From NCBI GenBank assembly GCA_019359355.1, contig JAHHHM010000017.1:1-64000 (forward strand): 64,000 bases of DNA, written 5' to 3'. The DNA comes from Microcoleus vaginatus WJT46-NPBG5. Its GTDB lineage: Bacteria; Cyanobacteriota; Cyanobacteriia; Cyanobacteriales; Oscillatoriaceae. The position numbers and the translations under genes are program-made. The notes below the pieces were generated by a model that saw only the letters and a program-made list of their open reading frames with translations, was not told the origin of the DNA and did no database searches. This document shows, one piece after another, positions 1-64,000 of this stretch (position 1 is its first letter; the number at the start of each line of letters is the position of its first letter).

Positions 1-42
1 GGTTTGGCAGAAATCATCGACGCTACAGAACAGTTCTTCTAG
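1..42 (+). CDS. C-terminal tail of a gene running in from the left edge
   Basis: The first 42 bases read in frame 1 as 13 residues (GLAEIIDATEQFF) followed by TAG. The composition is that of an ordinary soluble protein C-terminus, so this is probably the end of a plus-strand gene whose body lies outside the window. It is convergent with the large kinase gene on the minus strand. Thirteen residues are too few to assign a family, and an open frame of this length can also arise by chance. Confidence 0.35.
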   Translation, partial: GLAEIIDATEQFF

Positions 43-201
43 ACTAAACATAGGGCAAGCAGAGGGATGAGAATTCAGCACTTTCAGCCTATCTGTTTTG
101 CCCCTCCCTTATCCCGAACTCACGTTACCTAAAACCAGAACCTTTGTCTAAAGAGGATTTAAGCAAAAAAGAAAATTAGCAGGACATAACCAGATTTGGT
201 A

Positions 202-3200
202 TTACCCTAAATCCTTTATGGGAATCTCGATCACAAATTTTGTTCCGCCACCAACCCTCGATTCACAGGTTAATTGACCTCCATGTTTTTTGACAATAGC
301 ATAACTAACAGATAAACCCAAACCCGTACCGCTTCCTACTGGTTTAGTCGTAAAAAATGGCTCGAATATGCGCTCTCGAATAGGGGTGGGAATCCCACTA
401 CCATTATCGGTGATCGCAATTCTTACCTGTTCTTTTCCTATGACTTCAGTTTGAATCCGAATGAAGGGATTTTTATTCGTTTTACTAACTTGCTTGAGAG
501 CATCAAGAGCATTACTGATAATACCCATAAAGACTTGATTCATCTCACTCGCATAACAGGTGACATCAGGAAGATCACCATACTCTTTAATCAGTTCTAT
601 TTTGGGTTGATTATTACTCCCTTGGAAGCGATTTTGTAAAATTAGTAACGTACTTTCAATGCCGGTGTGTAAATCTACCGCTTTCTTGTCGGATTCATCT
701 AAGCGCGAAAAATTCCGCAGGCTCAGAATAATTTGCTTGATTCTTTCGCTTCCCACCTTCATCGATTGCAAAATTTTAATAAAATCTTCTCTGATAAAAT
801 CCAACTCTACTTCTTCAGTTTTTGCCTGAATTAATAAATTATTCTGAGGATACTCTTGCTGATACAATTCAAGCAAACTCAGCAGATTTTTAACATAAAT
901 TTCTGTCGGCTGTAAATTCCCATAAATAAAATTTACTGGATTATTAATTTCGTGTGCTATCCCTGCTACCAATTGACCAAGAGCTGACATTTTCTCACTC
1001 TGAATTAATTGGGCTTGAGTTTGTTGCAAATTTTTCAATGCTTGCTCTAAATCAGCAGCTTTTTGCCTTAAATCTTTAGTTTTCCGATCTACTTCCACCT
1101 CCAAAGAGTGAGAATAATTCTCTACTTGTTGATACAAAAGCGCATTCTCCAGAGAGATAGCAGCTTGAACTGTCAGAATTTGGAGAGTTTCGATGTGATC
1201 GCTAGTAAATGCTCCCACTGTGAGATTATTTTCTAAATACAAAATTGCGATCAATTTTCCCTGTTTGCTAATCGGAATACATAAAACTGATTTAGGCTGG
1301 TAGGTGATGATATAAGGATCACCAGCAAACTGAGTAGAAGCACTCAAGTTATCGAAAACTGCCGTTTTTTGACTTCTGGCGACAGAATAAATCAAACTTT
1401 GGGGTAAGTCTTGACATTCAACCAGAGGAATTTGCCTGTTTTCTATATGATTTTGATTAGCGTTCGCCACCACTAACCATTTTGCCTCTTGATGAACCAC
1501 TAAAATTCCCGTTTGCGCTCCCGCATTATCGAGGGCAATTTGCATCAAAGTAGCTAACAGTTTCTCTAATTCAATTTCTTGAGAAATAGCTTGTGCAGCT
1601 TTCATCACTGCTGGAAAATTCAACCATAAATTCAGGCTGCTGCTACTGGTGCTAGTTATGCTTCTCATCAGGGTTTGCGATATCGTTCCCCCAGATGCAA
1701 TCGTTGGGTTCTGCGGTTGTAGAATAGCTGCTAGTAGTTGAGGGTAATGTTCTTCTAAATAGGCAACTTTCGCTTTCGCGCCCCATCGGGTGTAACAGTA
1801 ATATGCTTCCTGCATATATCCAGCAGCAACTTTTTCTTTACCCCTGTTCAGATAAAATTTCGCTGCCAGTTCATTCGCTAAGGCTTCTTCTTGGATATAT
1901 TCGTTTTCTTTGGCTCCGGCAATAGCGCGATCGTACCAATCGCCTGCTTCATAATTCTTGCCGAAAACCCGGCATTTTTCTGCCTCTATTAAGTCAACTT
2001 TATGGTGGTAATTCATTGGGGCATGGTGCGCCCATTGAGCGAGAATATTGTAATGGGTTTCCAGCAGAGCGAGAGTGTTAGCTTGCTCAATTTCTGACTG
2101 GGTAAAGAATACTGCCAAGTAGGTTAAGCCGGCATAGAAATGGAAAACCGGAGTATGAATCATTGCAGCCGCTACCATCAAATATGGCTTAGCTTGGGCA
2201 ATGTAGCCTAGGGCATTGGTGTAGTTGCCAAAAAGATAGGCAAGCATTAGTTTGTAGTTAGAGGCAGTAGCGAGCGCAGTAAACTCACTATTCTGATGGT
2301 GTTGAGGAAACATCACAGTTTCATCATAAGCCTGACCGACTAACAAATCCGGTTGATTGACATTTTCCCTCAAGTTATGCACTGTCTGTTGTGTTATCTT
2401 CAGGTAAACCACAGGAGAATATTGCTTGACAGTTTCTAAGGCAACACAGTAATTTTCTATTTCTGCTGCCCAAGTATCAATCTCTACGCCTGAGAAAAAA
2501 TTATTATAGAAATAACAAGTGATGCTATAGCCAGCATGGAGAAAATCACCTGTTTCTATTCCGACCAAATAGGATTCTTTCGCCGTTGGAATTGATGCCC
2601 TCAGTGCTTCTTGACGATGCTGGATAAAACAGCAAAACCAAATTAAAGTTAGACACTTAAATTCCCGGCCATTAAACTGATTAAGTAAACTCAGTGCTAC
2701 TCGTCCAAAGCGATAACCCTTTTCTACTTCTCCAAAAAAACTAGACAGCACAATACCATAACCCACATACCCAATCGTTGATGCGGGTGCATTTCCAAAT
2801 TGAAGTGATAGACTGACCATTGTGGCGCAAAGCAGCGGCTGCAAGGCCGGATTTCCCATAAAAATGGCCGGAAATAACATAGCTAACAGTTGCATCGCTG
2901 CAATTGTTCGAGGATCGCTCATTACGGGAAGGTTAGCTAAATCCTCAATTTGTTTGCCCTCCATTTGACTCGCAAGGTTTTGCAGTGCAATGCTGGTCAA
3001 GGCTTCGTCAGCTTCATAGGGGAGTTCAATGCCCAATTGTACGAGAGCATTTGTACCGACAGATATTGCTTCTAACATCTGACTCTGACTGGTCAGTGCG
3101 TAGATTTGAATCTCAAATATCTTGACTTTATCTAAGATGGTTTTAGCCGATCGCAAAACTCGGTCTGCCATTTCTTCCATGCAATCAAAATCAGCATTCA

Positions 3201-5661
3201 AGTAGGCAGTTTCAGCCGCAGCTACATAAAAATTTAGGGTTAATTCATACTGAGTTTGCCAACAGTTTTCTGTCAGCAACTCAATCCCTGTTTGCACAAA
3301 ACTTCTGGCGGCTGCATAGGCTGTAGAATTTCTGGCTTTCTGTGCGGCAGCTAAGTTCAGTTGGGCTAAAGTTTCCCGTTCTTGCGGTTGAGTGATTAAC
3401 CCAATTCCTAAATTCAAATGCCCAATAATATCAAACAGCTTTTCTTCTTTTTCTATTTCTGATAAGTTTTGTTGGAGTAGTTGACCAATTTTCAGATGAG
3501 TTGCCTGTTTTTGGTCTTTTGGAATCAGAGAATAGGCAGCTTGTTGAACACGATCATGCAAAAATCTGTATTTAGCACTTTTTTTATTAGCTTTTTTATC
3601 TTCTGCGCTGAAGTTATTATTACGCTCAATCTGGTAAAACTTATAGATATTACTAATTGGTAAAATAAAACCTTCCTGCAAAGCCTGCCATAAGATAGTT
3701 GCCGTCTCTGTTTCCGATTCTTGTAAAACGATTGCTAATGTATGCAAATCGAACTGCGCCCCAATACAAGCAGCCAACTTTAAGACATCCTGAGTTGGCA
3801 TTGGTAATTTCTGCAATTGCAAGGACATAAATTCAACAACATCGTCAGTAATTACCAAGGTGTTTATTTTGGCAATATCGCACTGCCAATGTTGAATATC
3901 CCAATTAAAGCTAATTAAATTGTCATTGTGTAAAGCTTTGAGGAACTGAGTTGCAAAGAAAGGATTTCCCTGAGTTTTTTGATAGACTAATTTTGCCAAG
4001 GGCTGGGCTAGGGACAATTTACAATTTAGTGTATCTGCTACTAACTCATTAATATCCGACTCTCTTAACGGTGGTAATGTAATCGTATTTACCGCTACCC
4101 CAGTTTTGACCAGTTCATCTACGGTTAAGATAAATGGATGTACGGGTGACACTTCATTATCTCGATAAGCGCCTAGTATTAATAGATATCTAGAATCTTG
4201 CATCAATAATGCAAGCAAGTTTAACGATGCAGAATCGGCCCATTGCAAGTCATCCAAAAAAATTACTAAGGGATGTTCAATACTGGTAAAGACTTTGACA
4301 AACTTTTGAAATAATAAATTAAAGCGATTTTGGGCGGCTATTCCTGATAATTCTAAAGCTGGTGGCTGTTTACCGATGATGTTTTCTAACTCAGGAATTA
4401 CGTCAATTAAAACTTGCCCGTTCTCTCCCAGTGCTGAGAGAATATTCATTTTCCATGTTTGCAATTGCTCATCTGATTCTGATAAGAGTTGCCCCATTAA
4501 ATCGCGAAAAGCTTGCACGAAGGCTGAAAAAGGAATATTCCGTTGAAATTGGTCATATTTGCCTTTAATAAAATAGCCACGTTGGCGAACAATGGGTTTA
4601 TGAACTTCATTAACCACTACGGTTTTCCCAATCCCAGAAAAGCCGGCTACTAGCATCATTTCGGTTGCACCATTAGCAACGCGATCAAAGGCATTTAATA
4701 GTTGATTGACTTCCGTTTCTCTGCCGTAGAGTTTTTCAGGAATGAGAAAGCAATCGCTGATATCTCGTTTTCCAATTTCAAACGCTTCTATTGTGCCTGT
4801 GCTTTGTAGTTGAGCTAGACAGGTTTCTAAATCATGCTTAATTCCTAATGCGCTCTGATAACGATCTTCGGCATTTTTGGCAAGTAGCTTGCTGACAATT
4901 GATGACAAGGTTAGGGGTAGTTCTGAATTAATTTGATGGATGGGAAGCGGCTGTTTTGCCAGGTGACAATGTACTAACTCCATCGGATCTTCTGAGATAA
5001 ATGGTAGTCTCCCTGTCAACAGTTCATAAAATGTGACTCCCAAGGCATAAAAATCACTTCGATAATCTATCCCTCGATTCATTCGGCCCGTTTGTTCGGG
5101 AGAAAGGTATGATAATGTGCCTTCTAGATCGTTAGCATTCTGAACTTCTTGGGCCTCTCTGGGTAGAAGAGAAGCAATGCTAAAATCAATTAATTTTACT
5201 TTTTTATTATCAAAACTAATTAGAATATTAGCGGGTTTAATGTCTTTATGAATAACCCTGTTTTGATAGAGATAGTGTAGAGAGTCTGTAAGTTGGATGG
5301 CTATTTGGATAAATTCTTCTAAAGCTAAGGATTTACACTCAGAATTTTCATCTGTGGCTCTTTTGAGATAATCAGAGAGGGAAATTCCGCCGAAGTCTTC
5401 CATGACTAAGGCATAACTATTGCGATATACTTCAAGTGCTAAAGGTTTTACAATGCTAGGAAAGTCGAGATTTCTGGCAATGGTATATTGGTTGCGAAAT
5501 TGGACAAGTTCGTTAAAGCTTGGGCATTCGTTTCGCAGTAGTTTAATGACGATGGGTTGTTGGTCATGGGTGCGGATGCCTCGATAAACGAGGGTGCGCG
5601 TACCTCTATATAATTCTTTTGTGATTTCATAACCCTGAAAATTGGTAAGCGTATTCATCAT
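202..5661 (-). CDS. Giant hybrid Ser/Thr kinase - AAA ATPase - GAF - histidine kinase
   Basis: An 1819-residue signalling protein with two kinase chemistries. Residues about 10-280 are a Ser/Thr kinase: a catalytic HKD ([13 protein letters not shown]), DFS in place of DFG (LIDFSIAS) and an activation segment [11 protein letters not shown]. Next is a STAND/AAA-type ATPase with Walker A GFSGIGKT near residue 345 and a Walker B-like [12 protein letters not shown] near 470, then a long helical-repeat region, a GAF domain (about 1400-1540), a coiled coil, a HisKA phosphoacceptor in [12 protein letters not shown] (near 1570) and a HATPase with DNGSGIP and GTGLGLS. This architecture is common in filamentous cyanobacteria. 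No membrane segment is evident, so it is probably cytoplasmic. Input and partner response regulator are unknown. The start is the first of two adjacent ATG codons. Confidence 0.93.
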
Positions 5662-5715
5662 TAGTGAATCTACTTCAAGTTATTTTCTATTCTTCCCTAA
5701 GCAGTAGGATTTATA

Positions 5716-5901
5716 TCAAAAGGCCGGCTCTGGTAAAGCTTCGTTTTCTGGGATCGATTTTAAAATTGCCTCTGGAGTTATTTTAACTGGTAAAAGTTCG
5801 ACAACGGCGGGGATTGTTGCTTCTGGTTGTATAGCTTCTAGGCTAACGCAGCAAAATGAGGGATTTGGTATATTTTCTACCTTTAACATTTCTTTAATCA
5901 A
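5716..5901 (-). CDS. Possible small hypothetical protein upstream of the hybrid kinase
   Basis: A 61-residue open frame on the same strand as the hybrid kinase, ending 54 bases before its start codon. It is acidic and proline-rich, with no membrane segment and no motif I recognise. The longest version needs a TTG start; an internal ATG at codon 5 is an alternative, and neither has a convincing Shine-Dalgarno sequence. It borders the DnaA-box cluster. It may be a small leader protein co-transcribed with the kinase, or chance. Confidence 0.3.
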   Translation of the reverse strand: MIKEMLKVENIPNPSFCCVSLEAIQPEATIPAVVELLPVKITPEAILKSIPENEALPEPAF

Positions 5902-5932
5902 AAGGTTACGAACTCAGGATATCAGCCCAACC

Positions 5933-6171
5933 TGTGGAAAACTGATGCGAATCTGTGGAAAACTCTGTGGATAATCTGTGGAAAAGCGGCATGAGCCAGT
6001 GAAAAACGCAATTAGGTATAAATACGCTGTGGAAAAATTGGGGACTTTTCCCACAGGTTTTCCACAGGCTGAACCGGCATCAAAGATTTGCCGGTAAAGC
6101 GTTTCTTAAGTTTTTCCACAATTTCCACAGCCTCTACGACTACTATTAATAAATTTATTTCTAATTAGTCG
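5933..6171. other. Candidate chromosomal origin of replication (oriC)
   Basis: The sequence shows a dense cluster of DnaA-box 9-mers. TGTGGAAAA (reverse of TTTTCCACA) lies at 5933-5941, 5954-5962, 5977-5985 and 6028-6036, and TGTGGATAA (reverse of the canonical TTATCCACA) at 5966-5974. On the other strand TTTTCCACA lies at 6058-6066 and 6112-6120, with near matches TTTCCCACA (6047-6055) and ATTTCCACA (6121-6129). The boxes switch orientation near 6040. An AT-rich run at about 6141-6171 next to the last box could be the unwinding element. dnaN follows immediately, as reported near mapped origins in some cyanobacteria. No dnaA gene is present in the window. Confidence 0.8.
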
Positions 6172-6312
6172 TTTTCTTCGCACCGGCAGCCAACTAGATT
6201 GTTCACTCTAGAGAGTGCTACGATTTGCTTCCAGGCAAATTTTGCCAAAATATCGCTCAGGGGTATGGCGTGTTCCGTACTTCAATCACTCCAAAGTAGA
6301 CATTTAAACGCC

Positions 6313-7497
6313 ATGAAGCTGGTTTGTGCCCAAAGTGACCTTAGTACCAATTTATCGTTGGTCAGTCGTGCCGTTCCTTCTCGTCCGACGCATCCAGTGC
6401 TTGCCAACGTGCTCTTGAGTGCGGATATAGAAACGCAGCGGGTACAGCTGACAGCATTCGACCTCAGCCTCGGTTTACGCACCAGTTTTGCTGCCACTGT
6501 GGAAGAAGGCGGTGAAATGACGCTGCCGGCAAAACTGCTCAATGATATTGTGTCGCGTTTGCCCCAGGGAGAGATTACGCTAGAGGTTGAAGAAGCCGGC
6601 GCAGGAGAGGGTTCAGATGCCGGCATTACTGCCACCATTACTTCAACTTCAGGTCGCTACAAAGTGCGGGGGATGGGAGTAGAAGAATTTCCAGAGTTGC
6701 CGGTTGTAGAAAATGGTCAAGCAATTTACTTGCCTGGTGAGGCTTTAATTGAAGGACTGCGAGGTTCTTTGTTCGCCACCAGTGCGGATGAAACTAAGCA
6801 GGTACTCACCGGCGTCCACCTGAAAGTTGGCCAAGATGACTTAGAATTTGCTGCAACCGATGGCCACCGGCTGGCGGTTGTGCAAACACCCAAACAGGGT
6901 AAAGTCGATGATGAGTCAGATCAGCCAGAAACCGACAGCCGAGAATTTGAAATGACGGTTCCAGCAAGAGCATTGCGGGAATTGGAACGCATGGTGGGGA
7001 TGCGCCAAGGATCTGAACCGATTGCCCTGCATTTTGACCAAGGGCAAATTGTATTTGAGTTGGGAGATCAGCTGCTGACTAGCCGAAAATTGGAGGGGCA
7101 ATATCCGGCTTATCGGCAATTAATTCCCAAGAATTTTTCTAACCAAGTTAATGTTGATCGCCGGCAGTTTTTGAGTGCTTTAGAGCGAATTGCCGTGCTT
7201 GCTGACCAAAAGAATAATATTGTCAAATGTACGCTTGATAGCGAGAATCAGCAGATTTCTCTATCAGTTGAAGCGGCAGATGTGGGCAGTGGAAAAGAGT
7301 CAATGTCGGCGCAAATTTCGGGAGACGAACCCAAAGAAATTGCCTTCAACGTTAAATATCTGATGGATGGATTAAAAGTGCTGAATACCTCAGAAATTCA
7401 AATGCATCTAAATTTAGCCACAAATCCTGTGGTTTTGACGCCGTTGGGGGGGATGAAAATGATTTATTTAGTCATGCCGGTGCAGTTGAGAGCGTAA
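6313..7497 (+). CDS. dnaN: DNA polymerase III sliding clamp (beta subunit)
   Basis: 394 residues beginning MKLVCAQSDLSTNLSLVSRA, the expected N-terminus of the bacterial beta clamp, and ending with the conserved MPVQLRA tail that closes the third clamp domain. The clamp is a homodimeric ring that tethers DNA polymerase III to DNA. The open frame extends 38 codons further upstream without looking clamp-like, so the ATG at 6313 was chosen; it gives the usual family length. It sits directly downstream of the DnaA-box cluster and may be DnaA-regulated. A short acidic linker (about residues 198-215, rich in D, E, S) looks slightly expanded. Confidence 0.96.
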   Translation: MKLVCAQSDLSTNLSLVSRAVPSRPTHPVLANVLLSADIETQRVQLTAFDLSLGLRTSFAATVEEGGEMTLPAKLLNDIVSRLPQGEITLEVEEAGAGEGSDAGITATITSTSGRYKVRGMGVEEFPELPVVENGQAIYLPGEALIEGLRGSLFATSADETKQVLTGVHLKVGQDDLEFAATDGHRLAVVQTPKQGKVDDESDQPETDSREFEMTVPARALRELERMVGMRQGSEPIALHFDQGQIVFELGDQLLTSRKLEGQYPAYRQLIPKNFSNQVNVDRRQFLSALERIAVLADQKNNIVKCTLDSENQQISLSVEAADVGSGKESMSAQISGDEPKEIAFNVKYLMDGLKVLNTSEIQMHLNLATNPVVLTPLGGMKMIYLVMPVQLRA

Positions 7498-7590
7498 GCT
7501 CTCAAAACATTCATTGAGTAAATTTGTTCGGGACAAGTCAAACAACAGCGAGCTTTCAAGTCCCGACTTTCTCAAAAAATTTATAATGCA

Positions 7591-7677
7591 TTTCTCGAAA
7601 AAATCTTTTTCAACCCCAGATGCTCGTGCAGCGTAACGCGCCGGCATAGATGGGCATTTGAAGACTTTTGCAAGAAG
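7591..7677. repeat. Degenerate copy of a MITE-like inverted-repeat element
   Basis: The right end carries AGACTTTTGCAAGAAG (7662-7677), matching the terminal inverted repeat of the intact copy at 37780-37878. The left end (TTTCTCGAAAAAATCT, 7591-7606) is a diverged version of its complement. The size is similar to the intact copy. It lies between dnaN and the exporter operon. Confidence 0.5.
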
Positions 7678-7755
7678 TTTAATATAAATTTCTTTGCTCT
7701 AGCTCCCCACCAATAGTTAAATTAAAAGGAATCGCCTCGGCTATAAGAGTTGATA

Positions 7756-9342
7756 ATGGGGCAAAAAGATAAAAAACAAGTCACAGCCGGCATCAAATGG
7801 ATCATGGTGTCAGCAGTTTTAGCCCTGGCAAGTGCCGGCGGCTGGTTGGTTTATGCCCAACTACTCAACCGCCCATCCGATCCGGTGCCGGTGCGTCTGA
7901 TTGACGTTAAACAAGACAACGTTGAAAGTACAATCAACGAGAGCGGCACAGTGGAACTAGGGGGTCAACAAACCCTCAAATCACCTATAGAAGGCGCTGT
8001 TGATAAAGTCTTGGTGCGACAAGGCGAACGTGTGGAATCTGGGGAGCAACTGCTCGTGTTGCGAAACCCAGAACGACAGACAAGCCTAAGTAGCCAACAA
8101 TCAAAAATTCGAGAACAGGAAATCATTTTAGCGAGCAATCGGCAGAAAGTTCTCGAAGCCACCGCACAGCTCAATGCTGCCCAAAAGGCACTTCAGGATA
8201 TTGTCAGCCGGCGCGACAATACAAAACAAATTAGTCTCAACGAACAGCAGTTGGTGAGAGAAAAACAACAACTCGCCTTAGCAAGCAGCCGGCAAAAAGT
8301 TCTTGATGCGAAAGAAAGCCTTGCATCCACACAGCGAGAACTTCGGGAACTTGAAGAATTAGATCGTCGAGGTTTTATTGCCAAAAGGGAACTTCGAGAT
8401 CAGGAAGAGACAGTCCGCAATGCTGAATCTGCCTTACGCCAAGCACAGTCACAAGTGAACACCGATATTATCGAGCAACAACGCCTTCAATTAGAAATTC
8501 AAAAAATAGAAGAAGAATTTCAGGACAAAGCCGAAGAAGACCGCTCTCAATTGCAACAAGCTGAGGCATCTGAACGAGAGGCTGCTGCTGCATTGCGGCA
8601 AGCTGAAGCAGAGGTTGCCACCACGACGGTTGCACTACAACAAGCGCAATTAGAACGCCAAGAAATTGAAGAGAAACTTCAAGAAAATGTTGTGATTGCC
8701 CCGATTAATGGTGTGATTCTCGACCTCGTCGTTAAAGAAGGGGATGGCGTTAATCTCAGCAATAACCTGCTCACTCTGGGCGATCCCTCCCAAGAATTCG
8801 TAAAACTTCAACTTTCCACTCTGAATGCGGCGCGAGTAAAGCCGAACCAAGAAGCCCGGATCAGCGTGATTGGCCCAGAAGGGCAAACCTTTACCGGACA
8901 AGTGGTGAGTTTGTCCCCCCTAGCCGGTGCCGGCACCCAAAATAGCCAGCAGCAAAGCAGCGAAGCCGCTCAAGCAACGGTGCCGGCAGCGGTGCGGCTG
9001 AGCACTCCCAGCGGTAAGCTGATTCCAGGCAGTCAGGTGAATGTGGAAATCGTGCTGGATGCGCGGCAAAATGTAGTGGTTTTGGATACAGAGGCCATTC
9101 AGCGGGAGGGTCCATTACCGTTTGTCTGGGTGCGCGACACTCAAGGCAAAGCTCAGAAACGGCCTGTTAAGCTGGGCTTAGAGGGGTTAGTCACAGTCGA
9201 GGTCAAATCGGGACTGCGACCGGGCGACCAGGTTGTGGTGCCCCCGCCAGAGGCTGCTTTGGAGGCTGGAATGCCGGTGACTCCCGAAGTAGAACCCCCG
9301 AACCCTAAAAATGGCAAGGGAAAACCGAGAACCAAAAAATAA
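7756..9342 (+). CDS. Efflux membrane-fusion (periplasmic adaptor) protein
   Basis: 528 residues. An N-terminal membrane anchor (about 15-38, WIMVSAVLALASAGGW) is followed by a biotinyl-lipoyl-like half-motif (ESTINESGTVELGG), a very long alpha-helical coiled coil rich in Q, E, A and R (about 105-305), the second lipoyl half (VVIAPINGVILDLVVKEGD), a beta-barrel domain and a basic C-terminal tail (NGKGKPRTKK). This is the HlyD/MacA/DevB adaptor layout, bridging an inner-membrane permease to an outer-membrane channel. The next two genes supply the permease and the channel, consistent with one operon. The ATG at 7756 is preferred to an upstream TTG at 7750. Substrate unknown. Confidence 0.9.
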   Translation: MGQKDKKQVTAGIKWIMVSAVLALASAGGWLVYAQLLNRPSDPVPVRLIDVKQDNVESTINESGTVELGGQQTLKSPIEGAVDKVLVRQGERVESGEQLLVLRNPERQTSLSSQQSKIREQEIILASNRQKVLEATAQLNAAQKALQDIVSRRDNTKQISLNEQQLVREKQQLALASSRQKVLDAKESLASTQRELRELEELDRRGFIAKRELRDQEETVRNAESALRQAQSQVNTDIIEQQRLQLEIQKIEEEFQDKAEEDRSQLQQAEASEREAAAALRQAEAEVATTTVALQQAQLERQEIEEKLQENVVIAPINGVILDLVVKEGDGVNLSNNLLTLGDPSQEFVKLQLSTLNAARVKPNQEARISVIGPEGQTFTGQVVSLSPLAGAGTQNSQQQSSEAAQATVPAAVRLSTPSGKLIPGSQVNVEIVLDARQNVVVLDTEAIQREGPLPFVWVRDTQGKAQKRPVKLGLEGLVTVEVKSGLRPGDQVVVPPPEAALEAGMPVTPEVEPPNPKNGKGKPRTKK

Positions 9343-9363
9343 CTGCCTAACTCTAAAATCGAT

Positions 9364-10524
9364 ATGAGCCTCGCCCCTTTCGATCTCCTCGCCCTCACTT
9401 GCAACTCTTTGCGCGGCAACCCCCTACGTTCCGCCTTGACAACGCTGGGAGTGTTCATGGGAGTGGCTGCTGTCAGCGCCACGCTTCAAGTGGGCAGTAT
9501 TAGCAAAGCTGTGATCCAACAGCAACTTGCAGAACGCGATGCGCCTCACGTTAGGCTTTTCCCTTGGAATATTGATCTGAAGTTGGAAGATATGGAATTT
9601 TTGCGACAGCGAATCGTGGGTTTGCAGGCGATTAGTGCCACAAGGTGGGCGGGTTCTCCTCAAACGATATTTCAGGGAGAGGAAGCAACGCCTTCTATGC
9701 AGGCTGTTTCTCAAGACTATTTGTTAACATCAGGTCGGCAATTGGTGGTAGGCCGGTTTTTCAATCCTGGGGATTTTGCCGGCTATCGTCCTGTGGTGAT
9801 AATTGATGAATTTTTGGTAGAAAAACTGTTTCAAGGTAAAAATCCACTTAATCAGCGCATTTATGCTGATACCCGGCCTTATATTGTCGTGGGGGTGGTG
9901 CCAACCAAGGTGAGTGAGGATGAACCAGAGGGACAATTGTTACTGCCGATGTCGGTTTACAGCGCCCTGACGGGTAGCCGCGATATTGGAAGCATTTCGC
10001 TGCGCCCTTACGAGATGGAAGACTTGGCCGATATGAAAGAACAAGCCGAGAAGCTTCTGGAACAGCGTTTTCCAGGTCAGAAGTTTGGGATTTTTAACAA
10101 TGTTGAAAAAATTATAGAGCAGCAAAAAACTCTGGAATTGGTTTCACAAGCACTGCTAGCACTGGGGGCAATTTCACTGCTGGTTGGGGGTGTTGGAATT
10201 GCTAATATTAGTATCGCAGCCGTCATGGAACGCACCCCAGAAATCGGTCTGAGGCGAGCAATTGGGGCAACTCAGCAAGATATTATGTTGCAGTTTATTC
10301 TAGAAGCAGCGATTTTAAGTTTAGTCGGGGGAATTGTAGCCATTGTAACAGTACACGGGTTAACGGTTGTGGTGGCTGAGACGTTTACACTACCTTACGA
10401 ATTTGAAACCGGCACCGCAGCTTTAGCATTAGGATCAGCACTGTTAGTCGGAGTCGGTGCTGGATTTATGCCGGCTATCCGCGCCAGCCGGCTCGATCCA
10501 GTTAAAGCATTACGTTCTGAGTAA
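9364..10524 (+). CDS. ABC exporter permease, MacB/DevC-like, without ATPase domain
   Basis: 386 residues with one N-terminal membrane helix (NPLRSALTTLGVFMGVAAV), a large MacB-type periplasmic domain (about 45-255) and three C-terminal helices forming an FtsX domain, including the typical GVGIANISIAAVMERTPEIG and the end motif RASRLDPVKALRSE. Full-length MacB carries an ATPase at its N-terminus; that part is absent here, as in DevC, so a separate ATPase must energise the pump. None is encoded in this window. The gene starts 21 bases after the adaptor gene, so the two are almost certainly co-transcribed. Confidence 0.9.
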   Translation: MSLAPFDLLALTCNSLRGNPLRSALTTLGVFMGVAAVSATLQVGSISKAVIQQQLAERDAPHVRLFPWNIDLKLEDMEFLRQRIVGLQAISATRWAGSPQTIFQGEEATPSMQAVSQDYLLTSGRQLVVGRFFNPGDFAGYRPVVIIDEFLVEKLFQGKNPLNQRIYADTRPYIVVGVVPTKVSEDEPEGQLLLPMSVYSALTGSRDIGSISLRPYEMEDLADMKEQAEKLLEQRFPGQKFGIFNNVEKIIEQQKTLELVSQALLALGAISLLVGGVGIANISIAAVMERTPEIGLRRAIGATQQDIMLQFILEAAILSLVGGIVAIVTVHGLTVVVAETFTLPYEFETGTAALALGSALLVGVGAGFMPAIRASRLDPVKALRSE

Positions 10525-10645
10525 AAATCACACAAAAGTTTAAAAATAACCAAAGAAATCTAAACTAAATCACCCCAACCCTTAACCCATCTGCGGTTTA
10601 AAAAAACACCTTTGCAAAAAAATTACTGAGCTGGCTTTAATTCTT

Positions 10646-12628
10646 ATGCATCAGCCCCCGCATCCTACTTCCGACGAACTAGATCCAAGCCCTCCCTCAG
10701 TTCTCTCCATCCGAGACAGGATATTTCGCATTCTCACACTTGTCGGTTCTACTGTAGGCTGGTTTTGTATTTTAGCTTTTGCGCTTAAACCTTTTTTAAC
10801 TGTCAAAGCGACTGCTGAAGGTAAATTAGTTGAGCCGGCAACCTCTGAAAAAATTAACCCTGTTCAAGTTAAAAACAATCAGCGGTTAATATCTTCTCAA
10901 ATCCCTACTCAAAATAATCCTCCACTTCTTAACGTTCAACAGCAGCAACCAATTTCTTCGCCAGCGTCGGTAGTTCAATCTTCAACTTATCAAAATTTGG
11001 CATTAAAAACAGCAGTAAACAATTCTCAGAGTCGGATAAAAAAATTTGGATGGAAAAAGCCGGTTAATACTTTAGCATCTGCAAATCGTTCTCAACCCCT
11101 CAATTCCCCTGCAAAAATTTCCCCCCAATTTCAACAGCTTTCCTTGTCAACATCTAGCTCAAATTCACCGACCAATAATAACTTGGAAAGTAAAAAAAGA
11201 GCTGATTTACAGACTGAAACGAAACAAGCGCCAGCCAAACAACCATCCGTTACAGATGAGCCAGGGATTCTTTTAACGGTTTCTGATATTGTAATTTTGG
11301 CTTTGCAGAATAATCGAGAAATTAAAAACGCTTATCTCGAAAGAATTGTAGAAAGACAAAATTTAGTGGTTGAAGAAGATAAGTTTGTGCCGAATTTTAC
11401 ACCCACAATTTCAATCGCATTAGATCGCCGAAGAATAGGTGCCGGCACAAGCAAATCAGGCGGCGTGGATCTGGGGGCAACTGTTTCTGTTACGCTTCCT
11501 GCCGGTGGGAACTTAAGTTTTGGCTGGAATGGAACGGGACGCGCTTTAACAACAAATAACTTTGATAATGATTTCAATGATGGCGGCACACTTGGACAAA
11601 ATCTCCAGCTCAATTTTAATCAACCGCTTTTAAGGGGATTTGGCGTTGCAGTTAACCGAGCTTCTATAGATATTGCTCGTTTAAACGAACAAGCTAATAT
11701 TTTATTTTTAAAAGCCACACTGATTGATATTATAACCGATGCTATTTTAGCTTACAGAAACTTACTCGAAGCTCAGGAACGCGTTAAAATCGAAATAGTT
11801 TCTCTAGAAATTGCTCAACAGCAATTGGAAATTTTTCAGGCTTTAATTAATGCCGGTAGAGAAGCGCCGGTGGATATTTTTCCTAGCGAGACAAATGTTG
11901 CCAGCCGGCAAGTCAGTTTATTAGCGGCTGAGAATGAGCGTGATCGGGCAAGGTTGGCACTGATTCAAATTCTCGACATTGAGCGAACTACCAATATTTT
12001 AGCAGCCCAACCTTCTTCTTTACCCACAACCCCGCCAGATGTAAAAAATTTAAACCAACTTGCTTTTACCAACAATCCCAGTTATTTACGATCAGCACTT
12101 GCCCTAGATATCTCTAAATTTGCGCTTTTAGTCGCAGAAAATGAGCGAAAGTGGAATTTAGATTTTAATGCAACCTATGACAATGACGCAAATACAGGAA
12201 TTGATAAAACAACAGACGTGAGAGCCGGCTTAACTTTCAGCCGAGAATTTGGCGATTTAACAGTCGAACAAAGGTATCAGCGAAGTCGAGTTAACCGGCT
12301 TCAAGCTGAAAACACTTTAAATGATGAGAGAGAGAATTTAGAAATTCAAGTAACGGATAGAGTCAGAGATGTTAATTTAAACCTTAGACAAGTGGAACTT
12401 GCCCAACGCGCTAGAGAATTATCTGAAAGGCAACTAAGTATAGAACAAGAGAAGCTGAAATTGGGAAGAGCCGAGATTATTAATGTTGTCAATTTTCAAG
12501 ATGATTTAGCGCAAGCAAGAAATGCAGAACTAGCCGCTAGAATTGATTATTTAAATGCCCTAACTTTGCTTGAGCAAACGGTTGGGATTACTTTAGATGC
12601 TTGGAATATTACAGTTGAGGCAAAATGA
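10646..12628 (+). CDS. TolC-like outer-membrane efflux channel with long disordered N-terminus
   Basis: 660 residues. After a hydrophobic segment (about 30-52, LVGSTVGWFCILAFALKPF), residues about 60-205 are a low-complexity stretch rich in Q, N, S, P and K. The rest carries the two outer-membrane efflux repeats: beta-strand segments such as GGNLSFGWNGTGRAL followed by long helices (LEAQERVKIEIVSLEIAQQQ; RARELSERQLSIEQEKLKLG). It would form the trimeric exit duct for the pump encoded just upstream. The N-terminus is unusual: about 30 residues precede the hydrophobic segment and the following spacer is far longer than in typical TolC. The gap from the permease gene is 121 bases and contains part of a dispersed repeat (TTAACCCATCTGCGGTTTAA). 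Confidence 0.86.
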   Translation: MHQPPHPTSDELDPSPPSVLSIRDRIFRILTLVGSTVGWFCILAFALKPFLTVKATAEGKLVEPATSEKINPVQVKNNQRLISSQIPTQNNPPLLNVQQQQPISSPASVVQSSTYQNLALKTAVNNSQSRIKKFGWKKPVNTLASANRSQPLNSPAKISPQFQQLSLSTSSSNSPTNNNLESKKRADLQTETKQAPAKQPSVTDEPGILLTVSDIVILALQNNREIKNAYLERIVERQNLVVEEDKFVPNFTPTISIALDRRRIGAGTSKSGGVDLGATVSVTLPAGGNLSFGWNGTGRALTTNNFDNDFNDGGTLGQNLQLNFNQPLLRGFGVAVNRASIDIARLNEQANILFLKATLIDIITDAILAYRNLLEAQERVKIEIVSLEIAQQQLEIFQALINAGREAPVDIFPSETNVASRQVSLLAAENERDRARLALIQILDIERTTNILAAQPSSLPTTPPDVKNLNQLAFTNNPSYLRSALALDISKFALLVAENERKWNLDFNATYDNDANTGIDKTTDVRAGLTFSREFGDLTVEQRYQRSRVNRLQAENTLNDERENLEIQVTDRVRDVNLNLRQVELAQRARELSERQLSIEQEKLKLGRAEIINVVNFQDDLAQARNAELAARIDYLNALTLLEQTVGITLDAWNITVEAK

Positions 12629-12758
12629 AAAATTAGTCAATTTGCCTTACTTTGCCTTACTGCGAACTAATAGTTTTTTAACTACAGCTAAAAACAGATG
12701 GGCTAAGCGCTGGTGTGATCAGCTTTCGTTAAATAAATAGATCACCCACCGGCATCGA

Positions 12759-12985
12759 CTAACCAGGCACAGCTGGCTTAGTTTCTACTACTTCACCCCG
12801 TTGATAAACCTGTGGCTGTTGCGGATGATTAATGCGATAAAGTCTCACCACTTCTTGCTGGAGAACACCTGCATTCCACACTACCAGCGTCCCGCATTTT
12901 ACACAGGTGCCCCTTCCAGAAACTTTTCGCCAATCGGTTTCCCTGTATAAAATGCGGCAATAGAAACGCTGTTTTTAATACTCAT
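12759..12985 (-). pseudogene. Frameshifted small CxxC protein downstream of the ArsA-like ATPase
   Basis: An ATG at 12983-12985 opens MSIKN and then runs out of frame to an early stop. Inserting one A into the A5 run at codons 4-5 (12972-12976 on the plus strand) restores one open frame of about 75 residues. It reads MSIKKQRFYCRILYRETDWR, continues through a CVKCGTLVVW motif and ends KPAVPG at the stop at 12759-12761. The coherent downstream frame, the CxxC (possible metal or redox site) and the position 20 bases after the arsA-like stop argue for a real gene of that operon. The break may be a true mutation, a slippage site or a homopolymer sequencing error. Family not recognised. Confidence 0.6.
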
Positions 12986-13005
12986 AAACCCTTTCACCTT
13001 GCCGG

Positions 13006-14193
13006 CTAAACCTTTGCCACCTCAGTAAAGCGAATCTTGAGATAATCATCTTCCATTTTGGCACCGGCAGGCTGTAAAGCAGCCAATGCTTGCGGCAGCA
13101 CTAAATTGCGCCGGTGGTTGCCAATTCGGATATTTAATTCATCCCCCGTCTTATTCAGTTGAACTTGATCTTTAGGAATTCCAGGCAAGTAAAGCTCTAA
13201 GCTGTACTGATTATTCTCTTGTACCACTCTCAGGGTGGTTTCTTTGTAGTAAACCTGAGTCGGATCTTCATCCGCATACAGCGTTTCTTTCAGGCGATCT
13301 AAGGCAGCTAAGCCGCACATTTCTTCGGAATAAAGGGGAACTTCCTTAACCGGCAGCGGGTGAAAATTCTCATGAATTTCGTGCCGGTATTGCTGCTGGT
13401 TTTCTTTCCAGCGCTGAAAGAAAGGATCGGTTACAGACTCAGGAATAATCCGGTTTGCCACGACTAAATCTGTGCCGACGTTATAAAGACTTAAATAGGC
13501 ATGAGCACGAAGTGACTCTTTAATCACCATTTTCTCTGGATTGGTGACTAAGCGCACAGATGTTTGTGTGTTATCTGTGAGAACTTTTTCTAGTGCTTCA
13601 ATTTGCTCGTAAAACTCATAGGGCGCATCCATTACCTCTCTGTCAGGCAGGGAAAAACCGGCAAGAGGTTTAAAAAACGGTTCAACCAAAGGGCGCAGCA
13701 CAACTGACATTTGTTGCAGTGGGCGATAAAACCGGCGCATATACCAACCGCTGACTTCCGGTAAACTCAGCAATCTTAATGCTGTGCCAGTGGGTGCTGA
13801 GTCAATGATCAGCACATCAAATTCACCCTCGTCGTAATGACGCTTCATCCGGACTAGACCAAAAATCTCATCCATGCCCGGTAAAATGGCCAACTCTTCC
13901 GCTTGGACGCCATCGAGTCCCCGCGCCTGCAGAACTTGGGTGATGTAGCGCTTCACCGCACCCCAATTGCTTTCTAACTCCATCAGCGCATCAAGTTCTG
14001 CCCCCCACAAGTTGGGGCGTACCAGTTGCGGATCGTGGCCCAGTTCCAGATCAAAACTGTCTGCCAAAGAGTGAGCGGGATCTGTACTCAGCACAAGGGT
14101 TCTATAGCCGAGTTCAGCACAACGCAAGCCTGTAGCCGCTGCTACGGAGGTTTTGCCTACGCCTCCTTTGCCGGTCATCAATATTACGCGCAT
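13006..14193 (-). CDS. ArsA/Get3 (TRC40)-family ATPase with C-terminal Hsp20-like domain
   Basis: 395 residues. The N-terminus has the deviant Walker [16 protein letters not shown], followed by switch I ([13 protein letters not shown]) and switch II ([17 protein letters not shown]) of the ArsA/Get3 SIMIBI ATPases. Residues about 315-395 form an alpha-crystallin/Hsp20-like domain ([33 protein letters not shown]), a fusion known in cyanobacterial and plant plastid relatives. No arsB, arsC or arsR gene is nearby, so a role in protein handling or tail-anchored protein targeting seems more likely than arsenite efflux. The frameshifted CxxC mini-gene follows it by 20 bases. Confidence 0.9.
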
Positions 14194-14432
14194 GAATCGT
14201 TTAACCCCGCCTGAGAATTATTTACATTTATTTAATTTAGCGGGTTTTCACCGGCAACAGGTCTGGCTGAAGGGAGATTTCAATCCCTGTTAGACATTTA
14301 GCGATTTTGCGTTCCTCAGTGCCGGTGGATGCGGCGTCACTCCTCCATTTTCCATCTGCACTCGGAATTTGTTAACTGATTAACCCCTCGATTCACAGAT
14401 CCCAGTCAAATTACTCCTGAGAAGTTTTTACA

Positions 14433-14828
14433 TTAGTTAACCTTAGCGGATTTTCCGGGCCACAACTGCTTCACAACATCAAGACGCGAACAGTTCCAAT
14501 AATCAATGTGAGAAACAATTAATTCTTCAGCGTTGAGTTTTAACTCACTCTTGCCGGGAATGGCGATCCGGGGTTTCCAGGGAACCGGCGCGTTAAAGCT
14601 CAGTGTCCAGAGGGTTTCAATGGTGTCACCGACACGCTGCATATCGTGTACATCCATTTGAGTATCAATAAACCAAGTCTTGATAAAACCGATCATCAGC
14701 CGGTAGCGTTCCACACCCCGGAACTCGTTAAGTGGATCTTTAAAGTAAACATTTTTATCATAAATACTGTAAGTTTGGTCAAGGGGAAATCTTTGATAGT
14801 CCTGCTGAAGAATCTCGATAATGTCCAC
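14433..14828 (-). CDS. DUF2358 domain protein
   Basis: 131 residues of the cyanobacterial/plastid DUF2358 family, resembling an NTF2-like fold: YSIYDKNVYFKDPLNEFRG near the start and a conserved C-terminal HIDYWNCSRLDVVKQLWPG. The function is not established. The start is GTG, supported by a strong ribosome site AAGGAGG 11 bases upstream. It precedes the ArsA-like gene on the same strand by 239 bases, a gap in which I see no other gene. No signal peptide or membrane segment is visible. Confidence 0.88.
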   Translation of the reverse strand: MDIIEILQQDYQRFPLDQTYSIYDKNVYFKDPLNEFRGVERYRLMIGFIKTWFIDTQMDVHDMQRVGDTIETLWTLSFNAPVPWKPRIAIPGKSELKLNAEELIVSHIDYWNCSRLDVVKQLWPGKSAKVN

Positions 14829-15066
14829 AGTTAACGTTTCCTCCTTAATCTTGTTGAGCGCAAAGCTTGCTGTGAGGCAAATCAGCTTTTAATTAACTGT
14901 TATAGGATTGTTTAGGCTCAGACCACATTTTCGAGCTTGCCCCTGATTATATGGCAACGGTGAGTTGCCCTGCAGTCTGCGCTCCACCGGCATAAAGTAT
15001 TGAGATTTTAGATTTCCCGCTAATTTCTGTAAACTCATTACATCACTGAAGGTGCGATTCGCAAAT

Positions 15067-15642
15067 ATGCCTAAACGTGTAACCATTCAACCGCTCCTCA
15101 ACGCAACTGAACTCGAAACGCGTTACCGCCAAGCTAAAGATCCGGTCGAACGCAGTCATTATCAAATTGTGTGGCTGTTGGCTTCTGGAAAAACGACCCA
15201 AGAAGTCGCCCAGGTAACGGGTTATAGCTTGGATTGGATTCGCAAAATTGTTCGCCGCTATAACCAACTTGGGCCAGAAGGACTCGGAGATCGCCGGCAC
15301 GAAAATCCGGGTGGCGAACCGTTGCTGTCTGAGGATCAGCAAGCTCTATTGTGGCAAGCTTTGCATGGGCCGGCCCCTGATGGTGGGTTATGGAACAGCC
15401 GGAAAGTGGCCGAGTGGATCTCCACTCAAATAGACCGGCCTGTTGCGATGCAAAGGGGGTGGGATTACCTGCAACAAATGGGTTTCCGCTTGCACACTTC
15501 TCGCAATCTATCTGAGAGTGCCGTGTCGCCGTCTGTCGTAGAATCTGAGCTGGTGTCCCAGGAACACAGGAAAAAAACAGGTGCCGGTCGTGGATCGCTC
15601 ACATCAGAAGCATCCGGGGGCGATGGTGGGACTGCCGGCTAA
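15067..15642 (+). CDS. Orphan winged helix-turn-helix protein related to IS630 transposase N-termini
   Basis: 191 residues starting MPKRVTIQPLLNATELETRY. It contains two DNA-binding parts: an HTH (GKTTQEVAQVTGYSLDWIRK, about 47-66) and a winged-helix segment (GGLWNSRKVAEWISTQID). This is the N-terminal half of an IS630-type transposase, but no DDE catalytic domain follows; the frame ends in a low-complexity G/S/E tail. It could be a domesticated DNA-binding protein or a truncated transposase. A GC-rich hairpin (GCGGTAG / CTACCGC, 15660-15678) lies just past the stop. Confidence 0.7.
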   Translation: MPKRVTIQPLLNATELETRYRQAKDPVERSHYQIVWLLASGKTTQEVAQVTGYSLDWIRKIVRRYNQLGPEGLGDRRHENPGGEPLLSEDQQALLWQALHGPAPDGGLWNSRKVAEWISTQIDRPVAMQRGWDYLQQMGFRLHTSRNLSESAVSPSVVESELVSQEHRKKTGAGRGSLTSEASGGDGGTAG

Positions 15643-16023
15643 AGCTCAACGTCAAATAAGCGGTAGGCCGGCTACCGCCCGGAGTGAGTCACATAAAATG
15701 ATTAAACGGATGCTATCCGATAAGATTTTGCTGTGAATTTGCATTCTTTCCAACAATAAAAAGTTTCGTTGAGGAAATTGCTATTAGTTTAAAATCCCAG
15801 CCTCTAAACTAGAAAAACTTAAAAAAGCGACTCGTCCATCATCCTAAAACATCCAAAACTGAGAAAACGTCCCTAGCTCTGGCTGATGTCGGACAAAAGA
15901 ACAATGCGAAAAAAAGTTAAAGAATAGAGGGATTTAAAAATTGTTTGAGTAAGCTTATACAAACTTCAAGATAACGCGGGTGCCGGCTAAATTTGGAACC
16001 TTAACGAGTAAGAATTAAGAAAG
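15643..16023. other. Non-coding stretch before the SH3 protein gene
   Basis: 381 bases without a credible gene. It holds a stem-loop at 15660-15678 (7-bp arms GCGGTAG / CTACCGC around GCCGG) after the winged-HTH gene, lacking a T-run, and an AT-rich leader to the SH3 gene. I could not identify a convincing promoter pair. Confidence 0.4.
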
Positions 16024-16410
16024 ATGAATCAGTTGAGAAAATCCTTAACATTAGCAGCAGGGCTTTCATTGGCTGTGATGGGTTTGGGGACAGGTGCGGT
16101 AGCCGGTCAAAACGGTAGTCCAGAGCCGGTTTTAATTGCCGACTACTGTGCAAATGTCACAACCCAAAGTACCCCCCTCACCGTCAGAGAAGGGCCGGGG
16201 GTAGTTTACCGGGCAATCGGCAGCATCCCCAAAGGCGCAAAAGTCCGGGTGGCGAGAAGAAATAGCGCCCCAATGAATACAGAGGCTTGGCACTGGTTGT
16301 ATATTACGAGGGCGGAATTACCCAATGGTGAGCAGCAATTAGCAGGTTGGGTGTCCTCCAAATTTATTGGAGCCGGTTATGATTGCCAAGGTTTTGGCGG
16401 AGCAAGTTGA
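16024..16410 (+). CDS. Exported bacterial SH3 (SH3b) domain protein
   Basis: 128 residues. A signal peptide (MNQLRKSLTLAAGLSLAVMG, cleavage likely near GAVAGQ) precedes one SH3b domain: STPLTVREGPGVVYRAIGSI, KGAKVRVARR and the closing LAGWVSSKFIG. Such domains usually bind peptidoglycan or proteins in the periplasm. Two cysteines (near 41 and 123) could form a disulfide after export. It stands alone between non-coding regions and is followed by a clear terminator. Confidence 0.85.
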   Translation: MNQLRKSLTLAAGLSLAVMGLGTGAVAGQNGSPEPVLIADYCANVTTQSTPLTVREGPGVVYRAIGSIPKGAKVRVARRNSAPMNTEAWHWLYITRAELPNGEQQLAGWVSSKFIGAGYDCQGFGGAS

Positions 16411-16465
16411 AGTGAACTCAATTCAAATTTGCTAAAAGTGAAGTTTATTGAGTTCACTTTTATTT
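16411..16465 (+). terminator. Factor-independent terminator after the SH3 protein gene
   Basis: Perfect 12-bp arms AGTGAACTCAAT (16411-16422) and ATTGAGTTCACT (16447-16458) with a 24-base loop, followed by TTTATTT. It begins at the base after the stop codon. Confidence 0.8.
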
Positions 16466-16634
16466 CGTAAAACTTACAGCATCACATTTGACAACAAGCG
16501 TGATGCTTTTTATTTTTATCGGCTTCCTAGAATATCTCATACCAAAACAAACGCTTTGTCTGACTATCAAGAGCCGGTTTAAAACTCAGCCATTACTCTT
16601 TTAAAACTTGGCACTCAGCACTCAGGAATTAATA

Positions 16635-18164
16635 TTACTGCATTCGGTCAATTGTACGATACTGAATCGCTTCAGCGACATGATGAGTTTGCAAGTTCTC
16701 ATCTCCCGCCAAATCTGCAATGGTTCTCGCCACTTTCAAGATGCGGTCAGTCGCCCGTGCCGAAAGACCCAACTTGCGAATCGCACCTTCTAATAAATTC
16801 CGGCTAGCATCTTCTAGCTGACACCACCGGCGCAAATGCTGTGACTGCATTTCAGCATTACAGCCCACCGTTGGGTCTTCTTTAAACCGATCACGAGTGC
16901 GTTCCCTTGCTGCCTTTACCCGATCTCGCACCGGCCCAGATTCCTCACCCGTGGGTTGGCGCGTAATTTCTTCAGGTTTGAGCCGATTGACCGCCACTTG
17001 CAAGTCAATCCGATCCATCAAAGGCCCAGAAAGCTTTGCCCAGTATTGCTCTCGGTGCCGGGGCGAACACGTACAAGCTTGAATTGAATCGCCAAAATAG
17101 CCGCACGGGCAGGGATTTGTACTAGCGACTAAGGTAAACTGCGCGGGAAAACTCACAGATTGCCGTGTGCGCGAGATTGTAACGTAACCATCTTCTAATG
17201 GCTGGCGCAGAAATTCTAAAACATCCCGTTTAAACTCGGTTAACTCATCAAGAAACAAGATCCCTCGGTGGGCGAGAGAGATTTCCCCTGGCCTTGGGAA
17301 ACTGCCACCGCCGACGAGGGAAGGGCCAGAGGCTGAGTGGTGGGGGCTGCGGAAGGGGCGATCGCTGACGAGAGAGCCTCTATTTTTTAACAGACCGGCA
17401 ACTGAATGAATTTGCGTGACTTCGAGGGCTTCCTGAAACGATAGGGGCGGCAGAATTCCAGGCAACCGTCGTGCCAGCATGGTTTTACCGCTTCCCGGTG
17501 GCCCGACAAAGATTAGATTGTGACCACCGGCAGCGGCAATTTCCAAGGCGCGGCGGGCGTGGGCTTGACCTTTGACATCCTTTAAGTCATGGCCGGCAAA
17601 TTGCGCTGTCGCTAACTCTTTTAACCCATCCAGCTTCACCGGCACATAGCGTTCTGGATTATTCAGCAAGTCTGCCACTTCAGCCAGATGCTTGCACCCG
17701 TAAACGGATATCCCTTGCACCACAGCCGCTTCCTGGGCATTTGCTGCCGGCACAACCAAGCCGGTGATCCCCAGCCTTTGGGCAGCCGCTGCAATGGGCA
17801 AGACGCCGGCAACGGGACGCAAACTGCCATCCAGGGAAACTTCTCCCAAAAATAAATAATCGCCCAACAACTCGGCATTAACTTGCTCAGAGGCGGCTAA
17901 AATCCCGACACTAATCGGTAGATCGAAGATCGGCCCTTCTTTTCGTAAATCTGCCGGTGTTAAATTAATTACAATTCGCCGCATTGGAAAGGCATAGCCG
18001 GCATTTTTCAGGGCAGCCTTGACTCTTTCTTTCGACTCTTGCACGGCGGCATCTGGCAGCCCCACCACCACAATTCCCGGCAAGCCACCCGATACATCAA
18101 CTTCTACGCCCACTTTAACGGCGTCGATGCCAACCAGCGATGCACTCCAAACTCTCGCAAGCAC
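16635..18164 (-). CDS. YifB/ComM family Mg-chelatase-like AAA ATPase
   Basis: 509 residues with an N-terminal Lon-like substrate domain (GVEVDVSGGLPGIVVVGLPD), a Walker A in NLIFVGPPGSGKTMLARRLP (near 225), a Walker B in GILFLDELTEF and a C-terminal Mg-chelatase-related helical domain with cysteines (NPCPCGYFGD, ACTCSPRHR). ComM in naturally competent bacteria is a helicase assisting branch migration during transformation. A GTG at 18164 preceded by AGGAAG fits the family length; the open frame extends 29 codons further upstream with atypical sequence. Alone in its transcription direction here. Confidence 0.92.
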   Translation of the reverse strand: MLARVWSASLVGIDAVKVGVEVDVSGGLPGIVVVGLPDAAVQESKERVKAALKNAGYAFPMRRIVINLTPADLRKEGPIFDLPISVGILAASEQVNAELLGDYLFLGEVSLDGSLRPVAGVLPIAAAAQRLGITGLVVPAANAQEAAVVQGISVYGCKHLAEVADLLNNPERYVPVKLDGLKELATAQFAGHDLKDVKGQAHARRALEIAAAGGHNLIFVGPPGSGKTMLARRLPGILPPLSFQEALEVTQIHSVAGLLKNRGSLVSDRPFRSPHHSASGPSLVGGGSFPRPGEISLAHRGILFLDELTEFKRDVLEFLRQPLEDGYVTISRTRQSVSFPAQFTLVASTNPCPCGYFGDSIQACTCSPRHREQYWAKLSGPLMDRIDLQVAVNRLKPEEITRQPTGEESGPVRDRVKAARERTRDRFKEDPTVGCNAEMQSQHLRRWCQLEDASRNLLEGAIRKLGLSARATDRILKVARTIADLAGDENLQTHHVAEAIQYRTIDRMQ

Positions 18165-18377
18165 TTTAATCTTCCTGAAATTGCTAAAAAATATCGTTCT
18201 GGAATTTGTATTTTTTAAGAAAGCTTCCTCATCATTTTTAGAGTTAAGCAATTACCAGCATTCATAATAACGTTATCATCCTCTACTCACTCCCTCATAA
18301 CTGAGCAAAATCTTCGCAATCTTTATTAACAAAAAGTAGTTTACTCAAACGTCTTACCGCTTTAGGATGGCATATAG

Positions 18378-18749
<372 letters not shown>

Positions 18750-18759
18750 ATGCCCTAGA

Positions 18760-18803
18760 GATGATCGATTTTAGATATTCAAAGTCATCTAAAATCGATC
18801 ATC
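18760..18803. terminator. Inverted repeat between convergent HIT and chemoreceptor genes
   Basis: Perfect 17-bp arms GATGATCGATTTTAGAT (18760-18776) and ATCTAAAATCGATCATC (18787-18803) with a 10-base loop, between the two stop codons. It probably terminates both transcripts, although a T-run is missing. Confidence 0.6.
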
Positions 18804-18804
18804 C

Positions 18805-20448
18805 CTACAAAACTGCTTTGAGATCGTAAGCCGCGTCGTTGAGTTTTTGAATCCCCACTTTAGTTTGTGTGATGCCGCTGGCTGTCTCAACTGCTCCCTC
18901 ATTTAAACTGCTCATGGCCTCAACGACTTGCTCAATGGCATTCGCTTGCTCTTTAGCAGTTAGGGAAATTTGTTGAAGGTTCACCACCACATCCTCAATT
19001 GCGGCCAGCGCGGTTGTTTGATTGTGCAAAACAATATCATTGATTGCCTCAGCAACTCCCTGAGAAGATTTTAAAATCACCTCATTAATCGCTTGAGTAA
19101 CATTCGTAAACGCCCTGGTCGTTTCTTGAGACAGTTTGATGCCTTCCTGAGCAGTTTTTTGGCCTTCCTCCGTAGCCAGAACTGTGGAACTGATTGCCGA
19201 CTGAATCCCAAAAATGAGGGTATTAATTTTATCGGCTGATTTTTTACTTTGGTCGGCTAATTTACGAATTTCTGTGGCCACGACCCCAAATCCTTTACCA
19301 TGTTCTCCCGCCCGTACAGCTTCCACCGCCGCATTGAGAGCAAGCATATTGGTTTGATTGGCTAAATCGCTGACGATGTTCGTAATGGTGCCAATTTGAT
19401 TCGTTTGCTCGCTCAAACGTCCAATTTGCTGACTGATCTTACTGACTTTTTCTTTGAGGATAAATATTTCCTCTAAGGTACGCTCAACTGTTTGGGTTCC
19501 CCCCTCTGCCAAAGATAAAACTTGACGGGCTGCAGTGGTTCCATCTTCTGCAAGGTTTAATACCTGTGTAGCCCCTACTACTGATGATTCTGCTAACCTG
19601 AAGACCTGACGCGCATTTTCTGTCGCTGATTGGGCTTGTTCAACTGTTGCTTTTGAGGATGCACCTAATTCATTCATCGTCGTACTGGTTTGATTGACCG
19701 AAGCAGCCTGTTGCTGAGCAATCCGTTCGTGTTGCTCGACTGCGATCGAAATTTCGCCAGAAGACCTAGCGATTGAACTTGCTACCACATTAAGTGGCTG
19801 TACAACTCGTCGGGTAATAAAAAATAAAATGAATAAGCACAAACTTATACCCACAACCGGAATTCCCAAAGAAGTAAGGTTCCCCCATGTCTCAGCTTGT
19901 TTGGCTGTGCTTTGCCTTTTGCTTAAAAGCTGATTTTCAGTTTCAATCATTTCTGCAGTTTTTACTCTAAAATTATCCATAATATTTTTTCCCTTCGCCG
20001 ACAAGATTAAAGTTCTCAATGCTTGTTCTTTGCCGGTTCTTTTCAGGAAAATAGTTTCAGCCAACTCTTCCATTTTTTGATTAGCTAAGTTTTTAACCTC
20101 GCTTAAATTCCTGACTTGATCGGGATTATCTTTAATGAGATTTTTTATTTCATCAAATCGAGAATTTAATTTTTGTATTGAATTGTTGTAAGGTTGTAAA
20201 AAGCTCTCTTGACCTGTGATAATAAACCCTCTTTGTCCGGTTTCAGCATCAATTAAAATTTTTTCCAAGTCTTTCAGGTCTTCTTTAACTTGATAAGTAT
20301 GCGTCACCCAACCGACGGATGATACTAAAGTATTTGAAGTCATTTTAAAAGCTAATCCACCGAACAGCATCAGACAAAATACCGTTCCAAAACTCAAGGG
20401 CACTATTTGAGTTAGCCTTGCGTATTTTGTAGCGAATTCTTTCGACAT
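18805..20448 (-). CDS. Methyl-accepting chemotaxis protein with CHASE3-like sensor
   Basis: 547 residues. Membrane helices at about 15-37 and 190-212 frame an extracytoplasmic helical domain with the CHASE3 signature (LIDAETGQRGFIITGQESFL). The cytoplasmic part is a long coiled coil ending in the chemoreceptor hairpin ([32 protein letters not shown]), which would bind CheA/CheW. The HAMP linker is degenerate or missing. It is a paralogue of the receptor 136 bases upstream on the same strand; the signalling halves are nearly the same while the sensor halves differ. In cyanobacteria such receptors usually act in type IV pilus phototaxis or hormogonium motility. Confidence 0.92.
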   Translation of the reverse strand: MSKEFATKYARLTQIVPLSFGTVFCLMLFGGLAFKMTSNTLVSSVGWVTHTYQVKEDLKDLEKILIDAETGQRGFIITGQESFLQPYNNSIQKLNSRFDEIKNLIKDNPDQVRNLSEVKNLANQKMEELAETIFLKRTGKEQALRTLILSAKGKNIMDNFRVKTAEMIETENQLLSKRQSTAKQAETWGNLTSLGIPVVGISLCLFILFFITRRVVQPLNVVASSIARSSGEISIAVEQHERIAQQQAASVNQTSTTMNELGASSKATVEQAQSATENARQVFRLAESSVVGATQVLNLAEDGTTAARQVLSLAEGGTQTVERTLEEIFILKEKVSKISQQIGRLSEQTNQIGTITNIVSDLANQTNMLALNAAVEAVRAGEHGKGFGVVATEIRKLADQSKKSADKINTLIFGIQSAISSTVLATEEGQKTAQEGIKLSQETTRAFTNVTQAINEVILKSSQGVAEAINDIVLHNQTTALAAIEDVVVNLQQISLTAKEQANAIEQVVEAMSSLNEGAVETASGITQTKVGIQKLNDAAYDLKAVL

Positions 20449-20584
20449 TTTCTTGATAGATTAAAGGACGTTTCAGAAAAACTGCGCTAAATGACTTATT
20501 TGTATCTGAATCAAGGGTTGATCCTCGTTGAAAAATGAAGGTTTTAGATTAGAAATGTTTAAACTCAGCTAAAATCTAAAATCC

Positions 20585-22216
20585 TTACGCCGCTGCTTTC
20601 AGACTCTGAGATGCTTCATTAAGTTTTTGAAGTCCAATTTTGGTTTGAGCCAGCCCACTAGCAGTTTGAACAGCTCCCTGATTCAGGCTGTTCATCGCCT
20701 CAACAACTTGTTCAATCGCAACCGCTTGCTGTTTGGCTGTTAGAGAAATTTGTTGATTGTTTACCACTACATTCTCAATGGCTTCTAGTGAAGTTTTTTG
20801 ATTGTGCAACACAATCGAATTAATCGCTTCCGCCACTCCCAGAGAAGATTTTAAAATAATTTCGTTAATCGATTGAGTTACTTGGTTGAAAGCTTCTGCT
20901 GTTTCTTGAGAAAGGTGAATACTTTCCTGGGCTGTTTTCCGTCCTTCTTCTGTCGCAAGAACGGTAGAATTAATAGCTGATTGAATCCCTAAAACTAAGC
21001 CATTAATTTTATCGGCTGATTTTTTACTTTGATCGGCTAATTTACGAATTTCTGTGGCGACAACACCAAATCCTTTGCCCTGTTCTCCCGCCCGCACGGC
21101 TTCCACTGCTGCATTAAGGGCTAGCATATTTGTTTGGTTGGCTAAATCCCTCACGATGTTCGTAATACTGCTAATTTGATAAGCCTGCTCATTCAAACGT
21201 CCAATTTGTTCAGCAATGTTAGTAACTTTGTCTTTCAGAATTGATATTCCCTCTAAAGTTCGCTCAACCGTCTGAGTTCCCCCCTGTGCCAAGGACAAAA
21301 CTTGACGCGCTCCCGTTGCTCCATTCTCTGCTAGGTTTAATACTTGAGTGGCTCCGGCTACGGATGATTCTGCTAACTTTAAAACTTGACGCGCAGTTTC
21401 TGCTGATGATTCTGCTTGTTGCACTGTCGCTCTTGAGGAGGAACTTAACTCATTCATAGTCGTGGTGGTTTCATTAACAGAAGTCGCCTGCTGTGAAGCA
21501 TTGCGCTCCTGTTGCTCTACTGACACCGCAATTTGTGTGGAAGAAGTCGCAATTGTATTGGCTGTTTGATTCATCGTTCGATTCGTTTTGGCAATGGTTC
21601 CCCAGATCACAGACGCAGCGGCACTGGAAAGCACCAAAGATAACACTGCGGTTAGCACAGCCGCTAAGATCAGAGACTGGACAGCATTAGATGCACTTCT
21701 GGTATAGGATTCCATTATTTTTCGCTCGTTTTGGTTTGCTTTTTCACCTAGGTGATCAAGCTGCCCTACCATTGCTTTAGACTCTTTTAGGTAAAGGTTA
21801 ACAGCCTGATTGTGTTGACCGGCATCCTTTAGACGAAAAGTTTCTAGGCACATTTCATAATATTGATCGCCTAACTGAATCATTTCTTTGAAAATTTGTT
21901 GCTGTACTGGGTCTTTTATCAGATTTTTCGCAGCCTCAACAGCCCTATCGTAAAGTTGCTTTTGGTTCCTAAATTCCTTGAGAGGTTCTTCTGATTTAAC
22001 TAGAAGGTAGCCCCGCACTTGTCGAGCCATCATGGAAGTTCTCAAAACCATAATGTCTGTCTGTACAACAATTTGCTGCGTTCTCTCGACTTGTGTAAGT
22101 GCTTCCAAAAGTTGGTTGCCGATGAAGAAAACTAGCCCACTAAATCCAAGTCCTAAAACTACAGGAATTGAAAACCCTGTAAATATACGGCCTCTAAGTT
22201 TAAGATTTGCCAACAT
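20585..22216 (-). CDS. Methyl-accepting chemotaxis protein with four-helix-type sensor
   Basis: 543 residues. Membrane helices at about 12-33 and 183-207 flank a helical sensor domain ([20 protein letters not shown]) that looks like a 4HB/CHASE3-type bundle. The signalling region carries heptad repeats ([20 protein letters not shown]) and the hairpin [26 protein letters not shown] precedes the ATG. Its C-terminal half is closely similar to that of the next receptor gene, showing tandem duplication. No cheA, cheW or cheY lies in the window, so it must couple to a pathway encoded elsewhere. Confidence 0.92.
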
Positions 22217-23830
<1,614 letters not shown>

Positions 23831-23845
23831 TTCTTACTTAGAATT

Positions 23846-23878
23846 AAAAAAGCGCTCCTCACAAGGGAGCGCTTTTTT
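23846..23878 (+). terminator. psbA terminator
   Basis: Perfect 13-bp arms AAAAAAGCGCTCC (23846-23858) and GGAGCGCTTTTTT (23866-23878) with a 7-base loop; the right arm supplies the T-run. Confidence 0.92.
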
Positions 23879-23970
23879 GTTGTTCAGTTTTTTGTTGGAA
23901 ATTATATCAATTCTTGAAACCAGTGCTACAAATCGTGTAGACTACTACCTCAGTAGAGTTAGAGAAAAAA

Positions 23971-25064
23971 ATGGCCGGAGTCTGTAAGATAGAAATCACC
24001 GAAAGTGAAACCGAACTTAAGAAACGGCTGAGCCAAGAAAAAACCGGATCAGGGAAAGAACGATTACAACTGTTGTACTTACTGAAGACAAAAAAAGCTA
24101 GAACGGTAACAGAAGCTGCCCATAGCGAAGCGTGGACGTAGTCCATACTTCTAGGGAGAAATAGAGTGACTGTCCAAGATTGGTTAGCCAAATACCGTCA
24201 AGGAGGGCTAGAAAAATTCTTGGAGAAAAAAGTTGGAACAGGGCGACCCAGAAAAATACCCCTTTGGGCAGAAAAAGCCTTAGAAAAAAAACTGCATTCA
24301 AATCAAGGATTTAATAGCTATGGAGAAATCTATCAATGGTTGTCAGAAGATTTAGGTGTAGTAGCTAACTATAAAACAGTGCACCAGTTGGTGTTTTATA
24401 AATTAAAAGCTTCTCCTAAAATAGCGAGACCGAAAAGCAAAGAACAGTCAGAAGAAAGATTAGAGAGTTTTAAAAAAACTTTGCAGAAAACCTAGCGATG
24501 GTGAGCTGGATAGCCATAACAGTCATGGGTTTAGGCGACAAGGTTAGATTTTTTTGCTCAGACGAAACGCGAATAGGATTAAAGACGATTAGTGGCCGAA
24601 AAATTACGGCGCGTGGGGTCAAACCAATTGGTCAAGTCCAATGGAAGTTTCAAGCAACTTATATATATGGAGTCGTAGAGCCGAAGACAGGAGAGCATTT
24701 CTTTTACGAATTCAGCCATCTAAATAGTCAATGCTTTGAGATATTCTTGCAGTTAGTCGCCGAGAAGTTTTCCGAGAGTATTTTGATTATACAGTTAGAC
24801 AATGGCAGGTTTCATAAAGCAAAAAAGCTGAAAATCCCGGACAATATTATTTTAATGTTTCAACCCCCCCATTGTCCGGAATCAAATCCCATAGAACAGG
24901 TGTGGCAGTATCTAAAAAGAAAGTTGAGATGGGACTTACCAAATAACTTAGAAGAGTTACGGCTGTTAATTGGTCAACAATTGGAAAAGATGAATTCAGA
25001 AGTGATTGCCTCAATTGTGGGACGAGCCTATATATTGGAGGCAGTATCTGTAGTAAACGTTTAA
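23971..25064 (+). pseudogene. IS630-family transposase, interrupted by stop and frameshift
   Basis: The N-terminal HTH part starts at ATG 23971 (MAGVCKIEITESETELKKRL) and hits TAG at 24139-24141 inside a 27-base insertion. The same frame resumes at GTG 24166 (VTVQDWLAKYRQGGLEKF) and ends at 24495. The catalytic part continues in the -1 frame from about 24489, with DDE residues in FFCSDETRIGL, IIQLDNGRFH and CPESNPIEQVW. One extra A in the run at 24487-24490, or a -1 ribosomal slip, joins the two parts (LQKNLAMVSW). Many IS630 elements use such a slip, so the frameshift alone need not be a defect. The amber codon makes the copy probably non-autonomous. Confidence 0.85.
24121..24147. repeat. 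27-base insertion within the transposase, possibly a small dispersed repeat
   Basis: An in-frame segment after GAA GCT GCC and before CTT CTA GGG. It contains the dyad TGGAC-GTA-GTCCA and brings the in-frame TAG. Its structure recalls the small dispersed repeats of cyanobacterial genomes; no second copy was found by eye in this window. Confidence 0.5.
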
Positions 25065-25141
25065 AGAATTGGTATTAGGTTATAAAAGAACTGAAACTAA
25101 AAGAAAAGATCAAAATCTGCTTTATAAACTGATTCAGCGCA

Positions 25142-25945
25142 ATGCTAATCCTATTCCCGGCTGACTACTTTAGTGCCAAAACTATTGATAGTGCTTTCTC
25201 CAATGAGGCAAACGCATTTAAAGCTTGTGGTGCAGAAATTGCTGCTGTTGTGATTGAGGGTTTAGAAAGAGGCGAGCTAAAAATTGCCCAGGCTATTCAT
25301 AGGGGAGATGCTGTATTGTACAGAGGCTGGATGTTGCCTCTAACGCAATATGAGTTTCTGGTGCAAAGTATTGAAAGAATGGGTGGCAGAATGCTTGTCA
25401 GTACAACTGAATATGCAACGGCTCACTACTTGCCCAACTGGTATAAGTTAATTCCGCATCTAACTCCTGAAAGTCGATTCTATCAACCCGACGAAAATTT
25501 AGTGGATGCTTTAGAACAACTGAGTTGGGAAAAATTTTTTATAAAAGACCATGTAAAATCGCTTAAAACATCAAGAGGCTCTATTGTCGAGACTCCAGAA
25601 GATATTACAGCGGTGGTTCTGGAAATGCAAAAATTTAGAGGTCAGATTGAGGGGGGTTTGTGTGTCCGGCGGGTAGAAAACTGGATAAAAAATTCCGAGC
25701 AGCGCTATTTTATTTGGCAAGGCAATGCTTACGCAGCAAAAGAAACATCTGTCATCCCAGATTTGGTTAAAGAATGTGCTCAAATAATTCCTAGCTCTTT
25801 TTTCAGCGTAGACGTAATTGAAACCATTGATGGAAGGCAGCGCGTTGTTGAAATTGGTGATGGACAAGTGTCCGATTTAGTGGGGTGGACGCCGGAAGAA
25901 TTTACACGCATTTGGTTCTCACCCCATAAAGAAAAATATGAATAG
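25142..25945 (+). CDS. ATP-grasp domain protein (DUF4343-like)
   Basis: 267 residues. The C-terminal half has ATP-grasp features: an ATP-anchoring lysine region (WEKFFIKDHVKSLKTSRGS) and the metal-binding end VVEIGDGQVSDLVGW. The N-terminal half (MLILFPADYFSAKTIDSAFS) resembles the substrate domain of DUF4343 proteins. ATP-grasp enzymes couple ATP hydrolysis to carboxylate-amine or carboxylate-thiol ligation; the substrate cannot be read from sequence. The gene starts 69 bases after the IS element, so its original promoter may have been separated from it. Confidence 0.8.
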   Translation: MLILFPADYFSAKTIDSAFSNEANAFKACGAEIAAVVIEGLERGELKIAQAIHRGDAVLYRGWMLPLTQYEFLVQSIERMGGRMLVSTTEYATAHYLPNWYKLIPHLTPESRFYQPDENLVDALEQLSWEKFFIKDHVKSLKTSRGSIVETPEDITAVVLEMQKFRGQIEGGLCVRRVENWIKNSEQRYFIWQGNAYAAKETSVIPDLVKECAQIIPSSFFSVDVIETIDGRQRVVEIGDGQVSDLVGWTPEEFTRIWFSPHKEKYE

Positions 25946-25963
25946 TAACTTCTATTATTGCAG

Positions 25964-26533
25964 CTAAACCGGCAGCACTTCCTCATAAATTTCTGCCAGT
26001 GTTAGGGTTAGCCCCACAGAAGTTAGCTGCAAGCTATCCTCACTTCCTAATATTTCCAATTCCCAATTCCCTGCCTCATTCGGTCGATAAACTTCTACTT
26101 TAACTTCCTCTTGGGAAACCAGGACATATTCTTGCAAACTCGGTAACATTTGATAATTCAGGCGTTTTTCCCGCCGATCTAAAGTTTCGGTGGAGGGAGA
26201 GAGAATTTCGACTATAAAACAAGGATGGATTTTATAATATTTTTCCGTATCTTGGGGATCGCACGTCACCATGACATCGGGATAGTAAAAGACATCGGCA
26301 GTATTCTGGGAAATTTCTATTTTAACTTTCATATCGGCGATGAACGTTTTACACCCACTGCCGCGTAAGTGATATAGTAAATTTGCATAAATATTGCCGG
26401 CAATACGGTTGTGTTCCTCGCTACCGCCAGACATGGCAAAAATTTGCCCGCCGAGATATTCATGGCGGAGATTGCTACTTTCCTCGGCTTTGAGGTAATG
26501 TTCAGGAGAAATAAAAGCCGGTGCTAGTTCCAT
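25964..26533 (-). CDS. Uma2 family endonuclease (DUF820)
   Basis: 189 residues of the Uma2/DUF820 PD-(D/E)XK nuclease-like family, abundant in cyanobacteria. Typical segments are SPEHYLKAEESSNLRHEYLGG, the catalytic DVFYYPDVMVTCDP and FIVEILSPSTETLDRREKRL with YQMLPSLQEYVLVSQ. Function is not established; the family is often thought to be linked to mobile DNA. It is convergent with the ATP-grasp gene and upstream of no obvious operon. Confidence 0.92.
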   Translation of the reverse strand: MELAPAFISPEHYLKAEESSNLRHEYLGGQIFAMSGGSEEHNRIAGNIYANLLYHLRGSGCKTFIADMKVKIEISQNTADVFYYPDVMVTCDPQDTEKYYKIHPCFIVEILSPSTETLDRREKRLNYQMLPSLQEYVLVSQEEVKVEVYRPNEAGNWELEILGSEDSLQLTSVGLTLTLAEIYEEVLPV

Positions 26534-26746
26534 AACGTCTTCGCCTAAATATTGCGATTGTCAATTGGATGCAAGCTGTTGCTCGTTGATCAGTTAAGGG
26601 GAGGAAGTTAATTTAAGGTTTTTTAACCGCAGATAAACGCGGATGTCTGATGAACGGATTCTTATATACTTGGCAATGGATCGGTTTAACCGGCACTTCA
26701 ATTCTATAAGCAACTAAAGACATTGAGTTTCACCGGAACTGGTTCA

Positions 26747-27802
26747 TTAACTACCTTGACGCACTGCTAAGACTTGCTGGACAAATTCTGGATATTGCTC
26801 CTTCACCCATTTAGGAAATATCACCAGTGGATCGTTGGTTAGCTGACGTTTTAGAAGTGAAATAATATCATCGACTTCATTGACTAAATCAAATACAAAA
26901 ATATCATAGGGCATTTGATTGTTGACATTGAAATCAAGATCAAGAAAGTGCTTGATATCAATATCTTGACCGACTCCTAAGACAAAAAACTTGACTGTAT
27001 TCGGATTTTCAATATTAGCGCAAGCTTTGGCAATGCAATTAATAAACTCCGGTTCATCATTAAATAAACCATCGGTGTAGATAATAAAAAAAGCACCCCG
27101 ATTTTTTGGTTTGCCCTCACGCAACCAAGTATCTAAGCATTTTTCTAAAGTTGGGGCGATGAAGGTTGTTGTCTTCGGTTGATTCTCGCTAAAAATTTTC
27201 CATACTTGGGAGGCATCCGCGATGGCAATGGGATTCGGTGCAACTTCATGCCGGCTAAAGAAGTAAATCGAAACAGACTCACAAATTTGCTGTCCAGCTT
27301 GTTTCACAGATTGCCAGCCGGCAGATAAAATCGAGGCAATATGTCCCTCAATTACTTCTTGTAAATATTGATAGCGAGTTTGAGTGCCGGTATCGGCATC
27401 TTTTCTCACCATTGACCCACTTTGGTCAATTAAAATAAAAACGTCCCGGTTGTAAATGGTGGAAAACCGCAATTCATCCTTTTCCACTGAGTTTTCACTT
27501 AAAGGAGTGGAAAAGTCTGTGCAGTCTGTTCGCTGCAAAGCTTGTGAATTGACTAATTCCGGCTTATAGCGATCAAACAGTGCAATTAACTCTGGACGTT
27601 TGAAACGACGCTCATCAGGAAAGTCATTGCGAATCCCAAATTCTTTGCAAATATTTTCAATGTGTTTTCTAACCGTTGCTTCCGTAATTGTTAAAGCTTG
27701 GGCGATCTTTGCGTCCGTTTCGCCGGCTAAAACCTTCAACAAAACCTGCTTGCGCCGATGAGGCAGCTTATCAAAGGTTTGATCAAACTGGGTGTGATTC
27801 AT
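26747..27802 (-). CDS. HTH - von Willebrand factor A protein
   Basis: 351 residues. Residues about 1-85 hold a LuxR-like helix-turn-helix (ETDAKIAQALTITEATVRKH) preceded by RRKQVLLKVLAG, the N-terminal module cyanobacteria often attach to effector or NTPase proteins. Residues about 115-325 form a vWA domain with the MIDAS motif DQSGSM (FILIDQSGSMVRKD), a downstream Thr in TTTFIAPTLEKC and FFIIYTDGLFNDEPEF. The ATG at 27802 was preferred to a TTG 13 codons upstream. No MoxR ATPase or protease gene is adjacent. Partners are unknown. Confidence 0.8.
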   Translation of the reverse strand: MNHTQFDQTFDKLPHRRKQVLLKVLAGETDAKIAQALTITEATVRKHIENICKEFGIRNDFPDERRFKRPELIALFDRYKPELVNSQALQRTDCTDFSTPLSENSVEKDELRFSTIYNRDVFILIDQSGSMVRKDADTGTQTRYQYLQEVIEGHIASILSAGWQSVKQAGQQICESVSIYFFSRHEVAPNPIAIADASQVWKIFSENQPKTTTFIAPTLEKCLDTWLREGKPKNRGAFFIIYTDGLFNDEPEFINCIAKACANIENPNTVKFFVLGVGQDIDIKHFLDLDFNVNNQMPYDIFVFDLVNEVDDIISLLKRQLTNDPLVIFPKWVKEQYPEFVQQVLAVRQGS

Positions 27803-27970
27803 GCACTCTAAAATGGAGCCATGTCTCTTAGCATATCGCAAGCGAGAGCTACAGGTACGCTTTACCGCCCTCCTTGTGAATCTTTTTACACAAGTTCCGG
27901 ATGTGTATGAGGCACAATGTAATTTTGAGATCTAGATACAAGCCGTTACACGGGCTACTAGATCCCGCGA

Positions 27971-28321
27971 ATGGACACTTTATTCACTGACACTGTCAAA
28001 ATGTTCCCACAACCTCTTTTAGGTATCGTCGAACAAGCCATCGCTTACAATCAGCGAGGACGCGTTAAGTTTGACGGGACATACTGGCCGGCACGCTTCT
28101 ACAATCCAGATTGTCAAGCGACGGTGTCGCCTAACCAATTTGTGAATGTTGTTGCCCGCGAAGGCATTACACTGCTGGTAGTCCCCATCGATCCAATCAC
28201 TTTACCCGAATCTCCCATTGAAATGTCAGACAGTGAGGCAGCTTTTGCCGGCACTGAATCCGGGCGTCAGATGTACTGGGAGGAACGTTTAAGCCGACGG
28301 ACTTCTGTTCCTGTATTTTAG
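27971..28321 (+). CDS. NfeD-like OB-fold protein
   Basis: 116 residues corresponding only to the soluble C-terminal beta-barrel of NfeD proteins: GRVKFDGTYWPARFYNPDCQ and FVNVVAREGITLLVVPID. There is no membrane segment or protease domain. Soluble stand-alone versions occur in cyanobacteria; NfeD proteins normally partner stomatin/SPFH proteins, but none is encoded here. The C-terminal 35 residues are polar and probably disordered. Divergent from the HTH-vWA gene. Confidence 0.75.
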   Translation: MDTLFTDTVKMFPQPLLGIVEQAIAYNQRGRVKFDGTYWPARFYNPDCQATVSPNQFVNVVAREGITLLVVPIDPITLPESPIEMSDSEAAFAGTESGRQMYWEERLSRRTSVPVF

Positions 28322-28400
28322 CCACGGCTTTGTACAGGGAATTCCAAGATTTTAAAGTATAGGGTGTATCTAACTGTGTCAAAATATCATATCTTGGCGA

Positions 28401-28427
28401 AAAAGGCGGGCTATTGGCTCGCCTTTT
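28401..28427 (+). terminator. Terminator between the NfeD-like gene and rsmA
   Basis: Arms AAAAGGCGGGC (28401-28411) and GCTCGCCTTTT (28417-28427), with one G-T wobble and a 5-base loop; the right arm ends in TTTT. Confidence 0.8.
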
Positions 28428-28465
28428 GCAATTTCAGGGTAGCTGCCGGCCCGTAAAATGAAGTA

Positions 28466-29347
28466 ATGACTCCTCAACCTCGTAAACGATTCGCTCAGCA
28501 CTGGCTACAAAGTGAAAAGACGCTGCATCAAATCATCAGTGCGGCTGAGTTATCTCAAAACGACCGGGTTCTGGAAATTGGCCCAGGCACCGGCATCTTG
28601 ACGCGTCGGCTGTTGCCCGTTGTCCAGTCTGCTGTCGCTGTAGAAATTGACCGCGATTTATGCCAACACCTAGCAAAACAGCTAGGGCAAACCGCAAACT
28701 TTTTGCTCCTTCAAGGCGATTTCCTTTCCCTAGAATTGGATGCCTTACTCACCGCATGGCCGGCATTCCAACATCCGAATAAAGTTGTCGCCAACATCCC
28801 ATACAATATCACCGGCCCGATTCTAGAAAAACTTCTAGGCACCATCACCGCGCCGGCAGCTAAACCCTTTGATTCAATCGTGCTGCTGGTACAAAAAGAA
28901 GTCGCTGAACGCCTCTACGCCCAACCAGGGTCAAGAGCTTTTGGTGCCCTTTCCGTGCGAGTGCAGTATTTGGCCACCTGCGAATTAATCTGCCCTGTGC
29001 CGGCGAAAGCCTTTCACCCACCCCCAAAAGTAGACTCCGCCGTTGTTCGGCTGCGTCCCCGACACGTAGAGATGCCGGCAGACAATCCCCGCTTGATGAG
29101 TATATTAATTCAGCAGGGCTTCTCCAGTAAGCGCAAAATGTTGCGAAATAACTTGAAAGGGCTAATTGATCGCGATCTGTTGACCCACTTACTGGAACAA
29201 TTAAATTTGAATCCCCAAGTCCGTGCCGAAGACCTCAGCGTTGCCAATTGGGTCACTCTGAGCAACCAGTTAAACACTGGAGATATATCGAACCGGCAAG
29301 ACACTGAACAGATCACGGAAGACACAGACTCTCCCCCTAGCCCCTAG
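28466..29347 (+). CDS. rsmA: 16S rRNA (adenine1518-N6/1519-N6) dimethyltransferase
   Basis: 293 residues of the KsgA/Dim1 family. Motifs in order: KRFAQHWLQSEKTLHQI, SAM-binding VLEIGPGTGILTRRLL, acidic EIDRDLC, the catalytic VVANIPYNITGPILEKLL and FHPPPKVDSAVVRL. It dimethylates two adjacent adenosines near the 3-prime end of 16S rRNA during 30S maturation. The C-terminus has about 25 extra acidic/polar residues. ispE begins 19 bases after its stop; this pairing is common in cyanobacteria and suggests one transcript. Confidence 0.96.
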   Translation: MTPQPRKRFAQHWLQSEKTLHQIISAAELSQNDRVLEIGPGTGILTRRLLPVVQSAVAVEIDRDLCQHLAKQLGQTANFLLLQGDFLSLELDALLTAWPAFQHPNKVVANIPYNITGPILEKLLGTITAPAAKPFDSIVLLVQKEVAERLYAQPGSRAFGALSVRVQYLATCELICPVPAKAFHPPPKVDSAVVRLRPRHVEMPADNPRLMSILIQQGFSSKRKMLRNNLKGLIDRDLLTHLLEQLNLNPQVRAEDLSVANWVTLSNQLNTGDISNRQDTEQITEDTDSPPSP

Positions 29348-29366
29348 CCCCTCAAACGCCCCTCTC

Positions 29367-30320
29367 ATGCAAACCTACACCCTCATCGCCCCAGCCAAAA
29401 TTAATTTGTATCTGGAAATAATCGGCACTCGCCCGGATGGCTATCACGAATTGGCGATGGTGTTGCAAAGTGTGGATTTAGCCGATCAAATTGCTGTGCG
29501 TGCCAATGGAACCGATGAAATCCGCATTCACTGCGATCATCCCCAAGTGCCACTTGACAAAAGTAACCTGGCTTATCGCGCTGCCCAACTCATGGCCGAG
29601 CAGTTTCCAGATAGCTTTGAAAACTTTGGGGGGGCTGATATCACAATTTACAAGCACATCCCCGTGGCTGCTGGACTAGCCGGCGGCTCAACCGATGCCG
29701 CAGCGGTGTTGGTGGGGCTAGATTTGATGTGGGAACTCGGTTTGACGAGTACGGAATTACAAGAGTTGGGAGGCCGGCTGGGTTCTGATGTGCCTTTCTG
29801 TATTGCCGGTGGAACAGCACTCGCCACCGGCAGAGGTGACGCCCTTTCTCCCCTGCCAGATCTGACTAATTTGTATGTGGTGCTGGCGAAGTACCGCAGC
29901 CTAGAGGTGTCTACAGCTTGGGCTTATCAGACGTTTCGGCAGCAGTTTAGCAATACTTACATTTCTGACCTAAATACCCTAGAAAACCGCCGGCAACGCG
30001 TACACTCAGGGCCGATGGTAAATGCCATTGCCCAGCGCGACGGCGCGAAAATTGGCCAGTTACTTCATAATGATTTAGAGCGCGTGGTGTTGCCGGCCTA
30101 TCCCCAAGTGTCGCAGTTACGGCAAACCTTTGAGCAGTCGCCGGTTTTGGGTACAATGATGTCTGGTTCTGGGCCAACTGTCTTTGCCGTCACGGAATCT
30201 CAAGCCCAGGCACAACAAGTGAAAGAAGCGGTGAAAGCTGCGGTTGCTGACCCTGATTTAGAGCTATGGGTGGCAAAGTTCATCTCCACCGGCATTCAAC
30301 TAGCTTCCGCCTTAAAGTAG
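29367..30320 (+). CDS. ispE: 4-diphosphocytidyl-2-C-methyl-D-erythritol kinase
   Basis: 317 residues of the GHMP kinase superfamily: substrate motif PAKINLYLEIIGTRPDGYHE, the ATP loop PVAAGLAGGSTDAAAVLVGL and the C-terminal MMSGSGPTVFAV. It phosphorylates CDP-methylerythritol in the MEP pathway that supplies isoprenoids for carotenoids, phytol and plastoquinone. It lies 19 bases behind rsmA and ahead of the DUF3082 gene by 267 bases. Confidence 0.96.
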   Translation: MQTYTLIAPAKINLYLEIIGTRPDGYHELAMVLQSVDLADQIAVRANGTDEIRIHCDHPQVPLDKSNLAYRAAQLMAEQFPDSFENFGGADITIYKHIPVAAGLAGGSTDAAAVLVGLDLMWELGLTSTELQELGGRLGSDVPFCIAGGTALATGRGDALSPLPDLTNLYVVLAKYRSLEVSTAWAYQTFRQQFSNTYISDLNTLENRRQRVHSGPMVNAIAQRDGAKIGQLLHNDLERVVLPAYPQVSQLRQTFEQSPVLGTMMSGSGPTVFAVTESQAQAQQVKEAVKAAVADPDLELWVAKFISTGIQLASALK

Positions 30321-30587
30321 TGTTAGCACTTAGCCTGAAAGCGTTTTGAATTCTGCGTTGGGGAGCAATAGGAATCAGGTATCAGGCATTAGGCACCCCT
30401 GTGAGCCTTTCCCATAAAGCGAGAATATAAGGAAAGCAAGAAATTTGTTTAGCTTGGGGCGTTGAGATGGGCTGCCCGCTCCCTTGCCGGTTGAACAAGG
30501 GGAGATTGGATAAAATGATCTGTCTATGAACCCTTATGCGCTACAGATTTCAATCCTCAATTCTTTCCCTTACCCCCTAATAAAGCA

Positions 30588-30926
30588 ATGACTGACCTGA
30601 ACCCAACGCCCAATACCCCATCTTTAACCCCTGAGCAACCCAGTGTGCTACGCTGCATCACCGGCTCTTTAGTGTCTAGCGCCCTCGCATTTGCCGGCTA
30701 CCTACTCACAAGCTCAATTGCCCAAAGCTTTGCAAATAAGCCGATTCATTCAGATAATGTTGCAGTTGTGAATATTTCATCGGCTGTGCGTACCCTGGTT
30801 GTGGGAATCAGCACGATGGCCACCGGCATCTTTGCGCTAGTGTCTTTGGGACTTATGGCTTTAGGACTTAAAATTCTGATTCAGCAGCTGAGCAAACAGC
30901 CGGCACCCCCTTCAGATGCTCAATAG
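30588..30926 (+). CDS. DUF3082 small membrane protein
   Basis: 112 residues: a proline-rich soluble N-terminus (TDLNPTPNTPSLTPEQPS), then two membrane helices (about 28-48, GSLVSSALAFAGYLLTSSIA, and 72-98, VVGISTMATGIFALVSLGLM). This matches the cyanobacterial DUF3082 family, often found beside ispE, as here. Function unknown; location is probably the plasma or thylakoid membrane. Confidence 0.82.
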   Translation: MTDLNPTPNTPSLTPEQPSVLRCITGSLVSSALAFAGYLLTSSIAQSFANKPIHSDNVAVVNISSAVRTLVVGISTMATGIFALVSLGLMALGLKILIQQLSKQPAPPSDAQ

Positions 30927-30997
30927 TTCTAAATGTTCTGCCATCAGGGATAATAATCCAGTTTGGGTTCTAGTCAAGATTCCCAGGAGACGGTTGA

Positions 30998-31669
30998 TTG
31001 GTGGAAAAAACCCCTAATAAGTACGAATATGCTTATCGAGATAGCAAACCGAGGTATCATCACCCCTATTTGATGACTCCGCTGCTGGAAATACTTTCCG
31101 CCAACAGCCCTGTCGGTGCTGCCCAGACGCGCGTGCTCGATCTTGGGTGTGGAAACGGCAGTCTCACCCATCTTGTTGCACAGCACGGGTATGAAGTGGT
31201 TGGTCTTGACAGTTCTGAACAGGGAATCGCTATCGCCCGTGAGAGTTTCCCAGATTGCAAATTTATCGAAGCAGATATTTATGATCTGCCAGATGCCGAT
31301 CTGGTTAATTCATTTGATATTGTCATGGCAGTTGAAGTGATCGAACACTTATTTTATCCGAAAGAGTTGGTTAGATACGCCCAAAAGTGCTTGAAACCGA
31401 ACGGGTGTTTAATTCTCAGTACGCCCTATCACGGCTATTTAAAGAATTTGCTCCTGGCTGCTTCCGGAAAAATGGATGAGCACTTTACCGTTCTTTGGGA
31501 TATGGGTCACGTTAAATTCTTTTCTGTGCCCACGCTGACGGCTTTATTACAAGCGGAAGGTTACAGGGATATTTCTTTCAAATTTGCCGGTCGCTTGCCC
31601 TATCTTTGGAAATCAATGTTGTGTTCTTGTAAGCCGCCTCAATTATTTCCGAGCAGAGAGCAGCCCTAA
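30998..31669 (+). CDS. Class I SAM-dependent methyltransferase
   Basis: 223 residues with SAM motif I VLDLGCGNGSLTHLVAQHGY, acidic VVGLDSSEQGIAIA, motif II FDIVMAVEVIEHLFYPKEL and post-motif PNGCLILSTPYHGYLKNLL. It resembles UbiG/methyltransferase-11 enzymes; the substrate is not determined. The start is TTG at 30998 (GTG at 31001 possible), with AGGAGA 7 bases upstream. The C-terminus ends in a short cysteine-containing tail (MLCSCKPPQLF). Confidence 0.9.
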   Translation: MVEKTPNKYEYAYRDSKPRYHHPYLMTPLLEILSANSPVGAAQTRVLDLGCGNGSLTHLVAQHGYEVVGLDSSEQGIAIARESFPDCKFIEADIYDLPDADLVNSFDIVMAVEVIEHLFYPKELVRYAQKCLKPNGCLILSTPYHGYLKNLLLAASGKMDEHFTVLWDMGHVKFFSVPTLTALLQAEGYRDISFKFAGRLPYLWKSMLCSCKPPQLFPSREQP

Positions 31670-32087
31670 AAAGCTTTAAAAACTTGTTTGTTAAATCGCT
31701 CCTCATGACTTGCCGGCTCAATAGTTGCCCAACAGGCGCTCAACTACAGATGAACCAGCACTCGCCCCTTTACTGTTGGTCAATCAACGTGTCATTTATG
31801 AGGTAGAGAACGTTTGAATAACCTTGACAAGGCAAGTTATTCAACTTAAGGCGTCAGGGTTTGAGTTAAATTCGAGTGAGCTAATTTAATTTACTAAAAA
31901 TTGTCGAATAGGGTGCATGAGTCATGCACCCTACTAGCAACGGATATTTTTAACCGGCACGATTGGAATGGAGTAGGCAACAATCTCAATTGTTGGGAGA
32001 TTTTGCCTCTGGACTGTAATTTTCTGGCAAAGCATTCAGAGCAAACCGTTATGGAGTGAATGAAAGATTGCGTAACCGAATGCTTGC
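31670..32087. other. Non-coding stretch with two stem-loops
   Basis: 418 bases without a gene. It holds an inverted repeat TTGAATAAC / GTTATTCAA (31814-31822 and 31836-31844) and a near-perfect palindrome GGGTGCATGA-G-TCATGCACCC (31911-31931). The second may be a dispersed repeat. The region lies between convergent genes. Confidence 0.55.
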
Positions 32088-32348
32088 TTATGTCATTGGG
32101 AAAAATTGACTGACATGAAGGATGCTTTCCCCGTGATCAGGAATCCAAGCAACCCACTCGCTATCTGAATGCCGGCACAGCAAAAGCGCTTCGTCAAAAC
32201 TGAAAGAACTTGGAACTTCTAGAAGTGCTACCCACGTATTCGGCTGGAGTTCTTGTTGCCACTGATGCCTATCTAGGTGTCTTGCAGCGGGCCGAGGATA
32301 GGGACAGGACGGGATATTGAAGTTGGGTGTGCGGATGTCGAGTTTCAT
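32088..32348 (-). CDS. Small conserved-looking hypothetical protein
   Basis: 86 residues with no domain I can name. An ordinary amphipathic composition (FSFDEALLLCRHSDSEWVAW, IPDHGESILHVSQF) and a strong ribosome site (GAGGAGGAATTT before the ATG) argue that it is translated. No membrane segment or signal peptide. It faces a long non-coding region containing an 18-bp palindrome and several DnaA-box-like words. Confidence 0.7.
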   Translation of the reverse strand: MKLDIRTPNFNIPSCPYPRPAARHLDRHQWQQELQPNTWVALLEVPSSFSFDEALLLCRHSDSEWVAWIPDHGESILHVSQFFPMT

Positions 32349-33092
32349 AAATTCCTCCTCTGGTTAACAGCACACCGCTAAGGCTTCCCGACCGGCTACG
32401 ATGCTAAGCCGGCTTAGCAGTGGGCTAAAATCAATTGCGTTCTGTAACAAAGGATACAGAAAATATTTGATACCTGGCAACCAATTGTCTTAGAACTTTA
32501 CAACCGCATCAGTGCTGCTCGTGTGGACATTGCCCGAACTTATTCTGCATCAGCATCGCTGCAATCATTGCCTGCACTGGGTTTGAGGCGATCATCCACA
32601 GGCCGGCGCTCACAAATCTTGCTCGAATCGATGCGAACAAAAAATCATACACAGCGAAAAGTTTTGCAATTCTTATTTTTCGCCAGAATTTTCCCCAAAG
32701 ATTCCACAAACATTCCACAGGTAAGCAGAGCGTTTTCCACAATTTAGACAGAGTTTTCCACAGGGGGGAACGGTATCATCAACGCTTGATGCTGGATTGG
32801 GGATTTCTCAGACTACACCCGGAACCTGTGGCAAAAGTCATTTTTATGTAAAGTTATGTAACAGAAATTGCCTTCAAACACTGATTCCTTCGTAAACCTT
32901 TTTTTTGCCTGAAGGCGGTTGTAACATTTCGCATCATTGACAACCCCACCCCTTGGTAGCGCAAAATGAACCGGCCTACCTAAAAATGCTCTCACCTGAA
33001 CGGGTACTGTTCGTCGCTTCTGCGTAGTGGAAGTGAAGGCAATTGCCAGCCCAGGGAAGGGAGAAAATAAGTAGCCGGCTTAAGGAGATTTT
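32349..33092. other. Long non-coding region with a second DnaA-box cluster
   Basis: 744 bases without a credible gene. It contains the perfect 18-bp palindrome TGCTAAGCCGGCTTAGCA (32402-32419), two exact TTTTCCACA boxes (32733-32741 and 32754-32762), a one-mismatch box TCATCCACA (32592-32600) and two partial TTCCACA words (32702-32708, 32713-32719), all in the same orientation. The 3-prime part leads to the DUF2811 gene. Confidence 0.6.
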
Positions 33093-33317
33093 ATGAACGC
33101 AAGCATCAGCATTCTGGCGGAAATTCCCGAAGAATTACACGAATCCCTCAAAAACTACTTGGACAGCCATCCAGACTGGGATCAAGACCGGGTTTTTTCT
33201 GCCGCTCTGTCACTGTTTTTGCTGCAAAATGGCAGTAGTGGCAGCCCAGAATCGTCACGAAGCTACCGTCAGGCTGCCCGCGTGTATCTGGAATCGCTGT
33301 TCAAACACCCGGTTTAA
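33093..33317 (+). CDS. DUF2811 small protein
   Basis: 74 residues matching the cyanobacterial DUF2811 family: ISILAEIPEELHESLKNYLD, HPDWDQDRVFSAALSLFLLQ and a C-terminal RQAARVYLESLF. The sequence resembles ribbon-helix-helix or CopG-like helical proteins, but function is unknown. A good ribosome site (AAGGAG, 5 bases before the ATG) supports the start. It is followed by an inverted repeat ATTTTAGAG/CTCTAAAAT (33338-33346, 33370-33378). Confidence 0.85.
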   Translation: MNASISILAEIPEELHESLKNYLDSHPDWDQDRVFSAALSLFLLQNGSSGSPESSRSYRQAARVYLESLFKHPV

Positions 33318-33413
33318 CACTTCATGGGGGTGCGTAAATTTTAGAGATTGGATTTTGGATCGCTCGCCACTCTAAAATCTAAAATCTAAAATTTGAAATT
33401 TTTTGCCACAGTC

Positions 33414-34865
33414 ATGCAAACAACTCAACCAGCCAATCCATCGAATGTCATAGATACTCTGATTGTGGGTGCCGGCATTAGCGGTCTGAGTTTGGGCCAC
33501 ACCTTGCAAAACGACAAAGCAGCCACCGCCAGCCGTCCTTGGAAAATTTTGGTTACAGAAAGTCAAGGACGGGTGGGAGGACGGATTGTGTCATCCTCCG
33601 GAGACGGCTTTCTTTGGGAAGAAGGGCCAAATAGTTTTTCCCCGACACCGGCACTGCTGAAACTGGCTGTGGATGTGGGATTAAAAGATGAGTTGGTGTT
33701 CGCGGATCGACGGCTGCCGCGTTACGTGTACTGGAAGGGTGAGCTGATCCCCGTGCCGATGAGTCCGCCGGCACTGGTGAAGTCCCACTTGCTGAGTTTA
33801 TCGGGGAAACTGCGGGCGCTGGTGGGTGCGTTGGGATTTGTGCCGCCGGCAATGGGAGGCGAGGAAACAGTGGGGCAATACTTCCGCCGGCATTTGGGTG
33901 CTGAGGTGACACAGCGCTTAGTAGAACCGTTCGTTTCAGGGGTTTATGCCGGCGATCCCGATCAGTTGAGTGCGGCTGCTGCGTTTGGGCGGGTGGCGAA
34001 ACTAACCGAAGTGGGGGGAGGGCTAATTGCAGGGGCCGTGCTGTCTCGCCGACCAAAATCCCAGCCGGTTGTTACCGATCCGGACGTTCCCAAGACAAAA
34101 CCAGGGGAATTAGGGTCGTTCCGAACCGGGATGCAAGCATTGCCCGAAGCGATTGCTAAAAAGTTGGGCGAAAACCTGAAACTCAATTGGCATCTTTTGC
34201 GGTTGCGCCCCACTGATCGGCAAACTTATCTGGCAGAATTTTCTACGCCGGAAGGTTCCCAGCAGGTTGAAGCTCGCAGTGTGGTGCTCACCACCCCAGC
34301 TTATGTCACAGCAGAGCTGTTGCAGCCCCTACAACCCTCCATTAGCCATGCTTTAGAGGAATTGTCTTATCCGCCGGTCGCGTGTGTCGTCTTGGGCTAT
34401 CCTGCGGACGCTTTTAAGGATAAATTACAAGGGTTTGGGAACTTGATTCCCAGAGGACAGGGAATTCGCACGTTGGGCACCATTTGGGCGTCGAGTTTGT
34501 TTGCCGGTCGTGCCCCGGAAGGGTGGAATTTGCTGATTAACTTTATTGGCGGCGCAACAGACCTAGAAATTGGGGATTTAGATCAAGCGCAAATTGTAGA
34601 GGCGGTGCATCAAGACCTTTGCCGGTCGCTACTGAAAACCGATGTGCCCCCGAAAGTTTTGGCGGTGAATTTGTGGAAGCGTGCGATCCCGCAGTATACC
34701 CTTGGCCATCACCGGCGTCTTGAGCAAATCGAGCAGGGTCTGCGGCAGTTGCCTGGGTTATATCTATGCGGCAACTACACCGACGGCGTTGCTTTGGGAG
34801 ATTGTGTTCGCCGTGGCTTAGATTGTGCCAGTGTTGTTGGGCAATATTTAGCGGTTAAAAATTAA
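33414..34865 (+). CDS. hemG: Protoporphyrinogen oxidase, HemY-type
   Basis: 483 residues. An N-terminal FAD-binding Rossmann motif (TLIVGAGISGLSLGHTL), then the flavin-contacting GRVGGRIVSSSGDGFLWEEG, NSFSPTPALLKLAVDVGL, and a C-terminal FAD motif in LYLCGNYTDGVALGDCVRRG. This is the oxygen-dependent HemY/PPO type of plants and cyanobacteria, oxidising protoporphyrinogen IX to protoporphyrin IX for haem and chlorophyll; databases often label this type hemG as well as hemY. An ATG at 33414 was preferred to a TTG seven codons upstream. Confidence 0.94.
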   Translation: MQTTQPANPSNVIDTLIVGAGISGLSLGHTLQNDKAATASRPWKILVTESQGRVGGRIVSSSGDGFLWEEGPNSFSPTPALLKLAVDVGLKDELVFADRRLPRYVYWKGELIPVPMSPPALVKSHLLSLSGKLRALVGALGFVPPAMGGEETVGQYFRRHLGAEVTQRLVEPFVSGVYAGDPDQLSAAAAFGRVAKLTEVGGGLIAGAVLSRRPKSQPVVTDPDVPKTKPGELGSFRTGMQALPEAIAKKLGENLKLNWHLLRLRPTDRQTYLAEFSTPEGSQQVEARSVVLTTPAYVTAELLQPLQPSISHALEELSYPPVACVVLGYPADAFKDKLQGFGNLIPRGQGIRTLGTIWASSLFAGRAPEGWNLLINFIGGATDLEIGDLDQAQIVEAVHQDLCRSLLKTDVPPKVLAVNLWKRAIPQYTLGHHRRLEQIEQGLRQLPGLYLCGNYTDGVALGDCVRRGLDCASVVGQYLAVKN

Positions 34866-34908
34866 AGCTTTTCTCAGTGTCAATTCTCCGGGGAAGGTAG
34901 GAAAAAAA

Positions 34909-34940
34909 GGTAATGGTAATTGGTTGGAGTTACCATTACC
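34909..34940. terminator. Stem-loop between convergent hemG and response-regulator genes
   Basis: Perfect 11-bp arms GGTAATGGTAA (34909-34919) and TTACCATTACC (34930-34940), 10-base loop. It lies 44 bases past the hemG stop; an A-run precedes it, which would give a T-run for minus-strand transcripts. Confidence 0.6.
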
Positions 34941-35100
34941 GCTTACCAAATCTCTTCAGTATTCTGTTGCGCCGGCAAGCAAGCTTAAACAGATGGCACT
35001 CGCCTCCTAGGAGTCGGTTTTGGCCGGTTGCGGATGCTGCCTTGCCGGTCAAAATTCGTTTCCGGATCAGACACGTTGGACGCGAAGGCAGCAGCAAAGC

Positions 35101-35817
35101 TCATTCAACCTGTGGCGCTCCGGGTGCCCCAGGCAATTCAAACTTATAGCCGACTCCCCGCACAGTTTGAATCATCGAAGGCTGGTTAACATCGACTTCA
35201 ATTTTGCGGCGGATTTGGCCAATATGCACATCGACTACGCGCTGATCCCCGACATAGTCGTAGTCCCAAACTTCTTGCAACAGTTCAGCACGCCGCCAAA
35301 CTCGGTTGGGGTGGCTGGCCAGAAAATAGAGCAGGTCAAATTCGAGCGCGGTTAAAGGCACCATCTCGTTGTTGAGTGTGACCTCCCGCCGCACTGGATC
35401 GATGAACATCTGCCCCAAGGTCAGAATTTGCTGTTCTGCTGTGGTTACGGGGCGCTGGCGCTTTAAAATTGCCTGGACTCTGGCTGCTAACTCGACCAGG
35501 CGGAAAGGCTTGGTGATGTAGTCATCGGCACCTTGGGAAAATCCCTGGAGGATGTCAGACTCGTCTGTCCTGCTTGTCAGCATCAGGACAAACACACCTG
35601 TACGCTTTTGCATTTCTTGGCACAGCTGGTAGCCGGTGGTATCTGGCAAATTGACATCCAGAATCACAAGGTCTGGGTTAAACTGCTCAAACACCTCTAG
35701 GGCAGTCTTGCCGTTGTCGGCAGACTCCATTTCATAGCTTTGCTTGCTCAAGAAGCGATGAATTAAATTACGGATTGCAGGGTCGTCATCAACGACAAGA
35801 ATCTTGGCAGGGGCCAT
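35101..35817 (-). CDS. OmpR/PhoB-family response regulator
   Basis: 238 residues: a receiver domain with the acidic pocket VVDDD, phosphoacceptor Asp in LVILDVNLPDTTG (near 54) and the KPF motif (ITKPFRLVELAARVQ), then a winged-helix DNA-binding domain (PLTALEFDLLYFLASHPNRV; VVDVHIGQIRRKIE; TVRGVGYKFELPG). Its sequence differs from what I recall of RpaA and RpaB. No histidine kinase is adjacent, so the partner is unknown; two kinases occur elsewhere in the window. A GAPGAP extension ends the protein. Confidence 0.93.
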   Translation of the reverse strand: MAPAKILVVDDDPAIRNLIHRFLSKQSYEMESADNGKTALEVFEQFNPDLVILDVNLPDTTGYQLCQEMQKRTGVFVLMLTSRTDESDILQGFSQGADDYITKPFRLVELAARVQAILKRQRPVTTAEQQILTLGQMFIDPVRREVTLNNEMVPLTALEFDLLYFLASHPNRVWRRAELLQEVWDYDYVGDQRVVDVHIGQIRRKIEVDVNQPSMIQTVRGVGYKFELPGAPGAPQVE

Positions 35818-36481
35818 GTCTACAACCTTGCTCTAAGAACTGGGCAAGAAGGATTTCTCAGACTGATGGCGAGCGCCAGGTGAAGCTCTGGCGGCAACTA
35901 AGCAACTCTGTAGGAGAGCGGCTCCCAGCATAGTCGTTTATCCAGCATTCTAGAAAATTATCGGCTGAAAGCCCATCGATCAAGGATCTTGACCGATTGA
36001 CGCGAGTTTACAACTTGTGTCTGGGTTTTACCGAAACTCCCTGGAAATTTTTGTATGCAAACCCTGATTTTACGGAAGTAAAGCTCAATTTACAACAGAA
36101 TTCAGGCTCTGCAACAAGAAGATACAGGGAACTTAGCAGCCGACGGCGGTTGGTTTACTTTTACCAGGCAGTAAAAGGTTAAGCGCGAGATGGGGTTGGA
36201 TGCCGGTTGTTATTTCACTTTGAAACCGCAACGACTTCAACTGTGGTTGCGGGCCGGCACTTAGGCTGTGGCTAGTAGGCAAAGTTACTTACCAGCCGCC
36301 TCAGGAGAAGTTGCCACCGGCTTTGAGGGATTTGCCTTCGCCTCAGGGCTGCCTAAGCTAAGCACTGCCGGCGGTTACACTCCCGAAAAGATTCGGCAGA
36401 TTGTAACAAATTGCGAAGCCTCACTTAGCCGCAACTTCTTTCTTAAGATGGCATTAGAAATCATACTTGATCAACACCCTT
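35818..36481. other. Non-coding stretch upstream of the response regulator
   Basis: 664 bases. Open frames at 35997-36182 and 36268-36570 have no ribosome site and no protein-like pattern. The part next to 35817 presumably holds the response-regulator promoter. Nothing else structured was recognised. Confidence 0.4.
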
Positions 36482-36727
36482 TTAAAGATCGAAATGACGC
36501 CGAAAGCGGGGATCGAGGTGGTGTTTTTTCTGCCGGTTGCATCGGCTACACAGGGTTTGTAGGTTGCTGATGTCGTTGCTGCCGGCACGCGCTAGGGGAA
36601 TAATGTGGTCAATTGTCAGTGATGTCTCTAAATGTGTTTGACCGCAGCTTTTGCAGTGATAACGATCACGCTCAAAAACATATTTTCTCACTTCTGGCGG
36701 AATGGGAATTCTGGGTGTTTTAGTCAT
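36482..36727 (-). CDS. Small HNH endonuclease-like protein
   Basis: 81 residues forming one HNH module: RKYVFERDRYHCKSCGQTH, TIDHIIPLARAGSNDISNLQ and LCSRCNRQKKHH. The two CxxC pairs (CKSC and CSRC) would bind a structural zinc and the DHI...N...H residues form the catalytic beta-beta-alpha metal site. It is the last gene of a minus-strand run with two KGK proteins and a dynamin-like GTPase, 87 bases behind the second KGK gene, so co-transcription is possible but unproven. Stand-alone HNH proteins of this size are common in cyanobacteria. Confidence 0.85.
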   Translation of the reverse strand: MTKTPRIPIPPEVRKYVFERDRYHCKSCGQTHLETSLTIDHIIPLARAGSNDISNLQTLCSRCNRQKKHHLDPRFRRHFDL

Positions 36728-36814
36728 GGCTGTGCCGGTGGCGTCTTCTGGGAAAAATCATATCAAAAACCTAAATACCAAATCCCTGCCTTATTTCACG
36801 CCGGCATCTGGCAT

Positions 36815-37204
36815 TTATTGATTTTCTTCTTTGATCATTTGTCGAATCTCATCAAGGGGAGATTCAGGGGTGCCGGTTTCAGCTACCTTGGCTGCCGGTG
36901 TTTCTTCAACTTCTGGCTCATCAGGACAAAACTCTACAGTCATTTTGACTCGAATTTTTCCGCTTTCCCAGCCGTCAGCCTTATATTTCAACGCATAACA
37001 TTCTATCCCTTCACCAAATAGTTTATTTTTGATTTGTTCTGAAACATTTAATCTCCTTCTAGTTGCTAGGTTAAACTCTAAAGCAGTTAAATTTATTTCA
37101 ATAAAGCCATTAGAGTTTAAATTTAACTCGCGCCCTAAAGGTTCCCCTTTAAAACACACAACTTCATGCTCATCTAATGGCTTAAACTTTTCGCTCATCT
37201 CCAT
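36815..37204 (-). CDS. KGK-domain protein (second of two)
   Basis: 129 residues. The region LFGEGIECYALKYKADGWES with GKIRVKMTVEFCPDEPEVEE matches the cyanobacterial KGK family; the motif itself is SGK here. The N-terminus (EHEVVCFKGEPLGRELNLNS) and the acidic tail ending SPLDEIRQMIKEENQ parallel the neighbouring paralogue, which also ends SPLDEIRQM. No membrane segment. Function unknown. An ATG with AAGGAAG upstream was used; a second ATG two codons later is possible. Confidence 0.8.
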   Translation of the reverse strand: MEMSEKFKPLDEHEVVCFKGEPLGRELNLNSNGFIEINLTALEFNLATRRRLNVSEQIKNKLFGEGIECYALKYKADGWESGKIRVKMTVEFCPDEPEVEETPAAKVAETGTPESPLDEIRQMIKEENQ

Positions 37205-37273
37205 CTCTCTTCCTTAAAATACAAAGATTCCCGGTAAATTAAATCTTTCTATGAATACGCAATTTTTGTGTAT

Positions 37274-37297
37274 TTTGCCACGTGAAATCGTGGCAAA
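37274..37297. repeat. Stem-loop between the two KGK genes
   Basis: Arms TTTGCCACG (37274-37282) and CGTGGCAAA (37289-37297) with a 6-base loop, in the 114-base gap between the paralogues. It could be an RNA processing or partial termination site. Confidence 0.5.
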
Positions 37298-37318
37298 GTG
37301 TTAGTTTCATCGGCTCTC

Positions 37319-37744
37319 TTAAATCTTCATTTGCCGGATCTCATCAAGGGGTGAGCTTTCTTCGTCGGCTGCCGGTTCAATTTCCAGCGTTTCTTCTACC
37401 TCAACGGTTTCCGGGCAAAACTCTAAAGTAATTCTCACTTTGCCTTTTTGCCAACTTTTATCGGGTTGGAGCATTTTACAATCAATGCCTTCATGAAACC
37501 AACTTTCCTTTTCCTGTGTCCAGTTAGATGAGTGGTATTGTGACTTAACAATTGGTAGCATTGCTGCAATAAATTCAATGATTGTAAAAGTGCGGTTGGT
37601 TAATAAAATTTGATCTGAATAGACAGACACAACATCTTCACGCTCTAAAGACTCAAACTTGTCTTCCATTTCCCTTTTTGACATTTTCTCATCCTTCTCT
37701 ATATTAGGACACTCAAACTTATCTTCAATTTTCTTTTTTGCCAT
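37319..37744 (-). CDS. KGK-domain protein (first of two)
   Basis: 141 residues with the eponymous motif in PDKSWQKGKVRITLEFCPET, preceded by WFHEGIDCKMLQ, and an acidic tail ending SPLDEIRQMKI that is shared with the next gene. The first 20 residues (KKIEDKFEC...) are a near copy of the following ones (KREMEDKFES): a 54-base segment including the ribosome site and start codon is duplicated with a 60-base period, so translation may begin at codon 1 or codon 21. It lies 138 bases downstream of the dynamin-like gene, with a MITE-like element between them. Confidence 0.82.
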   Translation of the reverse strand: MAKKKIEDKFECPNIEKDEKMSKREMEDKFESLEREDVVSVYSDQILLTNRTFTIIEFIAAMLPIVKSQYHSSNWTQEKESWFHEGIDCKMLQPDKSWQKGKVRITLEFCPETVEVEETLEIEPAADEESSPLDEIRQMKI

Positions 37745-37763
37745 TTTTCACCCTTCTCTGTAT
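37650..37763. repeat. Direct repeat duplicating the start region of the first KGK gene
   Basis: Two copies of about 54 bases (37650-37704 and 37710-37763) covering, on the minus strand, an AGAAGG-type ribosome site, the ATG and about 12 codons (..KKxEDKFE..). The offset is 60 bases, so the reading frame is kept. Confidence 0.75.
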
Positions 37764-37779
37764 CAGACTAATTAAATAT

Positions 37780-37878
37780 ATTTCTTGCAAAAGTCTGTTT
37801 TTTTACCACCAATAAACACCGATATTTTAACGACTGGTGTTCAAACTAAATTGGCGATTTGAGACTTTTGCAAGAAAT
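37780..37878. repeat. MITE-like element with perfect 17-bp terminal inverted repeats
   Basis: Ends ATTTCTTGCAAAAGTCT (37780-37796) and AGACTTTTGCAAGAAAT (37862-37878) are exact complements enclosing 65 bases. It is 99 bp and non-coding, and stops 4 bases short of the dynamin-like stop codon. Related diverged copies lie at 7591-7677 and 44714-44818. Confidence 0.75.
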
Positions 37879-37882
37879 TGAC

Positions 37883-40342
37883 TTAGTCTACAAGCGCTTC
37901 TACTAGCGGTTTTTGCTCGTTTGGATGATTGGCTTCAGAAGCTTCACCGGCAGCAATAAAATCAGCTTTCAACTTAACCACCGGCAGTTGATAGCGATCC
38001 AATTGCATCCCTTGGAAACACTGATTAATTCCGCCAACGGCTTCATTATAAGTATTGACTGTTTGCTGCAATTGTGTTTGATTTTTCTGATTTTGATCAA
38101 GTTGTTCTTGGGCTTCCTTTTCTAGGGTTGTTTCAAGATGGGCGCGAGCGCGGTTGTATTGCTGTAAAATTGATTCTTCTTGCTCCTTGGCTAAAGGCAG
38201 CAAGTGAGTTTTGAATGTTTGATTAATCGTTTGGCGAAAAGCACTTTGAATGGTTTGTTTCACTTTGGGTTCAAAGTCCAATTTCAACAACTGACGAATT
38301 GCCGGTTCTGCCTCTACCATACTCGCGCAATCGTAGGCTTGAGAAGTTTGCTGCAAGACTTGACGGAACTGGTAAATTGAAAAGGTGTTCTCGTCGTAAA
38401 ATCGAGCGCTTTCTCGCACGTAACGATCACATTCTGAACTCGCCGCCGCGCGAATTGCGTGCTGCACTTGCGTTTCTAAACTTTTAAATGCTTGCTCAAC
38501 ACCGGCATCTGTTCCGATCAGCCGGCACATCTGCCGATAATACTCTTGATGGCGTATGCGATCCATTAAATAGACAAACCAATTGGCAATGACTTGTTGC
38601 GATTCTGCAACAAGAACTTCTTCTAATTCATTTGCCATGAAATAAAATGCCTCTACTAAAATTGCCAAAAGTGGCGCAGTAGAGTTGCGCGGATGAGTAT
38701 GTGTGGCACGCCGGTAAGCTTCTTCTACGGAGAAAGTATTCAAAAGTTCATCCATGCGTGAAACCATTTTTACTTTCAGCTTACGAAAATCTTCCTCAAA
38801 GATTGGACACTGATTGGTAATCGTCTCATTCGCTTCCTGACTGATATGTTCAATCAAAGCCGCACCAATTTGCCCTAATTCGTAATTCAGTTGCTCCAAA
38901 CGCCGCGACTTTACACCCTCAATATTAATTGGTTGACTTTCCAATTCTCGGTGTTGCTCTAAATAAAGCCGGCGCAAGGCGACACACACCGGCTGAAGAT
39001 CATTTGCTAGCGCTTCAAAAAGTTGAGGACGCTTTTCTTCTTTTAAATAGCGAGTGATGCCGGTGCGAAATTCTTCAATTCCACTATCGGAAATAAGCTG
39101 ATCAATTAAGATTGAACCTTGTTCATTCAGAATTCTCGAATAATTCTCATTGGGGGTTTCGTAGCTGAAAACCGCAATCTTAAATTTACTCGGAGAAAGT
39201 TTGCCAGAGTTGGCGCAATAGCGATTAAATTCGCTGATGAATTGGGGTGTTTCTTCCTGAATGCCGGTGCCTTTGACACTTTGGGCAAAAAGAGAATCTA
39301 ACCCATAACGATCTCGCAGGCTTGTTCCTTTAATTTGACTTCCATAAAATCCTAGCAAGCCACTGGTTTTATAAACTCGGCTGTTGTCTCTAAACTGGGA
39401 ATTGATCAAATCATCGAGTCGCTGGCGCAATTGAGTGTTATACCATGTTTCATCAACTCGATTGAAAACATAAAAGACACGATCCCGAATCCCTGGATTC
39501 TTTCGCATCTTTTCTAAAAGTTCTGTTTCTTCGGTTGTCATGTCTCCTTCGGATGCCGGCTTGAGTACACACACGACAGCAGATGTTTCCGGATCTTCAA
39601 TTTTGCGATAAGTCAGTTCCGCATCCTTCTTCACCGGCGCATCAATTCCCGGCATATCAATTAACACGTTGCCATCTTGTAATAGCAGGTGGTGGCAGTA
39701 ATATTCAATTCGTTTTAGAACTGCACTGTTGCTGCCGCGACGTGCATAGCCGGCAGCTTCTTTTAAATTGGAAAAGTCAAATTGCTCCATCGAAAACGTG
39801 TTACTGTGGGTTGGATGAATGCGCTCACTGTTATCGGCATAACCCTTCAGTAACAAAACCAGCGCTTTCGCTTGTTTCGCTCGATCAGATTTACTTTCTC
39901 CACCTTCCAGCTTGATGATCGTTTCGCCTTTTTCAGTTAGCAATTCAATTGCTTCAGGCTGTTGAAGATTGGTGTCTGCTGTTAATCCCAGACGCTTACA
40001 TAAAGCATCTGCCTGTTCTTTAATTTCTGTCTGGCTTAAAAAGGTGAGAACGACTCGTTCTTTGTCGGCTTCGGCATATTCAATATAACATTCGGTGCCG
40101 GTGGCGTGTCCTTCGGCGCTGTAGAGCAATTCTCGCTCTAGCAAGGCGTTGATCAGCATCGATTTGCCGGCACTAAATGCGCCGGCGAAGACAATTTCAA
40201 ATTTAGGAGAAATTGCTTTTTTCAGTGACGCCTGAACTCCTGTGATATCTTGCATCCGTAAGGACGGTTCTTGATTCAACAAATGCAGTAGACTATCCAC
40301 CTGAGCTTGGAGATTTTCGCACTGAGGTAACAGTTGAGTCAT
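37883..40342 (-). CDS. Bacterial dynamin-like GTPase
   Basis: 819 residues. The GTPase domain (about 40-330) has G1 GAFSAGKSMLINALLERELL, a G2 threonine in ATGTECYIEY, G3 VLIDMPGID and G4 YVFNRVDETW. The rest is mainly alpha-helical, consistent with the neck and trunk of bacterial dynamins, with a hydrophobic stretch near 560-580 (PLLAILVEAFYFMANEL) and a Q-rich coiled coil near the C-terminus (EQLDQNQKNQTQLQQTVN). Such proteins bind and remodel membranes. It is the first gene of a minus-strand cassette with two KGK proteins and an HNH protein, separated by 138, 114 and 87 bases. Confidence 0.88.
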   Translation of the reverse strand: MTQLLPQCENLQAQVDSLLHLLNQEPSLRMQDITGVQASLKKAISPKFEIVFAGAFSAGKSMLINALLERELLYSAEGHATGTECYIEYAEADKERVVLTFLSQTEIKEQADALCKRLGLTADTNLQQPEAIELLTEKGETIIKLEGGESKSDRAKQAKALVLLLKGYADNSERIHPTHSNTFSMEQFDFSNLKEAAGYARRGSNSAVLKRIEYYCHHLLLQDGNVLIDMPGIDAPVKKDAELTYRKIEDPETSAVVCVLKPASEGDMTTEETELLEKMRKNPGIRDRVFYVFNRVDETWYNTQLRQRLDDLINSQFRDNSRVYKTSGLLGFYGSQIKGTSLRDRYGLDSLFAQSVKGTGIQEETPQFISEFNRYCANSGKLSPSKFKIAVFSYETPNENYSRILNEQGSILIDQLISDSGIEEFRTGITRYLKEEKRPQLFEALANDLQPVCVALRRLYLEQHRELESQPINIEGVKSRRLEQLNYELGQIGAALIEHISQEANETITNQCPIFEEDFRKLKVKMVSRMDELLNTFSVEEAYRRATHTHPRNSTAPLLAILVEAFYFMANELEEVLVAESQQVIANWFVYLMDRIRHQEYYRQMCRLIGTDAGVEQAFKSLETQVQHAIRAAASSECDRYVRESARFYDENTFSIYQFRQVLQQTSQAYDCASMVEAEPAIRQLLKLDFEPKVKQTIQSAFRQTINQTFKTHLLPLAKEQEESILQQYNRARAHLETTLEKEAQEQLDQNQKNQTQLQQTVNTYNEAVGGINQCFQGMQLDRYQLPVVKLKADFIAAGEASEANHPNEQKPLVEALVD

Positions 40343-40842
40343 ATGTGTCCTGAAAGTGAAGAGGAACCAACGAGAGACAGATCGAATCTGAATTCTTTAA
40401 TAGGTTGCCCAAAATTTGCCTGCCTCTACCCAGGAGGATGAACAAGGGTGATAAAATTTCTCAAAAAATACCAAGTTACAAGTTTCTCTAAATTTCACGA
40501 AAAACTTCTAAGATTTAAATTTACTTCTATAAAAATAAATAGAACGTGCTAAAATTACTTTTCAATATTTATTTAGTTCAAGATAAGGCAAAAGTAGCTA
40601 ACTCGGATGATGAAACTTGTCAAGCCGGCTTAGCAATAACGTCATTAACCTTTGCAGTACGTTGTCCAGACAGATATCATTCGGAAAAACATTTAGCCAC
40701 CTCTTGAGAGAGTGATTCTCAATTAAGTGTGCGAACACCGGCATTCAGCCGAAAATTATCAAAGCCCTTCGCTAATTAACCGTTAAAATAAGATTAAACT
40801 TAGGTTGTATCATTTTGTAAAGATAAATTCGGTAACTGCCTT
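40343..40842. other. Non-coding stretch between divergent dynamin-like and clpS genes
   Basis: 500 bases, AT-rich, presumably containing both promoters. An imperfect dyad TTGAGA-N7-TCTCAA (40704-40722) is the only ordered element I see; it could be an operator. Confidence 0.4.
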
Positions 40843-41169
40843 ATGACTGCGGTACTTTCAGCAGCTATTCACGCAATGGCCACTTCACCAACGGTAGCTC
40901 CCGATAAAGCCAGTCAAGTTACACGGCAACTTTATCCCAACTACAAAGTAATCGTGTTGAATGATGATTTCAATACGTTTCAGCACGTTGCTGAATGCTT
41001 GATGAAGTATATTCCGGGGATGACAGGCGATCAGGCTTGGGAATTGACCAACCAAATCCACTCGGACGGCCAAGCCACGGTTTGGGTTGGCCCGCAAGAG
41101 CAAGCTGAGCTTTATCACCAGCAGCTCAGTCGTGCCGGCTTAACGATGGCTCCATTAGAGAAAGCCTAA
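40843..41169 (+). CDS. clpS: ATP-dependent Clp protease adaptor ClpS
   Basis: 108 residues. The core YKVIVLNDDFNTFQHVAECL with later QAWELTNQIHSDGQATVWVG matches ClpS, which delivers N-degron substrates to ClpAP/ClpCP. The first eleven residues may not be translated: the ATG at codon 12 (MATSPTVAPD) resembles the usual cyanobacterial start. Neither start has a clear ribosome site. The DUF2103 gene follows, a common cyanobacterial pairing. Confidence 0.93.
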   Translation: MTAVLSAAIHAMATSPTVAPDKASQVTRQLYPNYKVIVLNDDFNTFQHVAECLMKYIPGMTGDQAWELTNQIHSDGQATVWVGPQEQAELYHQQLSRAGLTMAPLEKA

Positions 41170-41383
41170 AGTTACGGAGCCGGTGAGAATTTCACCGGGT
41201 TTGTGAGGCAATCATCATGAACTGCCGGCACAACCTCAAATGAAACCCGGCGCGTTTGGTGCCGGCTCTTTTCTTTTTTCGGTTCTCTGGCTTCCCCCCT
41301 TATAAGTTTTCACTTTTTGCTTTTCACTTTTTTGGGCTAGGCCGGCCCTAGACTAGGGGGGTAGTTATTTGGTCTAAATTATT

Positions 41384-41677
41384 ATGGGCAACTCTTCCAG
41401 CGCTAGATTAGTTCTCAATCATTCGACTCACATTCCCGGTTTGATTGCGATCCTGGAACGGCTGACAAAGTATGCCGATATTCAAACTATCACCCCAGGC
41501 GTCATTGGCAATGTTAAGGGTCACACCCCTCGGATGACGTTACGGGTGTCCGTTCCCATTCGTGGCGGGTTTAAGGTGCTGGCGAGACAAGGTAAAACGG
41601 TTCAAGAAGTCTTTGTCATCACCAGCTTGAGCCAGAATGAGCTGGAAGATATCATTGCCTTGTTATTAAAGAAATAA
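41384..41677 (+). CDS. DUF2103 protein
   Basis: 97 residues of the cyanobacterial DUF2103 family: LVLNHSTHIPGLIAILERLT, TPGVIGNVKGHTPRMTLRVS and GFKVLARQGKTVQEVFVIT. The family is described as possibly metal-binding; function is unproven. It follows clpS by 214 bases on the same strand; a GC-rich stretch with several GCCGGC words lies between them. Confidence 0.85.
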   Translation: MGNSSSARLVLNHSTHIPGLIAILERLTKYADIQTITPGVIGNVKGHTPRMTLRVSVPIRGGFKVLARQGKTVQEVFVITSLSQNELEDIIALLLKK

Positions 41678-42040
41678 GTCAAGCTTGCTGATTAAGGCAA
41701 TACATTTAAAGACTAAAGCGTTTGCCTTCTGATACATAAGCCTAAAAGTAGCGCCGTGTAACCCGTCGCTATCTCGCAGCCACACTCCTTATCCACTAAG
41801 GTTTTTAGAAATAAAATACAGGCGGCATCAAGTTCTTTTGCCGGCCTGACAAAATTTGCTGAAAACCTTAGAGATAAGGAGTTTTACGCTTTGCGCGTTT
41901 GCCGGTTACAACCTAGCCACTTTTAGGCCAAACAGAGATCCAGGAATGTCATCGCTCATTTCTGGATTTACTGCAATTCGGTCTATTTGTAAATATCGTG
42001 TTATATTAGTTAACATAAGTTTACAAGAGGGCACAAACCC
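41678..42040. other. Non-coding stretch upstream of the light-harvesting-like gene
   Basis: 363 bases without a credible gene. The last 60 bases are AT-rich and presumably hold the promoter of the downstream gene. No binding site could be assigned with confidence. Confidence 0.4.
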
Positions 42041-42463
42041 ATGCGCTACACCGATAAACAAGGGAACACCCTCAACCTAGATGAATGTATGACTGCCGAC
42101 AGCTTCTTGATGGAAGCTGATAATTACATCGACGAACCGTTAGAAATGCACTTCGATCTAACAGGTGAGTTAAAAGCAGGAAAGAAAGGGAAGCAAGCCG
42201 CAGCACCCCTTCGGAGTAATGGCAGTGAACTAATCCCCGCAGAAGCCCAAGCCTATAAACGTAGCAATAGCACTCAATTGCTTGAGGTGCCGGTAGGACG
42301 CACTGTGGATAACGAGGGACTTAACAATAACTACGCCATTCAGCCGGCTATGTCCTTGGCAGAATATCCCTCATCAGAACAGCAGAAGCGTTATGCCTTT
42401 CAAGGCGCAATTGCTATCGTGTTCGTTGCCTTAACGCTATTGACTGTATTTGTTGTTAGCTAG
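42041..42463 (+). CDS. ssl1498-family light-harvesting-like protein
   Basis: 140 residues. The N-terminus MRYTDKQGNTLNLDECM and the C-terminal block NNYAIQPAMSLAEYPSSEQQ, KRYAFQGAIAIVFVALTLLT match the ssl1498 family, small single-helix thylakoid proteins related to high-light-inducible proteins. One membrane helix spans about 117-139. A polar insertion (about 45-90) makes it longer than the usual form. It lies 93 bases upstream of nblA, suggesting shared light or nutrient-stress control. Confidence 0.85.
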   Translation: MRYTDKQGNTLNLDECMTADSFLMEADNYIDEPLEMHFDLTGELKAGKKGKQAAAPLRSNGSELIPAEAQAYKRSNSTQLLEVPVGRTVDNEGLNNNYAIQPAMSLAEYPSSEQQKRYAFQGAIAIVFVALTLLTVFVVS

Positions 42464-42472
42464 GCATAACAA

Positions 42473-42510
42473 TAGCTAGATATTTAACTTTAAACCCAGA
42501 TATCTAGCTA
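42473..42510. promoter_or_regulatory. Inverted repeat between the light-harvesting-like gene and nblA
   Basis: Perfect 11-bp arms TAGCTAGATAT (42473-42483) and ATATCTAGCTA (42500-42510) around a 16-base loop, 46 bases before the nblA start. It may act as operator, leader hairpin or terminator. Confidence 0.55.
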
Positions 42511-42556
42511 GCATTGAACCTCTAGTTTTCGCCCAAATTGGGCACAGGAGCCAGCC

Positions 42557-42754
42557 ATGAATCAGCCTATCAAATTATCTTTAGAACAAGAATTTAGCAT
42601 CCGTAGCTTTGCAGATCAAGTGCAGCAAATGTCTCGTGAGCAAGCCCAGGATTTTTTACTCATGCTGCATAAGCAGATGATCCTGCAGGAAACGATGTAC
42701 CGGGAATTTCTCAAACACGAGTGGAGAATCGATGCCGGCGCTAGTTCTATCTAA
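42557..42754 (+). CDS. nblA: Phycobilisome degradation protein NblA
   Basis: 65 residues beginning MNQPIKLSLEQEFSIRSFAD and continuing MSREQAQDFLLMLHKQMILQ, the hallmark NblA/Ycf18 sequence. NblA is a small helical dimer that binds phycobiliproteins and recruits Clp protease for antenna breakdown under nitrogen or sulfur starvation. Ribosome site AGGAG precedes the ATG by 8 bases. The window also carries cpc genes (its target) and clpS. Confidence 0.96.
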   Translation: MNQPIKLSLEQEFSIRSFADQVQQMSREQAQDFLLMLHKQMILQETMYREFLKHEWRIDAGASSI

Positions 42755-43180
42755 AGCCGGTCAGCAATTATCCGACCACTTGAGAAGAAAGCCCTATCTC
42801 GGCTTAAGGATTCAAGCACCCTACAGTTGCTAAATACAGCCGAGACAGTAAATTTGCCAAAGCTTCCCTGAGAGCCGGTAAAATAATCTTCAAAATATAA
42901 AAAAGCTTTGTTGCAATCATTGTATTAGCGGCGAGCTTTTTTTAATTTTAAGCTGCCGATCCGTAACATCGTGTCGCCATTTTATGTGCTATCAATCAAA
43001 AATTATCTGACTATTATTTATAAATTAATTTTTCCTTAATCTAAAAAAGACTTTTAATGTTATGTGTAATATAAATGATCTGTTTTCTGAGAACAATTCA
43101 ACAAAATATATCTATGCCTAATAGTAGATATTCTTCGTTTCAAAAAGGTTTATATTAGTAAACAGAAGACACAAAACTAG
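42755..43180. other. Non-coding stretch between nblA and the fasciclin gene
   Basis: 426 bases; contains the possible terminator above and an AT-rich second half that presumably carries the fasciclin-gene promoter. Confidence 0.4.
42899..42943 (+). terminator. Possible nblA terminator
   Basis: AAAAAAGCT (42899-42907) and AGCTTTTTTT (42934-42943) can pair over 9 bp with a 26-base loop and end in a T-run. The gap from nblA (145 bases) is long. Confidence 0.5.
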
Positions 43181-43594
43181 GTGAACAACTTGGCTAATAT
43201 CGTAGAAACTGCCATCAATGCTGGCTCATTCAACACCCTAGTTACTGCAATCAAAGCGGCAAATTTGGTAGACACTTTAAACGGCGCTGGTCCCTTCACA
43301 GTTTTTGCGCCGACTGATGAAGCTTTTGCTAAGCTTCCCGAAGGTACAGTCGAAGGATTGCTTAAGGATATCCCAGCGCTTAAGAAAATCCTGACCTACC
43401 ATGTCGTTTCCGGCAAGGTCATGGCATCTGACGTGGTTAAGCTGAATTCAGCAACCACGGTTCAAGGTTCAGACGTGAAAATTGACGCTTCCAATGGCGG
43501 CGTCAAGGTAAATGATGCAACCGTTGCAAACGCAGATGTTGCTGCTGATAATGGTGTCATCCACATCATTGACACAGTTTTGATTCCGGCGTAA
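43181..43594 (+). CDS. Fasciclin (FAS1) domain protein
   Basis: 137 residues forming one FAS1 domain: [20 protein letters not shown], the H1-like [20 protein letters not shown] and H2-like [20 protein letters not shown] ending IDTVLIPA. There is no signal peptide, so this is the short soluble cyanobacterial form. FAS1 domains mediate adhesion or protein contacts; its role is unknown. The start is GTG at 43181 or, more like the family, TTG at 43190 (AGGTG upstream). Confidence 0.9.
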
Positions 43595-43620
43595 CCGACG
43601 CTTAGATAGTAAATGCTATC

Positions 43621-43656
43621 TGAGGGGCAGCGATTATTTATAGTCGCTGCCCCTCA
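43621..43656 (+). terminator. Terminator after the fasciclin gene
   Basis: Perfect 13-bp arms TGAGGGGCAGCGA (43621-43633) and TCGCTGCCCCTCA (43644-43656), 10-base loop, followed by ACTGTTTT. Confidence 0.8.
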
Positions 43657-43691
43657 ACTGTTTTAAGGAACGATTTAGGCGCAAAACTTTA

Positions 43692-43994
43692 TCAGATTTC
43701 GTAGTCAACCACGGCGCGTTCGCTGACAATTTTGCCGATAAATTGCTTGCATTTTTCGTGTTCTGGATGTTTCTGATAAGTATTCAGCGCATCGAAACTG
43801 GCAAACGCAGAATACAGTGCCACATCGTAAGCTGCCGGCGATTCAATGCCATTCATTCCCACTTCAAGATGTTCAATTTCTGGGATGGTGGCTTTGAGCG
43901 CTTCTAGCATTTCCTTCATCTTGCCGGCATTTTCCTCTTTAGAAGCGCCTTCTGCTGTATCTTTTAACCGCCACATGACAATATGCTTGATCAT
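43692..43994 (-). CDS. Dabb family protein (stress-responsive alpha/beta barrel)
   Basis: 100 residues starting MIKHIVMWRLKDTAEG, with VGMNGIESPAAYDVALYSAF and HPEHEKCKQFIGKIVSERAV; this is a one-domain dimeric ferredoxin-like Dabb fold. Related proteins are induced by salt or other stress, but the biochemical role is unclear. It lies 55 bases downstream of cpcF on the same strand and could be transcribed by read-through from the cpc operon. Confidence 0.9.
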   Translation of the reverse strand: MIKHIVMWRLKDTAEGASKEENAGKMKEMLEALKATIPEIEHLEVGMNGIESPAAYDVALYSAFASFDALNTYQKHPEHEKCKQFIGKIVSERAVVDYEI

Positions 43995-44049
43995 TCAATG
44001 TTCCTATTGAAAAAACGAGATTAAATTTCTCTGGTTCCACAAAACGAGG

Positions 44050-44709
44050 CTAGGCAGTCAGCGTCTGAGTTGCCAGCACAGCACGGGCGCGAACCACCAA
44101 CTCTGCATCTGCTTGCGCCATTTGCTGCAACTGCGCCAAAAGGTGAGAAAACCACGCGGGACGATCTGCCGGCACCGCACTCCCCAACCCTTGCAATCCC
44201 ACGATGCCGGCATAGCGCACAACCCATTCTGGATCTTGACAAACTTGGGTTAATGTGCTGTAAGTCCGCTCTTGATCCTCCCGAACCAGCTCACTTGATA
44301 GCCCAATCCACTGCAAATTGCCCAACCCTCTAGCTGCCGCGCGGCGCACGCTCAAGGCAAAATCAGTTTCAGCAGCCGAGATCAGTAAATCGATGCCACG
44401 GGGATCACCGATGCCGGCTAATGCGCGAACCGCCCAAGCTCTCGCACCGTAGTTATAGCTATCAAGCTGATCTAAAATAGCCTGCACTGCCGGCTCGCCG
44501 ATTAAAATCAGCCCATCCACCGCTGCAACTGCCGCACCAGGATTGTTGTAGCGCAAAACCTGAATCAAACTCGGAATCGCTGCCGATGAGCGAACAGCCG
44601 CCAGCGCCTTCACTGCGTTCAACAAGCCATCAGCAGAATCCGCCTCATCAACGGCTTGAATCAATTTTTGAATGCTGTCATCCTTGGTCATAATTGCATC
44701 GCTAAACAT
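44050..44709 (-). CDS. cpcF: Phycocyanobilin lyase subunit beta
   Basis: 219 residues built of HEAT/EZ repeats (LIQVLRYNNPGAAVAAVDGL; YGARAWAVRALAGIGDPRGI; VVRYAGIVGLQGLGSAVPAD). With CpcE it forms the heterodimer that attaches phycocyanobilin to Cys84 of CpcA. The ATG at 44709 was chosen because AGAGG lies just upstream; the open frame begins earlier with TTG, and another ATG follows six codons later. It closes the operon cpcBACDEF. The cpcE-cpcF gap contains a MITE-like repeat whose edge overlaps the ribosome-site area. Confidence 0.9.
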   Translation of the reverse strand: MFSDAIMTKDDSIQKLIQAVDEADSADGLLNAVKALAAVRSSAAIPSLIQVLRYNNPGAAVAAVDGLILIGEPAVQAILDQLDSYNYGARAWAVRALAGIGDPRGIDLLISAAETDFALSVRRAAARGLGNLQWIGLSSELVREDQERTYSTLTQVCQDPEWVVRYAGIVGLQGLGSAVPADRPAWFSHLLAQLQQMAQADAELVVRARAVLATQTLTA

Positions 44710-44713
44710 TAAA

Positions 44714-44818
44714 CCTCTTGCAAAAACCTCCAAACATCAAATTCTATGGCACACCAACCATTAACCCATCTGTGTCCATCTGTGGTTAAAAATCAAAACC
44801 TAAGACTTTGCAAGAAGC
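44714..44818. repeat. Diverged MITE-like element between cpcE and cpcF
   Basis: Left end CCTCTTGCAAAAACCT (from 44714) and right end AAGACTTTGCAAGAAG (about 44803-44818) resemble the TIRs of the 37780-37878 element. The centre contains TTAACCCATCTGTGTCCATC, akin to other intergenic repeats here (near 10580 and 26630). Confidence 0.55.
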
Positions 44819-44870
44819 CTACCGTACAGATTATCAATATTTTTTCTAACTCAAGATTGCCGGCATATCA

Positions 44871-45710
44871 TCACAAAAGCGAATCCATCACCGTCATAAC
44901 CTGAATCGCATTATCAGACAGCGAAGGGGGTTGTGTCGGGTTACTCCCTAGCTGATGTTCTAGAATGCCTTTAAGCGCAATCAACTTAAGACTATTTTCT
45001 GCCAAAGTTTCAGCAATCGCCTCGGCTGCCGGTAAATAACCAATCGCCCCTAGATCCATCAAAGCCGACCGGCGCAATTGCAATTCATCGCCGTGTAAAG
45101 CCTGAACCAGGCGTTCTGCATAAATTGATTGACCTGTGAGCTGGTACATCGCTCGTGCTGCGGAGTATTGCACCCGCTTAACCGGATGTTCCAGGAACGG
45201 CTGAATCAGGGAAATGGCCTCTGTAGCGTGGAGGGTTCCTAACGCTTCGATGACTGCATTGTAGGGTTGGGCAAGATGGGGTTTTCCTGGAACTCGCACA
45301 GCCGCTTCCACACCGCCGGCTAGCATTTGCATCAGCACCGGCACACTGGCAGCAGCATTGAGCATTTCCAGAGATTGCGCTGCAGCTTCTCGAAGGTAGT
45401 AGTCTGAACTCTCTAAACACCAAATCAGCGCCGGCACTGAACGCTGGTCTCCCAGTTTGCCCAGTGCCCGCGCTGCATTGCGTCTCAGGGGATATCCCCC
45501 ATCGTCTGTGCGGTCAGATTCATCTTCCAAAGCCGCCAGCAAAGCTTCAACTGCCGCCGGTTCTCGAACTCTGAATCTGCCAAGCCACCAAGCTGCATAG
45601 TAGCGCAGACCCAGGTCATCACCCCGCAGATTTGCGATTGCTTGCTCTGCGGTTAAAGATTCGCCACCATTTTCTGGTGCGGGTGGTGCCGGTTCAAAAT
45701 AATCCTGCAT
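44871..45710 (-). CDS. cpcE: Phycocyanobilin lyase subunit alpha
   Basis: 279 residues of HEAT/EZ repeats: GDDLGLRYYAAWWLGRFRVR, PLRRNAARALGKLGDQRSVP, YYLREAAAQSLEMLNAAASV and VKRVQYSAARAMYQLTGQSI. This is the larger partner of the CpcE/CpcF lyase for the CpcA chromophore. It begins 26 bases after cpcD, as expected within the cpc operon. N-terminal PAPPAPENGG is a short proline-rich lead. Confidence 0.93.
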   Translation of the reverse strand: MQDYFEPAPPAPENGGESLTAEQAIANLRGDDLGLRYYAAWWLGRFRVREPAAVEALLAALEDESDRTDDGGYPLRRNAARALGKLGDQRSVPALIWCLESSDYYLREAAAQSLEMLNAAASVPVLMQMLAGGVEAAVRVPGKPHLAQPYNAVIEALGTLHATEAISLIQPFLEHPVKRVQYSAARAMYQLTGQSIYAERLVQALHGDELQLRRSALMDLGAIGYLPAAEAIAETLAENSLKLIALKGILEHQLGSNPTQPPSLSDNAIQVMTVMDSLL

Positions 45711-45736
45711 GGGTCTGGTACTGTCAGATGGCTTAC

Positions 45737-46102
45737 TTAGCTATCGTGCTCCGATTTGCCTTCACCTTCGTGGTGATGCTCGGAAGCACCCTCATGGTGA
45801 TGCTCGGAAGCACCCTCATGGTGATGCTCCGATGCAGCTTTCCTGCTGTTCTCGAATTCAGCATTACCTTCAGCGGTCATCGGGTAAATGTTGACAATTT
45901 TGCCACCCAAGCGAAGGATTCGCTGCATTTCTTCATTCATCCGGTTGTAAGGCACTGTGATAAACACACTGCCACTTTGGCGAATGGGGTAGTTTGTTCT
46001 GTCACTTTCTTCGCTTTGAGCCAAACCAGTGACTTCGTAGCGAAATAGTCGGCTACCAGAAGGGCTGCTCGTCCCTCTCACATAAGCAGATTGACCAAGC
46101 AT
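45737..46102 (-). CDS. cpcD: Rod-capping linker CpcD with His-rich repeat tail
   Basis: 121 residues. Residues 1-82 are a CpcD domain (SRLFRYEVTGLAQSEESDR; VFITVPYNRMNEEMQRIL; RLGGKIVNIYPM), the small linker ending phycocyanin rods. The last 35 or so residues are unusual: three tandem ASEHHHEG octapeptides followed by an acidic EGKSEHDS end, encoded by a 24-bp tandem repeat at 45771-45842. CpcD proteins normally stop soon after the domain. The His/Glu tail could bind metal ions. Ribosome site AGGAGA lies upstream of the ATG. Confidence 0.92.
   Translation of the reverse strand: MLGQSAYVRGTSSPSGSRLFRYEVTGLAQSEESDRTNYPIRQSGSVFITVPYNRMNEEMQRILRLGGKIVNIYPMTAEGNAEFENSRKAASEHHHEGASEHHHEGASEHHHEGEGKSEHDS
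45771..45842. repeat. 24-bp tandem repeat (3 copies) in cpcD
   Basis: Units at 45771-45794, 45795-45818 and 45819-45842 (the last diverged). The first two are identical (start TGGTGATGCTCGGAAGCACC). The unit length is a multiple of three and encodes ASEHHHEG. Confidence 0.9.
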
Positions 46103-46184
46103 ATTTCTTGCTATCTCCTAAAGATGAAAGTTTTACACTAACTTTGAACTTTGAATTTTTGACGCTTCAAAATTCAAAACGATC

Positions 46185-47051
46185 TTAGGCTGGCGTAATG
46201 CTGGCCACTTTACCGCCCTGGCGCTGAATTTGCTGCAGTTTGTTCGATAACTGCTCGTAAGGCACAATAAAGCTGGTGCTGCTGCGACGCACACTAGGAT
46301 AGCCGGGATTGCGAACGCCGGTTACTTCAATCCGGTAAACTTTACCCGTTTGACCAAACCCCAAAGAGCCACCCAAACTGGTAGTGGGAGTGGAATCTTG
46401 AGCTGTGCGATATGCCCAGCCTTCAGAACCACCTGAAGGAGCAACAATGGCGGATGAGCGATTTTGACCGAGTTCGCGAGCCAGACGGGAGTTATTGCCT
46501 TCCACCTGAGAGCGATCACTGTTGGCATAACCGCGATACAGCCGGAACATCCGGGTGAAGCCTACGGTTTTTTGACTCCGTTGGGTTTCAAAACCGCGAT
46601 AGTAAGGCACGATATTTTCGCCAAAGCTCTCTTGATACTCTGGAGAATCGATGTAAGAATCGATTTCGGCATCAAACCCTTGGGTTTCGTAGATGTCCAG
46701 GTGGAAAATCACCTCAGACTCATCATAGGGAGCGCGACCCAACAGGTGTTTATAGTTCAGTTCAATGACGCGCGTCTGGAAATTGTTGTAAAGAAACTTC
46801 GATTTGTAAAGCTCCGATTTTGCAACACAGCGCACGAATTCTCGCACGGTGATGCTGCCATTTTTCAAAAGGGATTCTGCACTGGTGAGTCGTTCTGACT
46901 TCATCAGATAGTCGTTGCCCAAAACCTGCCGGTAAACGGCACGAATCACGCCCTCAACATCTTGCAAGCTCCAATCTCTCCGCAATTCCACTGGCGATGC
47001 CTCGCTAAAAGCTGAGGTTCCCAAGCGGGATGCTGCTGCTGTAATAGCCAT
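46185..47051 (-). CDS. cpcC: Phycobilisome rod linker, phycocyanin-associated
   Basis: 288 residues. An N-terminal rod-linker domain (about 15-185: [39 protein letters not shown]-like [40 protein letters not shown]) and a C-terminal CpcD-like domain (about 235-288: [40 protein letters not shown]). It joins phycocyanin hexamers within the rods. The order after cpcA and before cpcD supports CpcC. A 255-base gap with stem-loops separates it from cpcA. Confidence 0.94.
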
Positions 47052-47196
47052 TTAAAATTCTCCCAACTAACAACAAGCGTTTTCAGCCAAACCTTGTGCA
47101 ATCGCTTTCAGCTTTCATGAGTTTTTAAATCCGATCCCAAATTTAAAATTCTCAATGGTGTTGCTGATCGCTGATTTTAAGGTCTATATAAACGAA

Positions 47197-47306
47197 GATG
47201 CCCGGACGGGTAAACAACCACTAGCCTGTTGCTAGCCCCTGCCTACCTATCCGGACATCTCTTACCGGACTACGCAATCGTAAAGACGCTATAGAGCGTA
47301 TCTTTC
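47197..47306. promoter_or_regulatory. Intercistronic stem-loops between cpcA and cpcC
   Basis: Between cpcA and cpcC there is a long-range stem GATGCCCGGA / TCCGGACATC (47197-47206 and 47250-47259), an internal CTAGC-N5-GCTAG hairpin (47221-47235) and, right after the cpcA stop, AAAGATACGCT / AGCGTCTTT (minus-strand sense). Such structures typically stop or process most transcripts so that cpcBA mRNA exceeds linker mRNA. Confidence 0.65.
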
Positions 47307-47795
47307 TTAGCTCAGGGCGTTGATGGCGTAGTCAAGGTAGGTGTTAGCTTCGGTGGCGGCTTGTCCGTTCAGACCGTGATTGCTCTTGATGTGCTTCAGC
47401 GCTTCGATGTACCAGCTAGGGGACAGTTCAAAGGTGGTGTTGATTTCATCTAAACCAGCAATCAGGAACTCATCCATTGGGCCGGTGCCACCAGCAACTA
47501 AGCAGTAGGTGACCATACGCAGGTAGTAACCGATGTCGCGAGAGCACTTGTCTTTACCGCGCTGATCGGCTGCGTACTGATTGCCTTGCATTTGGGTGGT
47601 GTAAGGGAATTTGTTGTACACCGCTTGGGCTGCACCATTGATCAGGTTTTGAGCATTGCTGGTCAAAGTACGAGCGGCTTCCATGCTGGCAGCTGCGCGG
47701 CGGTAGCGACCGTCTACGGCTTGCAATTCGGTGTTGCTGAGGAAACGGCCTTGGGTATCGGCGGTTGCAATTGCTTCAGTAATGGGGGTTTTCAT
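47307..47795 (-). CDS. cpcA: C-phycocyanin alpha subunit
   Basis: 162 residues beginning [20 protein letters not shown], with the chromophore Cys84 in [20 protein letters not shown] and the C-terminus [14 protein letters not shown]. It carries one phycocyanobilin attached by CpcE/CpcF and pairs with CpcB to form the (alpha-beta) monomer of rod discs. It lies 78 bases behind cpcB; GGGAGAC precedes the ATG. Confidence 0.99.
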
Positions 47796-47873
47796 TGTTA
47801 GATTGTCTCCCGAATGGTTTTGCTACAAGGTTTTCGTCGAAATGTGAGAACTTGCTGAAGGATATCAGCGGGT

Positions 47874-48392
47874 TTAGCCTACTGCACCGGCGGCGCGATC
47901 AAAGTAGCTGGCCAGTTCAGACATTAAGGCGCTGCAATCGCCTTGGGTAACGCCGTTGGGGTCATTGGCAATCTTGATAGCAGCATCCTTCATTTTTTGG
48001 ACGCCGTTGGCAACGGAACCACCGGGCACACCCAGAGCTTGGTAGGTTTCGCGCAGACCATTGAGGCAGCGATCATCGAGAACGCTGGCATCGCCGGCAA
48101 TCATTGCATAGGTGACGTAGCGCAGGATGATTTCCATATCGCGCAAGCAAGCAGCCATGCGACGGTTGGTGTAGGCGTTTCCACCTGGCTGAACCAGTTG
48201 AGGCTGTTCTGCAAACAAAGAACGAGCGGCATTGGAAACGATGGTGGAAGCGTTGCTGGTGATCCGGTTGACGGTATCCAAGCGCTTGCTGCCTTCTTTG
48301 ACAATGTTGGTCAAAGCATCGAGTTGAGCGGTGCTGAGGAATTCACCCCGGGTATCAGCTTGGGCAACTACCTTGGAAAATGCATCTAACAT
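47874..48392 (-). CDS. cpcB: C-phycocyanin beta subunit
   Basis: 172 residues, first gene of the cpc operon. Both bilin cysteines are visible: Cys82 in [20 protein letters not shown] and Cys153 in [20 protein letters not shown]; the methylated Asn72 lies in GGNAYTN. The start [20 protein letters not shown] has AGGAGAC upstream. It partners CpcA in phycobilisome rods on the thylakoid surface. Confidence 0.99.
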
Positions 48393-50268
48393 GAACTCTG
48401 TCTCCTATCTTGATTTAGTTGGATCTGCATTCAAATTGTGCATCTGAGCCAGTTGAAGCTACTGGAGCTGCCGTAATGGCTCGCTATAAACAACAGCAAC
48501 AACATCGGCTTTCGTTGCTCTTAAATGTTGAGTGTTACACACTTCCTGTAACTTTACACCAACATCTCAACAATTTGAGAAAACTTTACAGTTTTTTGAC
48601 ACTTTCTTTTTCCGGTTCGGAATTAGAAATTTCGAGAGGAATGTCGCTGCTTTTGTCACTTGACATAAAGCATCTTATCCCTCAAGACGGTGCCAATTGC
48701 CTTTCTATCCTCCCTCCATTAAGGAGTTTGGAAATCTTGGAAATCATCCCTTCGTCTTGATACTAATTCACTCGCCTTTCCGTTTCTTCCTGACTCCTAA
48801 CTTATGCTTAGAGCGTAATAGCAAAAGCGCTTGTACTGACTCCAGCATTTTGTAGGTGGCCTGGGTGAGTTAACGTGCGATTGCTCGTTTGTTGTCCCAC
48901 TTTAACGGATAAGGGTCATCGTGTCTCAGACCAACTCTTTAAGACTTTACCAAGTTTTATGAGAAATTGGAAAACTTTGGTAAATCCTTTTTTTCGGGCT
49001 GTTGCCTGCGCTCCATACCCTTCAGGTTATTTTTATACAACGCCCTTGCGCCATTTATTATTAAAATTTGTTAAGAAATTTTATCTTTAACCTTTATTTA
49101 ACTTTAGCTCTACAGGCATAAGTAATTATGCCCATTCAGATTGAAGGCGGATCTTAACCTTGACTGTAACTAGATAAGTAATTATGCCCATTTAGATTGA
49201 AGGCGGGATCTCGTGACTCGTGAGCTATTCTTTGCGTGTGTGCCAATTTCAGCGTACTTTTCCTCAAGCCGAATAGGCAGATGGGGAAGTTATCTAGTGT
49301 TCGCGTCGTTACAGTCTAAGCACTTCAAGATTCCATGACGCGAGATTTTTCAACGCAATCAAGCACAGTTCGGTTTGTCTGCCGGCAACTCGGCACCGGC
49401 TGTCTCCGTTCGGGAACGCCAAATCGGCCAAATTTACAAGGATTTGCAGTTGCATTGTTACAAAAACAAGATATCCAACTGGCAACGGGGTTTACTGTAG
49501 AGGAAAAACAACAGATGGCCAGTGTTAATTGTTCCTATGTTCATAAATTAAGAAATTCTGCCACAGGGATGTAATGCTGCCGGCTTTCCTGTAACTTAGA
49601 GATTAAGAATGTTTTGGCTTGCCGCCCTACTCGTAAAAGTTGAAGCTGTAAGTGTCCTGTGGAAACCCAATGGAAAATGTCTGGAAGTAAGAGCCGGTGA
49701 AAAAGTAACCTGATCAGTTTTTCAGCGTGGTAATTTAAGCTTAAAATTCAGATCGCCATTATTGTCGAAAACGTTCTTTTTTAAAGACAGTTAAGGGTGG
49801 TACTTTAAGATTAAATATCAAGATTAATTTTGGTATTGTAGATTTTAACTGAGCTAAGGTATTGGATTCAATGATAGCCTAGCAATCAGTGCCTATTTAA
49901 TTCAAGCTTCACTTAACATAATTTCCAAAGCTATAACAATTAGCTGTGATTGATTAATGATCATCACCCTGGAAAGCTTGGTGTGCCGGCACCTTCCCCA
50001 AAAGAAATCTGGCAACTGATTAGCAATTGCATTGATAGCATTGGCAGAAATCATTACTGACGATAGCGCCACAGATAGACTTGTCGGTAAAAAAATCGTC
50101 AAAAATTCTCATCTTGCTAAAAGCGTTAATATCCATAACATTAACGAGCAAGATGCCGGCACTACAAGTTTTTTATGTTCTCTGCTTAGTCACAATTCAA
50201 ATAGAATTGCTCTATATGGCAGGATTTCCCAGGTTCTAGATCATGATGATTAAGTATTGCTATTTATT
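48393..50268. other. 1.9-kb non-coding region upstream of the cpc operon
   Basis: No credible gene in 1876 bases. The part next to cpcB must hold its promoter and leader, though no pair could be assigned with confidence. A near-perfect direct repeat lies at 49118-49154 and 49174-49211. Short open frames (49335-49574, 49902-50102) lack ribosome sites and recognisable protein patterns. Confidence 0.5.
49118..49211. repeat. Direct repeat upstream of cpc operon, 37-38 bp, 56-bp period
   Basis: Copies at 49118-49154 and 49174-49211 both read ATAAGTAATTATGCCCATT, then C or T, then AGATTGAAGGCGG, a single-G indel and ATCT. The first copy also begins with a GGCATAA-GTAA-TTATGCC dyad. Confidence 0.8.
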
Positions 50269-50979
50269 TCAGCTAGATGAACCGCCGAGTCCCTTTGTAG
50301 CTGGGTTTGTTAACTCCGAAATTAACCGGCAGCACTCATCAACCGGCAGCCGCTGTGCCATTGCCGCTACTAAAGCTTCGTAAGCTGATTGATGAGATTC
50401 AATTAAAGATTTCGCTTGCAAAGATGCCCAACGCTCTTTTAACTGTCCCTGTTGGGGAAGCCGCAGTTGAGTCAACACCGCTCTAACTTTTTGTCTGTCT
50501 TCAGATCCTCCCTCAGCACTGCCATAGATCAGGGTTTCAGCCGCAATTCCCGCCATCCAGACGGTGCAGTAGCGATCTAGCAGCTGAGTGGAAAGACGCC
50601 CTTGCTGTAGTTCCAACGCCAATTCTCGATCATCAAACCGCACGCCGCCTTGGGCTGAGTGTCCCTGCCTGAAGGCTTCCCAGGCATTGAGCGCATAACC
50701 GGCAACGGGAATATCCAAGAGGTAAGCAACTAAAAAATGACCGGCTTCGTGACGAACAATGCGTTCACGATGCTCACCAGAGGCACCTGCCAGCCAATCT
50801 ACCAGCAGTGTACCGCCTTGCCCTTGCCAGCTGAGGGTATCCAAAGTAGCGAGTCCTAACAGGCAAAAAGTCGCGATCGCCGGCACTGCGGGGGAGAGAT
50901 TAAATATTGGCCCTAACAAGCTGGAAAGTGTCAGGGTAAAAATTGTTATGGCAATGAGATTGAGGGAAATCTTACTCAT
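50269..50979 (-). CDS. M41-like membrane zinc peptidase without AAA domain
   Basis: 236 residues. Two membrane helices (about 5-27 and 30-50) precede a peptidase-like region with the zinc motif HEAGH in RIVRHEAGHFLVAYLLDIPV and a later AGIAAETLIYGSAEGGSEDR, which parallels FtsH. The AAA+ ATPase module of FtsH is missing. Cyanobacteria and plastids carry such stand-alone FtsH-peptidase homologues, usually called ATP-dependent Zn protease; activity is unproven. Confidence 0.82.
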   Translation of the reverse strand: MSKISLNLIAITIFTLTLSSLLGPIFNLSPAVPAIATFCLLGLATLDTLSWQGQGGTLLVDWLAGASGEHRERIVRHEAGHFLVAYLLDIPVAGYALNAWEAFRQGHSAQGGVRFDDRELALELQQGRLSTQLLDRYCTVWMAGIAAETLIYGSAEGGSEDRQKVRAVLTQLRLPQQGQLKERWASLQAKSLIESHQSAYEALVAAMAQRLPVDECCRLISELTNPATKGLGGSSS

Positions 50980-51158
50980 TATTTATTAGTGGGTAGGAGC
51001 CGAGTTGCAAACCGGCCCGTACAGCGATGGTAAAAATCAGTTAATTGTTAACTATTGTTAACGACTAACCTCACAATTCGCAACCTTGCGACAACTGATC
51101 TCTGTACGGACAGCTTGATTAAACTCCGCTCTCCCGCTGAATCGCTAAGCCGTCCCAA

Positions 51159-51989
51159 CTATTTCGCGCCCTGCCCTTTATAAAAGGTTTCCAAGCTATC
51201 GGAGTCGCCGACAAAGCGCCAGTGCCAAGGCTCATAACTGACACCTTGGGGATTATCCTTGGGAAATGACAGCTCAAAGCTATAGCGAGGGGCGTTCGCC
51301 GAAAGCCACTTGAAAGCTTCCGTGTTTTCAAATTCGGGATTGACGTTCGTTGCCGGCACAGCGGCATCTCCGATATCAAGGGCATAGCCAGTGTGATGCT
51401 CACTATAGCCCGGAGGCGCACTAACTTCCGCCCGTTTGGTTGCCACTTGTGCCCGTTCCGCTTTCACCTCAAAAAACAAGTGCTGTTGGTCATCAATCGT
51501 GCGAAAGCCGGAAATCGGCACCAAGCTGATGCCCTCTGCCTGAGCAGCTGCCTGCATCGCTAGAAATGCTTCTGCTGCGGCTTTACGCATCTTGATGCTG
51601 CCATCGGGCGCAACCGGCTTGAGTTCTGCTGCCGGCGCTTCCTCATAGCGCTTGTGTCCTAAAAGAGTTTCTTGCTCCTCAACACTACTCGTCGCGCCGG
51701 CAGTGGGTTGGGGCGGCACAGACTCACTTGCCGGGGCACTTGGGGCGGTTTGTGCCAATTGCCGCGACGCCATTGATTGTGTTTCTACTAAAGCAAACCC
51801 TACACCGGCAACGAGCGTAACTCCCAATCCCACCAGTCCTGCAATCAGCCACCCCCGCGAAAACCGAGACTGAGGTTTTTGCTCAGGAGTATCCCGGAAA
51901 GCAACAGGAATATCGTCGATAGGGGGTACTGAGTTGTGCAAGGGTTTTCCAGACGAACCAGCCTTATTCAAGGGAGCCACTCTCCGCAC
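51159..51989 (-). CDS. D-alanyl-D-alanine carboxypeptidase, M15 (VanY) family
   Basis: 276 residues. A cytoplasmic lead and membrane anchor (about 47-68, LIAGLVGLGVTLVAGVGFAL), a proline/serine-rich linker and an M15 peptidase domain with ISGFRTIDDQQHLFF, zinc ligands in GYSEHHTGYALDIGD and the catalytic/zinc EPWHWR. It would trim the terminal D-Ala of peptidoglycan stems in the periplasm. A GTG start was taken; another GTG lies three codons later. No van resistance genes accompany it. Confidence 0.9.
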   Translation of the reverse strand: MRRVAPLNKAGSSGKPLHNSVPPIDDIPVAFRDTPEQKPQSRFSRGWLIAGLVGLGVTLVAGVGFALVETQSMASRQLAQTAPSAPASESVPPQPTAGATSSVEEQETLLGHKRYEEAPAAELKPVAPDGSIKMRKAAAEAFLAMQAAAQAEGISLVPISGFRTIDDQQHLFFEVKAERAQVATKRAEVSAPPGYSEHHTGYALDIGDAAVPATNVNPEFENTEAFKWLSANAPRYSFELSFPKDNPQGVSYEPWHWRFVGDSDSLETFYKGQGAK

Positions 51990-52403
51990 TCAATCCAACA
52001 CTCAATCATTGTATATGCAGACCTATTTATCAACATCTACGGCAACTGAATCGTGTTGGGCGTCCACGCTATCCTTTACACGCTCAGTGGCGAGTTGCCC
52101 GTAAATCTTTGCCGAGCCAATCCCAGTTTTTCCAACTTAACCGCATCTAATTTGCTTATTTACTCAAAATATAGGCATCCCTTTAAATGATTTTTTTTAG
52201 GATAGCCGAGAATTTTATATTAAAATATAGCGGTTCTCAATACTATGAAACACCGTAAAGCCAAAAGGCATTGGGGGGGCTTCCCCCCAAACCCCCCATT
52301 GGTGGACGGGTGCGTCCACCAAACCCCCTCCACAAGGGTTTATCGGCTGTGCCTAATGGATCTAAGAATTACTAAGTTATGCAAGTTAAAGTATAAATAA
52401 AAA
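51990..52403. other. Non-coding stretch with a double GC-rich hairpin
   Basis: 414 bases without a gene. Two consecutive stem-loops lie at 52271-52290 (TTGGGGGG / CCCCCCAA) and 52300-52321 (TGGTGGAC / GTCCACCA). The remainder is AT-rich. Confidence 0.55.
52271..52321. repeat. Double hairpin of G/C runs
   Basis: Arms TTGGGGGG-CCCCCCAA with a 4-base loop, then TGGTGGAC-GTCCACCA with a 6-base loop, separated by ACCCCCCAT. The compact tandem structure suggests a mobile repeat or structured RNA. Confidence 0.6.
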
Positions 52404-53348
52404 ATGATTTCCAGCCTAGGAATTCAGCTACTAAATCTGTATTTTAAGTTAGCCGGTGGAGTTGTGCTGGGATTGGTTTTAGGCTGGAAACTGCCAGAAG
52501 TCGCGCCGGCATATTTGGGCAAATTTCTATTCTGGATTGGCGTGCCGGTGGGCATTGTGGCATTTCTGCGCGGGGCGGATTTATCTGGCTCAATTTGGAT
52601 CGCGCCGGCAGCCGCATGGGCGGCAATTATTCTGGGGGCAGGATTAGCGTGGGCTTGGATCGAGATAGAAAGCAAGCGCAACCCTTCCGGCTTAATGTCT
52701 TCAAAACCGGCACAAGGTACTTTTTTGCTAACGGCAATGGTGGGAAACACCGGCTACTTAGGCTATCCAGTCATCCTGGCATTAGTGGGAGATAAATACT
52801 TCGCTTGGGCGCTTTTCTACGATATGTTAGGCACCCTATTCGGCGCTTACGGATTGGGAGTAGTTCTGGCCGCTCGCTTTGGCATCGGCACTCAAAATTC
52901 CTGGCAATTAGCCCTTGTCATGCTGCAAAATCCTGCCCTGTGGGCGTTTGGTTTTGGCTTAATTGTCCGAAACGTGGCGCTGCCGGTGCTAGCGGAAGAA
53001 ATATTGCAAGCATTTGCCTGGATTTTCCTAGGTTTAGCCCTCGTACACATTGGGATGCGGCTAAGCCGGCTGTCTTCTTGGGGAAGCTTGCAGCCGGCAT
53101 CGATCAGCCTGGGAATTAAAATGCTCGTTGTACCTTTAGTGCTGGGTGCCGGTTTACCCTATCTGGGCATTACCGGCCCTCCGCATCTGGCTATCGTGCT
53201 GCAAATGGCCATGCCGCCGGCGTTTGCCACCCTGGTGCTTGCAGAAGCTTACAATCTCGACCGCGATTTAGCGGTAACTGCCGTGGCAGCGGGATCGGTT
53301 GGCTTTTTGCTGATCTTGCCGGTGTGGTTATGGATTTTTGGCGTTTAG
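52404..53348 (+). CDS. AEC (auxin efflux carrier) family transporter
   Basis: 314 residues, nearly all hydrophobic, with about ten membrane helices. Typical AEC features: an N-terminal GVVLGLVLGWKLPEVAP, the unwound NTGYLGYPVILALVGD and a C-terminal AMPPAFATLVLAEAYNLDRD with VAAGSVGFLLILPVWLW. Bacterial members export or exchange small organic acids; substrate unknown. Its stop overlaps that of the convergent phosphoribosyltransferase gene by three bases. Confidence 0.9.
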   Translation: MISSLGIQLLNLYFKLAGGVVLGLVLGWKLPEVAPAYLGKFLFWIGVPVGIVAFLRGADLSGSIWIAPAAAWAAIILGAGLAWAWIEIESKRNPSGLMSSKPAQGTFLLTAMVGNTGYLGYPVILALVGDKYFAWALFYDMLGTLFGAYGLGVVLAARFGIGTQNSWQLALVMLQNPALWAFGFGLIVRNVALPVLAEEILQAFAWIFLGLALVHIGMRLSRLSSWGSLQPASISLGIKMLVVPLVLGAGLPYLGITGPPHLAIVLQMAMPPAFATLVLAEAYNLDRDLAVTAVAAGSVGFLLILPVWLWIFGV

Positions 53349-53890
53349 CAATTTTCTCGTTCCCAGGCAATTTCCTGAGAAGAAGCATAAGTGGCAGCAA
53401 GTTCAGCCGGCGTCATTTGTTCGTAGGGTTCAAAAGGCTGGTGAATCCAGGGATTGTCTGGCAAGTAATCGACATAGTAATCGGGCGCAATAATGGAAGA
53501 GGCTTTGTACCAGAGAACAGCGGTGCGAATTTCTTCGATATCCGCCCCATAATGAGACGATAGCCAGTTAAGTGTCTGCTGGAGCGAGATGCCGGAATCT
53601 GCCAAGTCATCCACTAAGAGAATATGACTGCCAAGCTTGCCGGTGGTCATTGTCAGATGGGTTGAGAAAGAAATTTCCCCACGAACTTGACCACCGGCAC
53701 CCCCATAAGAAGAAACCGATAAAATCGCCAAGGGCAGGTTGTAAATCCGCGAGAGGGTATCTCCCACGCGCAACCCCCCTCTAGCAATGCAGACAATTTG
53801 GTTGAACTGCCAATGGGACAGGTAAATTTTGGCAGCGAGTCGCTCAATTTTTTGATGGTACTCAGACCAGGAAATATAAAGATCAGGCAT
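53345..53890 (-). CDS. Phosphoribosyltransferase family protein
   Basis: 181 residues from the ATG at 53890 (MPDLYISWSEYHQKIERLAA). The fold is PRTase type I: IVCIARGGLRVGDTLS and the PRPP loop HILLVDDLADSGISLQQTLN. Similar proteins are annotated as hypoxanthine/xanthine-type PRTases, but the substrate is not determined. The open frame extends 35 codons further upstream with a hydrophobic sequence that looks non-native. Tail-to-tail overlap with the AEC carrier gene. Confidence 0.85.
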   Translation of the reverse strand: MPDLYISWSEYHQKIERLAAKIYLSHWQFNQIVCIARGGLRVGDTLSRIYNLPLAILSVSSYGGAGGQVRGEISFSTHLTMTTGKLGSHILLVDDLADSGISLQQTLNWLSSHYGADIEEIRTAVLWYKASSIIAPDYYVDYLPDNPWIHQPFEPYEQMTPAELAATYASSQEIAWERENC

Positions 53891-54053
53891 AGATAGCATG
53901 ATGAACGCAGGGATCAGCAGAATAATACAACTGCCGGCAGATGCGAAATGTTGCGCCGCGACATAAGGCACAATAACAGAGCGATGAAACGCCATTCTTC
54001 ATCACAGATGCTTGGCAACCGCAAGGGCTGATTTTACTTCGTTGCAAACTGAC

Positions 54054-55511
54054 ATGACTAACACTTCCCCTTCTGCTGATTCCCCTATTTCACCTGAGTC
54101 TGAAAAGCTCAACTTTAGCACCAAACTGGCCTACGGGGCAGGGGATATGGGGACGGCAATTACAGCAATGCTTTTGATTTCTTTTTTGTCACCCTTCCTC
54201 ACTGATGTAGCCGGGTTAGCCCCCGGCTTAGCCGGCAAAACCCAGCTGGTTGGTAAGGTTTGGGATGCCGTCAATGACCCGCTGGTGGGCGTGTTGAGTG
54301 ATCGGACTCAAAGCCGCTGGGGACGGCGGTATCCCTGGATGATTTGGGGGGCAGTCCCGTTTGGATTCTTCTTTTTCTTGCAGTGGGTTGTCCCCCGCTT
54401 TAGCGATACCGAAAGTATTAATCAGTGGGCACTGTTTTTTTACTACACTGTTATCTCAATTTTATTTAACACGTTCTACACCGTTGTCAATTTACCTTAC
54501 ACCGCTCTCACTCCCGAACTCACCCAAGATTACAACGAACGCACCAGTCTCAACAGCTTTCGATTTACCTTTTCCATTGGCGGCAGCATTCTATCTTTAT
54601 TGCTGGCTTTAGTGATTGCACAGCTCATTCCTAATGACCGAGGGCAGCAGTTTTTGGTATTAGGAGGGATTTGTGCAGTTTTCTCTGTACTGCCTTTATA
54701 TTGGTGTGTTTGGGGAACGCGTAAACGTGCCGCAGCCGTTGCCGCAAAACACCCGGAAACCGAGCAACCTGTCTCTATGCCGGTGTTACAACAACTGAAG
54801 CTGATTTTGAGCAACCGGCCTTTTTTGTTTGTGGTGGGAATTTATTTGTTTTCTTGGTTAGCTGTGCAGGTGACGGCTGGAATCATTCCCTACTTTGTGG
54901 GAAGTTTAATGCGCCTGGGGCAGACGGAAATTAATTTAGTCCTGTTGCTGGTACAGGGAACGGCTTTGAGTATGCTGTTTGTTTGGGGTGCGATCAGCAA
55001 GCGTGTGGGCAAAAAAGCGGTTTACTTTATGGGGATGAGTGTCTGGATTTTGGCACAGGCAGGATTATTTTTCTTGCAACCCGGTCAAGTCGGGCTAATG
55101 TACTTTCTAGCAGCGATGGCCGGCTTAGGTGTGTCCACCGCTTATCTGATTCCCTGGTCGATGCTTCCCGATGTGATTGAACTGGATGAACTGAGAACGG
55201 GACAGCGTCGTGAGGGCATTTTTTATAGCTTTATGGTGTTTCTGCAAAAAATTTGTTTAGGACTTGCGGTGTGGTTGATGTTAGAAAGTCTAGGTTGGGC
55301 CGGCTATATTAAACCCACTGCTGCCATCCCGCTGCCCGATCAATCGGATGCGGTAGATATGGTGATTCGCATTGCGATTGGCCCTTTGCCAACACTGGCT
55401 TTGCTTGCCGGTTTGGTACTGGCTTATTTTTATCCGATTACCCGTGAAGTCCACGCTGAAATTTTACTGCAACTTCAGGAACGCCGAGCGGAACGAGGAA
55501 CTAGGGACTAG
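54054..55511 (+). CDS. MFS transporter, glycoside-pentoside-hexuronide (GPH) type
   Basis: 485 residues with about twelve membrane helices. The N-terminal block LAYGAGDMGTAITAMLLISF, VGKVWDAVNDPLVGVLSDRT and SRWGRRYPWMIWGAVPFG is characteristic of GPH cation symporters for sugars (MelB relatives). The central loop RKRAAAVAAKHPETEQP is typical. Substrate unknown. The ATG at 54054 was preferred to a TTG 14 codons upstream; neither has a strong ribosome site. No sugar-metabolism gene is adjacent. Confidence 0.9.
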   Translation: MTNTSPSADSPISPESEKLNFSTKLAYGAGDMGTAITAMLLISFLSPFLTDVAGLAPGLAGKTQLVGKVWDAVNDPLVGVLSDRTQSRWGRRYPWMIWGAVPFGFFFFLQWVVPRFSDTESINQWALFFYYTVISILFNTFYTVVNLPYTALTPELTQDYNERTSLNSFRFTFSIGGSILSLLLALVIAQLIPNDRGQQFLVLGGICAVFSVLPLYWCVWGTRKRAAAVAAKHPETEQPVSMPVLQQLKLILSNRPFLFVVGIYLFSWLAVQVTAGIIPYFVGSLMRLGQTEINLVLLLVQGTALSMLFVWGAISKRVGKKAVYFMGMSVWILAQAGLFFLQPGQVGLMYFLAAMAGLGVSTAYLIPWSMLPDVIELDELRTGQRREGIFYSFMVFLQKICLGLAVWLMLESLGWAGYIKPTAAIPLPDQSDAVDMVIRIAIGPLPTLALLAGLVLAYFYPITREVHAEILLQLQERRAERGTRD

Positions 55512-55552
55512 GGAGAGGAGAGTTGCAATTTCCCGCACTTTACACGCAGTTT

Positions 55553-57958
55553 TCAGGGTTCATTCTTCTCTTTTAAATAGGTGGGTAGGGCAACTGTGAA
55601 GGCTGTCCAACCGGCATCACTTTCAACCTGAATGCTGCCGCCTAACTGTTCGACAAGTTTGTAAACCAAAGCTAGCCCTAAGCCGGTGCCGCCTTGTTGC
55701 CAGGGATCGGCGTTGGGAACTCGGTAGAACTTTTCAAAGATGCGGGGCAGTTCAGCTTTAGGAATTTCCGCTTGATTAACGATGGTGAACAGGCAAACAG
55801 GGGGGGCGGATGAAGGGTTAGGAGTCAGAGATTCTCCTCCTCCCTCTGAGTAGCGGACGCTTAGCGCTATCTTGCCACCGGCGCTTGTGTATTTGCAGGC
55901 ATTGTTGAGCAGTTCTGTTATAATCCGCCCTAAACTGATGGCATCTGAAATAAAGGGGGGGAGTTCAGGCGGATAGTCAACCTCTAAAATCTGTTGCCGG
56001 TGGGAGATCCTGCAATTAAAAGGTGCCAGAATAGTCGGCAACCACTGCGGTAGGTTCACAGCAGTTGTGTGTAACCCGTAGGCGTCCGCTTCTAGCCTTT
56101 GCAAATCCAGTAAATCTTCGATCAGCTCATTTTCTCGGTCGCACTCGTTTCGCAAAATCTTTAAATAGCGCTCGCGCCGGTCTGGATCGTCTGCCGCTTG
56201 CAGCAGGTGAATCGCCATTTTCATGTTAGCGATGGGCGAGCGCAATTCGTGAGAAACGGTACTTAAAAAGTCATCTTTGAGTCGATTAAGTTTGGCGAGT
56301 TCTTCCACTTGTGCGCGGGAGGCTTGATAAAGTCGGGCTTGACGAATGGCGATGGCGCACTGATTAGCGACTTGTTGCACTAAGAGAATTTCTCTCGTGC
56401 CCAGAACGGTGCCAATTCGGTTAAATACTGCTAAGTGAGCGATCACTCCTTGGTCATCGGATGATATGGGACACAGCAGTTTTACCGGCAAATGTTTGCA
56501 TAGTTCGGGTGCGCTAAGATCCCCTTGTTCAGAAGATTGATAGTATTCTCCGCGCAGCAGCCGGCTAAAGGCATTAGGGGCGTCTGCCATCTTAATCGCA
56601 CAGCCCAAAGCCGAGCCGAACTGAGGCGGGGTGGCTTCATAGCAAATGGTTGCTTGTGTACGTTCAAGGTTATAAAGAGCGGCGCAGCAGTAATCTGTTT
56701 TCAGGATGCTGTGAAGTGCGACAACAGCGGTTTGCAAAATCTGAGCTTCATCGAAGCTATCGCGAATTTCATTGGTGATGTGCTGAATGCCGGCAGCAAA
56801 CTCGAGTGCTTTTTTCAGATGGCTAGTACGTTTTTGAACTTGATGTTCTAACTCGTTGCTGACGACAATGCTAGCTTTAAAATAAGTGGGCGATTCGTAA
56901 TAGCTTGCTATGGAATGACTGTTATAAGTGCTGAGTGAAGCTACTGCACTTTTCTTGTGTAGATTGAAGTTTAAAAAAGAATTGTGGTGTTTCGATTCGG
57001 GCGCGAAGTCCAGAAAGCTGCTGTTTTTGTCTAACTGAAACATTAAATCTGGTAATGCTTGCGGCAAGGCTGTATTTTTTGTTTCCCTCTGCAATCGGGT
57101 TTCTTGCGCTTGCTTTTGCTCTGTGATCTCTTCACACAACATGAGTACGATCAAGTTTCCCTCATTTCCTGGCACAGCGCGAGCCACTTGTCGCACCCAC
57201 AACAAGCTGCCGTCTTTTCGTACTTGGCGAACTTCTCGGCGCGATACGGCTGCCGGCTGCTGCAAACAAGCGATCAGGTGCTGCTGCACTGCGGGTTTGT
57301 CGTCTTCGTAAACAACTTTCAGGAAAGATTGCCCGACTAATTCTTCTGGAGGATAAGCTAATTGTTCGGCTCCAAAAGCGTTGACGGAAAGCACGGTTCC
57401 GCCGGCATCTATAGTGAAATAGATGGAGGGATTTTCTTCATACAAGGCTCGGTATCGCTCTTCACTTTTTCGCAGTGCTTCTTCAACTCGGTTACGCTCA
57501 GTGGCATCGGCGTAAATTCCGACAAAGCCGATCAAGTTGCCGGCGCTATCTCGCAGCACTGCATCGCTCACTTCTGCGACAAATTGGCTGCCGTCTTTAC
57601 GCTGAGCAACAAACTCTCGCTGCGCTGAACCTGTGCTTTTAACTGCGCTGAGGGTTGCTTCGGCTTGCTGGTGGTTCACTTGCGCTGCGAGCGTGTCGTT
57701 AATACTTTTGCCCATAACTTCTTCAGCCTGCCATTGATAAAGCGTTTGCGCGTAACAGTTCCAATAAATTATCTGGCTGTGTTTGTCTGTAGCGATGATG
57801 GCATGACAAACTTGGTCTAACAGGGATGCTAGGAATAGAATTTGCTCTTGCGCCTGCCGGTGGTTCGCTTCTAAAGTATTAAAAAGTTGTTGCAGCCCTT
57901 CAAAGGCGGCTTCGTCTCTGTAGTATTCACGCAGGCGCTGAGCGCGTTCAAGTTTCAT
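55553..57958 (-). CDS. PAS-PAS-GAF sensor histidine kinase
   Basis: 801 residues, soluble. A first PAS domain (about 45-160, HAIIATDKHSQIIYWNCYAQ), a second (about 165-285, SIYFTIDAGGTVLSVNAFGA) with PAC segments, a linker, a GAF domain (about 395-550, DYCCAALYNLERTQATICYE), then HisKA with phosphoacceptor His in DDFLSTVSHELRSPIANMKM and HATPase motifs NNACKYTSAGGK and GGTGLGLALVYKLVEQLGG. The cysteines in DYCC are not at a recognised bilin site. No response regulator adjoins. A 15-residue insertion (GESLTPNPSSAPP) lies in the ATPase. Confidence 0.92.
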   Translation of the reverse strand: MKLERAQRLREYYRDEAAFEGLQQLFNTLEANHRQAQEQILFLASLLDQVCHAIIATDKHSQIIYWNCYAQTLYQWQAEEVMGKSINDTLAAQVNHQQAEATLSAVKSTGSAQREFVAQRKDGSQFVAEVSDAVLRDSAGNLIGFVGIYADATERNRVEEALRKSEERYRALYEENPSIYFTIDAGGTVLSVNAFGAEQLAYPPEELVGQSFLKVVYEDDKPAVQQHLIACLQQPAAVSRREVRQVRKDGSLLWVRQVARAVPGNEGNLIVLMLCEEITEQKQAQETRLQRETKNTALPQALPDLMFQLDKNSSFLDFAPESKHHNSFLNFNLHKKSAVASLSTYNSHSIASYYESPTYFKASIVVSNELEHQVQKRTSHLKKALEFAAGIQHITNEIRDSFDEAQILQTAVVALHSILKTDYCCAALYNLERTQATICYEATPPQFGSALGCAIKMADAPNAFSRLLRGEYYQSSEQGDLSAPELCKHLPVKLLCPISSDDQGVIAHLAVFNRIGTVLGTREILLVQQVANQCAIAIRQARLYQASRAQVEELAKLNRLKDDFLSTVSHELRSPIANMKMAIHLLQAADDPDRRERYLKILRNECDRENELIEDLLDLQRLEADAYGLHTTAVNLPQWLPTILAPFNCRISHRQQILEVDYPPELPPFISDAISLGRIITELLNNACKYTSAGGKIALSVRYSEGGGESLTPNPSSAPPVCLFTIVNQAEIPKAELPRIFEKFYRVPNADPWQQGGTGLGLALVYKLVEQLGGSIQVESDAGWTAFTVALPTYLKEKNEP

Positions 57959-58146
57959 ACGTCACAATTCAGGAATCTAGTTCATTTAAACTTTTGCGAG
58001 GGTAAATTTTTCAGTATTTGATTTTGATATAGTTAAGCTTTAATGACTGTTAGTTTATGATTATAAGGGAAAAATCCTAAGAATTTATAAAATTTTGTGG
58101 GTGTTTTGTTTTGCTAAGTTAAAATTTATACTCTAAAATCGGCAAA

Positions 58147-58764
58147 ATGGAATCGGACGATTCTCTGCTAAATGTTGAAGCGGTAAGTTTTTGGGAGCAG
58201 CGCTATCAGGAAGGAACCGCTGGCTGGAATTTGGGACAAGCGGCTCCTCCTTTTGTTAGCTTTTTAAACTCTCCGCACGTTTCACCCCCCGGTCGCACGG
58301 CAGTTTTGGGCTGCGGTCAGGGTTATGATGCTTTGCTGTTTGCTTCTAAGGGCTTTGAAGTTGTTGGTTTTGACTTTGCTCCTTCTGCGATTGCAGCGGC
58401 AAATCATTTGGCTGAAGCTGCCGGCATTTCTACTCAATTTTTGCAGCGAGATATCTTTGACTTGGCAGATGAGTTTGGCGGTTATTTTAATTATGTGGTA
58501 GAGCATACTTGCTTCTGTGCCATTTTGCCGGGAAGACGGCCTGCTTATGTTGAGCTGGTGCGAGACTTATTGCGCCCGGATGGGGAATTGATCGGCCTGT
58601 TTTTTACCCATTCTCGTGCCGGCGGCCCTCCTTTTGGGGTGACACCGGCACAGATTGAGGAGTATTTTGCTGCTGATTTCGAGCTGCTTTCTTTGGTGCC
58701 GGTGACGAACTCGGTGGCGTCACGTCAAGGGGAGGAGCATTTTGGGCACTTTCGGCGAAAGTAG
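58147..58764 (+). CDS. TPMT-like SAM methyltransferase
   Basis: 205 residues of the thiopurine/halide methyltransferase superfamily: an N-terminal FWEQRYQEGTAGWNLGQAAP, SAM motif TAVLGCGQGYDALLFASKGF, VVGFDFAPSAIAAA and the family motif YVVEHTCFCAILPGRRPAYV. Relatives methylate halides, thiols or thiocyanate; the exact acceptor is not readable. A bulged stem-loop follows (58773-58824). Confidence 0.88.
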   Translation: MESDDSLLNVEAVSFWEQRYQEGTAGWNLGQAAPPFVSFLNSPHVSPPGRTAVLGCGQGYDALLFASKGFEVVGFDFAPSAIAAANHLAEAAGISTQFLQRDIFDLADEFGGYFNYVVEHTCFCAILPGRRPAYVELVRDLLRPDGELIGLFFTHSRAGGPPFGVTPAQIEEYFAADFELLSLVPVTNSVASRQGEEHFGHFRRK

Positions 58765-58772
58765 GGGCGCGG

Positions 58773-58824
58773 GGCGACACAACAGCCAAGATTAAGAGAC
58801 TTCATTGTTTAGGCTGGTGTCGCC
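58773..58824 (+). terminator. Stem-loop after the methyltransferase gene
   Basis: GGCGACAC-aa-CAGCC (58773-58787) pairs with GGCTG-GTGTCGCC (58812-58824): 13 bp with a two-base bulge. No T-run. Confidence 0.5.
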
Positions 58825-59018
58825 GGCAAGAGTAATCAATTTTTAAATGCTATATTCTCAAATCTTGGAAATCATCTGTAATTTATGCACAGAAGTCATT
58901 TGATGCTTTTCATTTTTCTGTAAATTTTGCAAAACACACGCACATCACCAGAATGCTATAACCGGGCGTTTATAATTAGAGATAAGAAGATTGTAAAGTT
59001 TTGTGAACTAAGGCGCGT

Positions 59019-59693
59019 ATGAATCCTCTTACTTTAAAACAAATTTCCGAGCATTTAGACAGCGAAAACTCTCGTGATCGCATGATAGCGCTGGCTTCCT
59101 TGCGGCAATTCCCAGCCGATGATGCTGTGCCCTTAATTAAAAAAGTCCTTGACGATCAAAGCTTGCAAGTGCGCTCAATGGCAGTATTTGCGCTGGGAGT
59201 CAAACAAACAGACGAATGCTATCCGATTTTGGTGCGGTTGCTAGAAACTGATCCAGATTACGGCATTCGCGCTGATGCTGCCGGCGCTTTGGGATATTTA
59301 GAAGATCAGCGAGCGTTTGAGCCGCTGGTGCGGGCGTTTTATGAGGATACCGATTGGCTGGTGCGCTTTAGTGCGGCGGTGGCGCTGGGAAATTTGAAAG
59401 ATCCTCGCGCTCATGATGTGCTGATGAAAGCGCTCGATAGTGAGGAAGTGGTGGTGCAACAAGGGGCAATCGCCGCGCTGGGTGAAATTAAATCGATAGC
59501 GTCTGTTGATCGCATTCTCCGCTTCGCTCAGTCAGAAGATTGGCTGATCCGGCAGCGTTTGGCAGAGGCGTTGGGGCATTTGCCGAGTGAGAAGAGTGTT
59601 TCGGCGCTGAAGTATTTAGCGAAGGACGCTCATTGGCAAGTGGCGGAGGCGGCGAGTATTTCTTTACAGCGTTTGGATGAGGCGGGAATTTAG
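59019..59693 (+). CDS. HEAT-repeat protein (NblB/CpcE-like)
   Basis: 224 residues consisting of about six HEAT/EZ repeats (VPLIKKVLDDQSLQVRSMAV; YPILVRLLETDPDYGIRADA; VRFSAAVALGNLKDPRAHDV; WLIRQRLAEALGHLPSEKSV). The size and repeat type resemble NblB and the CpcE-type bilin lyases, but the repeats alone do not separate these from other HEAT proteins. It lies well away from the cpc operon. A promoter-proximal AAGG precedes the ATG. Confidence 0.85.
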   Translation: MNPLTLKQISEHLDSENSRDRMIALASLRQFPADDAVPLIKKVLDDQSLQVRSMAVFALGVKQTDECYPILVRLLETDPDYGIRADAAGALGYLEDQRAFEPLVRAFYEDTDWLVRFSAAVALGNLKDPRAHDVLMKALDSEEVVVQQGAIAALGEIKSIASVDRILRFAQSEDWLIRQRLAEALGHLPSEKSVSALKYLAKDAHWQVAEAASISLQRLDEAGI

Positions 59694-59960
59694 GCGCGGC
59701 AAATTTAAGGATTCGTATTCGCGAGTTTTCTAGCACAGAAACTAAGCTAGTTGATGCTGAGCTTGTATCGGTTTTGCCGGCATGACAGTCAAACTTTTTG
59801 AGGTAGTAATAGATACCACTGTAAGGTTGTGTTCGCCTCCTGCCGGCAGAATAGAAATTCTCAGACTTCGTGCCAACTTGTTATCCTCCTCTCGGTTGAT
59901 GTAATTCGGTGTTGAATTTGTTGCAATAGATAAGAAGTCAGAACCTTTGGAGACTCTTCA

Positions 59961-60500
59961 ATGCGTAAGTTAAATATCGGTCTTACTGACGAGCAACGCG
60001 AGGGTGTCATCGATTTACTCAATCACGACCTCGCCGATGCTTATCTTTTGCTAATCAAAACCAAGAAGTATCACTGGGATGTGGTTGGTCCTCAGTTCCG
60101 CTCACTCCATCAATTGTGGGAAGAACACTATCAAGCATTAACCATTAACATTGATGAGCTTGCAGAACGGATTAGAACTTTGGGCGGTTATCCAATTGGA
60201 ACGGCTGAAGGCTTCCTAAAATATGCCTCGATTAAAGAACACATTGGCGATCTGCCCTTAGCTACACAAATGGTCGCTCGCTTGGTGGACGATCACGAGC
60301 AAATTATCCGTAACCTGCGCGATCATGTGGATCAGTCCGGCGAGAAATACCACGATCAAGGAACGGCAGACTTTTTAACCGGCTTGATGGAACAGCACGA
60401 ACAAATGGCTTGGATGCTGCGTTCGTTTATCGAAGGGGAATCCTTGGTATCGGATGGGCAAAAGCCTCAAGCCTCGCCGCAAACTGCCGGTCACGTCTAG
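59961..60500 (+). CDS. Dps family DNA-protection/ferritin-like protein
   Basis: 179 residues. The inter-subunit ferroxidase site is visible in LLIKTKKYHWDVVGPQFRSL (His, Asp) and LWEEHYQALTINIDELAERI (Asp, Glu). A 12-mer shell would oxidise iron with hydrogen peroxide and store it, and may bind DNA. The C-terminal 20 residues (VSDGQKPQASPQTAGHV) are a flexible tail. GGAG lies upstream of the ATG. Likely stress-induced, but no regulator site was identified. Confidence 0.94.
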   Translation: MRKLNIGLTDEQREGVIDLLNHDLADAYLLLIKTKKYHWDVVGPQFRSLHQLWEEHYQALTINIDELAERIRTLGGYPIGTAEGFLKYASIKEHIGDLPLATQMVARLVDDHEQIIRNLRDHVDQSGEKYHDQGTADFLTGLMEQHEQMAWMLRSFIEGESLVSDGQKPQASPQTAGHV

Positions 60501-60520
60501 AGAATTTGTCAGAAGTTGAG

Positions 60521-60614
60521 ACATTTTTCTCTTGGCAGTTTCAGTCGGTTTAATACGCCGCTATAGTTTTAATCCTTGACTCATGCCACACTGACCCCGC
60601 TGAGAGAAAAATGT
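60521..60614. repeat. Inverted repeat downstream of dps
   Basis: ACATTTTTCTCT (60521-60532) and AGAGAAAAATGT (60603-60614) are perfect 12-bp complements 70 bases apart. It could be a short mobile element remnant or a long-loop terminator. Confidence 0.5.
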
Positions 60615-60798
60615 TTGAGCTGGGCGTAAGTGTTGGTTTGAGTTCAAGGAATTTTAATAAAAACTGTTTGATTTTTCTGCCGGCAACTCTCTTAAAGGCG
60701 AGTTGACTTGTTTTATATTGGCTGAGAGCCGATGTTCACAAAAATAAGTGATTTGTTACCTGACAAATTATGATAATTCATTTTATATAAAAAATTGT

Positions 60799-61242
60799 AT
60801 GCTTAAAATTGAAAACTTAAAAGAAATATTTAGAGTAATTTTAGCAGTCGCTCTCATCGTACTTGGTGTGCTGCACTTTACAGTTTCCGAGCCATTTGTA
60901 AGGATTATGCCGGCTCAACTCCCCTATCCTCTAGAATTAGTTTATATTAGCGGATTTTTTGAAATCTTGGGCGCAGTTGGGTTATTAGTTCCGCCAGTCT
61001 CCCGTGCAGCAGCTTGGGGAATTATTGCGTTATTTATCGCAGTTTTTCCAGCGAATATTAATATGGCTGTTAATCATATTCATATTGATGGAATTCCAGA
61101 TTCGCCTTGGTTTCAAGCAGTTAGGCTACCGTTACAAGCAGTTTTGATTGCTTGGGCGTGGTGGTACACAAAACCCAGCAATCCTGAAAAGCAAGCAAGT
61201 ATTATTCCAAAAAATTTAATTTCTAAGTTACCCACGAGTTGA
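60799..61242 (+). CDS. DoxX-like small membrane protein
   Basis: 147 residues with four membrane helices: VILAVALIVLGVLHFTVSEP, ELVYISGFFEILGAVGLLVP, AAAWGIIALFIAVFPANINM and LQAVLIAWAWWYT. The pattern matches DoxX/DoxD-like membrane proteins. Function unknown. The ATG at 60799 (MLKIENLKE) is preferred to a start 17 codons upstream with atypical sequence. Confidence 0.82.
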   Translation: MLKIENLKEIFRVILAVALIVLGVLHFTVSEPFVRIMPAQLPYPLELVYISGFFEILGAVGLLVPPVSRAAAWGIIALFIAVFPANINMAVNHIHIDGIPDSPWFQAVRLPLQAVLIAWAWWYTKPSNPEKQASIIPKNLISKLPTS

Positions 61243-61562
61243 AGCTTGGGATGCTGAAGGCGCGGTGTCGGTTTTGGCATCTTCAACCACATTAGACTGC
61301 TGGGAAACGTAAATAGTTTATAGAGCCGGTCAATTTGAGTTTAAGGCTGTCATTCTCAACGGGTTGTCAATCAGCCGATCGTCAATGAGACAAAGAACGT
61401 TGAGATTCCCTTGGCACGGCTAGAGTTAACTCCGCCAAATCTATTTGCCTTAAGCCACTCACTTTAATTTCTAGGTGTGGGGTTGACAGACGCATAAGCT
61501 TGCGATAGATTGTGACTAATCGGTCACATGACTAACTGGTCACATTAGCCTTGAGCTGGTTT
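61243..61562. other. Intergenic region holding the TetR promoter and operator
   Basis: 320 bases; the first 230 hold no recognised element. The last 80 contain the promoter and operator described separately. Confidence 0.5.
61483..61544 (+). promoter_or_regulatory. Promoter and tandem operator of the TetR gene
   Basis: TTGACA (61483-61488), a 17-base spacer and TAGATT (61506-61511) form a near-consensus promoter. Directly downstream are two adjacent 16-bp repeats, TGACTAATCGGTCACA (61513-61528) and TGACTAACTGGTCACA (61529-61544), identical at 14 of 16 positions and each an imperfect TGAC..GTCA palindrome. They cover the predicted transcription start, ideal for autorepression. Confidence 0.8.
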
Positions 61563-62219
61563 ATGCCCTCCCAGACGTTCTTTAATTTGCCTGTTCCGAG
61601 ACAGCGGATCGTTATCGACTCAGCGATCACCGAGTTTGCTAACCACAGCTATGAAGCAGCGTCGATATCAAGCATTGTCAGTCAGGCAAAAATTGCTAAA
61701 GGCAGCTTTTATCAATACTTTGAGGACAAGCAAGACTTATATCTCTACCTAGTCGATTTGGCGATTGAAGCAAGGAATTCGTTCATTGCTGGAGTTAACT
61801 TGCCTAGCATTCAAGTCGGCTTTTTTATATACTTGCGGGCTTTATTTGAGGCAGTTCTAGCGTTTCAACTGGCAAATCCAGCCTTTACTCAAATCCTTTA
61901 TCGGGGGCCAAATCACGGCGATGTGCCCTTTCGGGAGGAAGTCCTCAAGCGCATTAATGCAGCATCAATAGCATTTATGCGACAGTGTGTACAAGAGGGC
62001 ATTGCCCAAGGTCAACTAGCGGCTGATGTCAACCCAGATATTGCAGCATTCACCATTGTTACGCTGGGGAATGAACTCAGGCACTTTATCCCTGTTCACT
62101 TGGGGCTTAATGTAAAGCAGTTAGTTAAAGACGGGCCTGAGCTTGATTCGGGTGCAATTGGCAAAATTTTGGATGACTTTGTACGCACCCTAGAGCGCGG
62201 CATTGGAGGCCGGCGCTAA
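61563..62219 (+). CDS. TetR/AcrR family transcriptional repressor
   Basis: 218 residues. The N-terminal HTH (RQRIVIDSAITEFANHSYEA, SISSIVSQAKIAKGSFYQYF) is typical of TetR, and the C-terminal helical region (about 60-215) would bind an unknown ligand. The ATG at 61563 was chosen because a TTG four codons upstream lies very close to the operator. The operator just upstream implies self-regulation. A 35-codon ORF overlaps the stop codon, and a Coq4-like gene follows. Confidence 0.92.
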   Translation: MPSQTFFNLPVPRQRIVIDSAITEFANHSYEAASISSIVSQAKIAKGSFYQYFEDKQDLYLYLVDLAIEARNSFIAGVNLPSIQVGFFIYLRALFEAVLAFQLANPAFTQILYRGPNHGDVPFREEVLKRINAASIAFMRQCVQEGIAQGQLAADVNPDIAAFTIVTLGNELRHFIPVHLGLNVKQLVKDGPELDSGAIGKILDDFVRTLERGIGGRR

Positions 62220-62326
62220 TGCTCAATACCCTGCCCATTGTCATCAAAATCATCTATCTTGTTGCGTTGAACTTCGTCTTTGCAATCGCAATCAGTCGCG
62301 CCAAGACAATCGCTTCGTTGCCTTGA
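62219..62326 (+). CDS. 35-residue membrane peptide coupled to the TetR gene
   Basis: The ATG at 62219-62221 overlaps the TetR stop in TAATG, and GGAGG (62205-62209) lies 9 bases upstream, a strong set-up for translational coupling. The product has one hydrophobic helix (PIVIKIIYLVALNFVFAIAI) and a short polar end. No family recognised. It might be a real small membrane protein or a decayed start of a transporter. Confidence 0.45.
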   Translation: MLNTLPIVIKIIYLVALNFVFAIAISRAKTIASLP

Positions 62327-62598
62327 TTAGCAACAAGTTAGAGCAACTAATTATTATGCGATTACAAATATAGCAATCCTAAATTGGTTGCAAGATTTTT
62401 AGTGGGCATCTTGCCTGCAATCTAAGCTTTTCAGGGTGATGATTATTAACCAATCACAGAGTAGGGCTATCGCAACCAAAAGAACAATGTCAAATCCAAT
62501 TAGAGCCGGCTAATAAAAGATACTCAAGTTACAAAACTTGCTGGTAATCACCAAAGCCTTGTCATTAGAAATTATCTCCGCACATCTAGAGAATAATT

Positions 62599-63309
62599 AT
62601 GCTGAAACAATTTGAAGACCTCACCCGAACCGTTCGCAACTTACATACTGTCACGGATTTGCTCAAATCGATGGGTGAAAAAACAGAGAATGTTTTTGAC
62701 ATCGAAGATAACTTTCGAGGCAGTGATCAGATGAAGGTGTGCGTCGAACGAGTTAGAGCTATCCCCGAAGCCCGCGCCATGATGGAAAGCCGCTATCTTG
62801 GTTCTGAAATCGATCTCGAAGCTTTATCAAATTTGCCCCCTGGCACGCTTGGACATACCTATGCCGCTGTCATGAAAGCCTTGGGCTTTGATCCTAACTT
62901 TTACCGTCGTCGTGATGTTGAAACCGACGCAGACTGGGTGACTATGCGCTTACGGAAAACCCACGATATTGTACATCTGATTACCGGCTTTGGGCCTACC
63001 GGCGGAGAGTTGGGAGTGTTAGCCATTCATGCAGTTCAAATTGGCTATCCGATGGGTGTGTTGCTTCAGGTTGCTAGTATGGGTTTAGCGCTTAAGCGCC
63101 AACCGGAAAAACTGCAATATGTAACGCAGCAGTCGGCGAGAGGCATGGGGATGGCAATACAAATTAAACCGCTGATTGCTCAGCGTTGGGAAGCCGGTTG
63201 GGACAAACCTGTGCGGCAATGGCGCGAGGAATTAAATATTACTGATCCTGTAATTGATGAACCCTACAGTCTGAAGAACCGGCTGCCCGGTCTTGATCTC
63301 GACTGGTAA
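62599..63309 (+). CDS. Coq4-like protein
   Basis: 236 residues with the Coq4 hallmark HDxxH and a distal Glu in KTHDIVHLITGFGPTGGELG, followed by helical segments (VLAIHAVQIGYPMGVLLQVA). Coq4 binds metal at HDxxH(x)E and is needed for ubiquinone synthesis in mitochondria; cyanobacteria make plastoquinone, so the role here is open (quinone or other prenyl-lipid handling). It lies 272 bases behind the 35-residue ORF. Confidence 0.82.
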   Translation: MLKQFEDLTRTVRNLHTVTDLLKSMGEKTENVFDIEDNFRGSDQMKVCVERVRAIPEARAMMESRYLGSEIDLEALSNLPPGTLGHTYAAVMKALGFDPNFYRRRDVETDADWVTMRLRKTHDIVHLITGFGPTGGELGVLAIHAVQIGYPMGVLLQVASMGLALKRQPEKLQYVTQQSARGMGMAIQIKPLIAQRWEAGWDKPVRQWREELNITDPVIDEPYSLKNRLPGLDLDW

Positions 63310-63652
63310 AGGTATGCAGTTAAATTGAAAAGAGTAGGCTTGCTCATGCGTGAAGGGATGTTTGTGGGAAAGAGCAACTTTTTCATCCACAAACATCTTT
63401 CGCATTGGTAACGGTAGAAGCTTAACAGAAAAAAGAGAAAATAAACAATAATAGTTAAGCTTATTTTCTCTAGTAAGCACTACTTATTATTCACATCGTT
63501 ACTGTAGAGAAAACGATTTCTTGAACCCTGATAAAAGATTAGAAAATTGTCGATTCATAGATAGCTTTATTTTGTAATTCAGCCTTTATTCAGCAATCAA
63601 CAAATTTATTTTTGCTTGGCGTACTTTTACCAGGGAATGACTTAAAACAGCG
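63310..63652. other. Non-coding stretch with two inverted repeats
   Basis: 343 bases between convergent genes. GATGTTTGTGG / CCACAAACATC (63357-63367, 63387-63397) and AGAGAAAATAA / TTATTTTCTCT (63434-63444, 63461-63471) are perfect 11-bp arms and likely serve as terminators for the two strands. Confidence 0.6.
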
Positions 63653-64000
63653 TTATTTAGAAAAAGTCGATTCTGTATATTCAGGCAGTATCTCTGAAAG
63701 TTCTTCAAGTTTGGGGTCAACGACCTGAAGATGTTGCTCTAAAATTGCGAGATTGCGAATATTAGATTTATAGTAAGCATCGAACAAATCACCCACTAAT
63801 GGAACTGTCCCCACAACAGCTTCTAGGCCGACATTAAAGATCATCTTTGCCAAGAATTCGCGGGGAATATTAAACCGGGCGGCTAAATAAATGATGTAAG
63901 CTGAAAACGCTGTACTCACTAAATCACCGGCACCCGGAACTAAACCCAGAATTGGGTCTATGCCAATGCGAAAACGCGTGCCAGGGATGCCAATGGCTGT
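63653..64000 (-). CDS. DUF4112 protein, 5-prime part beyond the right edge
   Basis: At least 115 residues, in frame to the last base of the window. GTRFRIGIDPILGLVPGAGD and AVVGTVPLVGDLFDAYYKSN are the paired glycine-rich motifs of the DUF4112 family, small proteins with two hydrophobic helices. The start codon lies outside; the GTG near 63919 is internal. Function unknown. Confidence 0.88.
   Translation of the reverse strand, partial: TAIGIPGTRFRIGIDPILGLVPGAGDLVSTAFSAYIIYLAARFNIPREFLAKMIFNVGLEAVVGTVPLVGDLFDAYYKSNIRNLAILEQHLQVVDPKLEELSEILPEYTESTFSK

Follow-up and report, generated by a model that had tools for sequence, protein, structure and literature searches.

A conserved DnaA-box array upstream of a DUF2811 gene, and a putative dnaN-type oriC, in a 64-kb stretch of the Microcoleus vaginatus genome

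A phased array of DnaA boxes, located upstream of a short gene of the family DUF2811, was found in the 64-kb stretch of contig C4 of Microcoleus vaginatus analysed here (hereafter, the window). Since the array is conserved and DUF2811 is mostly absent where dnaA is absent, DUF2811 is a candidate part of the DnaA pathway, to which it probably belongs; the link is drawn from two separate signals, namely, a conserved array of binding sites and correlated gene loss. The surprise of the locus is this array, and not the putative oriC upstream of dnaN, which is ordinary. Note that the array, at 32.7 kb and 27 kb from oriC, was absent from the preliminary description of this DNA. The array and DUF2811 bear on the role of DnaA in those cyanobacteria which keep the protein though it is not needed for their replication, a question left by PMC7198777 as excerpted. 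The coordinates are listed in Table 1.

Table 1. Features assigned in the window (positions are those of the window; exact and one-mismatch refer to the DnaA box).
Feature	Position	Strand	Remarks
Left edge of homology to the dnaA-oriC-dnaN region of congeners	5882		blastn of the window against the loci of G001 and G002
DnaA box TTTTCCACA	5933-5941	-	exact
DnaA box TTTTCCACA	5954-5962	-	exact
DnaA box TTATCCACA	5966-5974	-	exact
DnaA box TTTTCCACA	5977-5985	-	exact
Core box 1, TTTTCCACA	6028-6036	-	exact; left partner of the central opposed boxes
Core box 2, TTTCCCACA	6047-6055	+	one mismatch; 19 bp from box 1, start to start
Core box 3, TTTTCCACA	6058-6066	+	11 bp from box 2
Core box 4, TTTTCCACA	6112-6120	+	54 bp from box 3
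Core box 5, ATTTCCACA	6121-6129	+	one mismatch; abuts box 4
Spacer, abutting boxes to trio-like run	6130-6139		10 bp; sequence
DnaA-trio-like run	6140-6151	-	CTACTATTAATA on plus, 3'-GAT GAT AAT TAT-5' on minus; four NAN units
AT-rich candidate unwinding element	6141-6170		87% AT; base composition
Possible weak opposed trio	6166-6171	+	TAGTCG; TAGTAGTAG in some relatives; sequence comparison
dnaN, DNA polymerase III beta clamp	6313-7497	+	three DNA_pol3_beta Pfam domains
Phased DnaA-box array upstream of DUF2811	32689-32762	+	five box-like sites
(G/T)TTACA-N4-(G/T)TTACA	32847-32862	-	between array and DUF2811; the only exact match among the seven listed in the window
Putative -35 element (TTGACA) ahead of DUF2811	32937-32942	+	kept in the six family members aligned
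DUF2811 gene	33093-33317	+	74 aa; Pfam PF10929, E 2.8e-29

The DnaA-box array and the DUF2811 gene

The five sites of the array were TTTTCCCCA at 32689, ATTCCACA-type sites at 32700 and 32711 (two mismatches as 9-mers), and exact TTTTCCACA at 32733 and 32754; they are phased by 11, 11, 22, and 21 bp in the window. The array lies about 340 bp upstream of the 74-codon gene. In 12 loci including that of the window, every one had at least one exact box before DUF2811, and 11 had two such boxes at a distance of 21 bp. The search was then extended to 110 of the 126 genomes with DUF2811 (30 loci and 80 fetched; the best match was taken if there were several copies; the 16 genomes left out were 14 of family f41, G133, and G172). 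A pair of boxes on the same strand, 20-23 bp apart and with at most one mismatch per box, was found within 720 bp upstream of 98 of the 110 DUF2811 genes; each of 20 shuffles gave 0-1 of 110, and the opposite strand 0 of 110. Upstream of the frames of at least 100 codons in contig C4 and in contig C1 of the congener G001, the pair was found in 2 of 458 cases, which may be the window's own clusters. The 12 genes without the pair were those of G019 (no dnaA and no box), G290 (no dnaA), G014, G105, G109, G122 (f8, dnaA present), and six genomes of f41 with dnaA.

The columns of the boxes in the array were invariant in 36 of 36 cases among three congeners, versus 401 of 434 other columns, which was not significant (p 0.16); among six family members, the numbers were 28 of 36 versus 181 of 434 (p 3.5e-5). 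DnaA very probably binds this array. A degenerate box in the opposed orientation lies about 44 bp downstream of the array (at most two mismatches at the exact offset in 10 of the 98 loci; mostly three), and the TTGACA element follows the last array box at a distance of about 175 bp. The (G/T)TTACA-N4-(G/T)TTACA site between the array and the gene is what we take to be the HLR1 motif of the regulator RpaB.

The score of the window protein against PF10929 was 101.6 bits (curated cut-off, 26.6). DUF2811 proteins (about 65-75 residues) were found in 126 of the 139 sampled genomes of the class to which the window belongs; in the draw of 292 genomes over the phylum, the 126 genomes with DUF2811 were each labelled as this class. 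A ribbon-helix-helix fold, which had been suspected from the look of the protein alone, gained no support: no such Pfam family was matched up to E 10, a profile search against solved structures gave two matches (E 0.32 and 1.3), and the structure model from the single sequence had a mean pLDDT of 63.8 and no strand. The word DUF2811 occurred in no paper of the open-licence library searched, and no title on such an array appeared among those listed for DnaA-trios or DnaA ChIP in cyanobacteria and for DnaA boxes at conserved hypothetical genes. The DnaA ChIP work in PMC6478999 and PMC7198777 was, in the excerpts of both papers, qPCR at oriC and a control gene.

Joint occurrence of dnaA and DUF2811

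In the phylum draw, the presence of dnaA was scored by the box-binding domain PF08299. Among the 139 genomes of the class in this draw, DUF2811 was found in all 122 genomes with PF08299 and was missing in 13 of the 17 without it. The same 13 of 17 were under the cut-off of the Pfam profile, several of them with weak matches (E 0.015 to 0.84), and DUF2811 was found despite the absence of PF08299 in G019, G207, G290, and G172 (the copy of G172 had two internal stops). A further draw was performed over the order (364 genomes, partly overlapping with the phylum draw), with the threshold for DUF2811 set to E 0.001 or lower (300 genomes, 294 of them over the curated cut-off). Both genes were found in 286 genomes, dnaA only in 17, DUF2811 only in 14, and neither in 47; for the 318 good genomes (completeness of 90% or more, contamination of 5% or less), these numbers were 260, 10, 9, and 39, respectively. 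In the good genomes, DUF2811 was missing in 39 of the 48 without dnaA versus 10 of the 270 with dnaA (Fisher p ~6e-32, not corrected for phylogeny).

The good genomes with dnaA and without DUF2811 were G025, G354, G372, G430, G447, G455, G500, G506, G515, and G560, of which two are of genus g152 and many are in hundreds of contigs; weak DUF2811 scores were also obtained alongside ordinary dnaA in other genomes of g195. Those with DUF2811 and without dnaA were G019, G028, G172, G207, G290, G365, G487, G517, and G537. As for G028, the complete oriC core is present (locus L107), so its dnaA may merely be missing from the assembly. In a draw of 40 genomes, dnaN was found in all eight that lack dnaA, and poor assembly is thus no easy explanation of the absences there.

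We consider it somewhat probable that DUF2811 has a part, so far unrecognised, in the DnaA pathway: DnaA bound to the array would control the gene, the protein would act on DnaA or on its use of oriC, and the loss of dnaA would lead to decay of the array, with the gene usually being discarded. The association of the two genes might instead come from shared ancestry or genome erosion, and not from function, and such an origin would accord with the clustering of the losses in few families, with a Fisher test that ignores phylogeny, and with exceptions in both directions; we regard it as unlikely, since genera g20, g39, and g56 contain genomes that lost both genes as well as genomes that kept both, several genomes without both genes are not small (4.3-6.8 Mb), dnaN is present in the eight dnaA-lacking genomes of the 40-genome draw, and the box array sits at DUF2811 itself. 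It is likewise doubtful, to a similar degree, that the array is a locus for titration or reactivation of DnaA with DUF2811 as a bystander. In E. coli, datA and DARS1/2 are multi-box DnaA loci away from oriC, of which the criterion is the promotion of the hydrolysis of DnaA-bound ATP or of nucleotide exchange. The 32.7-kb array is like them in being a multi-box DnaA locus away from oriC, and differs in being attached to a conserved gene. The phasing of the sites, the distance from the array to the possible promoter, and the degenerate opposed box downstream would suit a titration locus, whereas DUF2811 itself tends to vanish with dnaA, which a bystander need not do. That the array is a second origin is very improbable: its favourable point is the conservation of a phased multi-box array over the class, but in the sequences inspected by eye no trio run leading into an AT-rich stretch was seen beside it, the TTGACA element and DUF2811 come after it, and the array was sought, and found, at DUF2811 in the genomes searched.

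The box cluster upstream of dnaN

The segment 5933-6171 is assigned with good confidence to the chromosomal oriC, which would be of the ordinary, already known cyanobacterial dnaN type. According to excerpts of PMC4674748, cyanobacterial oriC has TTTTCCACA boxes, an adjoining dnaN, and an AT-rich stretch, and these are shared by the oriC of S. elongatus PCC 7942, Anabaena PCC 7120, and Cyanothece ATCC 51142. In the window, a box cluster beyond chance, dnaN adjoining it, an AT-rich stretch beside the boxes, and dnaA elsewhere in the genome were all found. TTWTCCACA had 10 exact matches in the window versus 1.76 expected, and 10 was reached in 0 of 100 shuffles. Seven of the 10 fall in 5933-6120 (188 bp; five on the minus strand and two on the plus strand), and the one-mismatch boxes at 6047 and 6121 on the plus strand bring the total to nine, versus three boxes in Cyanothece (excerpts of PMC4674748). 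No other 250-bp interval of the window was as dense as the cluster (9 boxes); the next separate one, at 32.6 kb, had 4. In the whole genome (6,457,322 bases, 44 contigs), TTWTCCACA occurred 185 times versus 85 for the pattern read backwards. The preliminary description had counted six TTTTCCACA and one TTATCCACA within 190 bases, with near matches, in two opposed groups meeting near 6040 and with dnaN directly after them; all of these were located, with the junction of the groups between 6036 and 6047. The frame of dnaN is open from TTG at 6199, the ATG is at 6313, and the stop codon ends at 7497. A conserved AGTATAAATAC-like element (GGTATAAATAC in the window, 6015-6025) was also observed just to the left of the central opposed box, in relatives as well. 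In the whole window, there was no Rfam match at the gathering score and no tRNA.

For comparison, 110 dnaN loci were used (80 from named genomes and 30 from the window's genome and its relatives; the locus of the window itself is among them, as are a few near-duplicates). Of the 108 loci in which the 700 bp preceding dnaN were complete, 42 had at least three exact boxes in that interval, versus 10 of 1,259 control windows of 700 bp from the same loci (none in 1,214), and some of these ten may be clusters of the same type lying further out. The core pattern was defined as a minus box, 17-24 bp, a plus box, 10-12 bp, a plus box, 52-56 bp, a plus box, and an abutting plus box, and was searched for anywhere in each fetched locus with one mismatch allowed per box. 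All five core boxes were present in 24 of the 110 loci, at least four in 33, and at least three in 49. The spacing was 18-19, 11, and 53-54 in 29 of the 33 loci with at least four core boxes (the exceptions were L018, L054, L091, and L107); this spacing with the abutting pair was not seen in the excerpts of the cited papers, and the conserved core spacing provides precise targets for studies of the origin in filamentous cyanobacteria. The remaining 61 loci, where the whole fetched stretch yielded fewer than three core boxes, were of several sorts: some had many boxes in another layout (e.g., L048 and L097), and others, many of them Nostoc, had no exact box. In several Nostoc loci, the cluster was 0.7-5 kb away from dnaN (e.g., L036, L005, L020, and L021); clusters about 4-5 kb from dnaN, and not adjoining it, were seen in L005, L017, L020, L021, L023, L024, L035, and L046. 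The box columns of oriC were invariant in 81 of 81 cases in three congeners (versus 189 of 239 other columns) and in 68 of 81 in six family members (versus 45 of 239). A search for the abutting pair over the phylum gave matches in 92 of 292 genomes; since many genomes share variants such as TTTTCCACAATTCCCACA, which may lie in coding sequence, no count of origins was taken from this search.

An AT-rich stretch adjoining the last box had also been described, and the composition of 6141-6170 bears this out. The basal unwinding system consists of a DnaA-box, a spacer of up to 16 bp, and at least three NAN trios, and DnaA of S. elongatus separated strands in vitro in an assay that needed boxes and trios (excerpts of PMC8287927). 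The segment of the window fits this box-spacer-trio arrangement, at least as read from its sequence: the order and lengths agree when counted from the one-mismatch box 6121-6129 (10-bp spacer and four NAN units); if the exact box 6112-6120 is used for the count, the distance to the run is 19 bp, which exceeds the limit of 16. The basal unwinding system of B. subtilis oriC likewise has abutting boxes, a 10-bp spacer, four NAN trinucleotides, and AT-rich DNA. Compared with it, the run of the window is short, with an interrupting CGA before it, and some relatives have an opposed TAGTA-type element beyond the AT stretch. Cleaner or longer runs are present in some relatives (CTACTACTACTA; e.g., GCCCCTACTACTACTATTA in L094 and L107). 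The clear left trio motif was found in 12 of 38 distinct origins with the abutting pair, and TAGTA or TAGTCG was found at 22-62 nt on the far side in 6 of these 12 versus 1 of the 26 others (mean of shuffles, 1.0; 0 of 1,000 reached 6); since this motif was chosen after the sequences had been viewed and many of the rows are related, it is taken only as a lead. An inverted TAGTAGTAG-like element faces the trio run across the AT-rich stretch in L094, L012, L004, L006, and L111.

The boxes, with their spacing, conservation, and constraint, the AT-rich stretch, and the gene context are observed features, and the steps of initiation are modelled on B. subtilis and on the in-vitro work with S. elongatus DnaA. 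DnaA would bind the two opposed groups of boxes, and the core (6028 minus; 6047 and 6058 plus; the abutting 6112/6121) would position a DnaA oligomer, which would start at the abutting boxes, extend along the trio-like single strand 6140-6151, and melt the AT-rich stretch 6141-6170, where the helicase would be loaded, beside dnaN.

GC skew, gene order and further clusters

A GC-skew check had been proposed for the origin, and it gave no support. The skew was +0.006 in the right 157 kb of contig C4 and +0.007 in the left 391 kb of C1 of G001, with no switch in either. For G006, of the same family, 40 evenly spaced 20-kb samples were taken from a 6.93-Mb contig; the best two-arm split was no better than that of permuted order (0.26), and 15 of the 40 tested positions split the samples as well as the dnaN position or better. 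Since irregular skew is frequent in cyanobacteria (PMC7198777, in excerpt), the missing switch is read as neutral and not as refuting. In the same excerpts, Nostoc sp. PCC 7120 and Synechocystis have several origins, dispensable dnaA, and irregular skew. With dnaA dispensable there, a box cluster is no proof of DnaA-dependent initiation, and with irregular skew accompanying DnaA-independent replication, the claim of a main origin stays inferential.

These two species are the precedent for a different view, in which the boxes would be a DnaA-binding relic, or else serve dnaN as an operator, and chromosome replication would start at several origins and independently of DnaA. The position of the boxes before dnaN and the missing skew switch, irregular skew being tied to DnaA-independent replication in those species (excerpts of PMC7198777), would agree with it; because constraint is seen on the boxes and on their spacing, dnaA has an intact frame, and a trio-like run with an AT-rich stretch is unexpected for a simple operator, we consider it quite unlikely. 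The assignment to oriC, already made in the preliminary description, is supported by the box density, the near-fixed spacing in relatives, the constrained columns, the box-spacer-trio-AT order, and dnaN.

The origin had further been described as having no neighbouring dnaA. This is true of the contig, but it is not the state of the genus: in both congeners, G001 and G002, the gene order is dnaA-oriC-dnaN with dnaA directly upstream of oriC, and the separation is thus peculiar to this strain. The genome has one copy of dnaA, with an intact open frame of 457 codons, on contig C26. This contig aligns with the left part of the dnaN loci of G001 and G002, and its alignment ceases close to the stop codon of dnaA; that of the window starts at 5882 and extends to the right. 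Some 240 bp past dnaA, C26 terminates (L113:5615-5858) in DNA matching four plasmid records, and one of the four matches lies under an annotated IS982-family transposase; C4 starts 5.9 kb to the left of oriC, with a large protein-kinase, AAA, GAF, histidine-kinase gene in that segment. Since the orientations of the contigs allow C26 and C4 to be joined, the simplest reading is that 6 kb or more were inserted between dnaA and oriC. On this simplest reading, dnaA and oriC would have been separated in this strain by an insertion or rearrangement, with the junction outside the assembly.

Pairs of TTTTCCACA on the same strand with at most 30 bases between them were found at three loci of the genome: the oriC cluster, the 32.7-kb locus of the window, and 118.8 kb of contig C40. 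A second origin at either of the latter two was not adopted, as dnaN adjoins neither. The cluster on C40 (118764-118833; locus L112) consists of three minus TTTTCCACA 20-22 bp apart and a one-mismatch plus box, and is flanked by two long frames on opposite strands, the 3' ends of which face it.
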